64,000 nucleotides of DNA. Origin: an uncultured Veillonellaceae bacterium. GTDB taxonomy: Bacteria; Bacillota; Negativicutes; Selenomonadales; Selenomonadaceae. Every line of letters begins with the position of its first letter. The first letter of the stretch is position 1. A program made the translations under genes and the position numbers. Below are positions 1-64,000 of the stretch, one piece after another. The stretch spans positions 1-64,000 of the forward strand of contig ONCF01000068.1 in NCBI GenBank assembly GCA_900316275.1, in the 5' to 3' direction. Below the pieces are notes generated by a model that saw nothing but the letters and a program-made list of their open reading frames with translations, made no database searches and was not told the DNA's origin.

Positions 1-1397
1 ATGGTCGCGAGCATGACCTTTTCGTTCGGGCTGTGGATATCCACGGACGTGACGCCGATGGAGACCATGTCCAGCTGCGGATTGTTCTGGAAATGGTAGC
101 CGCACTCGAGGCCGGCGTGGATGGTCTCGACCTTCATGGGCTTGCCATTCTGCTCTTTAAAGGTCTCAGCCATGATTTTCGCTAGGCGGCTGTTTTTATT
201 CTCCTGCCAGCCCGGTGCCTTGTCCGAGGCGTGCAACGTAAAGCCCATGAGCGCGGCGAGCTCACCCGCCGCATGCACGAACTCGTCGAGTTTCGCATCG
301 ATGGCCGAGCGCGGGAAGAACTGCACGCGCACCTCGTCCGCATCCATCTCGACCACGCCGAGGTTCGCCGACGTCTCGACGAGGCCGGGGATGACCGTCG
401 ACATCGCGTAGACGCCCGTGTGCAGCACCGTGAGCAGTGTCAACAGGCGCTTCGCATCACCGGCCTTCAGCACCTCCGTCGGTACCTCCGTGAGTCCCGT
501 GAGCTCCAGCGTGATATCCGGGTCCACGGCACCGTAAATAGTCAGGAAGCGCTGCTTCTCTGCCTCGATGACGGCCTGCAGATCCGCCACTGGCATATCC
601 GTCACGATGGTGGCCGTCGCCATGTCTGGGATGGCGTTCGCGGCTTTGCCGCCCGTAAAGCTGGCCAGCTCGATGTGCCCCTGCTGCGCGAGGCCCTGCA
701 GCACACGCGCCAGCGTGCGGATGGCGTTGCCGCGGCCGTCACCGATGCGCTCGCCCGAGTGGCCGCCCTTGAGCCCTTTGAGCGTGAGCTGCCAGGCCTT
801 TTGGCCCGTAGCCGCCACGCGCGTGAGCGGACGCGAGAAGTCGATGTGCACGGAGCCCGCGCTGCCCACGGTCAGTTCGTCATAGTTCTCGCTGTCGCAG
901 TTGATGAGGAACTGCGCATCCTGCACATATTTGGGGTCGAGATTGATGGAGCCCGTCATGCCGCGTTCCTCATCCACGGTCACAATGAGGCGCAGCGGAC
1001 CGTGCTCCTGGGCGTGCTTCAGCGTGTAGAGGCCGATAGCCACGCCGATGCCGTCATCGCCGCCGAGGCTCGTGCCCTCCGCTTCGAGGTACTCTGCCGT
1101 GCGGTGCAGCTTAATGGCATCGTGCACTGGGTCAAATTTCACGCCCTCCTCGGCCACGCAGACCATGTCCATATGGCCCTGCAGGATGGTACGCGGTGCA
1201 TGCTCATAGCCCGGCGTCGCCGGCTTGTCCGCGATGATATTGTTTACACGGTCCTGCACGACCGTAAAGCCAGCGTCCGTGAGATACTTTTTCAAATAAT
1301 CACTCACGGCCTGCTCGTGGCCCGACTGGCGCGGGATACGCGTCAGCGGCGTGAACTCCGCGATAACATCCTCGACGACGGCATTCTGCTTGCCCAT
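1..1397 (-). CDS. pepD: Aminoacyl-histidine dipeptidase PepD (M20 family), 3' end cut by window edge
   Basis: Cytosolic dinuclear-zinc dipeptidase that splits Xaa-His and other dipeptides. About 465 residues are visible and no stop is reached before base 1. Metal-site motifs expected for M20/PepD are present: GHMDMV near residue 74 (His75, Asp77), GGDDGIG near 112, DEERG near 142 (the Glu pair) and HAGLECG near the visible C-terminus, followed by the HSPNEKV motif typical of PepD. The ATG at 1397 follows a GGAG site 9 bases upstream (1407-1410). PepD is usually about 480-490 residues, so only a short C-terminal piece is missing. Confident at family level. Confidence 0.93.
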   Translation of the reverse strand, partial: MGKQNAVVEDVIAEFTPLTRIPRQSGHEQAVSDYLKKYLTDAGFTVVQDRVNNIIADKPATPGYEHAPRTILQGHMDMVCVAEEGVKFDPVHDAIKLHRTAEYLEAEGTSLGGDDGIGVAIGLYTLKHAQEHGPLRLIVTVDEERGMTGSINLDPKYVQDAQFLINCDSENYDELTVGSAGSVHIDFSRPLTRVAATGQKAWQLTLKGLKGGHSGERIGDGRGNAIRTLARVLQGLAQQGHIELASFTGGKAANAIPDMATATIVTDMPVADLQAVIEAEKQRFLTIYGAVDPDITLELTGLTEVPTEVLKAGDAKRLLTLLTVLHTGVYAMSTVIPGLVETSANLGVVEMDADEVRVQFFPRSAIDAKLDEFVHAAGELAALMGFTLHASDKAPGWQENKNSRLAKIMAETFKEQNGKPMKVETIHAGLECGYHFQNNPQLDMVSIGVTSVDIHSPNEKVMLAT

Positions 1398-1487
1398 GAA
1401 AAAAGACTCCTTTGCTGCTGCCCCTCCGAACAGACTGTGATAATGCTGACCGCAGCGGCCTCTGTACCGCTGCAGCCTGAAAGACAT

Positions 1488-1514
1488 GAAAAAGCCGGGC
1501 GAAACCGCCCGGCT
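1488..1514 (-). terminator. Intrinsic terminator after sepF
   Basis: A perfect 9-bp stem (1493-1501 with 1506-1514, loop AAAC) is followed on the minus strand by a run of five T. It lies about 30 bases past the sepF stop and separates sepF from pepD. Confidence 0.85.
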
Positions 1515-1542
1515 ACTATCATACTATATTCTGACGCAACAA

Positions 1543-2118
1543 TCAATCTGGCAGGACACTGCCCATGCGCGCCCGGAGCGTCTCGATATCCACGCCGCGC
1601 GGCACGTAAATCATAATCTGTGCCGACACGCGACGCGGCGTCGCATCGAGCACATAGGCAGCACCGTTGATGAAATCACAGATACGGCACTGCTCGCTGA
1701 CAGCCAGGCGCTCGTAGTTGACCACCGCCGCGCGGCCAGCCTTGAGATCATCCGCGACCTGCTGCACCTGCGCAAATGCCGTCGGCGCATAGACGTTGAC
1801 ATCGAGATGACCGACCTTCGTCGTGTGCACCGTCAGCTGCGGGCCACCACCGTTGCGGCGCAACGTGCGGCCTCTGACGAAACCGTCCGCCTGCGAGGCA
1901 GAGCTGGCGCTGCCGCCGTAGGCCATCTCCGTGCCGCCATTGGCTACGCGCAGGACCTCGCCCGCGTCCTCCTGCGCTACCTCGGCACGCTGGGGCTGCG
2001 CCTGCTGCCTGCCTACCACCGTACCCGGGTCATTGTCGTCAATCTCACCCACGGGGTCCGGCATAAACAGCTCGGCCCATTGGTCGACCTTGCCCATGAT
2101 TTTATCCACGATCTCCAT
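1543..2118 (-). CDS. sepF: Cell division protein SepF
   Basis: 191-residue cytosolic FtsZ-binding protein that anchors and bundles FtsZ at the septum. It has an N-terminal amphipathic helix (MEIVDKIMGKV), a low-complexity Q/A/S-rich linker to about residue 85, and the C-terminal DUF552/SepF domain from about 95 onward, with the conserved core GRAAVVNYERL, ICDFINGAAYVLD and the RRVSAQIMIYVP strand. Length and order match the family. The start at 2118 has a GGAAGGA-type site upstream. It stands alone between typA and pepD and has its own terminator. Confidence 0.92.
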   Translation of the reverse strand: MEIVDKIMGKVDQWAELFMPDPVGEIDDNDPGTVVGRQQAQPQRAEVAQEDAGEVLRVANGGTEMAYGGSASSASQADGFVRGRTLRRNGGGPQLTVHTTKVGHLDVNVYAPTAFAQVQQVADDLKAGRAAVVNYERLAVSEQCRICDFINGAAYVLDATPRRVSAQIMIYVPRGVDIETLRARMGSVLPD

Positions 2119-2321
2119 ACCATCTCGTCCTTCCAGCCGCTAAAAAAACGTATACTACGAAACCAAATAATGCAAAACAAGAATTCTCTTCTTTTAAATG
2201 ACACACCCATTATAGCATGCTCGCCCGGCAAATGCAAAACATCCTGCGCGAAAATCTGAAAAATTTCTGACTTCCACACAGGATGCTTCTTATATAGGAC
2301 TAATGAACTAGCGAATACGGT

Positions 2322-4145
<1,824 letters not shown>

Positions 4146-4195
4146 ACTGTGTAATCTGCCTCCTGTAGTCTGCATAAAAAACCAACATAAGAAAA

Positions 4196-4215
4196 GGATA
4201 CAAAGCTTTGTATCC
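4196..4215 (-). promoter_or_regulatory. Perfect palindrome / terminator-like hairpin in the typA leader
   Basis: A 20-base perfect palindrome with GGATACAA arms around AGCT. On the minus strand it is followed by CTTTTC and, about 10 bases later, by a T6 run. It sits between the predicted typA promoter and the typA ribosome site, so it could act as an attenuator or an mRNA-stability hairpin. The function is inferred. Confidence 0.5.
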
Positions 4216-4297
4216 CGGCTCACAAAATCTATGGCCGGCGGCTGCATAGCATTGCCGCCCGCGCCTGCGCCCCTCCCGGGACGCGCAATTTAGTTTC

Positions 4298-4326
4298 ATT
4301 ATACACACTGCCTCCCCTGCTGACAA
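4298..4326 (-). promoter_or_regulatory. Predicted sigma-70 promoter of typA
   Basis: Minus strand TTGTCA (4321-4326), a 17-base spacer, and TATAAT (4298-4303). This predicts a leader of about 145 bases before the typA start codon. Confidence 0.7.
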
Positions 4327-4450
4327 GGTTTTTCGGCAAAATTTTGCGTCTGTGGCAGGGATACGGCGCGTTGCCCGCGAATGTTTATTTATTGAGTAGT
4401 ATTTACCATTTCTTTACATTTGACCGGCGCCCAAACAACGGTGCAACGGT

Positions 4451-4456
4451 TATAAT
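4451..4456 (+). promoter_or_regulatory. Possible -10 box of the polyphosphate operon
   Basis: TATAAT about 65 bases before the first gene of the ppx-like/ppk1 operon. No convincing -35 hexamer is seen at 16-18 bases, so this is tentative. The rest of 4327-4520 shows nothing else recognisable. Confidence 0.35.
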
Positions 4457-4520
4457 AATAACGTGCGTGCTAACGCGCACCAGTTTTCCCTTTCTACCAT
4501 AATATAAGTGAGGTGCAGAT

Positions 4521-6056
4521 ATGGCTCTCAAAAAGGCAAATCTCTACGGAGTCATCTATATGTCCACCGCGAAGCTGGAACTGCTCATCGCCGACTTGAA
4601 GACGCACGAAATCATCGAGCGCGCGAGTTCGCCCAGCTTCGTGCAGGTGGCCGACCGTTCCCACATCTACCATGCGGAAATGGAGAAAATCGTCAGCTCG
4701 GTGAATGGCTTCCAGCAGATTCTCGCCGACTACGGCATCAAGGAGTGCGGCTTCTGGGCAAGCCAGCAGCTCATCGACGACATCACGGCGCGCTATCTGA
4801 CGGAGCAGATTGAAAACCGTACGGGGCTCACGGTCACGTGGCTGAGCTCCAGTCAGTTAAACTATTTCCGTGCCGTGTCGCTCATGGCGCACACGAAGGA
4901 GTCCGAAAGCCTCGGCGCGCAGGTCACGTACCTGCTCTACATCGGTTCGGCGAGCGCCACACTGCTGAAATTCCAGCAGGGCACGTTCCTGCGCAGCTGG
5001 AACATCCGCCTCGGCTATCTCGAGATTGACCGGCTGGCCTTTGCGCTGCGCAACGCGGCGAATGACCCGTACGAAATCATTGATGACTACATCGGCAGCA
5101 AGCTCGACTACCTCGGCAACGAGCTGCGCGAAAACCAGCGCGCCGATGGCCACGCCACGCTCGTGCTGCAGGGCTTTCAGGGGCTGAACAACTATTTTCT
5201 CAAGGATGACGAGCGCACGGCACAGGTCTCCCTGGCGGACTATAACAAGCTCTGCGAGCGCCTGCCCTCGGCCCCGACGGCGACGATTCAGAAACGCCTG
5301 CGCGTCGAATCCTCCACGGCCCGCCACGTCATGCCGGGCACGCTCATCACGCGCCGCATCATGGACTTCATCCATGCCAACCAGCTCTGGTGCACGCGCC
5401 TGAACGTCTGGGACGGCCTCGCGCTGCAGGTGGCGCGCGACCGCGGCCTGCTAAAACACGATATCGAGTCCATCACGCTGACCTCGGCCGTGAACATCGC
5501 CCAGCACTACCTCAGTGACGATGGCCACCGCGTGATGACGCTGCGCCTCGCGCTGCATCTCTTTGACCAGCTGCGCAAGCTGCACCATCTCTCGGCGCGT
5601 GACCGCCTGCTGCTGGCCGTGGCCGTCAACGTCTCCGACATCGGCAACTACATCAGCCAGTATGAGCACTACCATCATTCCTATTATATTTTGAAAGCGA
5701 ACCCGATTATCGGCCTTTCCGATAAAGAGAACAGCATCATCGCTGAACTCGCACGCTACCACAGCGCCGAGGCCCCCGACGTCGAGCAGTACCACTACAG
5801 CTCGCTGGAGCCGGATATACAGATGCGCGTTGCCAAGCTCGTGGCCATCCTGCGCCTCGCCGACGCGCTCGATGACTCGCACCAGCAGAAAATCAACCGC
5901 CTCGCCGTGTCGCTGCGCGAGCATGAGATCGTACTCACGGCCTATTCCTCGCAGGATTTGGCGCTGGAGGAATGGGCATTCGCCAAAAAATCCCAGTTAT
6001 TCTACGAAGTCTACGGCCTGAAAGCCGTGCTGAAACAACGGAGGTCCGAAGCATGA
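4521..6056 (+). CDS. Degenerate Ppx/GppA-HD protein (probable regulator of polyphosphate metabolism)
   Basis: 511-residue protein with the layout of the Ppx/GppA phosphatases that carry a C-terminal HD domain: an ASKHA-like N-terminal half (about 1-300) and an HD-like helical half (about 310-490). The key motifs look lost. The first phosphate loop, normally D-x-GSNS, reads YMSTAKLELL. The DxGGGS motif reads YIGSASATLL. The HD site, normally an HD/HE-I-G motif, reads NVSDIGNYI. By homology it belongs with polyphosphate/(p)ppGpp enzymes, but catalysis is doubtful. Its stop overlaps the ppk1 start (ATGA), so the two are translationally coupled. The start follows GTGAGG, and an in-frame ATG at 4560 is also possible. 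Confidence 0.7.
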   Translation: MALKKANLYGVIYMSTAKLELLIADLKTHEIIERASSPSFVQVADRSHIYHAEMEKIVSSVNGFQQILADYGIKECGFWASQQLIDDITARYLTEQIENRTGLTVTWLSSSQLNYFRAVSLMAHTKESESLGAQVTYLLYIGSASATLLKFQQGTFLRSWNIRLGYLEIDRLAFALRNAANDPYEIIDDYIGSKLDYLGNELRENQRADGHATLVLQGFQGLNNYFLKDDERTAQVSLADYNKLCERLPSAPTATIQKRLRVESSTARHVMPGTLITRRIMDFIHANQLWCTRLNVWDGLALQVARDRGLLKHDIESITLTSAVNIAQHYLSDDGHRVMTLRLALHLFDQLRKLHHLSARDRLLLAVAVNVSDIGNYISQYEHYHHSYYILKANPIIGLSDKENSIIAELARYHSAEAPDVEQYHYSSLEPDIQMRVAKLVAILRLADALDDSHQQKINRLAVSLREHEIVLTAYSSQDLALEEWAFAKKSQLFYEVYGLKAVLKQRRSEA

Positions 6057-8230
6057 GCAAAGAGAAAAAGCCCCTGAAACGCAAGGATTACGAAAACAAT
6101 CCCGACCTGTTCACAAACCGCGAGCTCTCGTGGCTGGACTTCAACGACCGCGTGCTCGAGGAGGCGCGCGACGCAGAAAATCCGCTGCTCGAACGTTGCA
6201 ACTTCCTCGGCATCACGCAGAGCAACGTCGACGAGTTCTTTATGGTGCGCGTGGCCTCGCTGAACAAGCTGGCCGCCGCCGGCATCAGCACGACGGACCC
6301 GTCCGGCCTCACGCCGCAGCAGCAGGTCGACGCCGTGAACGCCAAGGAGCACGAGGCCGTGGAGAAACGCTACTCCACCTACAACCGCTCGCTGCTGCCG
6401 CTGCTGGAGAAGCAAGGCATCCGCATTTTAAAACCTGCCGACCTCGACGAGCGGCAAAAGCTCACCATTCACCGCTATTTCTCCGATGAGCTCTACCCCG
6501 TGCTCACGCCGATGGCCGAGGACAGCTCGCGCCCGTTCCCGTTCCTGAAAAACAACTCGCTGAACCTCGCCATCCAGCTCAGCGACGCTGAGGACCCGGA
6601 GAAAAAACTCTTTGCCACACTGCGCGTGCCGGAGCTGTTCCCGCGCCTCGTGAAAATCCCCGGCGCGGAGGAAAACACATTCATCCTGCTCGAGGACATC
6701 ATCCGCGAATTCCTCGCCACGCTGTTCCACGGCTACACGGTGCAGTCGGCCTCGGCCTACCGCGTCATCCGCGACATGGACCTCGACGTGGCCGAGCACG
6801 ACAGCTCCGACCTGCTGCGCGCGGTGAAAAACCAACTGCGTGAGCGCGAGCACGGCAACGTCATGCGCCTCGAGATTGAAAGCGACATGGCGGGCGAGCT
6901 CGCCACGCACCTCATGAACACGCTGCACGTCGCACAGAACACGGTCTACCGCATCAACGGCCCCATCGACCTCACGTTCCTGAAAAAGCTCAGCGGCCAG
7001 GTCACGGGCCACGACGATTTGCGCTACAAGTGCTTCGATAGCTACCACGTGCCCGGCCTCACGCCGCAGGACAATATTTTCGACTCCATCCGCGAGCATG
7101 ACTACCTCGTGCAGCATCCCTACGACTCGTTCGACGCCGTGGTGAACTTCATCCAGCAGGCCGCGCGCGATGAGGACGTACTCGCCATCAAAATGACGCT
7201 CTACCGCGTCTCGGGCAACTCCCCTATCATCAAGTACCTCGGGCAGGCCGCCCAGCACGGCAAGCAGGTCACGGTGCTCGTCGAGGTCAAGGCCCGTTTC
7301 GACGAGGAGAATAACGTGCGCTGGTCCATGCAGCTGGAGAAAATGGGCTGCCACGTCATCTACGGCCTCGTGGGCCTGAAGACGCACTCGAAAATCGCCG
7401 TGGTCATCCGCCGCGACGACGACGGCATCCGCCGCTACATCCACCTCGGCACGGGCAACTACAACGACGTGACGGCGCGTTTCTATACGGATATGGGGCT
7501 CTTTACCTGCAACCGCGAAATGGGCATCGACGCCACGAACCTCTTTAACATGCTGTCCGGTTTCTCACGGCCGCCGTATTTCCGCCAACTCTGTATCTCG
7601 CCGCACAACATCCGCGAGTTCATCTACCAGAAGGTCGACGCCGAGATAGCCGCCGCGCGCGAGGGACGCCCCGCGCTCATCAAGATGAAGATGAACTCCC
7701 TCTCCGACTCCGGTGTCATCGCCAAGCTCTACGAAGCCGCGGCCGCCGGCGTAAAAATCCAGCTCATCGTACGCGGTATCTGCTGCCTGCGCTCCGGCAT
7801 CAAGGGTGTCAGCGAAAACATCGAGGTGCACAGCATCGTGGGCCGTTTCCTCGAACACAGCCGCATCTACTACTTCTACGCCGACGGCAACGAGGACATC
7901 TACCTCGCCTCGGCCGATATGATGACGCGCAACCTGAACCGCCGCGTGGAGATACTGTTCCCCATCCTGCAGCTCGACCTGCGCCGCCGCACGTACGACA
8001 TCTTCCAGCAGATGTGGGACAACAACGTGAAATCCCGCGTCATGCACGGCGAGACATTCAGCCGTATCGACCGCCGCGGCCTCACGCCGCTCGACTCGCA
8101 GCAGGCCTTCATTGACGAGGCCGAGCACCTGAACAAGAAACTGCGCCAGGCCGAGCAGGAAAAGAAAAAGTCGCCGGAAGTCTTCCAGCCCATGATGAAG
8201 CACGAAGACGAGTTCGGCGAAAGCAACTAA
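6053..8230 (+). CDS. ppk1: Polyphosphate kinase 1
   Basis: 725-residue kinase that polymerises the gamma-phosphate of ATP into polyphosphate, reversibly. The N-terminal domain starts with FTNRELSWLDFNDRVLEEA, followed by SNVDEFFMVRVASLNK. The catalytic core holds the phospholipase-D-like halves: VTVLVEVKARFDEENN and LKTHSKIAVVIRRD (the phosphorylated His), then YIHLGTGNYND, and the second His in HSRIYYFYADG followed by SADMMTRNLNRRVEI. Length matches PPK1. The ATG at 6053 overlaps the upstream stop and has GGAGGT at 6040-6045. An earlier in-frame ATG at 5972 would overlap the upstream gene by 28 codons and is rejected. Confidence 0.95.
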   Translation: MSKEKKPLKRKDYENNPDLFTNRELSWLDFNDRVLEEARDAENPLLERCNFLGITQSNVDEFFMVRVASLNKLAAAGISTTDPSGLTPQQQVDAVNAKEHEAVEKRYSTYNRSLLPLLEKQGIRILKPADLDERQKLTIHRYFSDELYPVLTPMAEDSSRPFPFLKNNSLNLAIQLSDAEDPEKKLFATLRVPELFPRLVKIPGAEENTFILLEDIIREFLATLFHGYTVQSASAYRVIRDMDLDVAEHDSSDLLRAVKNQLREREHGNVMRLEIESDMAGELATHLMNTLHVAQNTVYRINGPIDLTFLKKLSGQVTGHDDLRYKCFDSYHVPGLTPQDNIFDSIREHDYLVQHPYDSFDAVVNFIQQAARDEDVLAIKMTLYRVSGNSPIIKYLGQAAQHGKQVTVLVEVKARFDEENNVRWSMQLEKMGCHVIYGLVGLKTHSKIAVVIRRDDDGIRRYIHLGTGNYNDVTARFYTDMGLFTCNREMGIDATNLFNMLSGFSRPPYFRQLCISPHNIREFIYQKVDAEIAAAREGRPALIKMKMNSLSDSGVIAKLYEAAAAGVKIQLIVRGICCLRSGIKGVSENIEVHSIVGRFLEHSRIYYFYADGNEDIYLASADMMTRNLNRRVEILFPILQLDLRRRTYDIFQQMWDNNVKSRVMHGETFSRIDRRGLTPLDSQQAFIDEAEHLNKKLRQAEQEKKKSPEVFQPMMKHEDEFGESN

Positions 8231-8377
8231 TATAATAGTGGCGCCATAAGCGCCAACAAAAAGACACGCCTGTTGCACCAAATGGCAACAACCGTGCCCT
8301 CATATATAAAGGACGGCCCGACCGCCCTATCAGGTATGGATAAACAATGGAACTGACACAGAAAGAAGGTATCAGCC

Positions 8378-9328
8378 ATGCAGAGAAGCATCCAAAATGT
8401 CGCCGTCATCGACCTCGGCTCTAACTCCGTGCGCCTGCAGGTCACGCAGATTATCAACAACTCGTTCCTCAAGGTCACGACGCAGCTCAAAGAATACGTG
8501 CGTCTCTCCGAGAACATGGGGCCCGAGAAAACGCTGAAGCCGGAGCCTATCCGCCGCACGCTGCTCGCACTGCAGAAATTCGTCAACACCTATAGCGGCC
8601 TGCCGAATCTGCACGTCATCGCCGTTGCCACGGCGGCCGCGCGTCAGGCGCAAAATCAGGCCGAGTTCCTCGCGAACGTGCGCGATGAGACCGGCATCGA
8701 GTTCAACGTCATCCCCGGCGAGGAGGAGGCGCGCCTCGACTACCTCGGCGTCGTGCGCACGCTCCCCATCACGGACGGCCTCATCATGGATACGGGCGGC
8801 GCGAGCACGGAGCTCATCCTCGTCAAGGACGGCGAGGACAAGGAGCGCATCAGCATCCCGCTCGGCGCCGTGACCATCTCCAGCCGCTTCCACCTCGACG
8901 ACAAAATCTCGGCCTATGACCTCTTTTCCGCCATGTCGTTCGTCGAGGAAGAGCTCGCGAACATCCACTGGCTGCGCGAGGCCTACGAGCAACCGCTCAT
9001 CTGCCTCGGCGGCAGCAACCGCTCACTGGCGAAAATCTCCCGCCGCCGCGTCACGAGCGACGTCGAGGACCTGCCGGACATCCACGGCTACACCCTGTCC
9101 CGTGAGGACGCGCTCGCGCTCATGGGCGACCTAATCCGCACGGACAAAGTGGGCCGTGAACGCATCCCCGGCCTCACGAAGTCCCGCGCGGACGTCATCG
9201 TGGGCGGCCTCATCCCCGTCACGCTCGCCATGCGCCTCTGCCACAGCAGCGAGGTCATCTGCTCGAACCACGGCCTGCGCGAAGGCGCCCTGTTCGACTA
9301 CCTCGACCAGCAAAAGTCCGGCAAGTAA
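8378..9328 (+). CDS. ppx: Exopolyphosphatase / GppA-type phosphatase
   Basis: 316-residue ASKHA-fold hydrolase that removes phosphate from polyphosphate ends and possibly from pppGpp. Unlike the paralogue at 4521, its motifs are intact: IDLGSNSVRLQV at residue 11, VIPGEEEARLDYLG near 112, and MDTGGASTELILV near 137. A GGADVI-like region (SRADVIVGGLIPV) lies near 266. It is the short form without an HD domain. AGAAGG lies upstream of the ATG. It is 147 bases downstream of ppk1 and ends at a strong terminator, so the window encodes both the making and the breaking of polyphosphate. Confidence 0.92.
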   Translation: MQRSIQNVAVIDLGSNSVRLQVTQIINNSFLKVTTQLKEYVRLSENMGPEKTLKPEPIRRTLLALQKFVNTYSGLPNLHVIAVATAAARQAQNQAEFLANVRDETGIEFNVIPGEEEARLDYLGVVRTLPITDGLIMDTGGASTELILVKDGEDKERISIPLGAVTISSRFHLDDKISAYDLFSAMSFVEEELANIHWLREAYEQPLICLGGSNRSLAKISRRRVTSDVEDLPDIHGYTLSREDALALMGDLIRTDKVGRERIPGLTKSRADVIVGGLIPVTLAMRLCHSSEVICSNHGLREGALFDYLDQQKSGK

Positions 9329-9345
9329 AAAATTCCACATACCAA

Positions 9346-9386
9346 AAGCGCCCTGCGGCCACCAGACTGCAGGGTGCTTCTTTTAC
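9346..9386 (+). terminator. Intrinsic terminator after ppx
   Basis: An 11-bp stem (9346-9356 with 9369-9379, one G-T pair) followed by CTTTTA. It may also serve the convergent gene at 9403-9786. Confidence 0.8.
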
Positions 9387-9402
9387 GTATAAGCGCGACT
9401 CC

Positions 9403-9786
9403 TTATTTGGCTTTTGGCGCGAACTGAGCGGACTCGTAGTCGATGACGATACCGTACTGCAGGTAGCTGTCGATGGCGCGAATGATGAGGTTCAGCATTT
9501 CGTGCGCGTTGAGCTCGAGATTGCTGATTTCGCAGATTTTCACCGTCTCGCCGTTCTTGACGTGCTGGAACCGCACCGTGATGGTATAGCGCGTAATGTC
9601 GAGCAGGTAGTGGTTGCCCGTGCTCTGCTCCGTGAGAATCATCGTGCCCGGCATCGTCTCCGCGACCGGCGCGAAACCGAACTGCTGCAGGCGCTCACGC
9701 AGCTGCGGCTCCGTCTCCTTGTGGAAATACGCGTTGACCTTGTCCCGTTTGGCCTCGAGCTCTTTGAACAGTGGAAAGTTAATCAT
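9403..9786 (-). CDS. Conserved hypothetical protein, 127 residues
   Basis: I do not recognise the family. It is a soluble, charged protein with no signal peptide or membrane segment. The N-terminal 40 residues look helical (FKELEAKRDKVNAYF), the middle is strand-rich (TGNHYLLDITRYTITVRFQ) and the C-terminal part is helical (LNLIIRAIDSYLQYGI). GGGAGGAG precedes the ATG. It is monocistronic, convergent with ppx and divergent from the REC-EAL gene. Confidence 0.7.
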   Translation of the reverse strand: MINFPLFKELEAKRDKVNAYFHKETEPQLRERLQQFGFAPVAETMPGTMILTEQSTGNHYLLDITRYTITVRFQHVKNGETVKICEISNLELNAHEMLNLIIRAIDSYLQYGIVIDYESAQFAPKAK

Positions 9787-9847
9787 GCTAAACTCCTCCC
9801 TTAACTCAGCCTGCGGCCACTGTGCAGCAGCCAGCCACAGCTAAACG

Positions 9848-9889
9848 AAAAGACACGCCGATGGCTTGCGCACCATTGCGTGTCTTTTG
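9848..9889. promoter_or_regulatory. Long hairpin between divergent genes
   Basis: AAAAGACACGC and GCGTGTCTTTT arms enclose a further imperfect CGATGG/CCATTG stem. T runs occur on both strands, so it looks like a bidirectional terminator, yet the genes on both sides start away from it. It therefore sits in the leader of the 9786 gene and/or upstream of the 10096 gene. The rest of 9787-10095 shows no gene. Confidence 0.55.
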
Positions 9890-10095
9890 ATTTGGTCAAC
9901 ATTCTACCATAGTTTTAACAAAAAAACAACCCCGACTTGCGTCCTATAAGCAGGAAAATCCTGCCTGCGGCGCGAATAAAAATGTTATGAAAAAAACGGA
10001 GACATGCCTGTGGCGGCCAGCGACAAAACATAGCTCACCGCTGCCCGTACCAACAGATATATGCAGACCTGCGCATATAAAAGGAGTGGGACATC

Positions 10096-11769
10096 ATGGC
10101 CAAACCGGTAATGCTGATCGTCGATGACGTGGAGATGAACCGCGCCATGCTGACGGCTTATTTTGACGACGAATACACCATCCTCGAGGCGGGCGACGGC
10201 GACGAGGGCCTGCGCATCATCGAGGAACAGCCCGTGGACATCGTGCTCCTCGACCTCGTCATGCCCTCGCTGAACGGCTACGAGGTACTGTCGCGCATCA
10301 AGTCCAGCGAGCGCTACGCCGCGCTGCCCGTCATCGTCATGACGGCCTATACGGACGGCCAGAGCGAGGTACTCGCGATGGAGATGGGCGCGGACGACTA
10401 TATCCAAAAGCCTTACAACCCCACGGTCGTGCAGTGCCGCGTACGCAACGTCATGGGCCGCGTCGACCGCGACGCCAAGGCCCGCCAGGTCGCGCGCATG
10501 AAGGAATTCATCGAGCACGACAGCCTCACGGCTATCTACAACAAGGAGACGTTCTGTAAAAAGGTCGCGCAGCACCTGCAGAAACACGCGGACACGCCCT
10601 ACTGTATGCTGTACTGGAACATTCACTCCTTCAAGGTCATCAACGACCTCTTCGGCACGCAGACAGGCGACCGTATCCTCTGCGAGGCCGCGAACTATTT
10701 CCTGCAGCTGTCCAAGGAGACGCAGGGCATCTGCGGCCGCGTGGAGGCCGACCGCTTCAGCGTCTGCCTGCCGCAGGACAAACTGGATATGGAGCACATC
10801 ACGAAACAGCTCGACATCCATATGCAGCAGCTTGGCATCAACAGCCGCCTCACATTCCTCGCCGGTATCTACCCCATCACAAATATCACCCTGCCCGTCG
10901 ACCAGATGCTCGACCGCGCGCACATGGCGCTGAACAGCCTCGGCGCGAACTTTGCCAAGCGCTACGCCAGCTACGACGACCAAATGCGCGAAAAACTGCT
11001 CGAGGAGCAGGTCATCGTGCGCGAAATGGATACCGCCGTCAAAGAGGACCAGTTCTGCGCGTTCTTCCAGCCCATCTACAATCTGCACACGAACGAGTGC
11101 GTGAGCGCCGAGGCGCTCGTGCGCTGGCTGCACCCAGAGAAAGGCCTCATCTCCCCGGGCAAATTCCTGCCCGTCTTTGAGAAAAACGGCTTTATCACCC
11201 GCCTGGACCGCATCGTCTGGGAGAAGGCCTGCCAATGCCTTGCCTGGCAGAAGGAGCACTGCGCGCAGGTCACGCCCATCTCCATCAACGTCTCGCGGCT
11301 CGACTTCTACGCGGGCAATCTGCTCGAGTTTCTGCTCGGCCTCATCAAAAAATACGACCTCGAGACCTGGATGCTGAAGCTGGAAATCACCGAAAGTGCC
11401 TACGTCGACAACCCGCGCCAGCTGCAGGAAATCAGCCAGCAGTTCCACGCGCACGGCTTCCCTATCCTCATGGATGACTTCGGCAGCGGCTACTCCTCGC
11501 TGAACATGCTGCGCAGCCTGCCCGTCGATATCCTGAAAGTGGACATGGTCTTCGTGCGCGACCTCGACAAAGACGAAACAACGCGCATCCTCATGCGCGA
11601 CATCGTGCAGATGGCCCGTGACATGGGCATGCACACCGTCATCGAGGGCGTAGAGACGCAGTCCCAGCTCGACTTCTTGCGCAGCATCGGCTGCCAGGAC
11701 ATCCAGGGCTACTATTTCTCTAAACCCCTGCCCCATCAGGACTTCAAGGATTTACTCAACCATGCCTGA
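10096..11769 (+). CDS. Response regulator with degenerate GGDEF and EAL domain (c-di-GMP phosphodiesterase)
   Basis: 557 residues. The CheY-like receiver (1-125) has IVDDVEMN, phospho-acceptor Asp in LLDLVMPSLNG (Asp54), MTAYTDG and QKPYNP. A GGDEF-family domain (about 140-290) has its signature replaced by VEADRF, so it should not make c-di-GMP. The EAL domain (about 310-550) keeps the catalytic set: AEALVRWLHP, SINVSRLDF, LEITESAY, MDDFGSGYSS, VDMVFV and EGVETQ. Expected role: hydrolysis of c-di-GMP under control of phosphorylation by an unknown kinase. The start ATG follows AAAGGAG. It is a single gene ended by the terminator at 11844. Confidence 0.9.
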   Translation: MAKPVMLIVDDVEMNRAMLTAYFDDEYTILEAGDGDEGLRIIEEQPVDIVLLDLVMPSLNGYEVLSRIKSSERYAALPVIVMTAYTDGQSEVLAMEMGADDYIQKPYNPTVVQCRVRNVMGRVDRDAKARQVARMKEFIEHDSLTAIYNKETFCKKVAQHLQKHADTPYCMLYWNIHSFKVINDLFGTQTGDRILCEAANYFLQLSKETQGICGRVEADRFSVCLPQDKLDMEHITKQLDIHMQQLGINSRLTFLAGIYPITNITLPVDQMLDRAHMALNSLGANFAKRYASYDDQMREKLLEEQVIVREMDTAVKEDQFCAFFQPIYNLHTNECVSAEALVRWLHPEKGLISPGKFLPVFEKNGFITRLDRIVWEKACQCLAWQKEHCAQVTPISINVSRLDFYAGNLLEFLLGLIKKYDLETWMLKLEITESAYVDNPRQLQEISQQFHAHGFPILMDDFGSGYSSLNMLRSLPVDILKVDMVFVRDLDKDETTRILMRDIVQMARDMGMHTVIEGVETQSQLDFLRSIGCQDIQGYYFSKPLPHQDFKDLLNHA

Positions 11770-11843
11770 GCCCGCAAGCAGATAAGGTACCTGCCTGTCG
11801 TTTCAAGAACCCGGCTGCCAGCATCAACCGACTATAATATGAA

Positions 11844-11892
11844 ACACAAAACCGCCACCAGCGCAAGCACGCGTTGGTGGCGGTCATTTTTA
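11844..11892. terminator. Bidirectional terminator between REC-EAL gene and glyA
   Basis: A perfect 9-bp CCGCCACCA/TGGTGGCGG stem with TCATTTTTAT on the plus strand and GGTTTTGTGTTT on the minus strand, located between two convergent genes. Confidence 0.85.
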
Positions 11893-11931
11893 TGCTGATT
11901 TTCCATTAAACCCGATGCATAAAATCTGTGC

Positions 11932-13179
11932 TTACTCGTACAGCGGGTATTTCGCGCAGAGGGCGGCGACGCGCTCTTTAGCCTCGGCCTGCGCAGCCTC
12001 GTCCGTCGGATGGTCGAGCACGAGCGCGATAATGTCCGCGACCTCCTTCATGTCAGCCTCTTTAAAGCCACGCGTCGTGAGCGCGGGCGAGCCGAGACGG
12101 ATGCCGCTCGTGACGAACGGGGACAGCGGCTCGAACGGAATCGTGTTCTTGTTAACCGTGATGTTCACGGCGTCGAGCAGGTTCTGCGCCTCCTTGCCCG
12201 TGAGGTGCTTACTCGTGAGGTCAACGAGCATGAGGTGGTTGTCCGTGCCGCCCGTCACGATGCGGAAACCGTCCGCCGTGAGCTCGTCGGCAAGCACTTT
12301 CGCATTCTTGATGACCTGCTGCGCGTACTCTTTAAAGCTCGGCTGCAGCGCCTCGCCGAGGGCCACGGCCTTTGCCGCGATGACATGCATGAGCGGGCCG
12401 CCCTGGATACCGGGGAAAATGGCCTTGTTAAACTGCTTGCCGAACTCCGCGTCCTTGCAGAGAATCATGCCGCCGCGCGGACCACGCAGCGTCTTGTGCG
12501 TCGTCGTCGTCACGACATCGGCATACGGCACCGGACTCGGGTGCAGGCCTGCGGCCACGAGGCCCGCTATATGCGCGATATCCACCATGAGGTAGGCGCC
12601 GACGCTGTGCGCGATGTTCGCCATGCGCTCGAAGTCGATAATACGCGCGTAGGCCGAGGCACCCGCGACGATAAGCTTCGGCTGGCACTCCTTGGCAATG
12701 CGCTCAAGCTCATCGTAGTCGATGCGCTCATCTTCCTTGCGCACGCCATACGGCACAATCTTGAAATATTTGCCACTCATGTTCACGGGTGAGCCGTGCG
12801 TGAGGTGGCCGCCGTCCGTGAGGTTCATGCCCATGACCGTATCGCCCGGCTGCAGCAGCGCAAAGAACACCGCCATATTCGCCTGCGCACCCGAGTGCGG
12901 CTGCACGTTGGCATACGCCGCGCCGAACAGCTTTTTCGCGCGGTCGATGGCCAGCTGCTCCACCACATCCACGTACTCGCAGCCGCCATAGTAGCGCTTG
13001 CCCGGGTAGCCCTCGGCGTATTTGTTCGTGAGCACACTGCCCTGCGCCTCGAGCACCGCCTTTGACACGATATTCTCCGAAGCGATGAGCTCCAGCTTCG
13101 TGCGCTGGCGGTTCAGTTCCTTATCCAGCGCCTCCGCCACGGCGGGGTCAGCAGCATGCAAAGTTTCCATCAGGCTCAT
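11932..13179 (-). CDS. glyA: Serine hydroxymethyltransferase
   Basis: 415-residue PLP enzyme that interconverts serine and glycine while charging tetrahydrofolate with a one-carbon unit. It links to the folate genes at 27.5-30.6 kb. Diagnostic motifs: [44 protein letters not shown], and the PLP-lysine motif [14 protein letters not shown]. Length is typical. The ATG follows a near-perfect AGAGGAGG site. Confidence 0.97.
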
Positions 13180-13214
13180 ATTGGTCCTCCTCTGTCATCA
13201 CATTACATAAAGCT

Positions 13215-13243
13215 AGTACACACTCCTTATTCTAACATATCAA
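13215..13243 (-). promoter_or_regulatory. Predicted glyA promoter
   Basis: Minus strand TTGATA (13238-13243), a 17-base spacer, and TGTACT (13215-13220), just upstream of the glyA ribosome site. Confidence 0.45.
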
Positions 13244-13313
13244 CGCCATAAATATAAGCTTGTAAGACAATAAATTGCCACGAACGAGGCCGGCCCATCG
13301 CTCTGTATGCTGT

Positions 13314-13724
13314 TTATTCCGTCGCCGCCTGCGGCTTCGCTACGTCCAGGCCGAGGTTCTGCATGACCTCGAGCACCTTCTCTGTGTCGACAGGTTTCGA
13401 GGCATAGGCATCGCAACCCAGCTCAAATGCCTGATCAACGTACTCCACCTCGGCGATGGCCGTCATCATAATGATGGCCAGGTGCGGCAGGCCGTGCTGC
13501 TGCTCCACGGCACGGATGACTTTCAGCACTTTGAGCCCATCCACCTTCGGCATCATGATGTCGAGGCAGAGCAAGTCATAGTAATCTTTCTTTTTCACGG
13601 CATCCATATAGAGGTCGAGTGCCTCCATGCCGTCCACCGCCACATCGCATGTGCCATAGTCCGCCATGAACTTGGCCATGAAGGTGCGGCTCAAACGGTC
13701 GTCTTCTGCTATCAGGATTTTCAT
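13314..13724 (-). CDS. CheY-like single-domain response regulator
   Basis: 136 residues, receiver only. Acidic pocket AEDDRLSR (residues 6-13), phospho-acceptor Asp55 in LCLDIMMPKVDG, MMTAIAEVEY (switch Thr) and the conserved Lys in ASKPVDT. It has no output domain, so it acts by protein contact, either as CheY at the flagellar motor or as the partner of the kinase encoded 14 bases upstream. GGGGAGGAAAG precedes the ATG. It is the last gene of the minus-strand kinase/regulator pair. Confidence 0.88.
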   Translation of the reverse strand: MKILIAEDDRLSRTFMAKFMADYGTCDVAVDGMEALDLYMDAVKKKDYYDLLCLDIMMPKVDGLKVLKVIRAVEQQHGLPHLAIIMMTAIAEVEYVDQAFELGCDAYASKPVDTEKVLEVMQNLGLDVAKPQAATE

Positions 13725-13738
13725 CTTACTTTCCTCCC

Positions 13739-15562
13739 CTATTTATCCCCCTGGCCAGCCGTGGCGGGTGCATCATCCAGTTTTTGCTCGCAGTAGCGCA
13801 TGAGCGAGGCGATATCGAGATCGGCCACATGCTTCGCCGTAGCCGCAATTTCGGGCGTGGGGGCTGCTGCGGCCTGTGCTCCTGCTTGTACTGTGCCACC
13901 ATGCTGCCCCACTACCATCTCTGTGCCCTGTACAGTGCCTGATGCGGCCTGCGCCGTGAGGCGCGGATTCAGGAACACGCGCTGCTCGTGGATATCGTCG
14001 TCGATTTTCTCTGCCGTGATTAGCGGCACCCAGAATGTAAAGTTGCTGCCCACGGTTGGGGCCGAGTGTACGCTGATTTCCCCGCCCATGAGTGTGATGA
14101 GCTTTTTCACGATGGTGAGGCCGAGCCCCGTGCCGCCGAAGCGGCGCGTGATGCTGCCATCCACCTGGCTGAACGGCCGGAACAGCTTTTGCTGCTCGGC
14201 GATGCTCATGCCGATGCCCGTGTCGTGCACGGCGATTTCCAGCGTCGGCTGCCCGCGCCGCTCGCCCACATGCGCCTCGACTGTGATGCCGCCCTCCTGC
14301 GTGAATTTCGTGGCATTCGTGAGCAGATTGTGCATGATCTGCCGTAGGCGCATGGGGTCGCCGCGCATGATAGGCGGCAGTTCCTTGTAGTTAGGATGGC
14401 GGAAATAAAGGCCTTTCTGCCGCGTGATTTTGCTGTGTATCTGGCAGACGCGTTTGAGATGCTGCCGCAGGTCAAAGCCGATATCCTCGAGCTCGAGGTT
14501 GCCGCTCTCCATCTTCGAGAAATCGAGGATGTCGTTAATCACGCGCAGCAAATCGTCCGCGCACTGCTTCGCGTTGAGCAGATTCTCGCGCTGTTCGTCC
14601 GTGAGACCCGTGCGCAGCGTGAGGTCGAGCATACCCGTGAGGCCGTTGATGGGCGTGCGTATCTCGTGACTCATATTCGCGAGGAACTGACTCTTGGTGC
14701 GGCTCGCCGACTCCGCCCGCATGCGCGCATCGTCGAGCGCACGCTCACGTTTTTTGCGCGACGAGTCGTTGAGCAACGCCAGCACAATCTGCTTTTTGCC
14801 GTCCGTCGCCGTCTGCGAGACAAAGATTTTCAACCAAATGGGCAGCGTACTGATACGGCTGTGCATGGCCACGGTAAACTCCGTCGTGAACGTATCGTCA
14901 CGGATGGCCGCCTCGATGTGCCGCCGCACCGGACAGTGACCGCAGAGATGCCCATGCCCGCAGCCACACTCGAAACTGTTCTGGCAGCGGAACGCGTCGC
15001 CGAACTGCTGCCCCTGCACGCGCGTGAACGTCGTCTCCATCATCTCGAGCGCCGCGTCGTTGATATTGATGATAGCCCCGCGTGCATCGAGCACGCAAAG
15101 ACCGATTTTCGCCGCGCTGAACACGGCGCGCATATAGATATGGTCGAGCTCGATTTTCATCTCGAGCTGGCGCATATGCGTGATATCACGCAGGATGATG
15201 GAGCAGCCGATGACCTCACCCGTGGGATTCAGCATGGGCGAGCAGGTGGCCGAGAGGTAAATCTGCTGGGGCCCGCGCCGGATACCGATGTTGCGTGCGA
15301 GACCCACGGCGCGCCGCTTGCGCATGGCCTGTTCCAGTGGGTCGTGAAACACGCGCCCCGTTTTTACATTGACCAGCTGGCAGACGCTCGGGAAACGCCG
15401 CCCCACGGCCGTCTCCACCTGACAGCCCAGAATGCGCGCCGCCGCCTCGTTCATGTAACGGATATGCTCCTCCGTATCTGTGAGGATGACGCCGTCACCC
15501 ACATCGCCGAGCAGGCCCTGCAGTACCTGGCTTTGCAGTTCCTGTTTTTCCTCCTCCAGCAT
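13739..15562 (-). CDS. PAS-domain sensor histidine kinase with cysteine-rich PAS
   Basis: 607 residues, no membrane segment seen. PAS1 (about 15-130) is followed by PAS2 (about 140-285), which carries a Cys/His cluster around residues 180-202 (FRCQ, ECGCGHGH, CGHCPVR). The HisKA box FLANMSHEIRTPINGLTG is followed by HATPase boxes NLLTNATKFT, HDTGIGMS and FGGTGLGLTIVKKL. The C-terminal tail of about 85 residues is Ala/Gln-rich and has no receiver. The start is placed at ATG 15562, 7 bases behind GGGGAGG, rather than the in-frame codon 34 residues earlier. It pairs with the CheY-like gene downstream. The cysteine cluster may bind metal or sense redox (inference). Confidence 0.88.
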   Translation of the reverse strand: MLEEEKQELQSQVLQGLLGDVGDGVILTDTEEHIRYMNEAAARILGCQVETAVGRRFPSVCQLVNVKTGRVFHDPLEQAMRKRRAVGLARNIGIRRGPQQIYLSATCSPMLNPTGEVIGCSIILRDITHMRQLEMKIELDHIYMRAVFSAAKIGLCVLDARGAIININDAALEMMETTFTRVQGQQFGDAFRCQNSFECGCGHGHLCGHCPVRRHIEAAIRDDTFTTEFTVAMHSRISTLPIWLKIFVSQTATDGKKQIVLALLNDSSRKKRERALDDARMRAESASRTKSQFLANMSHEIRTPINGLTGMLDLTLRTGLTDEQRENLLNAKQCADDLLRVINDILDFSKMESGNLELEDIGFDLRQHLKRVCQIHSKITRQKGLYFRHPNYKELPPIMRGDPMRLRQIMHNLLTNATKFTQEGGITVEAHVGERRGQPTLEIAVHDTGIGMSIAEQQKLFRPFSQVDGSITRRFGGTGLGLTIVKKLITLMGGEISVHSAPTVGSNFTFWVPLITAEKIDDDIHEQRVFLNPRLTAQAASGTVQGTEMVVGQHGGTVQAGAQAAAAPTPEIAATAKHVADLDIASLMRYCEQKLDDAPATAGQGDK

Positions 15563-15683
15563 AGCCTCACCTCCCCATAAAATGGCCTGACCTGTACCCA
15601 CATACAGCCAGCATACGGCAGACACCATCTCAACCGTCAGGCTGGTATGCCGCCGCGCTGCCATGCGGACTGACTACCGCTCC

Positions 15684-17237
15684 TCAGCGCTCTGACCACA
15701 GAAACTTGGCCGACGTCTCCTGCAAATGCTCGGCCTGGGCACTGAGCTGCTGGCTGGCGGCTGCGGCCTCCTCGCTCGTCGCCGAGTTGGCCTGCACGAC
15801 CTGCGAGACCTGGCTGACGCCCTGGTCAATCTGCTCGAGCGCAAATTTCTGCTCGCCCGAGGCCTTGGCGATGGCGTCCACGATGTCGGCCACCTGCGTG
15901 ACATGTTCGTTGATGAGTTTCAGCGACTCTGCCGTCTGCGCCGCAATCTCGCGGCCGTGGCCGACCTTGCCGATGGAGTCTTCAATCATGTCCGTCGTTT
16001 CCTTCGCCGCCTTGGCACTGCGGGCCGCGAGGTTGCGCACCTCCTCGGCCACGACGGCAAAGCCCTTGCCATGCTGGCCCGCCCGCGCAGCCTCCACGGC
16101 GGCGTTGAGTGCGAGGATATTCGTCTGGAAGGCAATCTCATCGATGACCTTGATGATTTTCGAGATATTCGTTGAGGACACGTTGATGGCATCCATGGCC
16201 GTGAGCATGGCCTGCATATCGGCATCGCCCGCCTGCGCCTGCTGACGGGCCTTCGCTGCCAGCTCATTCGCCTGCGTCGCGTGCGCGGCGTTGCTGGCCG
16301 TCTGCGAGGAAATAGCGGAAATGGACGTCGAAAGCTCCTCGATGGAGGCGGCCTGCTCCGTCGCGCCCTGCGAGAGCGAGACGCTGGCATCGGAGACGTT
16401 GCGTGCACCCGCTGCCACCTGGTCGGCTGCCGTGCGCATCTCACTCATCATCTGCTGCAGCTGCCGGCGCATGGCCTCGAGATGCTCCGCGAGCTGGCCG
16501 ATTTCATCCGCACTCGTAACCGGCACGGGCTGCGAGATATTGCCGCCCGCGATGGCCTCCGCGCGCGCCGCCAGCGTCTGGATACTGGTACTCACGCGCC
16601 GTGCGAGTTGATAGCCGAGCAGCACAGCCACGACGATGACGGCGAGCGACAGACCGAACACGAGCATACGCTGCTGGGCAATCTGCTCGCCGAGCGCCTG
16701 CGAGCTCTCCGCCGCCCCCTTGATGCCAAGCTCGCCGATACGGTCGAAATCCTTGCCGAGCTGTGCGCCCAGGTCATGTACGGGCTTCAGTTCCGGCAGA
16801 TTGTCTACAGGCTGGCCCGGTGCCGGCTGCGCTGCCATAAGCGCCGCACGTGCCTGCCGGTACGCACTCATATTTTTCTGGATGTCCGCCTGGATGGCCT
16901 TGGCCTCGTCGCTCAGCATGAACGGCGCGATCTCCTGCAGACGGGCGTCAATCTGCGCGTCCTGCTGCTGGATTTCCTGCGCTATCTGCTGCCGCTCCGC
17001 TGGATTCACGCGGAACAGATAGCGCGTGAGACTCGCCCGGTCCTCGCTGAACGCTTTGCCGATGGAGACGCCGAGCTGACCCGCGTAGTCATCCTCCTGC
17101 TGGATTTTCTGGTAGGCGTCGTTGACCTGCGACACATTATTCATGGCGATAAACACCGACGCCAGCAGCAGCACGCCCATGATAGCTACGAGGCCCACGA
17201 GCTTCGTGCCGACCTTGATATCCTTGAACTGTTTCAT
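15684..17237 (-). CDS. Methyl-accepting chemotaxis protein
   Basis: 517-residue membrane receptor. TM1 is VGLVAIMGVLLLASVFIAM (about 14-32), followed by a four-helix-bundle type periplasmic sensor. TM2 is near residue 190 (VFGLSLAVIVVAVLLGYQLA), then HAMP (about 210-265) and a long cytoplasmic signalling domain with the hairpin tip IDEIAFQTNILALNAAVEAA and AVVAEEVRNLAARSA. The start ATG overlaps the cheW stop (ATGA), so the three che genes form one operon. The ligand cannot be read from the sequence. Confidence 0.93.
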   Translation of the reverse strand: MKQFKDIKVGTKLVGLVAIMGVLLLASVFIAMNNVSQVNDAYQKIQQEDDYAGQLGVSIGKAFSEDRASLTRYLFRVNPAERQQIAQEIQQQDAQIDARLQEIAPFMLSDEAKAIQADIQKNMSAYRQARAALMAAQPAPGQPVDNLPELKPVHDLGAQLGKDFDRIGELGIKGAAESSQALGEQIAQQRMLVFGLSLAVIVVAVLLGYQLARRVSTSIQTLAARAEAIAGGNISQPVPVTSADEIGQLAEHLEAMRRQLQQMMSEMRTAADQVAAGARNVSDASVSLSQGATEQAASIEELSTSISAISSQTASNAAHATQANELAAKARQQAQAGDADMQAMLTAMDAINVSSTNISKIIKVIDEIAFQTNILALNAAVEAARAGQHGKGFAVVAEEVRNLAARSAKAAKETTDMIEDSIGKVGHGREIAAQTAESLKLINEHVTQVADIVDAIAKASGEQKFALEQIDQGVSQVSQVVQANSATSEEAAAASQQLSAQAEHLQETSAKFLWSER

Positions 17238-17779
17238 TTCTGCCCCTCCTCTGGTACCGCCGCAGCCTCTGCCTGACCGCCCTGCTCCGCCGTGTCGTTC
17301 ATCTCGCCCAGCAGTTCTGCCTCGTCCTCGGAAAACAGTTTCTGCCAGTCGAGCAGCATGACGACTTTATTCTCCGGCAAACGTCCCACCCCGCGCACGT
17401 AGCGGTTCTGCGCTGCTTTGAGCTTCGGCGGCGGCACGACCTGCGCCTCCGGGATGTCCAGCACCTCGCAGACGCTGTCGATGATGAGGCCCACGAGCAC
17501 GCCGTCCGCCTCGATGACAATCACGCAGGTGCGGTCCGTGTAGTCGCGGAACGTGCGCCGGAAGCGCAGCCGCATATCCACGACCGGGATAATCTTGCCG
17601 CGCAGGTTGATGATGCCGCGCACGTACTCCGGCACCTCCGGCACTGCCGTAATGGGCAGAATGCCGATAATTTCCATGACGACGCGGATATCGATGCCGT
17701 AGAGTTCCTCCCCCAGCGTAAACGTGAGGTATTTATCCTTTTGCGTATCTTCCTCTACGAGGTTCTCCTCCTCTGCCAC
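17234..17779 (-). CDS. cheW: Chemotaxis coupling protein CheW
   Basis: 181 residues, SH3-like CheW fold that links receptors to CheA. Conserved stretches: YLTFTLGEELYGIDI, REV-like RVVMEIIG, YVRGIINLRGKIIPVVDMR and VGLIIDSVCEVLDI. An acidic, Ala-rich tail of about 30 residues extends past the usual domain. It lies 64 bases after cheA, and its stop overlaps the mcp start by 4 bases. Confidence 0.94.
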   Translation of the reverse strand: MAEEENLVEEDTQKDKYLTFTLGEELYGIDIRVVMEIIGILPITAVPEVPEYVRGIINLRGKIIPVVDMRLRFRRTFRDYTDRTCVIVIEADGVLVGLIIDSVCEVLDIPEAQVVPPPKLKAAQNRYVRGVGRLPENKVVMLLDWQKLFSEDEAELLGEMNDTAEQGGQAEAAAVPEEGQK

Positions 17780-17843
17780 ACAAATCCCCCCTATGCTCTT
17801 TGGCTCTGCTCAACCCTGGCCTCGCCAGCATTTGCCACTTGGC

Positions 17844-20003
17844 TCAGGCGAAAACCAGCCCCGCCGTCTTCGCCGGGTCGATGATAAGGCTGATGCTGCC
17901 GTCCCCCAGCAGCGTGCAGCCTGTGATGCCCGTCGTACGCGTCATACCGCTGATGTATTTAGGCACAGGCTTGACGACAATCTGCTGTACGCCGAGCAGC
18001 TGGTCGGCTGCCAGCGCGTAGAGCCGTCCCTCGCTCTCCACGACGAGCAGAATGGCCTGCGTGAGCTCCTCCTCTGCGCCGTCGATACCGTAGAAACGCC
18101 CGAGCCGCACCACGGGGCAGCAGCGCCCGCGCTCCATAAGCATCTCGCGTCCCTCGGCATCGAGGAACACCTGCCCCGGCTCGGGACGGAACGAGCGGGC
18201 AATGGCGCTGATGGGCAGGGTAAACCGCGACTGCCCCACCTGCAGGCACATGCCGTCGACAATGGCCAGCGTGAGCGGGATGCGGATGGTCGTCGTCGTG
18301 CCCACACCCTCCTGGCTGTCCACCGTGACCTTGCCGCCGAGCTGACGGATGTTCGAGACGACCACATCCATGCCCACGCCACGCCCCGAGTACTGCGTGA
18401 CCTGCTCGTTCGTCGAGAAACCAGGCGCGAAGATAAAGCCGAACACCTCCTGGTCCGTGTACTCCGCTTCCGGCTTCGTGAGCAGGCCCTTTTCGCGTGC
18501 CTTGCCGAGGATTTTCCCGCGGTTCATGCCGCCGCCGTCATCCGCGATGGTGATGACGACCTCGCCGCCCTCGTTGCGCGCGCCGAGCGTAATCGTGCCC
18601 TGCTCGGCCTTGCCGGCCGCCGCGCGCTCCGCGGGCAGCTCGATGCCGTGATCCATGGAGTTGCGCACGATGTGCATGAGCGGGTCGCCGATGTGCTCCG
18701 TAATATTCTTGTCGACCTCCGTGTCCTCGCCCACGAGCACGAGCCGTGCCTTTTTGCCGAGGTTCTTCGTCATGTCGCGCACGATGCGATTCATCTTTTT
18801 GAACGTAGCCTCGAGCGGCACCATGCGCAGCGACATCACGCCGTCCTGCAGTTCCTCGTGCAGCTTGTGCAGCTGCCGCGCCGCCTTGGCGAAATTCGTG
18901 AGCTCCAGGCCCTGCAAATCCGGGTTCTGCGTGACCATTGACTCCGCGATGACCAGCTCGCCCACGAGATCCATGAGCCTATCCAGCTTGTCCACGCGTA
19001 CGGAAATCATCTGGGCCTCGTGCCCATGCTGCGCCGCCGGTCCCTTGAGCGGTGCGGGCCGCGGTTTCGGCTCCGGCGGTGGTGGCACGATGGGCGCAGC
19101 CGCTGCCTCGGCCTGCTGCGTCGCCTGCTGCTGCGGGCTCGGCCAGTACGCACACTCCGCCGTACTCGCGAGCTCTTTAAATTCCAGTTTATCGAGGAAA
19201 ATCGTGTCCTCGAGGAAAGCCTGCGCCTTGTCCGGTGCCATATCCGTCGTGAACCACAGACGGAAGCCCTCCTGTACGATGGTCTCAGCAGCCGCCGCGT
19301 CCTCGAGGATTTTCTCCGGCTGGTAGTGCAGCTCCGCCGTCACGTCCTGCAGCCGGTTCACGATGGCAAAGGCGCGCACCTCCTCCATACCGCAGCCGGC
19401 CTCGAAATGCACAACGGCCGCGTATACGTGCAGGCCAGCCTTCTGCGCCGGCGCCGTTTTCGCCGCCGGGATGAAATACTGCTGCTTGGGTTTGTTGGCC
19501 GGTGCAGCTGCAGCCACACCGCTGTTACCGCCCGCTGTGCCCGCGCCGCTGCTCTGCTTGCCCTTGACCTTGCGCAGGTCCACGTCCGGGTCGTCGCCGT
19601 TGGTGATTTTCATCTCGCGCAGGAACGTATGCGTGGATTTACGCAGTTCCTCGCTGGAGGCGTCGGGCTGACCGCCACCGTCCAGCGTATCCACCTCGCC
19701 GTTCATGAAGTCCACGGCCGTCAGCACGATATCCGTGATAGCCGACACATCCACCTTTTGGGGGTGCAGCTCGCGGATATAAAAGAAGATATCCTCCACG
19801 GCATGCGCGAGCTGCGAGATTTCGTCCAGCATCATCATGGCCGCCGAGCCCTTGATGGTGTGCATGGCGCGGAAAATCTCGTTGACATCCTCCGCCGCGA
19901 AGCTGCCCTGCTCCTCGCTCGCCAGCGCCATCTGCTCCAGCTGCTCGAGGAACTGCCGCGTCTCATAGATGAAGACCTCTACCATGGGTTCATGTGCCGC
20001 CAC
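17844..20003 (-). CDS. cheA: Chemotaxis histidine kinase CheA
   Basis: 719 residues. The P1 Hpt domain (1-120) has the phosphorylated His in AMHTIKGSAAMM (about residue 48). A P2-like region (about 180-290) lies between two Ala/Pro-rich linkers. P3 dimerisation has ISVRVDKLDRLMDLVGELVI. P4 kinase has the N box HIVRNSMDHGIE, the G1 box TIADDGGGMN, the F box FAPGFSTNEQVT and the G2 box GRGVGMDVV. The P5 CheW-like domain ends the protein. The start is GTG at 20003 with GAGG upstream. It leads the cheA-cheW-mcp operon; no cheR or cheD is in the window. Confidence 0.95.
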   Translation of the reverse strand: MAAHEPMVEVFIYETRQFLEQLEQMALASEEQGSFAAEDVNEIFRAMHTIKGSAAMMMLDEISQLAHAVEDIFFYIRELHPQKVDVSAITDIVLTAVDFMNGEVDTLDGGGQPDASSEELRKSTHTFLREMKITNGDDPDVDLRKVKGKQSSGAGTAGGNSGVAAAAPANKPKQQYFIPAAKTAPAQKAGLHVYAAVVHFEAGCGMEEVRAFAIVNRLQDVTAELHYQPEKILEDAAAAETIVQEGFRLWFTTDMAPDKAQAFLEDTIFLDKLEFKELASTAECAYWPSPQQQATQQAEAAAAPIVPPPPEPKPRPAPLKGPAAQHGHEAQMISVRVDKLDRLMDLVGELVIAESMVTQNPDLQGLELTNFAKAARQLHKLHEELQDGVMSLRMVPLEATFKKMNRIVRDMTKNLGKKARLVLVGEDTEVDKNITEHIGDPLMHIVRNSMDHGIELPAERAAAGKAEQGTITLGARNEGGEVVITIADDGGGMNRGKILGKAREKGLLTKPEAEYTDQEVFGFIFAPGFSTNEQVTQYSGRGVGMDVVVSNIRQLGGKVTVDSQEGVGTTTTIRIPLTLAIVDGMCLQVGQSRFTLPISAIARSFRPEPGQVFLDAEGREMLMERGRCCPVVRLGRFYGIDGAEEELTQAILLVVESEGRLYALAADQLLGVQQIVVKPVPKYISGMTRTTGITGCTLLGDGSISLIIDPAKTAGLVFA

Positions 20004-20193
20004 TGCGCCTCATCTCCCGTCCGCTATGTCACGTAGCTGAACCATGCATAGGTGCCACGTGGTCCAGCCTCTCAACTACTGTTTATATTCACCAAAAAGC
20101 GGCAAACTCCTACGTCTGCCGCGAAATATTCTGTAAAAAAACAGGAACTGTCCTTTAGTTGACGTCAACTGTATATAGGATTTAACATAACGC

Positions 20194-20226
20194 AAAAAAT
20201 CGTCGTTGCTATAACAGCAACGACGA
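20194..20226 (-). terminator. Intrinsic terminator after the HD-GYP gene
   Basis: A perfect 11-bp stem (20200-20210 with 20216-20226, loop ATAAC) followed on the minus strand by a T6 run. It separates the HD-GYP gene from cheA. Confidence 0.88.
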
Positions 20227-20241
20227 CTTGTCATTGGTCGA

Positions 20242-21375
20242 TTATTCAGTGTCCACGAGCAGTGTGGCCGGGTCGAAGCCCATCTGATCGATAAAATGGA
20301 ACAGTTCCGTGCCAGTGAGCACCTTGTTGACGGCCACCTCCCGCTCCAGATACAGGTCCACCATGCGCGGTGGGCAGCGGTGCCCCTCCGGGTCCGCAAA
20401 GAGCACGATGCGCGGCCGCTCCGTCTGGCCGAAGATGACTTTGTACACGATGCCATAGCCGTGCTGCGTCAGCAGCACCGTACCCACGGGGTAGATGGCC
20501 ACATTCGTAAAGAATAGTTTGAGCAAATCCTCATCGAACTGTCCTGGTGAGCAGTTCGACATGATATGATGCGCCACATGCGGCGGATAGGGCTTTTTGT
20601 AGGGACGCAGACTCGTCAGGGCATCGTACACGTCGGCAATGGCCGCGATGCGTCCGTAGAGGTGAATCTGGTTGCCCTGCAGCCCGTAGGGATAGCCGCG
20701 CCCGTCGAGGTGCTCGTGATGTTGCCGCGCGCAGATGGCGAACATGGCCGTCCCTGGCATGCGCATGGCGAGAATCATCTCGCTGCCCCAGCGCGGATGC
20801 AGCTTGATGAGGTCAAACTCCTCATCCGTGAGTCCGCCCTCTTTGTTGAGCACCTCCTGCGGCACACGCGTCTTGCCGAGGTCGTGCAGCAATGCGCCGA
20901 GCGTCAGCTCGTGCATGTGCTTGGCGTCCATCTCACAGAGCGTGCCAAGGATGGCCGAAAGCACGGCCACGTTCACACTATGCGCGAACGTATATGAATC
21001 ATAGGTGCGGATATCCGTCAGCTGTACGAGATTTTTCCGCCGCAGCACTAGATCGCCGATGATGGCGTCAGCGGCCTTTTCCACAGGGCCGATGTCCATG
21101 AGCTTCTGCTGCTGCACATTTTCGAACAAATGGTAGACATGGTCCACCGCTGCCTTGCGCGTTTCCTCCTGCAGGACGTCCTCCGGCGGCTTGATTTCGA
21201 GGTCAGGCTCCGTGGATGTGATATAGATTTTTTGAATGCCCAGCTGGCGCAAACGCTGGATATAGGTGGCCGTCAACGGCACACCCCTCACGAGATAGCT
21301 GGCCCCTTTAGAGTTATAGACACTCTGCACCGGCACCATGCCTGGCCGCAAATTCTTGAGTGGTAGCTTGATCAC
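20242..21375 (-). CDS. HD-GYP domain c-di-GMP phosphodiesterase
   Basis: 377 residues. An N-terminal DUF3391-like region of about 100 residues precedes the HD-GYP domain. Metal and signature motifs are intact: FAHSVNVAV, LLHDLGKTRVP, LHPRWGSEM, RQHHEHLDGRGYP and IAAIADVYDALTS. It should hydrolyse c-di-GMP fully to GMP. About 90 residues after the HD-GYP core contain a strand-rich extension. The start is GTG 21375 with AAAGGGG 12 bases upstream. It has its own terminator before cheA, so it may be transcribed separately from the chemotaxis operon. Confidence 0.92.
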   Translation of the reverse strand: MIKLPLKNLRPGMVPVQSVYNSKGASYLVRGVPLTATYIQRLRQLGIQKIYITSTEPDLEIKPPEDVLQEETRKAAVDHVYHLFENVQQQKLMDIGPVEKAADAIIGDLVLRRKNLVQLTDIRTYDSYTFAHSVNVAVLSAILGTLCEMDAKHMHELTLGALLHDLGKTRVPQEVLNKEGGLTDEEFDLIKLHPRWGSEMILAMRMPGTAMFAICARQHHEHLDGRGYPYGLQGNQIHLYGRIAAIADVYDALTSLRPYKKPYPPHVAHHIMSNCSPGQFDEDLLKLFFTNVAIYPVGTVLLTQHGYGIVYKVIFGQTERPRIVLFADPEGHRCPPRMVDLYLEREVAVNKVLTGTELFHFIDQMGFDPATLLVDTE

Positions 21376-21470
21376 GACACCAGCAGACCCCTTTCGTTGC
21401 TTATACTCTCATAAGTATAACATAAAATTCCGCCTACTGCTACGATAAAATAATTGCTTGGGTAAACGTT

Positions 21471-22067
21471 TTATTTACGTATGAGATCCCGCATGGGGCC
21501 GATGGGTGTGCTGAGATCCATATGGCCGTCGAGCGACTCGATAGGCTGCCCTTCGATGAGCAGCTGAACTTTTTTGATTTCTTTGAAACCGGCCAGCGTA
21601 TCGACGAGCGAGCCCACGAGCATCTCCTCGCCCGTCGAGCCGCCCACGAAGTCCTCTTTCAGCGCGCGGTTGAAGCTGACTTTGGCTACGCCGTCCGCCA
21701 CCTTGACGCTCTGCACCTTCGCTTTCTTCGGGAAAATGGCAATGGCCCCTTTGCCCTGCGGCCCCTGGAGCAAGGCCTCGACGGCTGCCTGATATTTATT
21801 GCCGCCCGCCTGCCAGCGGATTTTACGCTGCTCGCCGAGCAGCTGCATGCCATTGTCATCGGGGAAATACAGCGTGAGCGTCTGACTGCCGCCGGCCTGT
21901 TTCGCCACACTGCTGGCAGACGAGGACGCGCTGCTGCTGGCCGTCACGGCCGACGTGGATGCGGACGAGCTCGTTGCCGCCTGTTTCTCCCCCTGCGGGT
22001 CACAGCCAGCACAGAACACGAGCAACACTGCGAGCGCCGCCAACAACATAAAGCGTAACTTTTTCAT
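21471..22067 (-). CDS. GerMN-domain lipoprotein
   Basis: 198-residue exported lipoprotein. Lys-Lys-Arg N-region, hydrophobic core and lipobox CAGC (Cys about residue 22), then a Ser/Ala-rich tether to about residue 60 and one GerMN domain (TLTLYFPDDNG, YQAAVEALLQGP, VAKVSFNRAL, MLVGSLVDTLAGF). In spore-formers GerM pairs with amidase-type proteins; here a cell-wall amidase lies just upstream, which suggests an envelope role. GGAGG precedes the ATG. The exact function is unknown. Confidence 0.85.
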   Translation of the reverse strand: MKKLRFMLLAALAVLLVFCAGCDPQGEKQAATSSSASTSAVTASSSASSSASSVAKQAGGSQTLTLYFPDDNGMQLLGEQRKIRWQAGGNKYQAAVEALLQGPQGKGAIAIFPKKAKVQSVKVADGVAKVSFNRALKEDFVGGSTGEEMLVGSLVDTLAGFKEIKKVQLLIEGQPIESLDGHMDLSTPIGPMRDLIRK

Positions 22068-22164
22068 ATAAGCCTCCTATATACAGTCGCTAAAGCAACG
22101 TCAGCCTGCACCAAAAAGCCGCCATCGCCAGAAGATAACCAAACCACGCTGCTTGACAGCAGCA

Positions 22165-23259
22165 TCATTTAGCCGCGCCGCCGAAAAATCTGCCGATGCC
22201 GCGCGCGATGGCCGCTGCCACTTTTTGCTGATAATCATGGTCTGCGAGCAGTCGCTCCTCGGCAGGATTCGTGATAAAGGCCAGCTCCACGAGCGACGCC
22301 GGCATGGCCGAGTGGCGCATGACGTAGAAGCGCGCTTCCTTCACGCCGCGGTTGAAACGGCCACCCGCCTGCGCGAGCTCCTCGTTCAGCAGCTGCGCGA
22401 GGCGGTAGTCCGCGTCGGTCTTGGGATAGTAGTACGTTTCCATGCCATGTGCGCCCGGATTCGAAAACGCATTGCAATGAATGGAGACAAACACCTCTGC
22501 GCCCGGCGTGCGCACGCCGACGTCGACACGCGCCTGCAGCTCGTCGCGGTCTGAGGCGCCCGGCCCGTAGACATCGACGTCCGTATCGCGCGTCATGGCC
22601 ACCTCGGCGCCCGAGGCCGTGAGGATATCGCGCACGGCCTGCGTCACGGGCAGCGTGACCGAGGCCTCCGTTACCCGGTGCGGGCCGATGGCCCCCACGT
22701 CGCTGCCACCGTGTCCCGCATCGAGCACGACCGTGTGTCCGGCTACGCCGTCCACCGTCTGCACAGTCGGCGCGGCCGGATGCAGGACCTCGATGACGAG
22801 GCGATAGGGCAGGCGCTTTCTGCGCTCCCGCGGCAGCACGCGCACGCGGTAGTCATCCGCCTGTAATGCCTTATGTGTCGTCTGGATGCTGACCACGAGC
22901 GTACGGTTGTCCAGTGCTGTGAACTGCACGCCATGGACCTCCTGCCGCCGCACCGGGATATCCGCCTGCACATCACCGCGCCGTGTCTTTTGCATGGTAA
23001 TCTGCAGCGTATCCGGCTGCTCTTTGGCCACGGCTACCGTATAGCTGAGGTTGTCACGGTCGAGGCCAATCTCCACGCGCGTGGCCGCCCGGCCGTCCAC
23101 CTCCACCTCGCTCGTCTGGAAATAGTTCAGCTCATGCATGCCACGCGAACGCGCCTCGCCCGCCGTCGGCCCGCAAAGCGTCAGCCCGACAAGCAGCACC
23201 AGCGCCAGCGCACCGCCTCTGCCTATATATCTCCGTAAAAACTCAAAAGCTCTATCCAC
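22165..23259 (-). CDS. N-acetylmuramoyl-L-alanine amidase with AMIN domain (AmiC-like)
   Basis: 364-residue exported zinc amidase that cuts the stem peptide from peptidoglycan, normally during daughter-cell separation. Signal sequence with core GGALALVLLVGLTLCG (residues 15-30), an AMIN domain (about 40-155) and an Amidase_3 domain (about 165-360) with zinc ligands in VVLDAGHGGSDVGA, the conserved Glu in RVTEASVTL, SIHCNAFS, and the C-terminal catalytic Glu in SLVELAFITNPAEE. The GTG start at 23259 follows GGGAGG. It probably shares a transcript with the GerMN lipoprotein 97 bases downstream. Confidence 0.93.
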   Translation of the reverse strand: MDRAFEFLRRYIGRGGALALVLLVGLTLCGPTAGEARSRGMHELNYFQTSEVEVDGRAATRVEIGLDRDNLSYTVAVAKEQPDTLQITMQKTRRGDVQADIPVRRQEVHGVQFTALDNRTLVVSIQTTHKALQADDYRVRVLPRERRKRLPYRLVIEVLHPAAPTVQTVDGVAGHTVVLDAGHGGSDVGAIGPHRVTEASVTLPVTQAVRDILTASGAEVAMTRDTDVDVYGPGASDRDELQARVDVGVRTPGAEVFVSIHCNAFSNPGAHGMETYYYPKTDADYRLAQLLNEELAQAGGRFNRGVKEARFYVMRHSAMPASLVELAFITNPAEERLLADHDYQQKVAAAIARGIGRFFGGAAK

Positions 23260-23395
23260 GCCAAAACCTCCCTGACAGGTTTCCTGCCCCGTCCGGTTTT
23301 ATCTATCTAAAAATCTGTCTGCCGTCAAATTCTGCCCCATACCTTGCGGGGTATGCTGCCTGCCAACGAAAGCGGGCCTTGCACAACATCCGCAC

Positions 23396-23605
23396 TTATT
23401 CACCATGCCGCAGCGACTCGGCCTCACGCGCCGCCGCCTCTGTCTGAGCCGCGTCATAGGCAAGCGTGAGTTTCAGGTAGTCCCCCTCCCCCACATCACT
23501 GGGCAGCAGATGCCGCGGCCAGTTCACCGGCGCCTCCTGCTCACCCACGAGCAGCACGGCATAATCTTCCTCAAAGCGGTCGATATAGGCTGTAACGTCT
23601 TTCAT
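23396..23605 (-). CDS. Small DUF3006-type protein
   Basis: 69-residue acidic protein (AYIDRFEEDYAVLLVGEQE, WPRHLLPSDVGEGDYLKL) that resembles the DUF3006 family often encoded next to ComEC-like metallo-beta-lactamase proteins. Here its ATG overlaps the stop of exactly such a gene by 4 bases, which supports the assignment and implies coupled translation. Function unknown. Confidence 0.75.
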   Translation of the reverse strand: MKDVTAYIDRFEEDYAVLLVGEQEAPVNWPRHLLPSDVGEGDYLKLTLAYDAAQTEAAAREAESLRHGE

Positions 23606-24618
23606 CGCGTCCCCGCCTGCCCTTCATAGGTCTCGCCTGGTGCGGACAGATTGTCCTTGGCATGCTCCGCTGCCACTTTGTAGGTCTGCCCGTCCGTCGT
23701 AATGGTAATCGTGCCCTGCCAGGCCGTCACGAACACCTGCGCCTTGAGCGCTTTATACTTTTTCAGCGTCTGCTCATGCGGATGGCCATACGTATTGCCT
23801 GTGCCACCTTTTTCCTCTTTCGGCCCGCAGGAAATGAGACAGACCTGCGGATGCACATAGCGCAGGAACGTCGGCGAAGACGACGTCTTGCTGCCGTGGT
23901 GGCCGGCTTTCAGCACGTCACTGTTCAGCACGTCTTTATAGCTCGCGTCAATTTCCTGCTCAGCCTCCTGCTCCGCGTCGCCCGTGAACAGCATTTTAAA
24001 ATTGCCACAGACGAGCTGCCCCACGATGGAGCCGTTATTCTGGTTGAAGTGCTCATCCTTGCTCTCCGCGAGCATTTTCGCCCCCGGCGCATAGACGTGG
24101 AATTTCACCCCGCCGCCGAAGTCCAGCTCATCGCCCGCTTTCAGCGTCTTGAGCGGAATATGTTTCGCCTTGGCCTGCTTCACATAGTTGCGGTAGATTT
24201 TCGACTTCGCCGTCACGCCGTTGTCGTAGATTTCGCCGACCTGATAGTCCGCATAGAGCACCGGCATGCCGCCGATGTGGTCCGCGTGCGGATGCGTGAG
24301 GATAACCTTGTCGATTTTCGTCACGCCCGCCTTTTGCAGCTGCGTGCGCAACTTGTCCTGCTCATCGACGTCGCTCGTATCGATGAGCACCGTCTGCTCC
24401 GCCGTCTGTACGAGGATGCTGTCCCCCTGCCCCACGTCGAGCATCCTGATCATCACCTGCCCGCTGGGCATAGTCGGCGCAGGGGCAGACTTGGTGACAG
24501 CTGCCGCACTGCTGCCACTGCTGCTCGTTTCACTCGTCGTACCCTGTCCACCGCAGCCCGCGAGGAACGCCGTCGCGAGCAGCAGCAGCCCAAGCAACAT
24601 ACCGATATTCTTTCGCAC
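23602..24618 (-). CDS. ComEC/Rec2-type metallo-beta-lactamase-fold lipoprotein
   Basis: About 338 residues. Signal peptide with lipobox LAGC near residue 21 (in the 338-residue frame), a Ser/Thr/Ala-rich tether, then the MBL fold resembling the C-terminal hydrolase domain of ComEC: LDVGQGDSILVQT, zinc motif THPHADHIGG, LFTGDAEQEAE, LKAGHHGSKTSSS and the closing YGHPHEQTL. Likely a cell-surface hydrolase, possibly a nuclease. It lacks the ComEC channel, so a direct role in DNA uptake is unproven. The start is GTG 24618, 8 bases behind AGG; GTG 24627 is an alternative. Confidence 0.82.
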   Translation of the reverse strand: MRKNIGMLLGLLLLATAFLAGCGGQGTTSETSSSGSSAAAVTKSAPAPTMPSGQVMIRMLDVGQGDSILVQTAEQTVLIDTSDVDEQDKLRTQLQKAGVTKIDKVILTHPHADHIGGMPVLYADYQVGEIYDNGVTAKSKIYRNYVKQAKAKHIPLKTLKAGDELDFGGGVKFHVYAPGAKMLAESKDEHFNQNNGSIVGQLVCGNFKMLFTGDAEQEAEQEIDASYKDVLNSDVLKAGHHGSKTSSSPTFLRYVHPQVCLISCGPKEEKGGTGNTYGHPHEQTLKKYKALKAQVFVTAWQGTITITTDGQTYKVAAEHAKDNLSAPGETYEGQAGTR

Positions 24619-24666
24619 TCTTGTCACCTGAAATCCTGTTTCTGCACTGCCGTTGAGGGGCAGTAC

Positions 24667-24924
24667 TCAATGATGTTTATGCTGGTTTTTATTGTGGCTC
24701 TTTTCCAGGCGCCGATCCTGCTCCTGTGCCGAGGGCTCCTCGTTGCGGCGCTGATAGTAAATGTAGATGCGCACGGCCTCGAGGATAAACCACAGCGTAA
24801 AGCAGACCGCATAGATATAGTCAATCGTCTGCAGATTGCCAAAGTCCATATTGGCAAACAGATAGACGCCGACGATGGCGATGAGCACATCCATCGGCTT
24901 GACGGCTTTTTTGAACCAATCCAA
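24667..24924 (-). CDS. Small membrane protein, 85 residues, TTG start
   Basis: Two hydrophobic segments (VLIAIVGVYLFANM and IYAVCFTLWFILEAVRIYIYY) followed by a charged, His/Lys-rich cytoplasmic tail. I choose TTG 24924 because GGGAGG lies 8 bases upstream; the longer reading from 25017 has no ribosome site and runs through AT-rich leader. Unrecognised family. It lies 48 bases upstream of the MBL lipoprotein gene and is probably co-transcribed. Confidence 0.65.
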   Translation of the reverse strand: MDWFKKAVKPMDVLIAIVGVYLFANMDFGNLQTIDYIYAVCFTLWFILEAVRIYIYYQRRNEEPSAQEQDRRLEKSHNKNQHKHH

Positions 24925-25069
24925 AACAGATTCCTCCCTTGTTACATTCCATTCTATAGTACTAAAAATTGTCCACCGTTGCAAGGCATAAAATCTTGCA
25001 CTTACCAGCGTGGACACTTACAATAAAAGCAGGAGCTGCCAGAGCCTTTTTTTAGACAAAGAGTCGTGC

Positions 25070-25075
25070 TATAAT
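25070..25075 (+). promoter_or_regulatory. Extended -10 promoter of the AAA/PD-(D/E)XK gene
   Basis: TGC followed by TATAAT (extended -10), about 36 bases before ATG 25111. The -35 region is only a T-rich tract. Confidence 0.5.
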
Positions 25076-25110
25076 TTTAACCAAGGACCAATGTGCAGGG
25101 AGATGAGCAA

Positions 25111-26799
25111 ATGCAGAAACAGCTGATGATTGGCGAGTCAGATTTTCGTACCCTGATTAAACAGGGTGGGCTGTATGTGGATAAGACTGACATTATCCAG
25201 CAGCTGCTTGACCAGCGCAAGCGCGATAAGGTCACGCTTTTTACGCGGCCCCGGCGCTTTGGCAAGACGCTGACCCTGAGCATGTTGCGCTATTTTTTCA
25301 GCCTGGCGCATCGGGAGGAGTTTGCGGAGCTGTTTCGGGATACGGACATCATGCGGTCAAAGGCACGTTACCGCGACCTGGCTGGCACGAAACCGGTTAT
25401 TTTTCTGACGCTCAAAGATGTGAAAAAACCGACATATACCTCGTTCGTGGATGGCATGCGGCTCTTGATGGGCAAGCTGTATGACACATATGCGGTCATC
25501 TTGCGTGATACGGAGTTAAGTGCGTGGGAACGTGATTTTTGCCAGCGCGTGGCCATGCGTGGCGCTACAGAAAATGAAATGCAAGAATCGCTGCAATTTT
25601 TGACGGAGGCACTGGCGCGGCATTATGGTCAGCCGGTGGTGCTGCTACTCGACGAATACGATACGCCGTTGGAGTTCGCGCGCGAACGCGGCTATTATTC
25701 GGAGGCAGTGGACTTCATGCGTAATTTCCTGTCTATGGCGCTGAAGGATAATGAGTCCCTGTATTTTGCCGTTATCACGGGTGTACTGCGCATCGCTAAG
25801 GAAAGCATTTTCAGTGGGCTGAACAATTTGACGGTGTCCTCGGTGGCCAATGGCGGGTACGCCGCTGCCTTCGGCTTTACGACGGAAGAAGTGGAACGAC
25901 TGGCCAAGGGTTGCGGGCAGGTGAACAAATTGCCGGAGTTGCGTGCGTGGTACGATGGCTATGCGTTTCAAGGCGTGGAAATCTACAACCCGTGGTCGGT
26001 GCTGAACTATTTTGCCCACGACTGCGTGCCACAGGCCTATTGGGCTAACACTGGCTCCAACGGACTCATTAGGGATATGCTGTCACAGGCGGACGCGCGC
26101 ATGTGGCGCGAAATGCAGGGCCTGATGGCATGGCAGAGTGTTGTTTCGCCGATTGACGAGGACATTGTTTACCAGCATATCTTGGAGAGTCACGACGCTT
26201 TGTACAGCGTGTTGCTGGCCGCGGGCTATCTGAAAAGCGTGGCGCGTGTGCCGGAGGAACCGGATATGTATCGTCTGGCCATCCCTAATCGGGAAGTCAG
26301 GTCTATTTACCGACGGGAAATACTCGCGGCTATGGACGCGGGCAAGGGCAATATCAGCAGCGCCCTTTACGGCTTGCGTACAGCCATGGAGCAGGGCGAT
26401 GCGGCCACCTTCGAGGAGACATTACAGGACATCTTACGCAAATACGTCAGTGTGCACGACGCGGCGCGCCCCGAGAGTTTTTACCACGGCCTCATGCTAG
26501 GCTTACTCTTATATTTCGAAGCGGATTACCGCCTGGAGTCCAACCGTGAAAGCGGCGGTGGACGTTTCGATATCGCCTTGTTCCCCCGCAAAAAATCTCT
26601 GCCGGGCATTGTGCTGGAGTTCAAGTCAGTCAACGACGTTGCAGACCTGGCTGGCGCAGCACAGAAGGCCTTGGCACAAATCAAGGACAAACAATATGTC
26701 ACAGCCATGCAAAAGGCGGCGGTGCCCTGCACTTGGTTATATGGCTTGGCTTTTTGCGGCAAGCATGTCGCATTGGCCAGTGACTCTGAACATTGCTGA
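25111..26799 (+). CDS. AAA-ATPase-like protein with C-terminal PD-(D/E)XK nuclease domain
   Basis: 562 residues. The N-terminal AAA-ATPase-like domain has Walker A RPRRFGKTLTLSML and Walker B VVLLLDEYDTPLE. A helical middle follows. The C-terminal PD-(D/E)XK (DUF1703-type) fold reads GGGRFDIAL and GIVLEFKS about ten residues later, with the catalytic Asp, Glu and Lys kept. The family is often multi-copy in anaerobes; roles in defence or selfish behaviour are suspected but unproven. I choose ATG 25111 (GGGAG upstream); ATG 25093 is possible. Codon use is less GC-biased than its neighbours, which suggests transfer. Confidence 0.85.
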   Translation: MQKQLMIGESDFRTLIKQGGLYVDKTDIIQQLLDQRKRDKVTLFTRPRRFGKTLTLSMLRYFFSLAHREEFAELFRDTDIMRSKARYRDLAGTKPVIFLTLKDVKKPTYTSFVDGMRLLMGKLYDTYAVILRDTELSAWERDFCQRVAMRGATENEMQESLQFLTEALARHYGQPVVLLLDEYDTPLEFARERGYYSEAVDFMRNFLSMALKDNESLYFAVITGVLRIAKESIFSGLNNLTVSSVANGGYAAAFGFTTEEVERLAKGCGQVNKLPELRAWYDGYAFQGVEIYNPWSVLNYFAHDCVPQAYWANTGSNGLIRDMLSQADARMWREMQGLMAWQSVVSPIDEDIVYQHILESHDALYSVLLAAGYLKSVARVPEEPDMYRLAIPNREVRSIYRREILAAMDAGKGNISSALYGLRTAMEQGDAATFEETLQDILRKYVSVHDAARPESFYHGLMLGLLLYFEADYRLESNRESGGGRFDIALFPRKKSLPGIVLEFKSVNDVADLAGAAQKALAQIKDKQYVTAMQKAAVPCTWLYGLAFCGKHVALASDSEHC

Positions 26800-26824
26800 G
26801 GCTGCGCAAAACGTTTGTGATAAC

Positions 26825-26881
26825 AGAAGAAAGGCGAACCCTGCAGCATGGTGCTGCCGCAAGGGCTCGCCTTTCTTCTTT
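26825..26881. terminator. Bidirectional terminator
   Basis: A 13-bp outer stem (26825-26837 with 26867-26879) plus an inner CCCT/AGGG and GCAGCA/TGCTGC stem, rich in T at the 3' end on both strands, between two convergent genes. Confidence 0.8.
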
Positions 26882-26915
26882 GTACATAGTGATACGTGAT
26901 GACAACGGCTAGGAG

Positions 26916-27377
26916 TTATTTTTTGTCCGATTGCGTTTTCTGATTTTTAGCGTCTTTATTCTGCTGCATTTCTCCGAGGACGAAGTTTTCGAGGCCGCCC
27001 TGCTTGTCGAAGATGAGCATGCAGTGTACGGCGGGGGCTTTTTCGAACTTCATGACGTAGGAAATGCGGTCAGCCTGCGTGAAGCGCTCCCAGGCGACGA
27101 AGCCGAGGGCTTGCATCTTGCCCCATTTGGCCTGAATGTCTTTACCCGCCTTGACGACTTTGTCCTGTGCAATCTGCTTCTGCGCCGTGGGGGACAGGAG
27201 CTTGTAGGCTTCCTCAGGTTTCTGCTGCACAATCATGGTCTCAATCCACTGATTCGCGAGCGTCTCCTGCGCGGCGAAAGCGGCGGCGTCCGGGGCGTTC
27301 GTCGGCGTGGCGGCCTGTGCGGGCAGCGGCAGCAGCGCCATGGCGCCCATAGCTAAAGCGATGATAAACTTCTTCAT
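26916..27377 (-). CDS. Exported hypothetical protein
   Basis: 153 residues. Cleavable signal peptide MKKFIIALAMGAMALLPLP ending in AQAA (about residue 23). The mature part has a helical start, an LSPTAQKQIA segment, and alternating strands (YVMKFEKAPAVHCMLIF), reminiscent of DUF3887/NTF2-like secreted domains. The tail is Lys/Gln-rich. GGAGGAG precedes the ATG. Function unknown. Confidence 0.75.
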   Translation of the reverse strand: MKKFIIALAMGAMALLPLPAQAATPTNAPDAAAFAAQETLANQWIETMIVQQKPEEAYKLLSPTAQKQIAQDKVVKAGKDIQAKWGKMQALGFVAWERFTQADRISYVMKFEKAPAVHCMLIFDKQGGLENFVLGEMQQNKDAKNQKTQSDKK

Positions 27378-27482
27378 ATTGAAATCTCCTCCTGCCGTTT
27401 ATTGTACGCGTCCACACGGCAAAGTGCAAGATTTTATACCTTACACTATTACGTTTCTCGCAGAGCCCCTTTTACTCAACTT

Positions 27483-28511
27483 TCAATCCTCGTAGCAGCT
27501 CGCGGCGGGGCGGCGGTAGTAGCAGAAGCTCAGCGTGGGCGTACTGCTCGCGACCTCTTCCTGCAGCGTCATGCCCGTGAGCTCGGGCAGATAGACATCG
27601 GCGGGCACGGCGGCCGCGACCTCCGTGACCCAGGCGTCGCGGCAGTAGGGCAGCAGCAGCGCGTAGATGGCTGCGCCGCCGATAATCCAGATTTTGCGCT
27701 GGCGCCAGTTCTCCTCACTCTGCAGCTGTCCCAGCGTCTGCCAGAGCTCCGTGAGGTCGTGGCAGACGACAAAGCCCGCCCGTTCCTGCCGCGTCTGTGC
27801 GCGGCCCGTGAGCGAGCGCGATAGCACGATGTTCAGGCGTTGCTGCAGGGGCTGAGCCCCCGGCAGCGTCTCCATGGTATGCCGCCCCATGATGAGGATA
27901 CCACCTGTCGTCTTTTGCCGGAAAAACGCCTTGTCCTCCGGCTCGTCAAACAGCAGCTGACCTGCCTTGCCAATGCCACGGTCCACGCCCATGCAGGCGA
28001 TGAGATGGAACGGGAACGGATTGCTGAGCTCGCGTGCCAGGCGATAGTCCTGATGCGCAATGCTGTCGCGCCAGGCCGTTGCCGTGCGCCCCGCTATCTC
28101 TAGCTCCGGCGCAATCTCTGCCAGCGGCACGAGCACGAACGCCCGCTCCGTGAGGTAAGGATGCGGCAGATGCAGCTCTGCCGTATCGCTCGTGATGCCG
28201 TCGCTGGCGAACACAAGGTCGATATCGCAGGTGCGCGCGCCCCAGCGCTCGTGCCGGATGCGCCCGAGCTGCAGCTCAATGGCCTGGCAATGATGCAGCA
28301 GCTCGAGCGGCGTAAGACGCGTGCGCAGCGCACAGGCCGCATTGATAAAGTCCGGCTGGTCCGTCTTGCCCCAGGGTGCCGTCGTATAGAAAGACGACGA
28401 GCGCAAGAGCTGCGTCTCCGGCAGTACGGCCAGCAGACGCAGCGCCTCGCGCAGCGTCTCTCCCTTCGCGCCGAGATTAGCGCCCAGACTCAGATAGCAT
28501 GTCCACTGCAT
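27483..28511 (-). CDS. folK: Fused HPPK-dihydrofolate reductase (FolK-FolA)
   Basis: 342 residues, two folate enzymes in one chain. The N-terminal HPPK (about 1-155; CYLSLGANLGAKGETLREAL, FINAACALRT, RHERWGARTCDIDLVF, LPHPYLTERAFVLVPL) transfers pyrophosphate to 6-hydroxymethyl-dihydropterin. The C-terminal DHFR (about 170-340; HLIACMGVDRGIGKAGQLLF, ILIMGRHTMETLPG, IWIIGGAAIYALLLPYCRD) reduces dihydrofolate with NADPH. No stop or frameshift separates them. ATG 28511 overlaps the folB stop (TGATG); a TTG two codons earlier is less likely. This fusion pair is uncommon; HPPK is more often fused to FolB or FolP. Confidence 0.9.
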   Translation of the reverse strand: MQWTCYLSLGANLGAKGETLREALRLLAVLPETQLLRSSSFYTTAPWGKTDQPDFINAACALRTRLTPLELLHHCQAIELQLGRIRHERWGARTCDIDLVFASDGITSDTAELHLPHPYLTERAFVLVPLAEIAPELEIAGRTATAWRDSIAHQDYRLARELSNPFPFHLIACMGVDRGIGKAGQLLFDEPEDKAFFRQKTTGGILIMGRHTMETLPGAQPLQQRLNIVLSRSLTGRAQTRQERAGFVVCHDLTELWQTLGQLQSEENWRQRKIWIIGGAAIYALLLPYCRDAWVTEVAAAVPADVYLPELTGMTLQEEVASSTPTLSFCYYRRPAASCYED

Positions 28512-28948
28512 CAGCAATCACCTCTTTTACGGCTCTGGCCATCGGCCTCAACGATTGGCACGTCTACGGGCACGTCCGCAAGCGTCAGCGTGCGCTGACG
28601 CGTAATCTCCACGGCTGCATCGCGGAACGTGCCCGCGATAGGCGCGCCCGGTTTATGTACAGTCACGGTCACGGTCTGCACCGGCGCATAGCGGGCGAGC
28701 AGTCGTGCGGCGATGCGCTCCGCCACGGTCTCCAGCAGGTTGACCGGCTCGCCCTCGACGATGGCCCGCACGTCCTGAAACACAGCCGCGTAGTTCACGG
28801 TCGCCGCGAGGTCATCCGTGCGCCCAGCCTGCTGCAGCGGCAGCGTGAGCACGACATCCACGATAAAGCGCTGTCCCTGCGCCCGCTCCGCTGGCAGACA
28901 GCCGTGGTGTCCGTAAAACTCCATGCCCATGAGCCTGATACTATCCAT
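28511..28948 (-). CDS. folB: Dihydroneopterin aldolase
   Basis: 145 residues. Cleaves dihydroneopterin to 6-hydroxymethyl-dihydropterin, the substrate of the FolK domain encoded next. Motifs: GMEFYGHHGCLPAER, ATVNYAAVFQDV, and LLETVAERIAARLLA with the conserved Glu, then VTVHKPGAPI (general-base Lys). The C-terminal tail is about 20 residues longer than usual. ATG 28948 has GGGAG 9 bases upstream. It lies 20 bases after folP and overlaps folK by one base. Confidence 0.93.
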   Translation of the reverse strand: MDSIRLMGMEFYGHHGCLPAERAQGQRFIVDVVLTLPLQQAGRTDDLAATVNYAAVFQDVRAIVEGEPVNLLETVAERIAARLLARYAPVQTVTVTVHKPGAPIAGTFRDAAVEITRQRTLTLADVPVDVPIVEADGQSRKRGDC

Positions 28949-28968
28949 GTCCCGCAACTCCCTAAATT

Positions 28969-29820
28969 TTATGCTTCACGAATGGCATCCGCAATGGCTG
29001 CCATCTGCACCATGGGCTGCACCGCATGCACGCGCAGCATACACGCATCCTGCAGGATACCCACGACACCCGCCGCGCCCGTGGCAATGTCGCGTTCATC
29101 ACTTGGCAGGCCCAGCACGTCGCCGATAAAACGCTTGCGGCTGCACGCGAGCAGCATAGGATACGGCGTGCCATCAATAACCGTGAGCTCACGCAGGCGC
29201 CGCTGCACCGTGAGATTGGTCGGCGTGTCTTTACCGAAACCGATGCCCGGGTCGAGGATGATATTTTCCCGCGCCACACCCGCGTCCGCCGCGATTTGCA
29301 GTGAACGACGGAAAAAAGCCTGCATCTCAGCAATCACGTCGCCCGTATACTCCTGCCCGAGCTGGTTGTGCATAACGATAATTGGCAGGCCCGTCTCGGC
29401 GGCGACCTGCGCCATTGCGCCCACCGGCTCACCCGCGTACTGCAGGCCCCAGACATCGTTGAGCAGATGCACGCCGCAGGCCGCCGCGGCGCGCGCTGTC
29501 GCCGCGTGATAGGTATCGACGGAGATAGGCACGGGCGAAATGGGCACGAGCGCGCGCAGATACGGCAGCAGCCGCGCCTGCTCCTCCTCGGCCGAGAGCG
29601 GCGTCGAGCCCGGCCGCGTCGACTCCGCGCCGATGTCGATAATGGCCGCGCCCTCCGCCGCCATCTGCAGCAGATGCGCTTTCGCCCGCTCGATGCTGTT
29701 CCACTGGCCACCGTCCGAGAACGAATCCGGTGTCACATTGAGGATACCCATGACCTGGGTCCGCCCGCCGAGCACGAGCTCCTTGCCGTCCTGAAAATGA
29801 TATGTACGTTTGCAGCGCAT
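28969..29820 (-). CDS. folP: Dihydropteroate synthase
   Basis: 283-residue TIM-barrel enzyme that condenses p-aminobenzoate with hydroxymethyl-dihydropterin pyrophosphate; the sulfonamide target. Motifs: MGILNVTPDSFSDGG, IDIGAESTRPGS, ISVDTYHAATARAA, LLNDVWG, IILDPGIGFGKD and the sulfa-site loop LLACSRKRFIG. It sits in the order folE, folP, folB, folK-folA on the minus strand, so the pterin branch is complete in the window except for the nucleotide pyrophosphatase step. Confidence 0.96.
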   Translation of the reverse strand: MRCKRTYHFQDGKELVLGGRTQVMGILNVTPDSFSDGGQWNSIERAKAHLLQMAAEGAAIIDIGAESTRPGSTPLSAEEEQARLLPYLRALVPISPVPISVDTYHAATARAAAACGVHLLNDVWGLQYAGEPVGAMAQVAAETGLPIIVMHNQLGQEYTGDVIAEMQAFFRRSLQIAADAGVARENIILDPGIGFGKDTPTNLTVQRRLRELTVIDGTPYPMLLACSRKRFIGDVLGLPSDERDIATGAAGVVGILQDACMLRVHAVQPMVQMAAIADAIREA

Positions 29821-30010
29821 AAATGGCCTGCCTTTCCGCGCAATCGCGCTCTGGCAGTACCACCCCTACCACAAAAAATTTAAATCCCACCTGGGTCTGA
29901 CAGGATTACTTCTACAATATGTTATGGCAACTATGGTCACAGCTTGGGCTCTATACGGCCCTAAAAATCCTGCTGCCTCGCTGCCTTGGTAATACAGGCG
30001 GCAAGAGAAT

Positions 30011-30580
30011 TTATTTCTCTCCGCCCAGAGCCAGCCACGCCTGCTGGTACAGCGCGTGGTCCTCACGGCAGACGCCCGTGGCCTCGCTCGTCACTGTGCG
30101 CGTGCCCGGCGCCATATCGCCGCGCATCGTCATGCAGAGCTGCAGCGCCTCCACCTTGACCAGCACACCCACGGCCTGCAGATCATGCTCCACGGCGCGC
30201 GCAATCTGCGCCGTCAGCCGCTCCTGCAGCTGCGGCTGGTGCGCGAGCCGCTCTACGAGCGTCGTGAACTTGCTGAAGCCCGCCACGCGCCCGTGCCGCG
30301 GGATGTAGGCGATATCCACCGTGCCGAAAAACGGCACGAGATGATGCTCACACATCGAGTAAAACGGAATATGCCGCACGGCCACGAGCCCATCCGAGCC
30401 GGTCGTGAACGTCTCGCCCCAGATGTCCTCCGTGCTGCGCCCCATGCCGTTGAACAGGAACGCGTACATCTGCGCGACGCGCGCCGGTGTACGCTCCATG
30501 CCCCGTGCCGTGAGGTCCACCCCCAGTGCCTCGAGGAACTCGCGCATCGCCTGCTCCGCCCTCGCGTTATTTGCTGTCAT
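30011..30580 (-). CDS. folE: GTP cyclohydrolase I (type IA)
   Basis: 189 residues. Converts GTP to dihydroneopterin triphosphate, the first step of folate synthesis. Zinc ligands are visible in MCEHHLVPFFG (Cys, His) and in the C-terminal LQLCMTMRGDMAPGTRTVTS. TPARVAQMY and GFSKFTTLVERLA are also typical. It is 190 bases upstream of folP; the gap holds no gene. The leader carries a terminator-like hairpin, listed separately. Confidence 0.96.
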   Translation of the reverse strand: MTANNARAEQAMREFLEALGVDLTARGMERTPARVAQMYAFLFNGMGRSTEDIWGETFTTGSDGLVAVRHIPFYSMCEHHLVPFFGTVDIAYIPRHGRVAGFSKFTTLVERLAHQPQLQERLTAQIARAVEHDLQAVGVLVKVEALQLCMTMRGDMAPGTRTVTSEATGVCREDHALYQQAWLALGGEK

Positions 30581-30664
30581 TCTCTCACCTCACTGCCGCT
30601 GTTATGTATCACCTTCTATTTTATCGACAATACAGGCAAATAGCAAGCACAGCTGACTCGCAAC

Positions 30665-30708
30665 GAAAAATTGTTTTGCCCAAACGCCTGCTGACGGGCA
30701 GACAAATT
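30665..30708 (-). promoter_or_regulatory. Terminator-like hairpin upstream of folE
   Basis: Minus strand stem (AATTTGTCTGCCC with GGGCAAAACAATT, imperfect) followed by TTTTTC, about 90 bases before the folE ATG. It could attenuate folE or end a short upstream transcript. I could not match it to the THF riboswitch consensus from memory. The rest of 30581-30843 shows no gene; no B12 box was found upstream of cbiM. Confidence 0.4.
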
Positions 30709-30843
30709 GCAAAAAAAAATCATGCAGTCTTATCAGAAATTTTTCATCATTGCATCCCCCTGGGAGGCTTACGCAGGCCCTCATTTTCCCTTAAAATAAA
30801 GAATGTCTTTATCATATCAACATAGCACAGGAGTGTGAAAAAA

Positions 30844-31869
30844 ATGCATATCCCCGAAAATTATCTCAGCCCCGAGACCTGCGCCGTCATGGGCGCGGTC
30901 ATGGTGCCCGTCTGGCTGCTCGCCGTCAAAAAGGTTCGTGAGCACATCCCGCAGGAACGCCTGCCGCAGCTGGGCATCGGCGCCGCCTTTGTCTTCCTCG
31001 CGATGATGTTTAACATCCCGCTGCCCGGCGGCACGACGGGGCACGCCGTCGGCGGCACGCTCATGGCCATTTTGTTCGGCCCCTGGGCCGCCTGTCTCGG
31101 CGTCAGTGTGGCGCTACTGGTCCAGGCCGTCTTCTTTGGGGACGGCGGCATCCTCGCGCTGGGTGCGAACTGCTTCAATATGGCGTTTGTACTGCCGTTC
31201 AGCGGCTATTTCGTCTACCAGCAGTTGCGCCAGCGCCTGTCCTCGGCGCACAGCGACCTCTTCGCGGCGGGCTGCGGTGCCTTTGTCGGCATCAATCTGG
31301 CCGCCCTCTGCGCCGCCATCGAGTTTGGCATCCAGCCGCTGCTCTTCACGGACGGTGCAGGCCAGGCCCTCTACTGTCCCTATCCGCTCTGGGTGTCCAT
31401 CCCGGCGATGCTCGCCGGCCACCTGACGCTCTTCGGCCTCGCCGAGGTCGTCTTCACCACCGCCGTCCTCGCCTACCTGCGCCGCACGAACGCCACGCTG
31501 CTGGACACCGCCTCTCCCAGCTCTCAACTCTCAACTCCCAACACTTCACGCCCCACCTACGCCCTCCTCGCCCTGCTCATCCTCGGCACGCCGCTCGGCC
31601 TGCTCGCCGAGGGCACGGCCTGGGGCGAGTGGGACCCTGAGGAGCTTGCGGAGCAGGACTATCTGGGCTCGGCACTCGGCTACACCCCGGCTGGCATGGC
31701 GGACGGCTTTGACTTCACTGCGCTGTTTCCCGACTACACGGTCGCGGGTATGCCCGATGTCTTCGGCTATATCCTCTCGGCCATCATCGGAGCCGCGCTG
31801 CTCATCATCGCCTTTAAACTGTTCAGCACCTGCCTGCCCCAGCCCACGCGCTACGACACGCAGGCTTGA
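30844..31869 (+). CDS. cbiM: Cobalt/nickel ECF transporter S component CbiM with fused PDGLE/CbiN-like tail
   Basis: 341-residue membrane protein. The N-terminus MHIPENYLSP carries the conserved Met-His pair that binds the metal in CbiM/NikM. Six or so hydrophobic segments follow, with LPGGTTGHAVGG and ALGANCFNMAF as CbiM signatures. After a Ser/Thr-rich linker (about residues 218-230) a second part with GLLAEGTAWGEWDPEEL and one more membrane helix resembles PDGLE/CbiN proteins, so the auxiliary subunit is fused. ATG 30844 follows AGGAG; GTG 30835 is less likely. Confidence 0.92.
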   Translation: MHIPENYLSPETCAVMGAVMVPVWLLAVKKVREHIPQERLPQLGIGAAFVFLAMMFNIPLPGGTTGHAVGGTLMAILFGPWAACLGVSVALLVQAVFFGDGGILALGANCFNMAFVLPFSGYFVYQQLRQRLSSAHSDLFAAGCGAFVGINLAALCAAIEFGIQPLLFTDGAGQALYCPYPLWVSIPAMLAGHLTLFGLAEVVFTTAVLAYLRRTNATLLDTASPSSQLSTPNTSRPTYALLALLILGTPLGLLAEGTAWGEWDPEELAEQDYLGSALGYTPAGMADGFDFTALFPDYTVAGMPDVFGYILSAIIGAALLIIAFKLFSTCLPQPTRYDTQA

Positions 31870-31948
31870 TAAATCATCAGCTCAGCTACCAGCCGGGCTA
31901 ACTCAATCAGCGTCTGCTTAATACTCTACGCACGCAAAGGAAACAACT

Positions 31949-32752
31949 ATGTTGAAACTGCCTGACTGGGCTGGTCAGGACGAGGTATACACACCGGACC
32001 GGGACCGTGATTACTACATCACCCGGTCCCTTTTGCGTCTTATGCTCGTCCTCGACGCCCTGCGCCAACAGGCGCGCCGCCGCCAGCACTGCACGGCCCT
32101 GCTCGGCCTGCTCGCCACGGTGCTGCTCATCCTCACGCTCGTGCTCGCACAGCACACGGCCTATCTCTGGGCCGTCGGCGCGGGCGAGGCCGTGCTGCTC
32201 TGCCTGCTGCCCGCCCGCACCCTGCGCCGGGTACTCGCGGGCGCACTGCTCGCCACGCTGTTCTGCGCACTCATCGTCCTGCCCGCGCTCTGGCTCGGCA
32301 ACGGCCAGCGCGTACTGCTCCTGCCTGCCAAGACCTTTCTCACCGTCACGGCACTCAATCTGCTGCAGCAGAACTTCGCCTGGCACAGTCTCACGCACGC
32401 CTGCCGCCAGCTGCGCGTGCCTGGCGTCATCATCTTTATCCTCGACACGACGCTGCGCTACATCGTGCTGCTCGGCGAGGAGGCCGCACAGCTGCTCACG
32501 GCGCTGAAACTGCGCTCCATCGGCCACAACCCGCACAAGGGGCGCGCCATTGGCGGCCTCATAGGCGTGCTGCTGCTGCGCTCCCAGCAAATGTCGCTCG
32601 ACATGTACGATGCCATGCGCTGCCGCTGTTTCACCGGCGATTACCCCGCGCCGCCCGCCCGCTGGCAGCCGCACACGGCGGACCTGCTGGTCGCCGTGCT
32701 TCTGCTGCTTTATCTCTATTTATTTTGTCGCCTGGAGTTGCTGCCAGCTTGA
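31949..32752 (+). CDS. cbiQ: ECF transporter transmembrane component CbiQ
   Basis: 267 residues with about six hydrophobic segments, including LLGLLATVLLILTLVLA and LLATLFCALIVLPALWL. The T-component coupling motif with its Ala-Arg-Gly-like signature appears as DAMRCRCFTGD near residue 225, and LKLRSIG near 190 is the partner loop. It couples ATP hydrolysis by CbiO to metal uptake by CbiM. AAAGGA precedes the ATG, 79 bases after cbiM. Confidence 0.9.
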   Translation: MLKLPDWAGQDEVYTPDRDRDYYITRSLLRLMLVLDALRQQARRRQHCTALLGLLATVLLILTLVLAQHTAYLWAVGAGEAVLLCLLPARTLRRVLAGALLATLFCALIVLPALWLGNGQRVLLLPAKTFLTVTALNLLQQNFAWHSLTHACRQLRVPGVIIFILDTTLRYIVLLGEEAAQLLTALKLRSIGHNPHKGRAIGGLIGVLLLRSQQMSLDMYDAMRCRCFTGDYPAPPARWQPHTADLLVAVLLLLYLYLFCRLELLPA

Positions 32753-32854
32753 GTTGTTGGCAAGGCCGCGACCATAAAGCGCAAGCATTTGGGTTGCTCT
32801 CCCTAGCAGCATAACGCAGGCACCACTGCCATAATCATATTTTCCTACAATACT

Positions 32855-32890
32855 TAAGGAAACGCTGATTAAACCGTCAGCGTTTCCTTA
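32855..32890. repeat. 14-bp inverted repeat between cbiQ and cbiO
   Basis: A perfect stem (32855-32868 with 32877-32890, loop TTAAACCG) inside the 161-base cbiQ-cbiO gap, about 23 bases before the cbiO ATG. There is no T run beyond the stem, so it looks more like an mRNA-processing or stability hairpin than a terminator. Confidence 0.6.
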
Positions 32891-32913
32891 ATCATGCTGG
32901 AGGCACTTGCCTG

Positions 32914-33612
32914 ATGAACAATCAACCTACATCTACCACCACCGCGCCGCAAATCGTCCTGGACGATGTCTGCTATGCCTACGGCAGCGTGCCCGTGCTC
33001 GCCCATGTCAGTGCCAGCATCCAGCAGGGCGAGACCGTCTGCCTCACAGGCCCGAACGGCGCGGGCAAATCCACGTTACTGAAGCTGCTCAACGGCCTCC
33101 TTTTCCCCGAACTCGGCCAGTACCGCTTCGAGGGCGAGCCCATCACAGCCGCGCGTATGCGCGAGCACCGCTATTCCAAATATTTCCACCAGCGTGTGAG
33201 TTTCCTCTGGCAAAATCCCGACGTGCAGCTGTTCTGCAGCACCGTTGCCGAGGAGCTCGCCTTCGGCCCCATCCAAATGGGCCTCACGGCCAATGAGGTC
33301 CGCCAGCGTACGGAGGACGCGCTACAGGCCCTGAGCATCGCCCACCTGCGCGACCGCGCCCCCTACAGCCTCTCCGGCGGTGAAAAAAAGCGCGTGGCCC
33401 TCGCCTCCCTGCTCACCATGAACCCCGCCGTCTGGACCATGGACGAGCCGGAAAGCTTCCTCGACGCCGCCGGCCGCGCCTGGCTGCTGGAGTTCCTCAC
33501 CTCCCTGCAACAGGCAGGCAAAACGCTCATCCTGGCCACGCACGACCAGGAACTGCTGCAACGGTTCGGCAGACGCCAGCTGGCACTCCTGGCGCCTGCT
33601 CGCAACGCATAA
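32914..33612 (+). CDS. cbiO: ECF transporter ATPase CbiO
   Basis: 232-residue ABC ATPase. Walker A GPNGAGKSTLLKLLNG (about 48-63), Q-loop LWQNPDVQLF, signature YSLSGGEKKRVALASLL, Walker B AVWTMDEPESFLD and the H-loop LATHDQEL. The PDVQLF form of the Q-loop region is typical of ECF ATPases. With cbiM and cbiQ it completes a cobalt or nickel importer. GGAGG lies 10 bases before the ATG. Confidence 0.95.
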   Translation: MNNQPTSTTTAPQIVLDDVCYAYGSVPVLAHVSASIQQGETVCLTGPNGAGKSTLLKLLNGLLFPELGQYRFEGEPITAARMREHRYSKYFHQRVSFLWQNPDVQLFCSTVAEELAFGPIQMGLTANEVRQRTEDALQALSIAHLRDRAPYSLSGGEKKRVALASLLTMNPAVWTMDEPESFLDAAGRAWLLEFLTSLQQAGKTLILATHDQELLQRFGRRQLALLAPARNA

Positions 33613-33635
33613 AACAGCATTTTCCGCGCAATATA

Positions 33636-33688
33636 GAAAAGACACTGTTACCTTGCCACGCTGGGCGTATGTAACAGTGTCTTTTTCC
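33636..33688 (+). terminator. Intrinsic terminator after cbiO
   Basis: A perfect 15-bp stem (33637-33651 with 33671-33685) ending in CTTTTTCC. It also has A/T runs suited to the opposite strand, where nikD/E remnants end. Confidence 0.88.
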
Positions 33689-33746
33689 TTTACGAAACAG
33701 CATGCTCCGGTTTGGCTGAGCACCAGTTGGCTGCTGGCGCGCCACT

Positions 33747-33932
33747 TTACGACCGAACCATACGGAAGAAATCCACAGCCAGCAGTCTACGTGCAGCCAG
33801 AGACTGCGGATGCGCCACGACGGTTGCCGTCGCGCCCTGCTCGACGATGCGGCCCTGCTCCATGACACATACGCGGTCGGCCACCTGCCCCTCCCAGGCC
33901 ACGGAGAGATTTTTTACCTCCAACAGGCTCAT
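33747..33932 (-). pseudogene. Remnant of Nik/Dpp-type ABC ATPase(s) with internal deletion
   Basis: A 61-codon frame that begins like an oligopeptide/nickel ABC ATPase (MSLLEVKNLSVAWEGQ, with an intact AGGAGG site) and then passes directly into the C-terminal part of such an ATPase (VADRVCVMEQGRIVEQGA, then the HPQSLAARRLLA tail). Walker A, the signature and Walker B are all missing, so roughly 150 or more residues have been deleted. The join may connect the start of one ATPase gene (nikD-like) to the end of its neighbour (nikE-like), but this cannot be settled here. Confidence 0.8.
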
Positions 33933-33954
33933 AGCTTGCCCCTCCTATAGGGAT

Positions 33955-34884
33955 TTAGTCTTTGGTGAGTTCCGGCGTGATTTCATAGTAGTCGGACGGA
34001 TGTGCCGCAAAGCCCTTGACATTTTTCTTCATGACGAACGACATGCGCAAATGCGAAGCGTAGAAATACGCGCAGTCATCGAGGATCTGCTGCTCCATCT
34101 GGATGGCAATCTGGCTGCGCTTATCCGCACCGAACGTGTTGCGCAGCTGCTCCTCCAGTGACTCCATGCGGTCGTTGTAGTAGAAGCCCATGTTGTAGGC
34201 CGAGCTTTTCAGCACATGCGTGGAGAAATAATACTCCGGGTCACCCGTAGGTGCCGTGACGAAAGCATTCGAGTACAAATCATACTCACCGCTCTTGAGG
34301 AAATTCTTGTAGTTGTTCGTGGCGTTGACGTCGAGCTTGATGCCGATGTCCTTGAGGTCGGCCTGCGCGGCCTCGGCGAGCAGCGGCAGTTCCTGACGGC
34401 TCGTGTAGGTCAGGTAGCGCAGCTCGAGGTTCTTGCCGTCTTTATCGACATAGCCGTCGCCGTCCGTATCCGCATAGCCCGCATCCTTGAGCAGGGCCTT
34501 CGCCTTTTCTTTGTCAAAGGCCACGGTGTGCACGGCGTTATCGCCGAACGTCATGCTCGCGGGGAACGGGCCGACGGCCGGCGTGCCCTGACCGTGCAAC
34601 AGCACCTTCGTAAAGTTCTCCTTGTCGATTGCCATAGAGATGGCCTGGCGCACGCGCAGATCCTGCAGGGCCGGTGTCTTGAAATTGAACGCCACCTGAT
34701 AGATGCGCGAGGTATCGGCCTGGCTCACGTGGTATTTGTCATTGTTCTGGAACAGTTCGAGGTTCGAATACGGCAGGCCCTGTACGGCATCGAGTTCGCC
34801 GTTCTGCATGGCCATGGTCAGCGTGTCGCCGTCCGTGATGCTCTTCACGACGATTTTATCCATCTGCGGTTTCGTCTCGCCCCA
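33955..34884 (-). pseudogene. C-terminal remnant of nickel/peptide ABC substrate-binding protein (NikA-like)
   Basis: About 305 codons of an extracellular solute-binding protein family 5 (NikA/DppA) without signal peptide or N-terminal lobe. The frame starts abruptly at HWGETKPQMDKIVVKSI. It contains NGELDAVQGLPYSNLELF, the family hallmark FKTPALQDLRVRQAISMAID, and a normal C-terminus. Upstream of residue 1 the DNA belongs to a permease gene in another frame. Not expected to be exported. Confidence 0.82.
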
Positions 34885-35469
34885 ATGGCCGTGCCACCGA
34901 GCAGTGAGCCCACAGAAAGCGCGAGCAGCGTGATAATCGTGATAAACGACGATTTCAGCACGTCATGCCAGAGAATCCAGCGCTCCGGCACGCCGCGCGC
35001 ACGGGCACCGGCCACGTAGGGCTTCGCGAGCTCCTCCAGCACGACGGCGCGAATCTGCCGCGTATACTTCGCCCCCATGGCGATGGCCAGCGTCACCGCC
35101 GGCAGCACGACGGAGAGCGGATTGTCCGCGCTGCTCATGACGGGGAACAGGCCAGCCTGCAGCGCGAGGAAATAGATGAGCAGCAGGCCGACGAAGAAGT
35201 TCGGCAGCGAGTTGCCCACAAAGGTCAGGAAACGGATGATATAGTCAGGCCAGCGGTTCTGCCGCATGGCCGCATAGATGCCGAACGGGATGGCGAACAG
35301 CAGCGTGAGTCCCACGGAGGCCAGCATGAGCTCGACCGTCGCCGGCAGCTTGTCCATGAACGTATCAAACACGAGCTTGCCCGAGATATACGAGCGGCCC
35401 ATGTCGCCCGTCACCACGCCCTGCAGCCAGTGCCCATACTGCACGAGGAACGGCTGATCGATGTCATGC
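34884..35469 (-). pseudogene. Internal fragment of NikB/DppB-type ABC permease
   Basis: About 195 codons of a binding-protein-dependent permease, from IDQPFLVQYGHWLQGVVTGD through RSYISGKLVFDTFMDKLPAT and the EAA loop (LEELAKPYVAGARARGVPER) to LSVGSLLGGTA. The first ~60 and the last ~60-70 residues are missing. At the 5' end it abuts an oppositely oriented methyltransferase fragment, and at the 3' end it joins the NikA fragment out of frame. The ATG-to-stop frame across this region is chimeric. Confidence 0.8.
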
Positions 35470-35786
35470 AGGCCTACCGCGAGTGGCACCGCGTACTCGT
35501 CCCCGGTGGCCTGTTGCTGAACTTCGATTCTGACCTGCGTGGCGTCGTCTGGGATAACGCCAATACCGGCGATGCCCTCGCGCAAGCCAAGCTCGCCGAG
35601 TGCACGGCACTCAAGGACGCCATGCGCATCAACACGCACGTGCGCCGCGCCTGGGACGCCGCGTTCCTACAGTCTCTCGGCATGTTGGTCTCGACCGTGG
35701 CCAACATCGCGCCGCTCGTGCACCTTGACCCCACGCTGCAGTTCGACGCCGCCCCCATCTTTGCGCTCTGCGCACAAAAACGCTGA
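35467..35786 (+). pseudogene. C-terminal fragment of a SAM-dependent methyltransferase
   Basis: About 105 codons on the plus strand beginning QAYREWHRVLVPGGLLLNF, the post-motif region of class I methyltransferases (VLxPGGxLLxFD), and running to a normal-looking stop. The SAM-binding N-terminal half is absent; the DNA before it is the antisense of the NikB fragment. It is therefore a deletion remnant. Confidence 0.75.
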
Positions 35787-35825
35787 GCAACACCAGCTAA
35801 CGCCAACTAAACACGACAACATACA

Positions 35826-35879
35826 GGCTCCCATACGCCTCCCCCATTGCTGGCCGGGCACGGGAGCTTATTTTTATAG
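35826..35879 (+). terminator. Probable terminator after the methyltransferase fragment
   Basis: An 8-bp stem AGGCTCCC/GGGAGCTT around a long loop, followed by ATTTTTAT. Confidence 0.5.
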
Positions 35880-35910
35880 CAAACTTTCATGTATGTTGCT
35901 ACGGCAACGT

Positions 35911-35939
35911 TTGCCCTCGTGCCTATAGCATGCTATACT
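35911..35939 (+). promoter_or_regulatory. Predicted promoter of the U32 peptidase gene
   Basis: TTGCCC (35911-35916), a 17-base spacer, and TATACT (35934-35939) with an upstream TGC extension, about 88 bases before the ATG. Confidence 0.6.
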
Positions 35940-36026
35940 GTTAAATTGGAATAAGTCTCTTATTCAATCAATCATGCTTTTACTGACTTACCGCCCTGCG
36001 CGGATGATAAAGGAGAACCTGCAACT

Positions 36027-37973
36027 ATGATATTGACGCGTAAATCCGTGGAACTGCTGGCCCCGGCCGGCACATGGGATGCTCTCGAGGCCGCCGTGGA
36101 GGCGGGTGCCGACGCTGTCTATCTCGGCGGCAAGCATTTCAACATGCGCATGCACGAGGGCGATTTCAACTTTGACGACGCGATGCTGAAACGCGCTATC
36201 GAGTACACGCACAGCCACGGCGTACGCCTCTACATCACGCTCAACAACCTCATCAGCGACGAGGAGCTGCCCGCGCTGCGCGACTACCTCTTATATTTGA
36301 AGGAAATCCGTCCCGACGCTATCCTCGTGCAGGACTTCGCCGTACTGCGCCTCGTGCGTGAGCTCGGCGTCGACATCCCGCTGCACACGTCTGTCATGAT
36401 GAACACGCACAACGCGCAGGCCATCGAAAAGCTCAAGGAATACGGCATCACGCGCATCGTCGTCGGCCGCGAGATGACGCTCTCCGAGCTCTCGCTGTTC
36501 CGCGAGCGCACAGGCATCGAGGTCGAGTACTTCATGCACGGCGACATGTGCTTCTCCGAGTCAGGCCAGTGCATCCACTCCGGCGTCGTCTTCAGCCAGA
36601 GCGGCAACCGCGGTCGCTGCCTCAAGCCTTGCCGCTGGGCCTACACGCTCATCGACGAGCAGACGGGCGAGCAGCTGGACGCGGACGGCCCCGGCGCCTA
36701 CAAACTCGCGCTCAAGGACATGTGCATGTACCGCGCCATCCCGCAGCTCATTCAGGCCGGTGTCTTCTCCTTTAAAATCGAGGGCCGCATGCGCCCCGCC
36801 GGCTTCATCCGCCGCATCGTAAGCACGTATAGAAAGGCCATCGACGCCTACATCGCCGATCCGAACGGCTACCAGACGGATGAAACGGGCTGGCAGTCCC
36901 TCTACGAAAACCGCGCGCGCGACTTCACAACCACGTTCGCGTTCGGTCCCACGAGCAAAGACGACATCGGCTTCACGGGCGAGCGCGAGCCGCGCTTCTT
37001 CTCCGAGGCCGTCGTCGAGGCTGGTTTCCAGGACGACGTGCTCAAACAGGAGCGCGACATCAATAAGGAGAACGCACCGCACCGCATGCTCGCCGTGCGT
37101 GTAAGCACACTGGACGCTGCCAAAGCGGCCGTCGACAACGGCGCTGACACCATCTACGTGGGTGGCGAGGCCTTCCGCCCGCTGCGTCCCTGGACGCTCG
37201 CCGACTACGACGAGATTATCCGCTATGCCGCGGACAAAACGCGCGTCGTCATCAACACGCCGCGCACGACCATGCGCCGCGAGTGTGGTGAGCTCGAGCA
37301 GTTCATGAGCGCCATCAAGAACAAAAACGTCGCCGGTATCATGGTCAGCAACCTCGGCGCGCTAAAACTCGCCCAGGCGCTCACGGACCTGCCCGTGCAG
37401 GCCGACCACTCGTTCAACCTCTTCAACCACGAGGCCGCCGCCTTTTTAAAGGACAACGGCCTCACCATGGCCACAGCCTCCTACGAGCTCTCGTTCGAGC
37501 AGCTGCGCGAAATCGTCGAGCAGAGCCCGCTGCCCATCGAGGTCGTCGTGCACGGCGCCTACGAGTCCATGCTTTGCGACCATAACATCCCCGGCATGTC
37601 CCTGCCACACTACAACGACCTCGACAACCCCGAGGTGCTCGACCGCCACTACGCCCTGCGCGACAAGGCCGGCGAGGTCCACGCCATCCGCATCGACCAG
37701 TACGGCCGCAACCATATTTACTTCGCCAAGGACCTCTGCCTCTACCCCTACCTAGCCAAATTCAACGGCGTCGCCTCTTACCGCATCGAGGCCCAGGACT
37801 ACACGCCCGAGCTCACGGGCCTGCTCACCCAGGCCTACCGCACGGCCCTCGACCATCTCAGCGCAGGCGAGCCCGCCTACGACGCCGCCACCTTCGAGCA
37901 AATCCAGCAGACCAGCCCCCGCGCCCTGGGTATCGGCACTTACAGATTCCGCCAGTCACGGAACTCTATTTAA
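36027..37973 (+). CDS. Peptidase U32 family protein
   Basis: 648 residues, two-part U32 protein. The N-terminal U32 domain starts with VELLAPAGTWDALEAAVEAG and AVYLGGKHFNMR. The family signature with four conserved Cys is present (HGDMCFSESGQC near residue 171; GNRGRCLKPCRW near 193), a likely Fe-S or metal site. LKDMCMYRAIPQLI and FKIEGRMRP follow. A C-terminal half from about 350 repeats a barrel-like fold (RVSTLDAAKAAVDNGADTIY). Relatives include 23S rRNA hydroxylation factor RlhA/YdcP and collagenase-like proteins, so an RNA-modification role is as likely as proteolysis. AAAGGAG precedes the ATG. Confidence 0.88.
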   Translation: MILTRKSVELLAPAGTWDALEAAVEAGADAVYLGGKHFNMRMHEGDFNFDDAMLKRAIEYTHSHGVRLYITLNNLISDEELPALRDYLLYLKEIRPDAILVQDFAVLRLVRELGVDIPLHTSVMMNTHNAQAIEKLKEYGITRIVVGREMTLSELSLFRERTGIEVEYFMHGDMCFSESGQCIHSGVVFSQSGNRGRCLKPCRWAYTLIDEQTGEQLDADGPGAYKLALKDMCMYRAIPQLIQAGVFSFKIEGRMRPAGFIRRIVSTYRKAIDAYIADPNGYQTDETGWQSLYENRARDFTTTFAFGPTSKDDIGFTGEREPRFFSEAVVEAGFQDDVLKQERDINKENAPHRMLAVRVSTLDAAKAAVDNGADTIYVGGEAFRPLRPWTLADYDEIIRYAADKTRVVINTPRTTMRRECGELEQFMSAIKNKNVAGIMVSNLGALKLAQALTDLPVQADHSFNLFNHEAAAFLKDNGLTMATASYELSFEQLREIVEQSPLPIEVVVHGAYESMLCDHNIPGMSLPHYNDLDNPEVLDRHYALRDKAGEVHAIRIDQYGRNHIYFAKDLCLYPYLAKFNGVASYRIEAQDYTPELTGLLTQAYRTALDHLSAGEPAYDAATFEQIQQTSPRALGIGTYRFRQSRNSI

Positions 37974-37996
37974 AGGAAACTGCTACCAACGTAGGA

Positions 37997-38179
37997 GTGG
38001 GGCTGGGGTGCTTTTGCGTAGCGGAACATGCAACCGGCGCAGCCGGCGGCCCTCCCGAATCTGTTTAATAACACCACTATGAATACTCGGTCCGCGCTTT
38101 AGCCGGACCAAAGTACAATGATGTTGAGCTCTTGGCGGAGGGCCGTTTGTGGAGCGGAGCAAAAGCACCCCAGCCCCAC
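37997..38179. repeat. Long imperfect palindromic element with 21-bp terminal inverted repeats
   Basis: A perfect 21-base repeat at 37997-38017 has its reverse complement at 38159-38179. Inside are further paired blocks: CGGCCCTCC on the left against GGAGGGCCG on the right, and a central GGTCCG/CGGACC hairpin. The whole 183 bases can fold into one long stem with a branched head. It lies between the U32 gene and the aminotransferase. It could be a small non-autonomous repeat element, a structured RNA or a complex terminator. Confidence 0.75.
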
Positions 38180-38216
38180 CGCCTCCCAACCCGGATTAAA
38201 GAAAGGAACCCACTAT

Positions 38217-39515
38217 ATGAGTGAAAATCACTACATCGGCCCTGAGGCCATTATTGCGAAGAAGCAGCAGTACATTATGCCCTGCCTCGGCCACTTTTAC
38301 CGGCACCCGCGCCAGTTCGTGCGAGGCTCCATGCAGTACCTCTACGACAGCGAGGGCCAGCAATACCTCGACTGCTACGCCGGCGTCTCCGTCATGAACT
38401 GCGGCCACTGCAACCCGGAAATCACGGCCAAAGTCACGGAGCAGGTCAACACCCTGCAGCACGTCTGCAACATCTACCTCACGGAAAACTTCGTCAACCT
38501 CGCGGAAAAACTCGCCGCGGTCACGCCCGGCGATCTGCAGAAAACCTTCTTCTGCTCCACGGGCTCCGAGGCCACCGAGGGCGCGCTGCTGCTCGCCGAA
38601 GTCTACACGGGCAACCCGGAAATCATCGCCCTGCGCCAGGGCCTGCACGGTCGCACGAAACTCGGCATGAGCGTCACGGGCCTCACGATGTGGCGCACCG
38701 ACCCCAGCCCCGTCGGCGGCATCCATTTTGCACCGAACCCCTACTGCTACCGCTGCCCACTCAACAAGAAACCGGATACGTGTGACCTCGCCTGCGCCAA
38801 CGCCGTCGAGGACGTCATCAAGACGGCCACCTCCGGCCATCCTGGCGCCTTCATCGCCGAGTCCATCCAGGGCAACGCCGGCTGCGTCGTACCGCCTAAA
38901 GGCTACTTCAACCGCGTGCAGGAAATCTGCCATCAGTATGGTACCCTGCTCGTCATTGATGAGGTGCAGACCGGCTTTGCGCGCACGGGCAAAATGTTCG
39001 CCATCGAGAACTGGGGCGTCACGCCCGACATCATGGCCATGGCCAAAGCGCTCGGCAACGGTGCCCCCATCTCGGCCTTTATCGCGCCCGCGAAAATTGC
39101 CGACACCTACACGCGGCCCGGCGCCAGTACGCTCGGCGGCAACCCCGTCTCCAGCGTCGCCGGCCTCGCCGTGCTCAACTACATCGAGGAGCACCACCTC
39201 GCCGAGAACGCCTATGCCCGTGGGCAGCAGCTGCGCGCCGGCCTGCGTGAACTCGCCAAACGCCACCCCATCATCGGCGACGTGCGCGGCCTCGGCCTCA
39301 TGGACGGTGCGGAGTTCGTGCACGCTGACGGCTCACCGGCCGCCGAGGAGCTCGACAATGTGCTCGAGGCCCTGCTCGACCGCGGCTTTATCGTGGGCAA
39401 AAACGGCGCCGCGCGCAACGTGCTCGCGTTCCAGCCGCCGCTCGTCATCACCGAGGACAACGTCAACGACGTGCTCAATGCCCTCGACCTCATCCTCACG
39501 GAGCAAAAACTGTAA
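38217..39515 (+). CDS. Class-III pyridoxal-phosphate aminotransferase
   Basis: 432 residues. Class-III family (ornithine/4-aminobutyrate/alanine-glyoxylate type): YLDCYAGVSVMNCGHCNPEI, FFCSTGSEATEGALLLAEVY, the internal Cys pairs of PYCYRCPLNKKPDTCDLAC, VIDEVQTGFARTGKMFA, and the PLP Lys in MAMAKALGNGAP. The substrate cannot be read. With the amino-acid decarboxylase just downstream, an omega-amino acid or diamine substrate is conceivable. ATG 38217 follows AAAGGAA. An in-frame start 33 codons earlier would overlap the palindromic element and is rejected. Its 3' end overlaps the convergent 39496 gene by 20 bases. Confidence 0.88.
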   Translation: MSENHYIGPEAIIAKKQQYIMPCLGHFYRHPRQFVRGSMQYLYDSEGQQYLDCYAGVSVMNCGHCNPEITAKVTEQVNTLQHVCNIYLTENFVNLAEKLAAVTPGDLQKTFFCSTGSEATEGALLLAEVYTGNPEIIALRQGLHGRTKLGMSVTGLTMWRTDPSPVGGIHFAPNPYCYRCPLNKKPDTCDLACANAVEDVIKTATSGHPGAFIAESIQGNAGCVVPPKGYFNRVQEICHQYGTLLVIDEVQTGFARTGKMFAIENWGVTPDIMAMAKALGNGAPISAFIAPAKIADTYTRPGASTLGGNPVSSVAGLAVLNYIEEHHLAENAYARGQQLRAGLRELAKRHPIIGDVRGLGLMDGAEFVHADGSPAAEELDNVLEALLDRGFIVGKNGAARNVLAFQPPLVITEDNVNDVLNALDLILTEQKL

Positions 39516-39786
39516 ACGCCTGTAGCTTAGCCACAGGATAGAACGTCGTATACTGCTCGATGTGCTTTTGCCAAAACGCCAACTGCTGCATCCGTCCGCG
39601 CATTCCTTCCACGAAATACTGCGTGTCTGTCAGCGTCGCGCCCACCGCCAGCTCCACGAGGGAAAACTCCCGCGTCCGCTGGTTATACAGGATGACCCCA
39701 TCACAGCGGGGATTGCCCCAGCCGATACTGTAATGCAGTTTCAAGTTATTTCGCGTTTCCTGGGAGATTTCCACCCATGCTTGCAT
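39496..39786 (-). CDS. Hypothetical protein, 96 residues
   Basis: Soluble protein with ISQETRNNLKLHYSIGWGN, CDGVILYNQRTREFSLVEL and an aromatic C-terminal half (QQLAFWQKHIEQYTTFYP). No family recognised. GGAGGA precedes the ATG. Its last 20 bases overlap the convergent aminotransferase gene, but the coding bias on the minus strand and the good ribosome site support it. Confidence 0.6.
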   Translation of the reverse strand: MQAWVEISQETRNNLKLHYSIGWGNPRCDGVILYNQRTREFSLVELAVGATLTDTQYFVEGMRGRMQQLAFWQKHIEQYTTFYPVAKLQAFTVFAP

Positions 39787-39842
39787 AGCTCATCCTCCTC
39801 TGTATAAAGAACGATTTGCAGAAAAAAACGAATAGAACTAAA

Positions 39843-39921
39843 AAAATAGTCCTTAGAAAAGTGAGCTAAACGTTTACCTGATTTAGGCCGTTAGTCTCAT
39901 CCTGTTTCTAAGGACTATTTT
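39843..39921 (-). terminator. Intrinsic terminator of the decarboxylase operon
   Basis: A perfect 17-bp stem (39843-39859 with 39905-39921) with a 45-base loop, followed on the minus strand by seven T. The loop contains TAAACGTTTA, itself palindromic. Confidence 0.8.
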
Positions 39922-39972
39922 CTATATCTATGTGTATTTTCCTGCTAAAATATGAGAAATTTTATTATTTTT

Positions 39973-40164
39973 TTATTTGTCTGCCTGCATTTGACTCAAT
40001 TCTGTCAAACCAGCACGAAACTCCTCTGGTGTCAGCGTGAAGTAGTCTAATCGTTTTAAAATGTTATAAACGTCGAGCTGTGTCGCCGCTTTATCCAAAT
40101 CCTGTTGCACGCTGTCCTCTGCCAGTGCATGCAGCAGGATATGCGTGGCCTCAGCCTGTTCCAT
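39973..40164 (-). CDS. Small helical protein coupled to the decarboxylase, 63 residues
   Basis: Acidic, predicted all-helical (HILLHALAEDSVQQDLDKAA, YNILKRLDYFTLTPEEFRAG). Unrecognised. Its ATG overlaps the decarboxylase stop by one base (TGATG) and has GGAGGAGG inside the upstream gene, so it is made in step with the decarboxylase. The tight coupling suggests a partner or regulatory role, which is inference only. Confidence 0.7.
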   Translation of the reverse strand: MEQAEATHILLHALAEDSVQQDLDKAATQLDVYNILKRLDYFTLTPEEFRAGLTELSQMQADK

Positions 40165-41381
40165 CAGACAACCTCCTCCTCGGCCAGCTGCGCGGCTTCA
40201 CGCGCGGCCTGGGCCTCGCGCTCCGAGCGGGCACGCGACTCCGGCAGGTCCTCCCAGAGCAATACCGGCGCCAGCGAAAAGCCGTTGAAGCGCGTGGCGC
40301 TGACTGTAGAATACGAACCAATCTCCGTGATGAGCACGTGGTCGCCAATCTGCTGGGCCGGCACCTCCACGTCGCGGTACAGCACATCGATGCCGTCGCA
40401 GCTCGGCCCCGCGAACGTTGCCTTGCGCCGCTCGCCCGTACCGAAGCAATGCAACGGATACGACCAGTGGTCGAAAATAATGCCGGACAACGCGCCGTAG
40501 ACGCCCTCGTCGAGGATATACCACGGGCCGCCCTGACGCTCCTTCGTGCCGATGACCGTCGTCACGAGGTTCATGGCATTGCCGCACATAAAGCGCCCCG
40601 GCTCACACCAGACAGCCGTATCCGGGAACAGGCGCGCGACCTCACGGTCAATCGTCGCCATCATCGCGGCCACGTCGACGCCCAGCCCCTCGCGCGCGGG
40701 CACAGGGAAGCCGCCGCCGATGTCGAGATCCGTGAGCGCCAGGCCCAGCTCCGCCGCCTGCTGGAACAGGCCACGGCAGAGGATGAGCGCCTCCTCGTAG
40801 GCCGCCGTCGAGAGCGACTGACTGCCCACATGGAAGCAGATGCCGATGGGGTTCAGTCCCGCCTCCCGCGCCTGCAACAGCAGCGGCAGCGCCTGCTCCG
40901 GCGGCGCACCGAACTTCGTGTTGAGGTCGACGAGGGCCTTGTTGTTGCGTACGGCAACGCGCACGAGCACATCCGCGCCCGGCACGTACTGAGCCATCTT
41001 CGCGATTTCACTGGCATCGTCAAACGTCATGCGGCGCACGCCGATAGCCGCCGCCTCACGCAGGCCACGCCTATCTTTGACCGGGTTCGCGTAAATCATG
41101 CGCTCCCCCACCACGCCGAGTGCCGCCAGCTGCGCCATCTCGCCCGCCGAGGCCACGTCAAAGCAAGCACCCAGTGCGGCCACATGCTGGAGTATCTGCG
41201 GTGTGGGATTGGCCTTCATCGCATAGTAGATGCCCACATGCGGCATATGCTGCCGCATAAAGCGGTAGTTCGCCTCCACCTGCGTGGCCGAAGCCACGAG
41301 GAACGGCGTCTCATAACGCTCTGCCAGCTGGTTCATTTCTTCTTCGCTCAGATGGAACTCTTTCATAGCACTGTAACACAA
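40164..41381 (-). CDS. Fold-III lysine/ornithine decarboxylase
   Basis: 405 residues, alanine-racemase-like barrel PLP decarboxylase that makes cadaverine or putrescine. PLP Lys in YYAMKANPTPQILQ (about residue 57), FDVASAGEM, CFHVGSQS, LDIGGGFPVP (phosphate loop), CEPGRFMCGNA, and the active-site Cys in GPSCDGIDVLY. Selenomonads are known for a dual lysine/ornithine decarboxylase of this fold whose cadaverine is attached to peptidoglycan; that parallel is from family knowledge. The C-terminus has a Glu/Ala-rich extension. The nearby start at MKEFHL (five residues later) is possible. Confidence 0.88.
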   Translation of the reverse strand: MCYSAMKEFHLSEEEMNQLAERYETPFLVASATQVEANYRFMRQHMPHVGIYYAMKANPTPQILQHVAALGACFDVASAGEMAQLAALGVVGERMIYANPVKDRRGLREAAAIGVRRMTFDDASEIAKMAQYVPGADVLVRVAVRNNKALVDLNTKFGAPPEQALPLLLQAREAGLNPIGICFHVGSQSLSTAAYEEALILCRGLFQQAAELGLALTDLDIGGGFPVPAREGLGVDVAAMMATIDREVARLFPDTAVWCEPGRFMCGNAMNLVTTVIGTKERQGGPWYILDEGVYGALSGIIFDHWSYPLHCFGTGERRKATFAGPSCDGIDVLYRDVEVPAQQIGDHVLITEIGSYSTVSATRFNGFSLAPVLLWEDLPESRARSEREAQAAREAAQLAEEEVV

Positions 41382-41504
41382 CCTTTTCTATCATTGAGTG
41401 GTGATAAACGGCAAATCAATTTCAGGCAATCATATAAAGTATCACATTGTGACGTATGACCTTATAAAGTATAGCTTTAAATTGTATAAAATGTTTATTC
41501 ACAA

Positions 41505-41552
41505 ACAAAAAGCGTACACGCTTGCCTCATGGCAGTATTGTACGCTATTTTT
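41505..41552. terminator. Intrinsic terminator after the 41608 gene
   Basis: An 8-bp AGCGTACA/TGTACGCT stem (41511-41518 with 41539-41546) flanked by A-rich and ATTTTT runs, so usable on both strands; on the minus strand it follows the 41608-42072 gene. Between it and the decarboxylase ATG are two copies of ATAAAGTAT (41434 and 41464 regions). Confidence 0.7.
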
Positions 41553-41607
41553 CGCCATTATACAATAGATTTTTATAAAATAATCGCTTAATTTTGCCCG
41601 CCCCGGC

Positions 41608-42072
41608 TCAGGCGATGCCACCGATATCCATCTCCGTCTCCACGATGACCTTGCAATTGGCGAGGCGCCAGTGCTGCGTCGGCGTATTCGCGGCGATATT
41701 GTAATACACGCCGTGCTCGATGAGCTCGACGCGCAGGTCCATGAGCCAGATTTTCAGCGCCTCGATGTCACGGTTGTGGATGTCGTTGCCGCGGAACTGG
41801 CAGACGGGACGGCCCTTGTCCTGATAGGTCAGCACCCACTGCTCGCCCTCGTTCGCGCCGCCGGCAAAGTCACCCGCCAGCTGGCAGCGCTGCGGCTGCC
41901 AGCCCTTCAGCCACTGCAGATGGGCCGGTACGCGCACGGCATCACAGAGATAGCGGATGCGTTTCTCATCACCGACACAGTCGAAATACTCCAGCCGCCC
42001 GTCGGGATGCACCACGACATGGAACGTCTCTCTACGGCCATCATACTGATAAAATTCCAGTTCTTTCAACAT
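41608..42072 (-). CDS. Hypothetical protein, 154 residues
   Basis: Soluble protein beginning MLKELEFYQYDGRRETFHVV, with an HPDGRLEYFDCVGDEKR hairpin, a YLCDAVRVPAHLQWLKGWQP segment and a C-terminal part with IHNRDIEALKIWLMDLRVEL. No family recognised. ATG 42072 has AAGGAGG 9 bases upstream. It is preceded by a long structured leader and a strong promoter, so it may be regulated at the RNA level. Confidence 0.65.
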   Translation of the reverse strand: MLKELEFYQYDGRRETFHVVVHPDGRLEYFDCVGDEKRIRYLCDAVRVPAHLQWLKGWQPQRCQLAGDFAGGANEGEQWVLTYQDKGRPVCQFRGNDIHNRDIEALKIWLMDLRVELIEHGVYYNIAANTPTQHWRLANCKVIVETEMDIGGIA

Positions 42073-42084
42073 GGCAATCAACCT

Positions 42085-42290
42085 CCTTGTCTACAGGAAG
42101 TACCTCTGCCAACTTTTTATAACCAGCTGACAAAGTTAATGGAAGCTATTTGCTTGACAGCAAATGGCTAAGATATCCGTAAGCGCTAAAGCGCCAACGG
42201 CTATCTTAAACGAAAAATTGATAATTGCTCGGGTGATTTGCGCCTTGCAAAGCCGCGTCACCGGTAAGTTTCTGAAACTATGATGAAACC
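42085..42290 (-). ncRNA. Structured 5' leader of the 41608 gene (unrecognised)
   Basis: Downstream of the predicted promoter the transcript has a GGTGA/TCACC stem enclosing a GC-rich loop (about 42220-42263), then a long hairpin with AAGATA/TATCTT, CCGT/ACGG and GCGC/GCGC pairing (42171-42207). There is no U run after the last hairpin. I compared it from memory with c-di-GMP, SAM, TPP, THF, glycine, preQ1 and fluoride riboswitches and found no match. Confidence 0.35.
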
Positions 42291-42291
42291 T

Positions 42292-42320
42292 ATTATAGCG
42301 ACTTTCCTCACATTTGTCAC
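42292..42320 (-). promoter_or_regulatory. Predicted sigma-70 promoter
   Basis: Minus strand GTGACA (42315-42320), a 17-base spacer, and a perfect TATAAT (42292-42297), giving a leader of about 215 bases before the ATG at 42072. Confidence 0.7.
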
Positions 42321-42377
42321 TACCAAAATCGAATTTTTCTGAATATTTTTGCAAGTATTTTATTTCACATACTCAAA

Positions 42378-42409
42378 GGGAGCCGCTGCCCCTATAGGCA
42401 ACAGCTCCC
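42378..42409. terminator. Hairpin after ftsY
   Basis: GGGAGC/GCTCCC outer and TGCC/GGCA inner stems, about 60 bases past the ftsY stop. Flanking T runs are short, so its strength as a terminator is uncertain. Confidence 0.45.
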
Positions 42410-42472
42410 GAATTTAAAGCAACACCGCTTAAGCAGGCACTGATTAACTCAGCTGCCCACGTAAAGGGCTGC

Positions 42473-43405
42473 TTACTCCGTCTGCTCTTTGGCGAACAGG
42501 GCCTTAGCGAATTCTTCGGCGTTGAACGGGCGCAGGTCGTCCTGCTGCTCGCCGACGCCGATCCATTTGACGGGCATGGCGAGCTGGCTCTTAATGCCGA
42601 TGACGACGCCGCCCTTGGCCGTGCCGTCGAGCTTCGTGAGCACGACGCCCGTGATGGGCGCGGCCTTGGTAAAGAGCTTCGCCTGACTCACGGCATTCTG
42701 CCCCGTCGTCGCGTCGAGCACGAGCAGTGTCTCGTGCGGCGCGCCTTTGATTTCACGGCCGATGACGCGATTGATTTTCTCGAGCTCCTGCATGAGGTTG
42801 GCCTTGGTCTGCAGGCGGCCGGCCGTGTCTACAATGAGCAGGTCGATGCCGCGCGCTTTGGCCGCCTTGACCGCGTCAAAGGCCACGGCCGCGGGGTCGG
42901 AGCCCTCCTGATGGCGGATGACCGGCACGCCGGCGCGGTCGCCCCAGACCTGCAGCTGGTCGATGGCTGCCGCGCGGAACGTATCGGCCGCCGCGAGCAT
43001 GACACTCTTGCCCTGCGCCTGATAGTAGGCCGCCAGCTTGCCGATAGTCGTCGTCTTGCCCGCACCGTTGACGCCGATGACCAGCATGACCGTCGGCCCC
43101 TCGGCCGCCATGTGCATCGCATCCGCGTCCTCGCCCTGCGTCAAGAGCTCGGTGATGCGCGCCTCCAGAAACGGCACGAGGTCCTCCGGGCCGTTGATTT
43201 CCTTTTTCTTGATGCCCTTGCGCACGGCCGTCATGAGGCGCTCCGTCGTCTCCACGCCCACATCAGCCATGATGAGCGTCTCCTCGATTTCGTCGAGCAG
43301 GTCATCGTCGATGTCGGCATAGCCGAGCACGAGCTTTTCGATTTTATTGGTAAAGTTATCGCGGGTCTTCGTGAGGCCCTTTTTCAGACGGTCAAAAAAT
43401 CCCAT
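42473..43405 (-). CDS. ftsY: Signal recognition particle receptor FtsY
   Basis: 310-residue SRP GTPase that receives nascent membrane proteins at the inner membrane. N-terminal amphipathic helix [18 protein letters not shown] (short, no long acidic A domain), N domain, then G1 [32 protein letters not shown]3 [17 protein letters not shown]4 [10 protein letters not shown] and the G5 region [13 protein letters not shown]. It starts one base after the smc stop, the usual Firmicute smc-ftsY pair. Confidence 0.97.
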
Positions 43406-43406
43406 A

Positions 43407-46400
43407 TTATTGCTCCTTCTCTATATCCTGCACGTCCTCGATTTTCACGGACAAAATCTTGGACACGCCCGCGTCCTGGATGGTGACGCCGTACATCGTG
43501 TCCACGGACTCCATCGTGCCCTTGCGGTGCGTAACCACGATGAACTGCGTGCGCCCGGCGAACTCCTTGAGGAACTGGCCGAAGCGCACGACGTTCGCCT
43601 CGTCGAGTGGCGCGTCAATCTCGTCGAGCACGGCGAAAGGCGACGGCCGGTATTTCAGGAACGCGAACAGCAGCGCGATGACGGTCAGGGCACGCTCACC
43701 GCCCGAGAGGGCCGCGAGGTTCTGCCGCTTCTTTTCCGGCAGCGTCACGAGGATGTCCACGCCGCTCTCGAGCACATTGTCGGGGTCGAGCAGGCGCAGC
43801 TCCGCCTCGCCGCCGCCAAACAGCCGGCGGAAAATCTCCTGAAAGTAGCGCTGGATGTCGCGGAAAGCGGCCCGGAACTGTTTCGTCATGGCCGCATCCA
43901 TCTCGTCGAGAATGCGCTGCAAATCGGCGCGCGCCTCCTGCAGGTCCGCCGCCTGCTGTTCGAGGAAATCGTGCCGTTTCGACAACTCCTCGTACTCCTG
44001 CAGGGCATTCGGGTTCACGGGGCCGAGTGCGTCGATTTTATGTCTGAGCGTACGCATGCGGCTCTTGAGCTCCTCCGGCGGCAGGTCCGGGGCCTCCTCG
44101 GCTGCACGCTCCGGCGTGAGGCCGAAGTCCTGCAGCAGGGCCTCGGCCTTGTCCTGCAGGGCCAGCTGCAGCTTCGTGGCTACGATTTCCAGGCTGTGCA
44201 CCTGCTCGCGCGCCTCCGTCTGCCGCCGCGTGGCCGCTTTGGCCTTTTGCTCGGCCTCACGGGCCTCGCCCAGCCGCTCCGCACGCTGCGCGTAGAGGCG
44301 GTCGGACTCCGCCCGCCCCGCCGCGTAGGCCTGCTGGCGCGCCGCGTGGTCCGTCGTCAGCGACTGCAGCGCGGCGCCGCTCGTCTGCAGCTGCGCCCTG
44401 AGCTCTGCAGCCTCGGCCGTCTGTGCCTGCTGCTGCTGCTCGGCCTTGGCGAGGGCTTTCTGCTGCAACAAGGCCTGCTCGCGGCAGCGCAATGCCGTCT
44501 GCTCGAGTACCGTCTGCTGCAGTTCTTGCTGCTGCAGGGCCTCGGCAAGTTCCTCGGCCGCCTGTTCGCGCTGCGAGAGCTCCTGCTCGGCGTCCGCTGT
44601 GGCCTGTGCGGCCTCACGGCAGCGTATCTCCAGCGAGCCCACGGCGCGGAACACCGTCAGGCGCTGCTGCTGGATTTTCGCAAAGTCGGCCTGCTGGGCC
44701 TCAGCCTGCGCCGCGAGTTCCGTCTGGCGCTGCTGCGCCTGCGCCACGACCTCGGCCTGCGCCTCGCGGCCCGCACGCAGCTCAGCACGGCGCTCGCTGG
44801 CCGCCTGCAGCGCCGTGAGACTGTCCGCCCGCTCCTGCTCCTGCTGCGCGAGCTGCGTCTGCGCCGCCTGTGCCTCCTCCTGCAGCTGCGTTTGCTGTGC
44901 CGTCAGCTGCTCGATTTTCGCCTGCAAAGCGGCAATCTCACCCTGACGGCTGATAAAGCTGGCCTCACGCCGCCGGCTGCTGCCGCCGGAGAGTGAGCCA
45001 CCCGGATTGAGCAGTTCGCCCTCGAGCGTCACCATGCGCAGGCGGTAGCCGTGCGCCTTTGCCAGTGCCAGCCCGTGGTCGAGCGTATCGACGACCAGCG
45101 TGCGCGCCAGCAGAAAATCGATGGCACGCCGGTAGTGCGCGTCGCACTCCACGACCGTGTTTGCCCAGCCGACGACGCCCGCACCGCGCACCTCCTCCGG
45201 CGCCCGCCGCACGACGAGCGTCGAGAGCGGCAGGAACGTCACCCGGCCGAGATGTCCCTGTTTCAAAAAGGCAATGGCCGCCTTCGCCGTGTCCGTATCC
45301 TCGGTCACGACATCCTGCAGGCTGCCGCCCAGTGCCGTCTCGATAGCCGTCACGTAGCGCTGCGGCACCTCGATGAGCTCGGCCACGGCACCGCCGACGC
45401 CCTGCCGCCAGGCCGCTTTGCTCTGCAGCACGGCGCGGGCCGCCTTGCCAAAGCCCTCGTAGGACTGCTGCATGCGCGTGAGGAACTGCGCCTGCTGGCG
45501 CGCGCCCGCGAGCGCCTGTTCGTTCTGCCGCACAGCCTGCTGGGCCGTCTGTACCGTCTGCTGCTGTGCACGGAACGCCCGCTCGGCCTGCTGTTGGCGC
45601 GTGAGCCCGTCCTGCACGGCCTGCTCCTGCGCCGCCAGCGCCGTCGCCAGCTCATCCGCCTGCTGCTGCGCCGCTGCCAGCTCGTCCGCCGCAGCTGCCA
45701 ACGCCTCCTGCTGGGCCGTCTGCCCGCCGCTGCTGTTCTCTACGTCGCGGTCGAGCACGGCGAGCTCCTGCCGTTTTTGCGTGAGCGCCTGTTCCTGCTC
45801 GCGCTGCGCCGCTACGGCCGCGTTGTACACCTGCTGCTGCGCGCGCACGGCCTCGCCGAGCGTATGTGCTTTTTCCTTTTGTGCCGCGAGCGCTGTGGCC
45901 GCAGTCTGCGCGGCCTGCTCCTGCGCCTGCTGCTTTTGCTGCAGCTCCGTCAGCGTCTGCCGCGCCGCCGCGATTTCCTCGTCCTGGCGGGCCGCCGCCT
46001 CCTGCAGCTGCGTCTGGCGCAGGCTGCCCTGCTTCTGTCTTTCCTGCAGCGCGGCCATCTCGCGGGCCGCCTGCTCCATCTCCGTGCGCAGCGTCTCGTT
46101 CTTGCCCGCCTGCGCCTGCATGGCCTGCTCGATATCCGTGACGGCCTTGGCGATAGCTGCCTGGGCCGCCTCCGCCTTTTGCACCACCGCTCCGGCCGCG
46201 ATAGCCGTGTCGCGGGCCTCGTTGAGCTCCGTATCGTTAGCCTGCTGCTTCGCGGCCGCCTGCGCGTAGTCGTGCGCGAGGCTGCCGAGACGACATGTAT
46301 CGTAATCGCCCTGCAGCTCCTGCCAGATGCGCGTTTTCTCCGCGTGCTCCTTTAGCGGACCCAGCTGCTCCGCGAGCGTGCCGATGATATCCTGCACGCG

Positions 46401-46964
46401 CACGAGGTTCTGCTCCGTGTCCGCGAGCTTGCGCAGGGACTCGCGCTTGCGGTTGCGGTATTTCGTGATGCCCGCCGTCTCCTCGAAGAAGCCGCGCCGC
46501 TCCTCCGGCCGCGCGTTGAGGATGGCATCGATGCGGTTCTGGCCGATGATGCTCATGCCGTCGTGGCCGATGCCCGTATCGGCGAAGAGGTTATAGATAT
46601 CCTTGAGCCGACAGCGGCTGCGATTGATAAAGAACTCGCTCTCGCCGCTGCGGTACAGCCGCCTGGTCACCACGACCTCGCGGAAATCCACGGGCAGCGT
46701 GCCGTCGTTGTCAAAGACGAGCGAGCACTCCGCCACGCCGAGCGCGCGGCGGCTCGCCGAGCCCGTAAAGATGATATCCTCCGCCTTCGTGCCGCGCAGA
46801 TTGCGCACATTCTGCTCGCCGAGCACCCAGCGGATGGCGTCGGTGATATTGCTCTTGCCCGAGCCATTCGGCCCCACGATGGCCGTAATGCCGTGGTCGA
46901 AATCAATCGTTATCTTATCGGCAAAGGATTTAAATCCGTATGCCTCCAGTCGTTTGAGCTGCAT
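43407..46964 (-). CDS. smc: Chromosome segregation ATPase SMC
   Basis: 1185 residues. N-terminal head with Walker A IVGPNGSGKSNITDAIRWVL, a Q-loop and the R-loop region; long Gln/Ala-rich coiled coil; hinge at about 505-660 (VGGAVAELIEVPQRYVTAIE, TEDTDTAKAAIAFLKQGHLG); second coiled coil; C-terminal head with signature LAALSGGERALTVIALLFAF and Walker B PFAVLDEIDAPLDEANV. The coils are unusually rich in Ala and Gln (GC-driven). It compacts and resolves chromosomes with ScpA/ScpB. Confidence 0.97.
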   Translation of the reverse strand: MQLKRLEAYGFKSFADKITIDFDHGITAIVGPNGSGKSNITDAIRWVLGEQNVRNLRGTKAEDIIFTGSASRRALGVAECSLVFDNDGTLPVDFREVVVTRRLYRSGESEFFINRSRCRLKDIYNLFADTGIGHDGMSIIGQNRIDAILNARPEERRGFFEETAGITKYRNRKRESLRKLADTEQNLVRVQDIIGTLAEQLGPLKEHAEKTRIWQELQGDYDTCRLGSLAHDYAQAAAKQQANDTELNEARDTAIAAGAVVQKAEAAQAAIAKAVTDIEQAMQAQAGKNETLRTEMEQAAREMAALQERQKQGSLRQTQLQEAAARQDEEIAAARQTLTELQQKQQAQEQAAQTAATALAAQKEKAHTLGEAVRAQQQVYNAAVAAQREQEQALTQKRQELAVLDRDVENSSGGQTAQQEALAAAADELAAAQQQADELATALAAQEQAVQDGLTRQQQAERAFRAQQQTVQTAQQAVRQNEQALAGARQQAQFLTRMQQSYEGFGKAARAVLQSKAAWRQGVGGAVAELIEVPQRYVTAIETALGGSLQDVVTEDTDTAKAAIAFLKQGHLGRVTFLPLSTLVVRRAPEEVRGAGVVGWANTVVECDAHYRRAIDFLLARTLVVDTLDHGLALAKAHGYRLRMVTLEGELLNPGGSLSGGSSRRREASFISRQGEIAALQAKIEQLTAQQTQLQEEAQAAQTQLAQQEQERADSLTALQAASERRAELRAGREAQAEVVAQAQQRQTELAAQAEAQQADFAKIQQQRLTVFRAVGSLEIRCREAAQATADAEQELSQREQAAEELAEALQQQELQQTVLEQTALRCREQALLQQKALAKAEQQQQAQTAEAAELRAQLQTSGAALQSLTTDHAARQQAYAAGRAESDRLYAQRAERLGEAREAEQKAKAATRRQTEAREQVHSLEIVATKLQLALQDKAEALLQDFGLTPERAAEEAPDLPPEELKSRMRTLRHKIDALGPVNPNALQEYEELSKRHDFLEQQAADLQEARADLQRILDEMDAAMTKQFRAAFRDIQRYFQEIFRRLFGGGEAELRLLDPDNVLESGVDILVTLPEKKRQNLAALSGGERALTVIALLFAFLKYRPSPFAVLDEIDAPLDEANVVRFGQFLKEFAGRTQFIVVTHRKGTMESVDTMYGVTIQDAGVSKILSVKIEDVQDIEKEQ

Positions 46965-47151
46965 AGCTTACCTTCTTAAACACATAGTCATACAGAGTAT
47001 ATTCTAGCATAAAATGACCGGCCTTGTGAAGGGTCCCCGCCATGCCAGCGCTGCCATCTCCCCTGCCTGTCAGGCGCCTGGCAGTACCAAAATCCGGCGC
47101 GTGAAACATGTTGGAGGACTTTGGTAGCATTATTAAAAAGAGGGCGGAATG

Positions 47152-47180
47152 TTTACTCTAAATGGGGTTTATGCTAAAAT
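47152..47180 (+). promoter_or_regulatory. Predicted promoter of the PTS-EAL gene
   Basis: TTTACT (47152-47157), a 17-base spacer, and TAAAAT (47175-47180) with a TGC extension. It predicts a 5' leader of about 175 bases. The remainder of 46965-47360 has no gene. Confidence 0.6.
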
Positions 47181-47322
47181 TAGCAAGAAGACGGTTGCTA
47201 GACCGGTTCCATTTTTATAGTGAAAAGATTTCTATAAAACATCAGTCATGTGAGGTGTTGCGCTGCCGATAAGCTTCCCCAGATCAGCCGCTTCTCCCCC
47301 GAAGCAGCTGGCAGTCTCTCGT

Positions 47323-47343
47323 TTCCGGCTCCCCCAGCCGGAA
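47323..47343 (+). promoter_or_regulatory. Hairpin just before the ribosome site of the PTS-EAL gene
   Basis: A perfect 8-bp TTCCGGCT/AGCCGGAA stem with a CCCCC loop, directly followed by the AGGAAGG ribosome site. It could tune translation. No known riboswitch consensus was recognised in the leader. Confidence 0.45.
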
Positions 47344-47360
47344 TAGGAAGGTTCGTTTTT

Positions 47361-49523
47361 ATGAAGTTAAAAAAGAAACTGTTCCGCTCCGCTGACAAGT
47401 GGGACAAGCACCGCGCCCTGCGCGCGATGAAGACCGGCATGATACTCATGCTGCCCTTCATCGTGATTCACGCACTGGCCTCGGCTTGTCTGACCCTGCC
47501 GGTAACCCCCTGGCAGACTCTCTTGCACACGAGCGGGCAACCCCTTTATTACGCGTTTGCCGCTATCTATCAGGCCACGGCCAACTACTTTTCCCTGCTC
47601 CTGGCCGCTGCCATCAGTTACGGCTTCGCGCGCGAGTGGCACCTGCGGCCGTTCCGCAGCATGCTGCTCGCCCTCTCGACGCTGGGCACGTTCTGGATCT
47701 TCTCAGGACAGCAGATTCATTACCTTTCCCTGTCCGGCTACTGCACGGCCCTGTTTTCCGCCGTGTTCTCGAGCTCTATCTATCTCAAACTCTCGGCCTG
47801 GCGGCCGCTGGCTGAGCGCATGGGACAGCCGCGCTGCCATGTCAACACGCATCTCTACGATGTCGTCTACGCCATCCCGCTGACGACGGCCGTGTTCGTG
47901 GCCGCTATCTTTACGCAGTCACTCATCCTGGCCCTCGGCGGCGGCACGCTGCTGGAGAACCAGATTATGGCGGGCGTGCTGGCGGTATTCCAGGGGCTCG
48001 AGCCCTACCCGCTCGCCGCGCAGCTGCTCTACACATTCGTCACGAATGCCTGCTGGTTCTTTGGCATCGACGGCCAGCTCATCTTCTTTGACGCGCATGC
48101 GGCCTACTTCGCGCACATCACGCAGGCGGCCGTCAGCGCCCCGGGCCTGCCGAGCATCCTCATGAATGAGACATTCGTGAACACGTTCCAGCTCGTCGGC
48201 GGCTCCGGCGCGTCGCTCGCGCTCATCCTGGCCATCCTCTGGAACAGTCGTCAGAAGCTCTCGCTTCAGGCGGCCAAGATGTCGCTCATCCCGGCTCTGC
48301 TGAACGTAGGCGACGTGCTCGTGCTCTCGCTGCCGATTATCGGCAACCCGATTTTCCTCATCCCGTTCGTACTGCTGCCGCTCCTGAACCTGCTCATTGC
48401 CTATGCGTTCACCGTGAGCGGCGCCGTGCCTATCGCCATGACCGACGTGGCGGCCGCTACGCCGATTTTTCTTAACAGCTGGACTGCGACCGGTTCCGTG
48501 GATGGTATCGCCCTGCAGCTCCTGCTCCTCGTGCTCGATACGCTCCTGTATCGCCCGTTTGTCCTGCTCTACGACGAGTACCGCGCCGCGCAGGTCGCGC
48601 GCCTCACGCGCCATATGGTGAAACTGCACCAGTGGTGCGAGGCCAGAGCCGAGCGCATCAACCCAGCCACATTCAACGAGCAGCAGGCGCTCATTTTCTC
48701 CTGGCTCACGAGCGACCTCGCCGAGGAACTCGATGAAGCGAAGCCGAAAAACCTCTTTATGGTCTATCAGCCGCAGGTGAACAGCGAAGGCCACTGCATC
48801 GGCGCCGAGGCGCTGCTGCGCTGGCGCCACCCCAACGCGGGCTTCATCTACCCGCCGCTCATCATCACGCTCGCGAAACAGAGCGGCCTGCTGCCCAAAC
48901 TCGAGGAGTTCATCTTCCGCGAGGCCTGCCAGTGCATTGCGAAACTGGAAAAACAGCTGGGCACCGACACCAACTTCAAGATTTCCGTCAACATCACGGG
49001 TGACTCCCTGCTCTACAACGGCCTCAACGAAGCCGTGCGCAGCATCACCCACGAGAACGGCATCGCGCCGGAAAAACTCTGGATTGAGATAACCGAGCAG
49101 GATACGATTACGCTGAACCGCCGTACGGAAATCAACCTCAAGAATCTACGCGAGGCTGGCCACAAGCTCATCATCGATGATTTTGGCATGGGCCAGACCT
49201 CCATCAACTACCTGCAGACCGGCATTTTCGGCATGGTCAAGCTCGACGGCAGCATCACGAAAAAAGTGCTCACTGACGAAAAGAGCCAGCAGATTATCTC
49301 GACGCTGACGGACCTCTCGCGCCGCATGGACCTCGTGACCGTGGCCGAGTACGTCGACAACGTGCCGCAGCGCGACCAGCTCAAACGCCTCGGCTGCGAC
49401 ATCTTCCAAGGCTATCTCTATAGTCCCCCCGTCTCGAGCGAGGAGCTGCTCCACCTCATGAGTGAGCCGCCTACGCCTACCGAGCCCGAGGAGGACACGG
49501 AGGCCGAGCTCGCCACCGCCTGA
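47361..49523 (+). CDS. Membrane PTS-EIIC-like sensor fused to EAL phosphodiesterase domain
   Basis: 720 residues. The N-terminal ~420 residues are a polytopic membrane domain resembling cellobiose/lactose-type PTS EIIC (MILMLPFIVIHALASACLTL, the FFGIDGQL loop, FVNTFQLVGGSGASLALIL, GNPIFLIPFVLLPLLNLLIA). No EIIA/EIIB phosphorylation domains are present. An EAL domain follows (about 470-710) with GAEALLRWRHPNAGFI, KISVNITGD, WIEITEQDTI, IDDFGMGQTSINYL and KLDGSI; the last loop reads AEYVDN instead of EGVE. The likely role is linking sugar or ligand binding in the membrane to c-di-GMP breakdown. ATG 47361 has AGGAAGG 9 bases upstream; the frame upstream is leader. Confidence 0.85.
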   Translation: MKLKKKLFRSADKWDKHRALRAMKTGMILMLPFIVIHALASACLTLPVTPWQTLLHTSGQPLYYAFAAIYQATANYFSLLLAAAISYGFAREWHLRPFRSMLLALSTLGTFWIFSGQQIHYLSLSGYCTALFSAVFSSSIYLKLSAWRPLAERMGQPRCHVNTHLYDVVYAIPLTTAVFVAAIFTQSLILALGGGTLLENQIMAGVLAVFQGLEPYPLAAQLLYTFVTNACWFFGIDGQLIFFDAHAAYFAHITQAAVSAPGLPSILMNETFVNTFQLVGGSGASLALILAILWNSRQKLSLQAAKMSLIPALLNVGDVLVLSLPIIGNPIFLIPFVLLPLLNLLIAYAFTVSGAVPIAMTDVAAATPIFLNSWTATGSVDGIALQLLLLVLDTLLYRPFVLLYDEYRAAQVARLTRHMVKLHQWCEARAERINPATFNEQQALIFSWLTSDLAEELDEAKPKNLFMVYQPQVNSEGHCIGAEALLRWRHPNAGFIYPPLIITLAKQSGLLPKLEEFIFREACQCIAKLEKQLGTDTNFKISVNITGDSLLYNGLNEAVRSITHENGIAPEKLWIEITEQDTITLNRRTEINLKNLREAGHKLIIDDFGMGQTSINYLQTGIFGMVKLDGSITKKVLTDEKSQQIISTLTDLSRRMDLVTVAEYVDNVPQRDQLKRLGCDIFQGYLYSPPVSSEELLHLMSEPPTPTEPEEDTEAELATA

Positions 49524-49583
49524 AAGGCTGTGCTCCTGCCCCGCTAAAGCATAAAAGCACGCGCCCCTGCCGGGCGCACCACA

Positions 49584-49620
49584 AAAATCCCGCACCTGCG
49601 TTGCACAGATGCGGGATTTT
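49584..49620. terminator. Bidirectional terminator
   Basis: A perfect 11-bp AAAATCCCGCA/TGCGGGATTTT stem between convergent genes. A second GC hairpin (49561-49577) precedes it. Confidence 0.85.
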
Positions 49621-49654
49621 CTTATGCCTTGATGCTTGCTGTCAGCAAGCAGAC

Positions 49655-50839
49655 TTATTTGTACTCCGCTGCCAGCTGTTTAAAGAGCGGCAGGCTGCGT
49701 TTAATCGTGTCCGTCTTAATGCAGTACGCGGCGCGGAAATAACCGGGGCAACCGAAATCCGTACCCGGCACGAGCAGCAGACCGTATTTCTTGGCCCGCT
49801 CACAGAACGCATAGTCATCCGGCTCCAGGCACTTCGGGAACAGATAGAACGCGCCCTGCGGCTGCACGCATTCAAAGCCCGCCTCTTTCAGGCCATTGTA
49901 GAGCAGCTGGCCGTTCGTGACGTAGGTCGAGATGTCCGACGGCTTGTCCGCACAGCGCGCCACGACGTACTGCCAGAGCGACGGCGCATTGACATGCGTG
50001 AGCACGCGCGCCGCGCCCGCGATGGCGCCGAAGATTTTCTCGTAGGACTCGAGCTCGTCCGGCACGACGATGTAGCCGATACGCTCGCCCGGCAGCGAGA
50101 ACGACTTGCTGTAAGAGTAGCAGACGAGCGTGTTGTCGTAGTATTTCGGGATATAGGGCACCGTAAAGCCTTCGTAGGCGATTTCGCGGTACGGCTCGTC
50201 GGAGATGAGGAAAATCGGGTGACCGAACTCCTTTTCCTTGGCGCGCAGGATGTCGGCGAGCTGCTTGATCGTGGCTTCGCTGTACACAGCACCGCTCGGG
50301 TTATTCGGCGAGTTCACGATGATGGCTTTCGTATGGTTCGTGACGAGTTTTGCGAACGCGTCAAAGTCTATCTGCCAGTCCGCCGTGCGTGCCGGCACCA
50401 CGACGAGCTTGCCGCCCACGGACTCTACGAAGCAGCGGTACTCGGGGAAGAACGGCGCGAACGTGACGAACTCGTCGCCCTCCTGGCACAGTGCCTTGAA
50501 GCTGATGGTGATGGCTGCCGCCGCGCCTGCCGTCATAAAAATGTTCTTGCCCGCGTAGTGCGTACCGAAACGTTTATTGATGCTCTCCGCGATAGCCTGC
50601 CGCACCTGCGGTGCGCCGGGGGCCACGGTATAGCCGTGGATGGCGCTCGGCTCCCAGTGCGTCAGGATGTCGAGGGCCGCCTCCTTGACATACTCCGGCG
50701 TCGGCACGTTCGGATTGCCAAGGCTGAAATCAAAGACGTTCTCCTCGCCCACCTCGGCCGCGCGCTTACGCCCGAACTCGAAAATCGTGCGGATTGTCGA
50801 CTTTTTCGTACCCAGTTCATACATCTTCTGTGAAATCAT
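49655..50839 (-). CDS. Class I/II pyridoxal-phosphate aminotransferase (aspartate aminotransferase-like)
   Basis: 394 residues. FDFSLGNPNVPTPEYV, HGYTVAPGAPQVRQAIAESI, TAGAAAAITISFKALC, VNSPNNPSGAVYSEATIKQL, ISDEPYREIAYEG, the PLP Lys in YSYSKSFSLPGERIGY and FRAAYCIKTDTI (the substrate-carboxylate Arg of the FR motif). The fold-type-I aminotransferase family assignment is firm; the substrate is not. ATG 50839 is preferred over a GTG four codons earlier because the AAAGGGTGG ribosome site overlaps the latter. Confidence 0.9.
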   Translation of the reverse strand: MISQKMYELGTKKSTIRTIFEFGRKRAAEVGEENVFDFSLGNPNVPTPEYVKEAALDILTHWEPSAIHGYTVAPGAPQVRQAIAESINKRFGTHYAGKNIFMTAGAAAAITISFKALCQEGDEFVTFAPFFPEYRCFVESVGGKLVVVPARTADWQIDFDAFAKLVTNHTKAIIVNSPNNPSGAVYSEATIKQLADILRAKEKEFGHPIFLISDEPYREIAYEGFTVPYIPKYYDNTLVCYSYSKSFSLPGERIGYIVVPDELESYEKIFGAIAGAARVLTHVNAPSLWQYVVARCADKPSDISTYVTNGQLLYNGLKEAGFECVQPQGAFYLFPKCLEPDDYAFCERAKKYGLLLVPGTDFGCPGYFRAAYCIKTDTIKRSLPLFKQLAAEYK

Positions 50840-50866
50840 AAACTCAACCACCCTTTACAGCATATA

Positions 50867-50913
50867 GCGTTCCTATGGCATCGCTCCGCGCAGGAACGGC
50901 GCCATAGGAACGC
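50867..50913. promoter_or_regulatory. 13-bp inverted repeat upstream of the aminotransferase
   Basis: Perfect GCGTTCCTATGGC (50867-50879) and its complement (50901-50913). The T-rich side faces the plus strand, where no gene precedes it. It lies between the EAL gene stop and the aminotransferase start, so it may be a weak terminator or leader hairpin. Confidence 0.5.
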
Positions 50914-50977
50914 CTTTCTTTGTAAACGATACATTATTTACATTCTAGCACATTTCTCGTCTGTATAACAGTAAAAT

Positions 50978-52870
50978 TTACACCTCTGGCAGCAGCAGGC
51001 CGTTCTGTGCCACCATCTCCTGTACGAGCGAAAGACTGAGGTCGCCCGGCAGCGGTTTCGAGATATAGTAGCCCTGGATGTAGTTGCAGCCGATGCTCGA
51101 GAGGAAATTGTACTGCTCGCTGTTGTCCACGCCCTCGGCCAGCGTCTGCAGGCCCAGTGCCTGCGCCATGTCCACGATGTTATTGATGATGTCGAGCGAT
51201 TTCTCCGAATGATGCCGCAGGAACAGCATATCGATTTTCACGAGGTCGAAATCGTAGTTCTGCAGGCCGTGCAGCGAATTGTAGCCGCTGCCGAAATTAT
51301 CGAGCCAGACCTGATAGCCGTCCTGATGGAACAGCTGCAGGTGGTCGCCCACCTCGCTGTGCTCACGCCCCATCGTCGACTCCGTGATTTCAAAGGAAAT
51401 GAGCTGCCGCGGGATACCGGCCTCATCCACGATACGGTTGATGCGCGCGTGGATATCCTCGATTTCAAAATCGAGCGCTGAGAGATTGATGGAGACCGGC
51501 AGATACGGCTGACCGGCCGCGCGCTGCTGCGCCATCGTCTGGCAGGCCGTGCGCAGGATGGCCATGTCGACCTTGTACAGCAGGTGGTTCGCCTCCAGCA
51601 TGGGCAGGAAGTCGCCCGGGTTCAGCACCATACCGCCCTCGGGGTCTATCCAGCGCGCCAGCGCCTCGAAATGGCTGATTTTGCCCGTGGCCGTCTGTAC
51701 GATGGGCTGATAGTACGGCTGCACCCAGCCCTGCTCAATGGCCTCGTCTATATGCGTCGTGAGATAGTCGTGCGTCGTGAGCCGTGACTCCATCTCCGCA
51801 TCGTAGACGCGGTAGTAATGCGTGAAGTCGTTGCGCGCGCTGTCGCCCGCCATCTTCGCGCGGTCGATGGCCACGCCAGGCCGCCAGTCCGTCTTCGTCA
51901 GCGTGTAAATGCCCGCGTGGATATCCACCTGATAGCCCGGCCAGGTCTTCAGCCGGTCGTGCAGCGCCTCCACGACCTCCATGGTGCGTGCGTGCGGGAT
52001 GAGCGCATAGAAGTGGTCGCCCACGTAGCGCATAATCTGGTCTGTACCCACGAGCTCCTTGAGCGTCTGCGCCATATCCTGCAGCAGTGCGTCGCCCTCG
52101 CCCATGGAATGCTGCATGTTGAAAATCTTGAAATCGGCGATGTTGAAGTAGACGACATCCCATGGCTCCGGCTCGTCGCCGCTCACCACGCGCTCGGCCA
52201 GCCGGTCGAGCTCCGCCGTAAAGCTGCTCACACTGCGCAGCCCCGTCAAGGGGTCGACCTGCCGCTCCGCCTCTACATGCGAGACGTAGTTGCGCTGCAA
52301 AAGCATAAAAGAGAGCAGCTTGGCTGCGAGCACGAACAGGGCCGCGGCCAGCTCCAGCACCTGCTGCGGCGGATTGTCCATGCCGAAAAAGCCCACGTAG
52401 CGGCCTTGCAGCTGCAACGGGAACACGGCGAGCCGCTTAATGCCCTGGCGTTTGAGCGTCTCATACATGGCTGGGTCCACGCGCGCGTAGGCCTCCATAT
52501 CGGACACCACGTAGCCGTTGCCGCGACGGAACGCCGCGAACCACAGCGGGCCGAAAGCCGACTCCGGCAAATTTTGCAACGTCGGCTTCTCCGGCGTCAC
52601 ATCGGGCGCGCACCACTCATACGTATTGCTGATGGTACCGCCCTCGCCCGCCTCAAAGATATAGGCGCGATCGGCCTGCAGATGCTCGCCCAGCTGCCGC
52701 AGGAAGCGGTGTATCTCCGTGTCCATATTTTCCCGCTCCGGACTGGACAGGGCAAACTCGCCCAGCGCCTGGATGCCGTCCAGGATACAGCGCATATCCG
52801 CCGCCAGGTCGGGGCGGTAGGCGAGCTGCTGCTGCTCATTGGCCAGCCGAAATTCTCCGTAACCATTCAT
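50978..52870 (-). CDS. GAF-GGDEF(degenerate)-EAL protein
   Basis: 630 residues. N-terminal GAF-like sensor (about 45-200), a GGDEF-family domain (about 210-370) with the signature replaced by YVGDHF, and an EAL domain (about 385-620). EAL motifs: HFEALARWIDPEGG, SINLSALDF, FEITESTMG and EGVDNS, but the metal-binding Asp-Asp pair reads LDNFGSGYNS. Hydrolase activity is therefore uncertain and it may be a c-di-GMP-binding effector. GAGGAGG precedes the ATG. It lies downstream of the receiver-less cheB and is probably co-transcribed with it. Confidence 0.87.
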   Translation of the reverse strand: MNGYGEFRLANEQQQLAYRPDLAADMRCILDGIQALGEFALSSPERENMDTEIHRFLRQLGEHLQADRAYIFEAGEGGTISNTYEWCAPDVTPEKPTLQNLPESAFGPLWFAAFRRGNGYVVSDMEAYARVDPAMYETLKRQGIKRLAVFPLQLQGRYVGFFGMDNPPQQVLELAAALFVLAAKLLSFMLLQRNYVSHVEAERQVDPLTGLRSVSSFTAELDRLAERVVSGDEPEPWDVVYFNIADFKIFNMQHSMGEGDALLQDMAQTLKELVGTDQIMRYVGDHFYALIPHARTMEVVEALHDRLKTWPGYQVDIHAGIYTLTKTDWRPGVAIDRAKMAGDSARNDFTHYYRVYDAEMESRLTTHDYLTTHIDEAIEQGWVQPYYQPIVQTATGKISHFEALARWIDPEGGMVLNPGDFLPMLEANHLLYKVDMAILRTACQTMAQQRAAGQPYLPVSINLSALDFEIEDIHARINRIVDEAGIPRQLISFEITESTMGREHSEVGDHLQLFHQDGYQVWLDNFGSGYNSLHGLQNYDFDLVKIDMLFLRHHSEKSLDIINNIVDMAQALGLQTLAEGVDNSEQYNFLSSIGCNYIQGYYISKPLPGDLSLSLVQEMVAQNGLLLPEV

Positions 52871-52910
52871 AGCTCTATCCTCCTCAGGCCCTTGTGTGGC
52901 CTGTTACCGC

Positions 52911-53789
52911 TCACGCCTGCACCACACAGGTGATGGCCTTGGCCATCTCCTGCAAATTCACCTGATAGTCAACGGCCTGCTCCTCGAACGCCGCCCTTGG
53001 CATACCGTAGACGACGCAGCTGGCCTCGTCCTGCCCCAGCGTATGCGCGCCCTGCGCGTGCATCTGCGCCAGCCCCGTCGCCCCGTCGCGACCCATGCCG
53101 GTCAGGATGACACCGAGCGCCGCACTGCCGAAATATTTCGCCACCGAGGCGAACAGCACGTCGGCCGACGGACAGACATTATTGACCTTAGCCCCCGGAT
53201 GGCAGAAGATGCGCAGGCCCTCAGCCGACTGCTGCAGCTCCATATGCTGCCCGCCAGGTGCGATATAGACGTGATTGGGCATGAGGTCGTTGCCTGTGGC
53301 CGCCTCGCAGATATGCAGTGCGCAGGCCATGTCCAGCCGCTCCGCGAGCAGCCGCGAGAACATCGCCGGGATGTGCTGCACGATGAGGATGGGCGGCATC
53401 GGCGGTGCGAGATGCGGCAGCAGCTTCGTCAGGGCCTCCGGACCGCCCGTAGACGAGCCAATGGCGATAATCTGCGGCGTACGCCAGCTGCGGAGCTCCT
53501 GCTGTATCTGCGCCGTGAGTATCTGCGGCTTGGCTGGCTCCGGTGCCTCACCCCGCTGCGTGATTTTCGCGAGAATCGCGCTGATATTCTGTGAGGCCTG
53601 GGCCGAGCGCTCGCGCAAACGCTCTGCCGGTGTTGGCTGCCGGCCAGTGGTCTGACCGCCGCCCGCCTGCTGCCGCAGACGCGTGGCATTGTGCTCCGTC
53701 AGTCCGTGAATGACCGGTGGCACGACCGTGGTGCGCCCCATCGCCCCACTGGAGGGCCGTTGCCCGCCGCCTCCTTGCGTAAAAGTCAT
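52911..53789 (-). CDS. cheB: CheB-type protein-glutamate methylesterase lacking a receiver
   Basis: 292 residues. The N-terminal ~95 residues are a Gln/Gly/Arg-rich, apparently disordered stretch. The CheB methylesterase/deamidase domain follows with catalytic Ser in IGSSTGGPEAL (about 108), His in IVQHIPAMFS, and Asp in LTGMGRDGATGL. Standard CheB has a CheY-like receiver in front; here there is none, so phosphorylation by CheA cannot switch it directly. It is 33 kb from the cheA operon. AGGAG lies 10 bases upstream of the ATG. Confidence 0.88.
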   Translation of the reverse strand: MTFTQGGGGQRPSSGAMGRTTVVPPVIHGLTEHNATRLRQQAGGGQTTGRQPTPAERLRERSAQASQNISAILAKITQRGEAPEPAKPQILTAQIQQELRSWRTPQIIAIGSSTGGPEALTKLLPHLAPPMPPILIVQHIPAMFSRLLAERLDMACALHICEAATGNDLMPNHVYIAPGGQHMELQQSAEGLRIFCHPGAKVNNVCPSADVLFASVAKYFGSAALGVILTGMGRDGATGLAQMHAQGAHTLGQDEASCVVYGMPRAAFEEQAVDYQVNLQEMAKAITCVVQA

Positions 53790-54018
53790 TTCATCATCAC
53801 TCCTACTCTCCCAGCTAGTAGAAGATATTTACAAACGACCAGCTTATTCTGCCGCTGCCCCTTGGCAGTCAGTCAGCCCCAGTTTGCCGGTCCTGATACA
53901 TATACCCATCGTAATATTATTCTGCTTTACCCGTGCACATTCCTGCCCGCAGGGCAGAAAAAGCGCAAAAAAACAGGCTCAGCCAGCCGGCCTTGCCTGT
54001 GCAGCAGTCTATAATAGC

Positions 54019-54528
54019 TTATGATTCCTGGAAATACTGCATGCTGCGTTTTTTCCACTCTTTTTTCGTATAGAGCATCTGGCGCTCCGTCACGCCCGTG
54101 TCCGCCGCCAGTGCCGCCACAATCTGCTCGCACTCCTCACGGCTGTGTCCGTGCACCATCGTGTAGAGGTTGTACGGCCAGCCCGGCGCCGTATTGCGGT
54201 CATAACAGTGCGAGACGGACGGTGAGTCCGCCATGCGCCGCGCGACTTCATCCAGCCGCTCCGGCGGTACGCACCAGGCTACGAGCACATTCGCGCGGAA
54301 CCCGACCTGCCGGTGCGCGAGCACGGCGCCCATCTTACGGATTTTGTGCTCGTCCTGCAGGCGCTGCACCGTGGCGAGGAAAGCCTCCTTCGTGAGGCCG
54401 ATGCTGTCCGCGAGCTCCTGATAGGGGTCGGCCACCAGCGGGAACTCCCCCTGCAGCGCGCGCACGACGGCCTTTTCCTGCTCTGTCAGCGCCGTCTCCT
54501 GTTCCTCAGCCCGAGCCTGTTCCTTCAT
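54019..54528 (-). CDS. ahbB: Siroheme decarboxylase subunit AhbB (Lrp/AsnC-like)
   Basis: 169 residues. N-terminal winged-helix-like part and C-terminal AsnC-like alpha-beta part. The motif SHCYDRNTAPGWPYNLYTMV is the AhbB/NirH hallmark with the catalytic His. AhbA and AhbB form a heterodimer that converts siroheme to didecarboxysiroheme on the siroheme-dependent route to haem. GGGGA precedes the ATG, 13 bases after ahbA. General AsnC regulator annotation is the alternative; the adjacent AhbA makes the enzyme much likelier. Confidence 0.85.
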   Translation of the reverse strand: MKEQARAEEQETALTEQEKAVVRALQGEFPLVADPYQELADSIGLTKEAFLATVQRLQDEHKIRKMGAVLAHRQVGFRANVLVAWCVPPERLDEVARRMADSPSVSHCYDRNTAPGWPYNLYTMVHGHSREECEQIVAALAADTGVTERQMLYTKKEWKKRSMQYFQES

Positions 54529-54541
54529 GGCTTCATCCCCT

Positions 54542-55000
54542 TTAATGCAGCTTGAACTGCACGTTGATTTTGTATTTCTTGTTCGCCTTGAGATTCAGCA
54601 TGTCTACGACGCCGGGCAGGCCCTTGATCTGCGCCAAAATCTGCCGCTCCTGCTGCGGGCTGCACGTGTTGAGCGTGAACCAGAGGTTGTAGCGGCCCTC
54701 GCGCTCGTAGTTGTGCGTGACGCCGGGGTACTGGTTGATGTACTCTGCCACGGCCGTCACGGCCTCCGGCGCCACCTCCAGCGCCACCAGCGTACCCTTG
54801 TAGCCCAGCTGCGCCGAGTTAAAGAACGTGCCGATGCGGCGCAGATAGCCCGCTGCCTTCAGCGCACGCACGCGCGCGAGTACCGTCTGCTCATCGGCAC
54901 CCAGCGCATCCCCCAGCGCCGCAAACGGCCGGCTGCATACCGGCAGACTGCCCTGCAGCATGTTGAGCAAGGATTTATCAAACGCATTCAGCTCTCCCAT
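54542..55000 (-). CDS. ahbA: Siroheme decarboxylase subunit AhbA (Lrp/AsnC-like)
   Basis: 152 residues. Starts LNAFDKSLLNMLQGSLPV with a winged-helix-like domain (RIGTFFNSAQLGYKGTLVAL) and the hallmark GVTHNYEREGRYNLWFTL, which carries the conserved His/Tyr of AhbA. It is the partner of AhbB encoded next. ATG 55000 is chosen because GGGAGG lies 8 bases upstream; the frame is open 20 codons further, without a ribosome site. Confidence 0.85.
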   Translation of the reverse strand: MGELNAFDKSLLNMLQGSLPVCSRPFAALGDALGADEQTVLARVRALKAAGYLRRIGTFFNSAQLGYKGTLVALEVAPEAVTAVAEYINQYPGVTHNYEREGRYNLWFTLNTCSPQQERQILAQIKGLPGVVDMLNLKANKKYKINVQFKLH

Positions 55001-55089
55001 GGCTATATCCTCCCATCCCCGGCCGCGCCGCAGGCTACCCAATACCTGACGCCCGGCCATATATGAACCTCATTCACATTTCCTTGCTC

Positions 55090-55716
55090 TTATTGTAGCA
55101 GACTTTGCCCGATAACGTCAAGTAAATCTGAACGTCCTTCATTTTTCAGGGAGGAATACGGCAGCACGGAGAGCTCAGGCACGCCGAGCACCTGTTTGAT
55201 ACGCGCCGCCTGTTTTTGCACGGCCTGCTTGCCCAGCTTATCCGCCTTCGTCGCGATGATGAGCACGGGCAGGCCATGCTCGACGAGCCAGTGGAACATC
55301 TCTACATCCGCCGGCATGGGGTCGTGGCGGCAATCGATGAGCTGGCAGACGAAGCGCAGCTGCTGCGACGTGAGCAGATACTCCTGGATAAACTTCGACC
55401 ACGTGGCGCGCCGCTCCCGCCCCGTCTTCGCATAGCCATAACCCGGCAAATCGACGAGATAAAACGCACGCCGCTCCGTCTCGTCCGGCAGCTTTGCCCC
55501 GAGCTCGTAGAAATTAATCGTCTGCGTCTTGCCGGGCTGCGCCGACACCCGCGCCAGCCCTTTCACGCGTGTGAGCGAGTTGATGAGCGACGACTTCCCC
55601 ACATTCGACCGCCCCATAAACACGACCTCCGGCAGTGCCTGCTCCGGATACTGCTCCCGCTTCACCGCCGAGGCAATATACTTCGCCTGCGTGATGATAA
55701 CTTCCTTAGACTCCAT
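55090..55716 (-). CDS. engB: Ribosome biogenesis GTP-binding protein YsxC/EngB
   Basis: 208-residue essential GTPase for 50S subunit assembly. G1 FMGRSNVGKSSLINSL (about 30-45), switch region GKTQTINFYE, G3 DLPGYGYAKT, G4 ATKADKLGK, G5 SSLKNEG. Length is typical. It is commonly found next to lon in Firmicutes; here the next genes upstream on the same strand are the AT-rich defence operon, so engB probably marks its chromosomal border. AAGGTGAG precedes the ATG. Confidence 0.95.
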   Translation of the reverse strand: MESKEVIITQAKYIASAVKREQYPEQALPEVVFMGRSNVGKSSLINSLTRVKGLARVSAQPGKTQTINFYELGAKLPDETERRAFYLVDLPGYGYAKTGRERRATWSKFIQEYLLTSQQLRFVCQLIDCRHDPMPADVEMFHWLVEHGLPVLIIATKADKLGKQAVQKQAARIKQVLGVPELSVLPYSSLKNEGRSDLLDVIGQSLLQ

Positions 55717-55762
55717 AATCTCACCTTGTTTCCTATAAACTTTGTCGCTTTACGTAATTATG

Positions 55763-56890
55763 CTACTTTTGGATTATACTTATTAGCGCATTTGCAATGG
55801 CCTCCGCGTCTTCCTCAGTATTATCTGCGCCAAAAGAAATGCGAATCGTACCCTTAGCATATTCACTTGGCACACGAATAGCCTCAATAACATGGGAGAC
55901 ACGAGTGTTTACCGAATCGCATGCGGACCCCGTTGAAATGCAAATGCCTTTCAGATCCAGTCGGTGCAGCAGCATTTCGCCAGCAACACCTCTAAAGGAA
56001 AGATTTATATTGCCTGGAAGACAATTACTGCTACCGTTTCTTCTGTAATCAATGCCGGAAGACGATAGCCTTTTCAGAACAACCTGCTCCAATCGATGAA
56101 GCCTTCGTGTTATTGCTTCCATACGCTTGCAATTTTTCCGCAATGCAATGGCCATCGCCACAATGGCCGCCACATTTTCTGTGCCGGCACGTTTGCCATA
56201 CTCCTGCGCTCCTCCGTCTACCAAGGAGCAAAGCTCTACGCCCTTCCGAACATAAAGAAAGCCACTCCCCTTCATACCATTAAATTTATGGGCAGAAGCA
56301 GACAACATATCTACCCCCAACGTTTTTACGTCAACAGGAATATGGCCAACCGCCTGCACCGCATCTGTATGAAAAAGTGCACCATGCGCATGTGCAATCT
56401 TAGCCAACTCTTCCACTGGTTCTATGGTCCCAATTTCATTGTTGGCCAACATGACAGAGACAAGTCTCGTATTGTTATCAATATGCTGTGCCAGATATTC
56501 CGGTTGTACGACACCCTCATCAGAAACTGGCAGATATGCTACTGGATACCCAAGGCGCCCTATAGCAGCACAGGCATTAAGCACCGCATGGTGCTCAATC
56601 TGGGATGTAATCGTAGTACGCTTGAATCCATCAGAAAAGGCTGCCTCTTTAATCACCCAGTTATCGCTCTCCGAGCCACCCGACGTGAAGTAGATTTCAT
56701 CAGGCTCCGCACCAATACATGTGGCAATAATTTCACGCGCCTCAACAATACATTTCTTCACTAACCGCGAAAAAGCATAGGGTTGTGACGCGTTGCCATA
56801 CTGCTCTATCAAAAATGGCTCCATCGCCGCAAATGCATCTACATCCAGTTTTGTTGTCGCTGCATTGTCAGCATAAATCCATCGTTTCAT
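55763..56890 (-). CDS. Cysteine desulfurase (NifS/IscS/DndA-like) in BREX operon
   Basis: 375-residue PLP enzyme that takes sulfur from cysteine as a persulfide. Motifs: IYADNAATTKLD, FTSGGSESDNWVIK, EHHAV (His101 stacks on PLP), ANNEIGTIEPVEEL, HTDAVQAVGHIP, PLP Lys202 in SASAHKFNGMKG, RAGTENV, and the persulfide Cys324 in STGSACDS. It starts 9 bases after brxL with AAGGATA upstream and shares its lower GC, so it is the last gene of the defence operon rather than a housekeeping iscS. By analogy with DndA it could supply sulfur for a DNA modification (inference). Confidence 0.88.
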   Translation of the reverse strand: MKRWIYADNAATTKLDVDAFAAMEPFLIEQYGNASQPYAFSRLVKKCIVEAREIIATCIGAEPDEIYFTSGGSESDNWVIKEAAFSDGFKRTTITSQIEHHAVLNACAAIGRLGYPVAYLPVSDEGVVQPEYLAQHIDNNTRLVSVMLANNEIGTIEPVEELAKIAHAHGALFHTDAVQAVGHIPVDVKTLGVDMLSASAHKFNGMKGSGFLYVRKGVELCSLVDGGAQEYGKRAGTENVAAIVAMAIALRKNCKRMEAITRRLHRLEQVVLKRLSSSGIDYRRNGSSNCLPGNINLSFRGVAGEMLLHRLDLKGICISTGSACDSVNTRVSHVIEAIRVPSEYAKGTIRISFGADNTEEDAEAIANALISIIQK

Positions 56891-56899
56891 AATGTATCC

Positions 56900-58345
56900 T
56901 TACTTGGCAAGGCCACGTGTAGAAATATCCGGAATGGTCTTACCCGCTTCTTTAGTGTCAACCAGTCCCATCTGCTCACGTATGATGCTACGCATCGCTC
57001 TTGCTGGCTGTAAACAGTATTGGTCGAAGTCTTCAGTACTAATATCCTCCGCACTTTCCACATGCGGAAAAATCAGCTTCATAAATGCCGTACAAACTTT
57101 CCTGATGGCCTCTGTGTCCCTGGTGTCAGCCTTCGGTGGAATCGCCAGCAGTTCCTCAACAATATTCCGATAAGACGGTGTATTTCTCAACTCATGCAGA
57201 ATTGATGAGAAATATTCAGAATTAAGTGCCCAGCCATTTGCCTTCATATCATCATTCATTCGCGGCAGTTCCCAGCCCTTGATGAATCCATGCAAGCGGT
57301 CCAGAAAAGGCGCCCTGTGGAAGGGTGCTGGAAGTTCCTCAAACATGTACGCGTGCTCATTCATGTTGCTACCGGTAATATTGCCTAAAAACACGATGGC
57401 CGCATCTACATTGACCAGATGTCCATCATCTGCTTTAAAGCTCCCATTTTCCATAATCTGCTGTAGCGACGAATGCATTTCCGCATCCTTCATATAATCC
57501 GCTTCGCGGATTTCATCCAGTGCCACATAGTCCTTATAGGCTACAACGCCTTCCCTTTTACTTGTCTTGTTATAAATCAGCTGAGCTCTCGTGGACTTAC
57601 CGGAAACCAGCCAGCCAAAACGGCTTATCTGTCCGAATAGATACGATTTACCTGTTCCCGGAGGGGCAAGCTCAATTATGTTTAGGTTCTTCTCCACGAA
57701 CGGAAGCAGGCGCTGCAAAAAGGTGAGCCTTTGCTCGCTACTGGCAAATCCGCGGTAATTATAATCTGCAGCAGAAATCAGCACATTAAGCCACTCATCT
57801 GTTGTAAAACTGCGTCGGCCTTCTTTATATTCCTCAAGGTCAACAATATAAGGACAAAATGGTTTATAGTCTGTCATCTCAATGAAGCCTGTTGCATTTT
57901 TCTTGGAGAAATCCTGCATCCAGGTAAGCTCAATGATGCCCCAGTTTTCGCTTTCCTTGAGCAACGTATCCTGCCATTTCTCTATTACGCGTTTTTCAAT
58001 AACACCGCCGGCACCTGACTTCGCATCACCAAAATCTGGCATATCGAATTTCGTGTTACCACTCTTAATATCTACTGAAACACGTATCCGCGCCAATATG
58101 GTCACATTTTCCCCATTCGTCAGCTGGAATTTTATGTATTCAAAGTCATCTTTGTTTGGCACATACCGCTTAAGATAATTTTGCACTCTCTCAGTATCTA
58201 TCTCTCCAGCATCATCGGAAAACTTCATGACAATCCAGTCGCGCATGAAAGATGGCAGCCTAAGGTCCTTAAAAAAGCCTGCACGCTGCGGGCTTTTCAG
58301 CACTACCATGTCAGCAAATACATCTCTCAGTTTATCTTCTTCCAT
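56900..58345 (-). CDS. brxL: BREX protein BrxL-like AAA+ ATPase, short form
   Basis: 481 residues. N-terminal domain of about 215 residues typical of BrxL (DUF4357/Lon-related N part), then AAA+ with Walker A ELAPPGTGKSYLFGQI (about 225-240), Walker B YVALDEIREAD (about 273-283) and sensor-1 AAIVFLGNITGS. The arginine-rich region FHRAPFLDRLHGFIKGWELP follows. The protein ends about 120 residues later without the Lon-like C-terminal protease domain found in type 1 BrxL. BrxL forms DNA-binding rings needed for BREX phage defence. GGAGAG precedes the ATG, 12 bases after the zinc-ribbon gene. Confidence 0.85.
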   Translation of the reverse strand: MEEDKLRDVFADMVVLKSPQRAGFFKDLRLPSFMRDWIVMKFSDDAGEIDTERVQNYLKRYVPNKDDFEYIKFQLTNGENVTILARIRVSVDIKSGNTKFDMPDFGDAKSGAGGVIEKRVIEKWQDTLLKESENWGIIELTWMQDFSKKNATGFIEMTDYKPFCPYIVDLEEYKEGRRSFTTDEWLNVLISAADYNYRGFASSEQRLTFLQRLLPFVEKNLNIIELAPPGTGKSYLFGQISRFGWLVSGKSTRAQLIYNKTSKREGVVAYKDYVALDEIREADYMKDAEMHSSLQQIMENGSFKADDGHLVNVDAAIVFLGNITGSNMNEHAYMFEELPAPFHRAPFLDRLHGFIKGWELPRMNDDMKANGWALNSEYFSSILHELRNTPSYRNIVEELLAIPPKADTRDTEAIRKVCTAFMKLIFPHVESAEDISTEDFDQYCLQPARAMRSIIREQMGLVDTKEAGKTIPDISTRGLAK

Positions 58346-58357
58346 AAAGGCTCTCCC

Positions 58358-58555
58358 TTATAAAAATAGCGTACAACCCTGCTCCTTGAATTCGCTAATC
58401 TTAATTTTCAGGTCGTCCACCTCACAGCCAAAATATTCAGCCATGCATTGAATACAGTAAAATTCTTCTGTGTCAACATCAATCAGTTTCTGCGCCAAGG
58501 CTACTTCATCCTTGGTAAGTTTTTTCCCGCACTCACAGCATAGTTTTTTCCTCAC
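58358..58555 (-). CDS. Small zinc-ribbon protein in BREX operon, GTG start
   Basis: 65 residues. The GTG at 58555 overlaps the pglZ stop in a GTGA quartet, with GGAGGGAG just upstream inside pglZ. Two CxxC pairs, Cys6/Cys9 (CCECG) and Cys34/Cys37 (FYCIQC), make a likely zinc ribbon; Cys7 and Cys44 are additional. The C-terminal half is helical and acidic (DDLKIKISEFKEQG). No family recognised. Its position between pglZ and brxL and its coupled translation make it part of the system, perhaps an adaptor for DNA or protein binding (inference). Confidence 0.75.
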   Translation of the reverse strand: MRKKLCCECGKKLTKDEVALAQKLIDVDTEEFYCIQCMAEYFGCEVDDLKIKISEFKEQGCTLFL

Positions 58556-60915
58556 GGCAAATCTCCCTCCCCGCCGCCTAGTGCTGGCTTGATGGTCACG
58601 TCTGATACTGAAACAATCATATTGTTTGCGAACATCTGTGGCGAATATGTACCGGGGGTTATCCCCGAGAACTCCGCAACCCATCGCGTATTGTCTTCAG
58701 TATGATTTACCACTCCATCTATGCCTGCCAACCTGACCTGCAAACTACTAACCGGTTTGCTGAAGCGTACACAGAGCTGAACTTTTTTTCTTGAGATTTT
58801 CACCGTAGGCTTTTCCCAATTTGCGGTTAAAGGTATTTTTTTATTGCTGTCCAATACAAGAATGGGCACCAGCATTTCCTCAGGTGAAGCGCCACCGTGA
58901 ACCTCTCCATATATAGCATTTTCATCGTCCGCCCCCGCGGCAAAACCAGACTGCGTGAAATGATCATAATTAGTAAAAACAGCATATTGCTTACCGTCAT
59001 TCGCCTTGGCAATACTCATCGTGGCCAAAGGTAGCTGTCCAGTCTGTTTCCATTCGCAATATCTTCCGTGACTATATACCTTCACGTCTCGGTCAACATC
59101 AAAACCGTCACGCTTATGGAAAAATCTCGCAGCTAAGCGGCTAGTACCATGGTCACCTGTAACAATAACCCTGTGATACCTCTCCATCATTTTAGAGACT
59201 TCCTCATAAACAGATGAAACGAACTCTAGCTGTTCTTCGATGCAAGTATAATAATCCGGTTCATCTACTACGCCCCTATGCGCCAGTTTATCAAGCTTGT
59301 CAACTTTTTCATATGGGACCCCCATAACACTCCACTGATCATTGTATTTAGTCTCCGTGGGCAGGTTAGCCTGCCCTATAGTTATGCATTTTACCGTAAC
59401 ATCACAATTTCTAGTGATCCCCCATCGCAATAACGGGAGCCATTCAACGCCTAGCGCATCCACCCACAAGATTGCGGTATCCGCGTCAATATAATCGGAT
59501 AAAATGGCATACCGCATTTCATAAGTATCCGTATCAATTCCACTGAAATATGCTGACTCATCTTCCGGTAAAATATTGGCCAGCTTATATGATTTATATC
59601 GCTCCATGTAGAGCTTGATATCATCATCCAGGCCCACATCTTTATCACGAAGATAATAATAGAGTTCTGGATAGACAGCTGCCAATTTTTCACAAGACAA
59701 CACCTGCGTGTAATCAGACCGCATCCACTTGCCCACCATTCTTAACAAGTAGACACGCTCCCCACGTTCCTTTCCTTGCATGAACTCAAGTCTGTTTTCA
59801 TAATCAGGGATAGTATCCAGTTCCTTAAAAAATCTTGGTCCCGGCTTTAGTCCCATGACCTTAGCTAGCGTTTTGTACTCGCTGACCCATTCTGGCTTGT
59901 CATACCCGACCTTAAAAATCTCCAACATTATTGTTTTAGGAATATCCGCTAAGCTAGCTACACAGGCAAAGCAATGGCATAAATACGTGGAATTCGGATG
60001 TAACTCAAGCCATAAGTAGACGGCTTGTTTGTGGCTATCGGGTATATTTTCCCACTTCGCCATGACATCAGCACCATTAAATGACGAAACGTTCAGAATG
60101 CCTAACAATGCCGCATCCAAATTCTCGCGCCCATGTTTAAGGTTATAGTCAAACAGAACACTTTGCAAATTGCTGGGACAGTTCTCTGATGTTAAAACAT
60201 CTGCTCCGTGTAGATGTTCCTTAATAAAGGCCAACATATTATCAATCACATTGATAGAAATATTACCGTCCGTCGTATCCACACAATTTGCACGTTTGGT
60301 GATTAGTACAAAGTCCGTTTTATTCGGTGCCGGATTGAGCCAATATTCGAACCACGCTTGCAGACCTTTTTTCAAATCGTCATACACAGCTTCCAGACTC
60401 GATATGTACTTATCGAACTTTCCAGAAAAAACAAGTAGGCTTAATTTCTGTTCTTCTGACTCGGGAGCGGAGCAATCAAAGAAGAAATCCTCCTGTCTCA
60501 AATCGCCTGTGAGGTTCATGGCTTTATCAAACCATTTGGCTTCACAGCCCCATAACGGGATAATAATCCTGCCCGTACTGCTTGCAGGGGCCTGATAAGC
60601 CCAAAGGGTAGCAAAACGGCGGTCTGAAATCTCATTTTGGGCAAACAAGCGCAGATATTCACTAACACCAGTGAGTATGAGCCATTTATCTTGAAATTTT
60701 GCAGCCTTCAAATTTTCATACCTAGGCATGATATCAGTATTGGCAAACAAGTCCGACATAGGAACGAAACTAATATCACTTATTTTTTTTAGTTCTGAAA
60801 TAAGCTCACAATACTCGGGTATATTTTTTACCATGATGGCGCGGCAGGGGAAACGGGAAGCGACAGCATTCTGCTGTTCCTTCTGCAGCTTTGACACAAC
60901 TTCCTGTATTGTCAT
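58552..60915 (-). CDS. pglZ: BREX alkaline-phosphatase-superfamily protein PglZ
   Basis: 787 residues. The N-terminal ~470 residues are specific to BREX PglZ. The PglZ alkaline-phosphatase-like core has metal-binding motifs ILWVDALGVEWLPLL (first Asp), VIVTGDHGTSRLAARFFH (Asp-His pair) and VHGGASPEEMLVPIL (final His). A C-terminal beta-sandwich-like tail follows (KKVQLCVRFSKPVSSLQVRL). I choose ATG 60915 with AAGGGGA 8 bases upstream; ATG 60933, which overlaps the brxC stop (TAATG), is the alternative. PglZ is present in all BREX types. No pglX methyltransferase accompanies it here. Confidence 0.9.
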   Translation of the reverse strand: MTIQEVVSKLQKEQQNAVASRFPCRAIMVKNIPEYCELISELKKISDISFVPMSDLFANTDIMPRYENLKAAKFQDKWLILTGVSEYLRLFAQNEISDRRFATLWAYQAPASSTGRIIIPLWGCEAKWFDKAMNLTGDLRQEDFFFDCSAPESEEQKLSLLVFSGKFDKYISSLEAVYDDLKKGLQAWFEYWLNPAPNKTDFVLITKRANCVDTTDGNISINVIDNMLAFIKEHLHGADVLTSENCPSNLQSVLFDYNLKHGRENLDAALLGILNVSSFNGADVMAKWENIPDSHKQAVYLWLELHPNSTYLCHCFACVASLADIPKTIMLEIFKVGYDKPEWVSEYKTLAKVMGLKPGPRFFKELDTIPDYENRLEFMQGKERGERVYLLRMVGKWMRSDYTQVLSCEKLAAVYPELYYYLRDKDVGLDDDIKLYMERYKSYKLANILPEDESAYFSGIDTDTYEMRYAILSDYIDADTAILWVDALGVEWLPLLRWGITRNCDVTVKCITIGQANLPTETKYNDQWSVMGVPYEKVDKLDKLAHRGVVDEPDYYTCIEEQLEFVSSVYEEVSKMMERYHRVIVTGDHGTSRLAARFFHKRDGFDVDRDVKVYSHGRYCEWKQTGQLPLATMSIAKANDGKQYAVFTNYDHFTQSGFAAGADDENAIYGEVHGGASPEEMLVPILVLDSNKKIPLTANWEKPTVKISRKKVQLCVRFSKPVSSLQVRLAGIDGVVNHTEDNTRWVAEFSGITPGTYSPQMFANNMIVSVSDVTIKPALGGGEGDLP

Positions 60916-60932
60916 TTTGTCTTCCCCTTCCA

Positions 60933-63900
60933 TTATTCGACAAAGTCATCACAATACTCTGGGTGTGCATCAAGGAAGGCTGCCACGCGTTCCTTCAGCA
61001 TATCCGCTTGCATATCGCGTATATTGTTTTTCGTCTCGGCCAGTTTCTCCCGCTTGGCTTTTTCCTGCATTGCCTGCTTAAGTAAGCTCTGCAACGTTCT
61101 TAGGCCAGAAACGTTCCATTTGCTCATATCACTGCCAAGCTTCATTTTAGCGGTGGCAATAATAGCATCATGCTTATCATGCCAAATATCCAAATATTCA
61201 CTGCCTACCGTAGCCAGGAACGCCGTCTCAATTTTGTCTCTGTCGTTTAATATAGAACTATCTATATTACGCAGCGCTTGTATTGCGTTAACCACCAAAC
61301 TATCCGCTACGAGATTTTCGTTTTGCACCTCAAGCAACGTAGATAAAGGCTTTTGCAATTCAGGCGGAATAATCCACAGCAATGGCACTTCAAAGGTATT
61401 ACACCATTCTCTTACGGAATCAATGCCTGTCTGCGATTTCCATATTTCTTTAAGCGTTACCTTATTGCGGGCATATTTAATTTTGCCCACTTGCATCTTT
61501 AGTTCTTTATCGAATTGCGTAAGCGTTGCATCGCAACGCATATCCTTCAAGCCGCTATATATGGTGCCAAGCTCATCCGAAGTGCATTCAATCTGTCTCT
61601 TGGCTAGAATATCGCTGAGTACGGACTTGCCATCCTCCAGGCAGTCCTTGGCATATGTCCCATACTCTTCAAGCACGGATATGTCAGACTCTCTTTCCTC
61701 TGACGTTAAATACGCCGCGCGCCCTTGCGACACCTTGTACAAGACTTTCAGCGTCGGATACCAGGCAAGTTGCAACTGCTCAATGGCAGCCATGGGAATA
61801 CGCAAATATTTGAACAGATTGGCAAGGTCCCTTTGCGCCGCTTCCAGACTATGATAAGCCTTTTTCTGTACATGTCCAATTGCTTCCAGATATTTGTAAT
61901 CGCCTACAATATCAAACAGCTTATCTTTGACTTGTTCCTCTGTCCAGGTATAGATTGCTCCCTGCATTACCGAATGTAGTTTATCGCTCAGTTCCTCCGG
62001 CTGAACGCTCAGTCGGGTAGCGATATCCTGCAAATCTGGCGAAACACTGAAAAGGAATGTCCTGAAGGCTGCCGCCATGGTGTTTTTATCCTGAAAAGCT
62101 TGAGCAAGGACAAGGCGGATTTTTCCTTTGCCTTTCATCAGTTGCAACACATTGCTCATAGCCGTCTCAATATCACCCTCTTGGGTAATAAAGACCTGAA
62201 TGTTATCAATAACATTTTCTGCAACACTGCGCAAATCTTCGCTTGTCCATGACTCGGCAGGCAGGTATTTCAAAACCCAGAAAGGAGCACCACTTTTAGT
62301 AACTGCTTCACGCGTATTATGATATCCAGTTGTCTGCTCAGCGAGCTGCGCTACGGTAAGGTTGAAAATCTTCTCCAGGTAGGGGCTGAAGTTCTGCCAG
62401 GTGATAGAGCCAGCGGATAGATAGTCCGTCGTCATTCTGCCTTTACATATGTCAACGACCATCTTGCCTATGGTCGTTTCGGTAAGAATTTGTGGCGACT
62501 GTGCGCTATCCGTCCAAGTAAATTTGTTATTTTTATAACAAGAGAAAACATACCCGAGCAAAACGCCACAGGCGATTGTATCATAATATCCATAGGGAGC
62601 CTTCTGTAGAGTAGTCCACAAATCGCCAAGATTTACTCTGTAGCCTGATTCCATTTCCCCTTTTATCAGTTTAGCCAGCTCAGCTACACTGTTGACCGCT
62701 TTACTTCCCTGTGCACCAGTCATAGCATCTATTGTCGCCAGATCTAGCATCCCTACGGTCTGCAGCGCATTTAATACGTTTTTGACCTGAGCATTTTTGC
62801 TATTACGCTGGACACCAGCAAGGGGCGCGCCTTCGTTGCAGGGTTTGTACGCAGTATTGGTAACAATAATGTTTTCCGGAGCATATGGGAAAATAACGTC
62901 CAACACACCTGTGCGGATAGTTTTGCGCAATTGAGCCATGCCATATTGATTGTTCCATACCTGACTACCGTTATAGGCAATCATCTTACTGCCACTAACC
63001 GCACTGCCAACCCAGGTTACCAAAATTTTGTTGGCTTCCATGGTGTATTCATTGGCCGAGCCGGTATGCCCCGACACGCTTGCCATCTCCTGCTTGGTGA
63101 TAGCAGTCAGCCAAGCTTTTCTCTTTTTATCAGTAAAGGCTTCTTTAATCAGTGCAATTGTAAGCCGTGGTTCTTGTGCTGCAACTGCCTTTTGTTGTAA
63201 CGTCGACTGAATGGCGACCGCCTGCGCGTCACTATTAACGGCAACCAAAAGCAGGCCCAACTTGTACGGATACCGTTCCAGCTCCTTCCTTACCTCTGCC
63301 AGGCGCGCATTGATAGAGTTCGTCTCCGCACAGCAAACAGCAACCCTCATCCGCCTGCTTACAGCGTCATTTTCATCCATGGCGCGTTTCTCAAATTCCT
63401 TGGCAAAGGCCCCGTCTTTGGAGAACATCATATAGCGGCTATACTTTTTGTCGTTGCTCGCTAAATGCGCCTCAAATTCGGTGCCGGACGCAGTATTAAA
63501 GGGAAGTTGTAAGCGTACGTTACCACGCGCATCTTTTTCCAAGACGAGGATTTTACTGTCCTGCATGGATACGAGCAGGTCATGCACATGTTCCTTCTTC
63601 ATGACGCCGGCCAGGCAGTTATCAAGACATTCCTCCGTTGCCGAAATGCCGTCACTGGTCTTCTTCCCGATGAAAAATCCCTTAGTAGATGACATCAAAG
63701 CCATCAAGAGCAGTGCCGTCTTAAAGACACGATAGGCATTCTCATCGCCCTCCACCAGATTCTTGCTCTCCTCGAAATGGCGAATATACTCCGGTACCTT
63801 CGTTTCCTTGTCCGAAAAATCACTCTCGCGGGTGAAAAAATAATCCCATAACCAGTCCGGCGTAAGCCAATCTGCCTGGTCATCCGGCCCATACTTGTTG

Positions 63901-64000
63901 ATGTAACCGACAAAGCCAAGGTCTGCCGTCGCCTGGTCCTTCATGAAACGGAACATAGTACGTTGAGACGCCGCATAGTTCTCCGCAACGCGGGAAAGCA
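60933..64000 (-). CDS. brxC: BREX ATPase BrxC/PglY-type, 5' end outside window
   Basis: About 1022 residues visible, open to the window edge. The first visible residues (LSRVAENYAASQRTMFRFMK) match the end of the BrxC ATPase domain, where an NERSLFSFL-like motif is usual; the Walker A part lies upstream of the window. The remainder is a long helical protein with a region from about 200 to 400 (CCAETNSINARLAEVRKELE, LLLVAVNSDAQAV) and a Lys/Glu-rich C-terminal coil. BrxC homologues are about 1200 residues. It is the first visible gene of the operon and its stop overlaps or abuts pglZ. Confidence 0.75.
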   Translation of the reverse strand, partial: LSRVAENYAASQRTMFRFMKDQATADLGFVGYINKYGPDDQADWLTPDWLWDYFFTRESDFSDKETKVPEYIRHFEESKNLVEGDENAYRVFKTALLLMALMSSTKGFFIGKKTSDGISATEECLDNCLAGVMKKEHVHDLLVSMQDSKILVLEKDARGNVRLQLPFNTASGTEFEAHLASNDKKYSRYMMFSKDGAFAKEFEKRAMDENDAVSRRMRVAVCCAETNSINARLAEVRKELERYPYKLGLLLVAVNSDAQAVAIQSTLQQKAVAAQEPRLTIALIKEAFTDKKRKAWLTAITKQEMASVSGHTGSANEYTMEANKILVTWVGSAVSGSKMIAYNGSQVWNNQYGMAQLRKTIRTGVLDVIFPYAPENIIVTNTAYKPCNEGAPLAGVQRNSKNAQVKNVLNALQTVGMLDLATIDAMTGAQGSKAVNSVAELAKLIKGEMESGYRVNLGDLWTTLQKAPYGYYDTIACGVLLGYVFSCYKNNKFTWTDSAQSPQILTETTIGKMVVDICKGRMTTDYLSAGSITWQNFSPYLEKIFNLTVAQLAEQTTGYHNTREAVTKSGAPFWVLKYLPAESWTSEDLRSVAENVIDNIQVFITQEGDIETAMSNVLQLMKGKGKIRLVLAQAFQDKNTMAAAFRTFLFSVSPDLQDIATRLSVQPEELSDKLHSVMQGAIYTWTEEQVKDKLFDIVGDYKYLEAIGHVQKKAYHSLEAAQRDLANLFKYLRIPMAAIEQLQLAWYPTLKVLYKVSQGRAAYLTSEERESDISVLEEYGTYAKDCLEDGKSVLSDILAKRQIECTSDELGTIYSGLKDMRCDATLTQFDKELKMQVGKIKYARNKVTLKEIWKSQTGIDSVREWCNTFEVPLLWIIPPELQKPLSTLLEVQNENLVADSLVVNAIQALRNIDSSILNDRDKIETAFLATVGSEYLDIWHDKHDAIIATAKMKLGSDMSKWNVSGLRTLQSLLKQAMQEKAKREKLAETKNNIRDMQADMLKERVAAFLDAHPEYCDDFVE

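Follow-up and report, generated by a model that had tools for sequence, protein, structure and literature searches.

The window, that is, the whole 64,000-nucleotide stretch of DNA that was analysed, carries a polyphosphate (polyP) operon made up of ppx1, ppk1 and ppx2 (Table 1). As proposed in a first-pass annotation of the sequence, ppx1 is an intact reading frame encoding a full-length protein of the Ppx/GppA-HD type. The sole Pfam match of this protein was to the Ppx-GppA domain III (PF21447, 3.5e-18), which is present in all 28 Ppx1-family members scanned, while the Pfam search gave no match at all to PF02541 in the N-terminal half, and this half matched TIGR03706 weakly (0.0011). When the profile of the window Ppx1 family was compared with structures, it matched 8jgo over positions 10-466 (1.1e-43) and the catalytic Ppx/GppA structure 1u6z over positions 9-443. 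Because matches to catalytic Ppx/GppA structures run across the N-half, this part of Ppx1 is homologous to theirs and has not been replaced. An AlphaFold2 model of Ppx1, built from an alignment of two rows only (P0001 and L033), had a mean pLDDT of 38 and a pTM of 0.25.

The start codon of ppk1 at 6053 and the ppx1 stop codon at 6054-6056 overlap in an ATGA motif, preceded by a GGAGG sequence within the ppx1 3′ end, in agreement with the coupling of the two genes noted in the first-pass annotation. The encoded PPK1 is full-length and retains the residues that align with the catalytic histidines H435, H454 and H592 of E. coli. After a gap of 147 bases follows ppx2, in which all active-site motifs are present by alignment; the second, intact ppx reported downstream of ppk1 is thus real. 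The genome of the window contains one other PF02541 ppx, on a separate contig. Beyond the polyP operon, at 10096-11769, the window encodes a 557-aa response-regulator protein that is GGDEF-EAL-like, its domains having been judged by eye.

Table 1. Coordinates of the genes and sequence features of the polyP operon in the window.
Feature	Coordinates	Strand	Basis
Likely ribosome-binding site of ppx1, GAGGTG, ahead of the ATG	4510..4515	+	sequence
ppx1, degenerate Ppx/GppA-HD protein, 511 aa	4521..6056	+	intact ORF, domain search, alignment
YMSTAK at the site of the former phosphate loop 1 (catalytic Ppx: DLGSNS)	4557..4574	+	alignment
Former ATxxxRxAxN motif (E. coli PPX Arg93), now FWASQQLIDDITA	4752..4790	+	alignment
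Former SGxxEA motif (E. coli PPX Glu121), now WLSSSQLNYF	4839..4868	+	alignment
Former phosphate loop 2 (DIGGGSTEL), now YLLYIGSASATL	4929..4964	+	alignment
HD domain (domain III), residues 316-466	5466..5918	+	domain search, alignment
C-terminal Ppx1-family signature (L482, W485, F487, F494, G499, L504)	5964..6044	+	alignment
Ribosome-binding site of ppk1, GGAGG, within the ppx1 3′ end	6040..6044	+	sequence
ppk1, 725-aa polyphosphate kinase 1 retaining the catalytic His residues H445, H464 and H602	6053..8230	+	
ppx2, short exopolyphosphatase of 316 aa, intact and lacking an HD domain	8378..9328	+	domain search, alignment
Intrinsic-terminator-like stem, 13 pairs, end of the ppx1-ppk1-ppx2 operon	9346..9379	+	consensus match only

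Active site, HD domain and selection

Six active-site positions were scored, which in E. coli PPX numbering are D17 and G19 (loop 1), R93, E121, and D143 and E150 (loop 2). Aligned with E. coli PPX and other catalytic Ppx-HD sequences, the window Ppx1 retained none of them, and the core of loop 2 had changed from DIGGGSTEL to YIGSASATL. That is, both phosphate loops as well as the Arg and Glu residues that characterize catalytic Ppx/GppA proteins are missing, so that the loss of the phosphate loops claimed in the first-pass annotation held up in the very alignment that it had suggested as a check. None of the six residues was retained either in the 9 distinct proteins counted for clade A (the clade of the window, 14 genomes) or in the two Lactobacillus Ppx1, as opposed to all six in each of the 50 catalytic Ppx-HD proteins of the reference set (45 from Negativicutes, 4 from Clostridia, and E. 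coli PPX). The other degenerate Negativicutes proteins retained four residues in 49 of 50 cases and three in the remaining one, and all 50 had a His at D17 and had lost E150; three were retained in the two proteins from a third clade of Selenomonadaceae. Judging from these sequences, the residues kept may trace a stepwise erosion, from the Clostridia relatives (n = 6; three to six residues) through the Negativicutes (four) to the Lactobacillaceae and the clade of the window (none).

The HD domain is less altered than the first-pass annotation had stated in describing its metal motif as lost: H336, D373, D448 and D451 are retained, and only the His of the HD pair is changed, to S372. The ligand set H...HD...D of HD metal phosphohydrolases is therefore incomplete at this one residue, if D448 is, as seems probable, the Asp that serves as third ligand. 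In E. coli PPX the pair itself is HE, and the first and fourth positions are occupied by Q and V, respectively. In the HD-ligand comparison, for which the non-Clostridia groups were used, the HD histidine was gone in all 10 clade A rows (the nine proteins plus L004, a duplicate of L033), whereas most of the 50 Negativicutes relatives had an HD or HE pair and D451 was invariant.

Selection was estimated from dN/dS (NG86) between the genes of the window and those of the congener L033, giving 0.25 for ppx1, 0.185 for ppk1 and 0.189 for ppx2. Inside ppx1, residues 1-310 gave 0.33 and residues 311-511 gave 0.13. Likewise, the mean ratio of C-half to N-half identity was 1.25 in clade A and 1.46 between clade A and Lactobacillus, compared to 1.00 for the other degenerate Negativicutes proteins and 0.84, the reverse of clade A, for catalytic Ppx-HD. 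The N/C ratio was lower for the degenerate than for the catalytic protein in 619 of 741 pairs of genomes encoding both, which were drawn from 39 genomes and are not independent of one another. The residues that are conserved in the Ppx1 family and rare or absent in catalytic Ppx-HD also lie mostly in the C-half: R445 is kept in 63 of 69 family members (4 of the 50 catalytic proteins), K457 in 68 (2 of 50), W485 in 65 (0 of 50) and F487 in 65 (1 of 50). K439 is kept in all 69 family members. On the N-terminal side are S143 (63/69 versus 0/50) and N161 (61/69 versus 0/50).

Distribution and linkage to ppk1

Among 151 Selenomonadaceae genomes, 24 encoded a full-length ppx1 relative (14 in the clade of the window, and 8 and 2 in two divergent clades), and in all 24 the gene was located immediately 5′ of ppk1. 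PPK1 was found in 54 of the 151 genomes, and the 24 genomes bearing ppx1 were exactly those with the 24 top-scoring PPK1 proteins. The other 30 PPK1-bearing genomes lacked ppx1 and had a different PPK1 type, which came after a short intact ppx in the five loci fetched (L139-L143). One of these loci, L143, belongs to G042, a genome of the window's own genus, which has the short ppx followed by the other PPK1 type and no full-length ppx1; since this genome carries the other operon, the two ppk1 operons replace each other within a genus. A scan of genome contigs found one ppx1 relative only, and the L004 protein (congener G059) was identical to that of L033, Selenomonadaceae bacterium UBA2897. 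Of the 14 clade A genomes, 8 had a PF02541 ppx beside ppk1, which appeared to be absent, among the matches listed, from the six g3 genomes.

In Negativicutes as a whole, 210 of 300 genomes had PPK1. Outside Selenomonadaceae, a hand count gave 172 genomes with PPK1, 145 with a strong degenerate match and 27 without, and three incomplete genomes had a degenerate match without PPK1. Given that ppx1 is absent in those 27 of 172 genomes and in 30 of the 54 from Selenomonadaceae, PPK1 as such needs no Ppx1. All 44 ppx1-bearing loci retrieved from Negativicutes outside this family had the gene next to ppk1; a catalytic Ppx-HD gene was also adjacent in 40 of them (36 divergent and 4 tandem, one of the 40 being cut by the locus end). 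The catalytic partner thus varies across Negativicutes, being a divergent Ppx-HD, a short Ppx2, or none adjacent. In a draw of 299 genomes from the phylum, strong matches outside the class were obtained in six (G401, G485, G620, G558, G566 and G481), which we take to be Clostridia from the kinship of one of them (Acetoanaerobium-like) and by elimination; all six adjoin ppk1, and the copy in G620 is interrupted by a stop. The same gene, in the same place and with the same losses, therefore recurs across family and class more than by chance, and degenerate Ppx1 is a conserved family rather than a decaying gene.

A few loci depart from this arrangement. In L126, L135, L136, L129, L130 and L131, PPK1 and the catalytic Ppx-HD are present but the degenerate ppx1 that would separate their genes is missing, and such losses would be helpful for learning what PPK1 needs Ppx1 for. 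In L175 (2246-3823, + strand), the ppx1 before an open ppk1 is split into two ORFs by an in-frame stop, due to either recent inactivation or sequencing error. L180 has, before ppk1, a 91-aa ORF (4899-5171, + strand) that combines a Ppx1-like N-terminal start with the Ppx1 C-terminal tail, apparently an internal-deletion remnant of ppx1. Finally, a stand-alone 194-aa HD protein is encoded in L173 (2075-2656, - strand) directly 3′ of the catalytic Ppx-HD, close to ppx1-ppk1.

Kinship with Lactobacillus Ppx1

Degenerate Ppx1 proteins have been described in lactic acid bacteria. According to a review (PMC12248826), the common order in Lactobacillaceae is ppx1-ppk1-ppx2 (confirmed for L. rhamnosus in PMC11604172), Ppx1 of Lc. 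paracasei has substitutions in the P-loops and catalytic residues, and absence of polyphosphatase activity in Ppx1 is reported for Lc. paracasei only. Lc. paracasei BL23 lacking ppx1 accumulates no polyP, a defect complemented in trans (PMC12248826, citing Corrales et al. 2024), whereas Ppx2 is active and its deletion in Lc. paracasei leaves both accumulation and degradation unchanged. The same source describes a Bacillota cluster with such changes (Lactobacillaceae, Clostridia and Negativicutes) whose members might activate Ppk1, and its 'Cluster II Ppx1' includes the proteins of Lc. paracasei BL23 and of Negativicutes. Separately, a literature search for an exopolyphosphatase as a pseudoenzyme, or for a GppA exopolyphosphatase as catalytically inactive, returned nothing.

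The named references used here were the plasmid-borne operons of L. amylolyticus and L. intestinalis, so that kinship with the Ppx1 of Lc. paracasei BL23 is inferred via these two other Lactobacillus sequences. The L. amylolyticus operon has the order ppx1-ppk1-ppx2 with an ATGA overlap of ppx1 and ppk1, as in the window; in L. intestinalis, ppx1-ppk1 is followed by two DUF2252 genes. The Lactobacillus Ppx1 are 36-37% identical to the window Ppx1 over 98% of the protein and share the loss of all six active-site residues, and identity between the partners is 66% for Ppk1 and 53% for Ppx2; the best identities outside clade A and Lactobacillus were about 29%, 51% and 41% for Ppx1, Ppk1 and Ppx2, respectively. 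In the Ppx-HD tree (94 rows), a branch with support 100 split 57 degenerate proteins, including those of Lactobacillus, from 37 catalytic ones, and the window clade and Lactobacillus formed one 11-row clade (support 100). The same 11-row clade was recovered in the PPK1 tree (66 rows; support 100), and the Ppx2 tree (24 rows) placed the window, L033, L035 and L. amylolyticus together (support 99), the three trees thus agreeing on the Lactobacillus grouping. Rows had been thinned from 139 to 94 for Ppx-HD and from 86 to 66 for PPK1, by keeping alternate loci within a range and omitting near-duplicates. We read this pattern as a probable operon exchange between Bacilli (Lactobacillus) and Negativicutes lineages.

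The window ppx1 belongs to the group already described. Its product has the four-domain Ppx-HD length with an HD domain III and substitutions in the P-loops and catalytic Arg/Glu, its operon has the Cluster II order with an intact ppx2, and in the tree it falls with Lactobacillaceae Ppx1, outside the catalytic Ppx-HD proteins. The host differs, however, being a member of Selenomonadaceae (Negativicutes) known here from sequence, whereas the ppx1 experiments were done in Lactobacillaceae. The native degenerate Ppx-HD of Negativicutes resembles the window Ppx1 in lying upstream of ppk1 and descending from within the degenerate clade, but differs in the four residues that it nearly always keeps, in the His replacing the loop-1 Asp, and in its usual catalytic Ppx-HD neighbour. 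Catalytic Ppx/GppA-HD proteins such as E. coli PPX (PDB 1u6z) share length and domain order with the window Ppx1 but have all six residues that it lacks. The short Ppx2 (A. aeolicus type), encoded in the same operon, has the N-terminal fold in common with Ppx1, but its active site is intact and it has no HD domain.

Role of Ppx1 in relation to PPK1

The present analysis establishes that the window Ppx1 has lost its active site and is akin to Lactobacillus Ppx1, and that its gene is under purifying selection and strictly coupled to ppk1, whereas the loss of polyP accumulation upon ppx1 deletion is a result of others in an orthologue, as given in the review PMC12248826, and would apply here by analogy. 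The strict linkage and the orthologue phenotype support the regulatory role towards PPK1 suggested in the first-pass annotation, although the idea was already in print, the same source having proposed activation of Ppk1 with Negativicutes Ppx1 included. What is added here is a census across the class, the erosion of the active site in steps, the proposed operon exchange between Bacilli and Negativicutes, and the finding that the C-half is more strongly conserved than the former catalytic half.

The best reading, and in our opinion a probable one, is that Ppx1 is a non-hydrolytic positive partner of PPK1. Ppx1 would be a catalytically dead paralogue of a Ppx/GppA-HD exopolyphosphatase, co-translated with PPK1, and net polyP synthesis by PPK1 would require it. 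Its action may be exerted through the C-terminal HD and tail domains, the conserved half, by which Ppx1 would bind polyP and/or PPK1 and hold the kinase in the direction of synthesis, e.g. as a chain-holding or processivity factor.

An unlikely alternative is that Ppx1 makes no contact with PPK1 and instead keeps the intact Ppx2 off polyP, either by sitting on the chain ends or by pairing with Ppx2 in inactive heterodimers. Although Ppx1 is still built like the members of a polyP-binding dimer family and the operon encodes an active-looking short Ppx2, ppx2 deletion was without effect in Lc. paracasei (PMC12248826), and ppx1 keeps to ppk1 throughout the class whereas the catalytic partner varies. 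We consider it quite unlikely that PPK1 is gated by binding or hydrolysis of (p)ppGpp or another nucleotide at the HD domain, and no result obtained here favoured (p)ppGpp over polyP as the ligand; the HD/HE pair and invariant D451 of most Negativicutes relatives and the family-wide K439, R445 and K457 would fit a sensor or residual enzyme, but the HD histidine is absent from every window-clade row, and the full HD set is also absent from E. coli PPX. Decay or frameshift of a duplicated ppx, retained only through translational coupling to ppk1, was rejected as very improbable despite the stepwise erosion and the split (L175) and remnant (L180) copies seen elsewhere, given that the ORF is full-length in all 24 Selenomonadaceae genomes that have it, and in view of the ppx1 dN/dS, the conserved family-specific residues and an orthologue reported as essential for polyP accumulation (PMC12248826).

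With the positive-partner reading as the basis, a broader and more tentative proposal can be made. Ppx1 could be a dedicated non-enzymatic co-factor of polyP synthesis (a chain clamp or PPK1 activator) that arose from a ppk1-adjacent exopolyphosphatase as its active site was taken apart step by step, moved together with PPK1 between Bacilli and Negativicutes as a two- or three-gene cassette, and had its working surface shifted to the C-terminal half.

To our knowledge, the control of PPK1 activity is little understood. The sequence set assembled here opens the Ppx1-PPK1 idea to testing beyond lactic acid bacteria, since it spans operons with complete active-site loss, relatives in mid-erosion and PPK1 lineages without the partner, and it provides family-specific residues as mutation targets (K439, R445, K457, W485 and F487). 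If true, a protein resembling the polyP-degrading enzyme would be needed for polyP synthesis, and the usual annotation of such proteins as 'exopolyphosphatase' would be overturned.

What the first reader, a model, noticed from the sequence alone, without database searches (positions are those of the whole stretch)
55763..64000. Type 4-like BREX operon carrying its own cysteine desulfurase: possible sulfur-based DNA marking
Seen: brxC, pglZ, zinc-ribbon, short brxL and a cysteine desulfurase on one strand with overlaps or gaps of at most 12 bases, and no pglX methyltransferase in view. Known: type 4 BREX is brxP-brxC-pglZ-brxL, and BrxP contains a PAPS-reductase (DndC-like) domain; in Dnd systems DndA (cysteine desulfurase) plus DndC put sulfur into the DNA backbone. 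Inference: here the desulfurase feeds BrxP to make a phosphorothioate-type self mark, so the operon would be a BREX/Dnd hybrid. The methyltransferase of other BREX types would be replaced by sulfur chemistry.
Basis: partly seen in the sequence, partly recalled or inferred. Interest (0 to 1): 0.88.

Follow-up and report, generated by a model that had tools for sequence, protein, structure and literature searches.

The report
Type 4 BREX with own desulfurase
A bacterium related to Veillonella has acquired a complete phage-defence operon of a known kind (type 4 BREX) that most likely marks its own DNA with sulfur and carries its own sulfur-supplying enzyme; the idea is sound but already published, and the operon also has a fast-evolving DNA-binding gene that the surveys I could read do not describe.

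Summary
No pglX is present. The seven-gene insert (45.6% GC; window 60%) lies between lon and engB, which are adjacent in 11 of 12 relatives. It is a type 4 BREX system. Its desulfurase falls in one clade of 56 BREX-linked desulfurases from several phyla, apart from housekeeping IscS (including this genome's own) and two DndA proteins. I found it in 62 of 81 type 4 loci with room to see it.

Phosphorothioation by type 4 BREX was reported in 2024, and a 2026 survey names the desulfurase (56% of taxa) and small zinc finger. No sulfur in this organism's DNA was measured here.

Beyond the finding: (1) a gene directly upstream of brxP encodes a predicted tandem winged-helix protein, present in 100 of 112 loci, the fastest-evolving component, and not described in the survey text I could read; it may set target specificity. 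(2) The zinc-ribbon protein has a fifth, near-invariant C-terminal cysteine, a weak lead for a sulfur-relay role.

The parts
55763..56890 (-). Cysteine desulfurase (375 aa), NifS/IscS class; PLP lysine in SAHK (motif from 199) and catalytic cysteine in GSAC (motif from 321) both present
56900..58345 (-). brxL, short form without the C-terminal Lon-protease part (481 aa)
   Evidence: (PF13337, PF20442, TIGR02688)
58358..58555 (-). Small zinc-ribbon gene (65 aa, GTG start overlapping the pglZ stop); four zinc-type cysteines plus a fifth conserved cysteine in a C-terminal FKxxGCxLF motif
58552..60933 (-). pglZ of the BREX-4 class (793 aa)
   Evidence: NF033445, 267 bits, cut-off 140
60933..64000 (-). 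brxC, AAA+ ATPase (1405 aa in full, start at contig base 65150 outside the window; Walker A GTYGTGKS). The operon goes on beyond the window, in the same contig numbering: brxP 65166-67562 (798 aa), the upstream tandem winged-helix gene 67599-68723 (374 aa), then an Rpn-family nuclease gene 69110-69967 and lon

Best explanation
This is a complete, horizontally acquired type 4 BREX operon, inserted between lon and engB. Shown by sequence: the gene set, intact motifs, low GC, and the empty site in relatives. Inferred from published work on type 4 BREX and Dnd/Ssp: the desulfurase takes sulfur from cysteine; BrxP, driven by its PP-loop ATP pyrophosphatase chemistry and iron-sulfur centres and helped by the BrxC ATPase, puts sulfur into the DNA backbone at particular sites as a self mark; PglZ and BrxL act against DNA that lacks the mark. 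My own inference: the upstream winged-helix protein, together with the DUF4007-like part of BrxP, reads the DNA target. The desulfurase may also build BrxP's iron-sulfur clusters; the two roles are compatible.
For: Family hits for every core gene. BrxP motifs invariant in 13 aligned family members: SGGKDS, CC-x89-CxxC and eight ferredoxin-like cysteines. BrxP is the only PAPS-reductase-domain protein found in the genome. Desulfurases of 56 BREX loci form one clade, 97/91, spanning Bacillota, Bacteroidota, Fibrobacterota, Spirochaetota, Mycoplasmatota, Pseudomonadota and Hydrogenedentota, apart from 23 non-BREX desulfurases and 2 DndA. The desulfurase is in 62 of 81 loci with room downstream. 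Insert 45.6% GC against 60.3% in the window; lon and engB adjacent in 11 of 12 relatives. Literature: PMC12839542 and PMC11931770.
Against: Nothing here measures sulfur in DNA, expression or phage resistance. The primary paper on phosphorothioation by type 4 BREX was not held, so its result is taken from papers that cite it. 19 of 81 loci lack a linked desulfurase, so it is not indispensable in the operon. The upstream protein here is a short form, with none of the N-terminal part most homologs have, so full function is not certain.
Confidence: 0.85

Rival explanations
1. The desulfurase serves only to assemble the iron-sulfur clusters of BrxP, and the sulfur that enters DNA comes from elsewhere, for example the housekeeping IscS.
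For: BrxP has an invariant CC-x89-CxxC motif and eight further invariant cysteines, so it probably needs clusters; DndA was reported to assemble DndC as an iron-sulfur protein (You et al. 2007, by title, cited in PMC12839542). 10 loci with the zinc ribbon and the rest of the operon lack the desulfurase.
Against: Not exclusive of direct sulfur donation. A housekeeping IscS is present in this genome, so cluster assembly alone would not obviously need a second, dedicated enzyme.
Confidence: 0.25
2. The desulfurase is a housekeeping gene that happens to sit next to the operon.
For: It belongs to the general NifS/IscS class: TIGR03402 NifS 427 bits, below that model's cut-off of 531.
Against: It has a 9-base gap to brxL, shares the insert's low GC (46.9%), lies inside the boundaries set by engB, and falls in the BREX-linked clade. 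The genome has another IscS in its usual place beside an Rrf2-type regulator.
Confidence: 0.02
3. The operon is decaying and inactive in this strain.
For: The upstream winged-helix gene is 374 aa with no N-terminal region, against 647 aa in the nearest relative L067, and starts with TTG.
Against: All seven genes are open. The conserved 373-residue core of the upstream protein is complete, and other loci also have short forms (L079 347 aa, L095 419 aa as open frames).
Confidence: 0.1

Closest known systems
Type 4 BREX (brxP-brxC-pglZ-brxL), as surveyed in PMC12839542
   Same: All four defining genes in order, with the desulfurase and small zinc finger that the 2026 survey adds; no methyltransferase
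   Different: Gene order in this subclade is pglZ-zinc ribbon-brxL-desulfurase, while most loci here have brxL-zinc ribbon-desulfurase; the gene upstream of brxP is not described in the survey text I read
Ssp system (SspABCD)
   Same: Desulfurase, PAPS-reductase-type protein and ORC-like ATPase; BrxC matches PADLOC SspC models (best 80 bits) and BrxP matches SspD weakly (30 bits)
   Different: PglZ and BrxL are present and BrxC/BrxP models score far higher (191 and 753 bits); the desulfurase matches PDB SspA only moderately (190 bits)
Dnd system (DndABCDE)
   Same: Uses a cysteine desulfurase and a PP-loop sulfur-transfer protein
   Different: BrxP is far below the DndC equivalog cut-off (20 bits against 290); nothing in this genome matched DndC at E 1e-60; the two DndA proteins sampled fall outside the BREX desulfurase clade

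Membership tests
Type 4 BREX | BREX-4 class PglZ | tested here: met
   NF033445 267 bits, cut-off 140
Type 4 BREX | BrxP with PAPS-reductase domain in place of a PglX methyltransferase | tested here: met
   PF01507 96 bits, PADLOC BrxP 753 bits; no pglX in the insert
Type 4 BREX | BrxC ATPase and short BrxL in the same operon | tested here: met
   PADLOC BrxC 191 bits, BrxL 609 bits; intergenic gaps 36 bases or less
Type 4 BREX | Linked cysteine desulfurase (56% of taxa in PMC12839542) | tested here: met
   55763-56890; one clade with 55 other BREX-linked desulfurases
Type 4 BREX | Phosphorothioate in DNA and phage exclusion | not testable with these tools
   Needs LC-MS, sequencing of modification sites and phage plating
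Dnd system | DndC above the curated cut-off | tested here: not met
   BrxP scores 20 bits against TIGR03183, cut-off 290; no DndC match in this genome at E 1e-60
Dnd system | Desulfurase is DndA | tested here: not met
   TIGR03235 294 bits, cut-off 480; two DndA from Dnd loci fall outside the BREX clade, on long branches
Ssp system | SspC ATPase and SspD as best matches | tested here: not met
   SspC 80 bits and SspD 30 bits, against BrxC 191 and BrxP 753 bits

The most novel reading that the evidence does not exclude
Type 4 BREX has an overlooked core component: a rapidly evolving tandem winged-helix protein encoded directly upstream of brxP that sets which DNA sites are sulfur-marked, much as a specificity subunit does in restriction-modification, with a small zinc-ribbon protein passing sulfur from desulfurase to BrxP. 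The first half is the stronger: it is present in 100 of 112 loci, is the least conserved component, and is missing in all 8 loci that carry a second DUF4007-like gene. The second half is weak, because zinc-ribbon relatives with the same C-terminal cysteine also occur beside glycosidase genes.
Probability: 0.3. Interest if true: 0.65.

Novelty: new member of a known kind. Interest (0 to 1): 0.4.

Why it matters
The window adds a complete, acquired type 4 BREX operon with an empty-site comparison, and independent support that the linked desulfurase belongs to the system: one clade across several phyla, distinct from housekeeping IscS. If the upstream winged-helix protein proves to be the specificity component, it would explain how these systems choose their sulfur-marking sites and give a direct handle for testing it by swapping the gene between laboratory-hosted operons. 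The desulfurase and the sulfur-marking idea themselves are already published.

Tried and rejected
Housekeeping origin of the desulfurase: rejected by the tree. Direct descent from DndA: not supported, though only two DndA proteins were sampled, both on long branches, and no SspA was found next to the Ssp loci fetched. Zinc ribbon as a known family: only weak, scattered Pfam matches, no PDB match by sequence below E 0.2, no significant fold match. Zinc ribbon as a BREX-only sulfur carrier: weakened, because more distant relatives with a C-terminal cysteine lie beside genes that look like GH27 alpha-galactosidases in L205-L208 (the glycosidase identity is read from a sequence motif, not a search). 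N-terminal parts of the upstream protein as unrelated swapped domains: not supported; 82 of 84 join one cluster by single linkage, so length and module number vary rather than origin. Invertible segment in L033: no convincing inverted repeats at the break points. The primary papers by Yuan et al. and Goldfarb et al. were not held.

Full report
WHAT IS THERE. Reading on along the contig shows brxC reaching base 65150, then brxP at 65166-67562 and a further gene at 67599-68723. The zinc-ribbon gene most likely starts at a GTG at 58555, overlapping the pglZ stop as GTGA after a good ribosome-binding site, giving 65 aa. PglZ passes the BREX-4 model (267 bits, cut-off 140) and BrxL passes TIGR02688. 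BrxP matches PADLOC BrxP over its full length (753 bits) and carries a PAPS-reductase domain and 4Fe-4S motifs. No methyltransferase gene lies in the insert.

WHERE IT CAME FROM. The insert has 45.6% GC, against 60.3% for the first 55 kb of the window. In 11 of 12 relatives examined, lon lies directly beside engB, where the insert sits here. An Rpn-family nuclease gene lies between the operon and lon. The nearest operon found, from an uncultured Veillonellaceae MAG (L067), has 88% identical BrxP.

BrxP. In 13 aligned family members the SGGKDS loop, a CC-x89-CxxC motif and eight ferredoxin-like cysteines are invariant. The paired-cysteine spacing resembles that of iron-sulfur APS reductases (from my own knowledge, not tested). 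BrxP is the only protein in this genome matching the PAPS-reductase family.

THE DESULFURASE. It has the PLP lysine and catalytic cysteine motifs. In a tree of 85 proteins, all 56 BREX-linked desulfurases fall on one side of a branch with 97/91 support, in 98% of bootstrap trees. They come from several phyla. This genome's own IscS (44% identical, beside a gene for an Rrf2-type regulator) and 22 other non-BREX desulfurases lie outside, as do two DndA proteins from Dnd loci. The DndA branches are long, so their exact place is unsure. Two non-BREX rows (L147, L148) are the nearest neighbours; I did not establish what they do. Of 81 type 4 loci with at least 600 bases beyond brxL, 62 carry the desulfurase and 72 the zinc ribbon. 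No locus among these has the desulfurase without the zinc ribbon; 10 have the zinc ribbon alone. This is a count of loci, not of independent events, and the two genes lie close together.

LITERATURE. PMC12839542 (2026) states that type 4 BREX replaces the methyltransferase by a phosphorothioation apparatus, reports a cysteine desulfurase in 255 of 457 taxa (56%) as a possible sixth core component, and notes a co-occurring small zinc finger. PMC11931770 lists brxPCZL among three gene families for phosphorothioate synthesis, citing Yuan et al. 2024. I could not read Yuan et al..

THE UPSTREAM GENE. The 374-aa protein upstream of brxP matches no Pfam, NCBIfam or PADLOC family. Iterated profiles find homologs directly upstream of brxP in 92 of 112 non-redundant loci with room, and somewhere in the fetched locus in 100. 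All 8 loci with a second DUF4007-like gene lack it; these belong to a related group, so this is not 8 independent cases. A structure prediction for the L067 homolog is confident over the C-terminal core (block means 90-98) and its secondary structure reads as five successive winged-helix units (the count of five is my reading). The best PDB fold matches are tandem winged-helix proteins such as the SelB C-terminus and UFL1-DDRGK1. Scattered Pfam hits in longer homologs are HARE-HTH, sigma-70 region 4 and integrase SAM-like domains. The core is about 373 residues and ends at the C-terminus; the N-terminal part varies from 0 to 853 residues. Over 103 pairs of loci (not independent), mean identity is 58% for this protein, against 75% BrxP, 73% BrxC, 68% PglZ, 87% BrxL, 76% desulfurase and 82% zinc ribbon. 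A DNA-reading, specificity-type role fits these facts but is not shown. The main text of PMC12839542 that I searched does not name it among the components; its supplements were not available.

THE ZINC RIBBON. Four zinc-type cysteines and a fifth in FKxxGCxLF are conserved at 99-100% in 81 homologs. In a sample of 398 genomes of the phylum, all 11 strong matches (E below 1e-20) lie beside brx genes, while four weaker matches with a C-terminal cysteine lie beside what look like GH27 glycosidase genes. The fold prediction is fair (mean pLDDT 87) but has no significant PDB match. A sulfur-relay role is a guess.

VERDICT. The added value is the desulfurase clade, the empty site, and the tandem winged-helix gene as a candidate further component.

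Noticed in passing
contig C70:67599-68723 (outside the window); homologs in most of L027-L146: Gene directly upstream of brxP encodes a predicted tandem winged-helix protein, present in 100 of 112 type 4 loci, fastest-evolving component, not described in the survey text I could read.
   Followed up: partly
58358-58555: Zinc-ribbon protein has a fifth near-invariant cysteine in a C-terminal FKxxGCxLF motif; a possible sulfur-relay site, or only structural.
   Followed up: partly
L205-L208: Distant relatives of the zinc-ribbon protein, with a C-terminal cysteine, lie beside genes that look like GH27 alpha-galactosidases, outside BREX.
   Followed up: no
family of the window's genome: Type 4 BREX is common here: about 39 of 189 genomes have a BrxP match at E below 1e-150, and several carry two or three; in a phylum-wide sample 14 of 398 genomes have the BREX-4 PglZ.
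   Followed up: no
L033 (G076:C27), about 4185-5207: A segment of about 1 kb holding the end of pglZ and the start of brxL is inverted relative to other loci; no clear inverted repeats at its ends, so either a rearrangement or an assembly error.
   Followed up: partly
L103 and L054: Two upstream winged-helix genes in tandem in one locus.
   Followed up: no
L089-L092, L097, L099, L102: A group of type 4 loci with a second DUF4007-like gene after brxP lacks the upstream winged-helix gene, the zinc ribbon and the desulfurase (L086 has the second gene and the zinc ribbon).
   Followed up: partly
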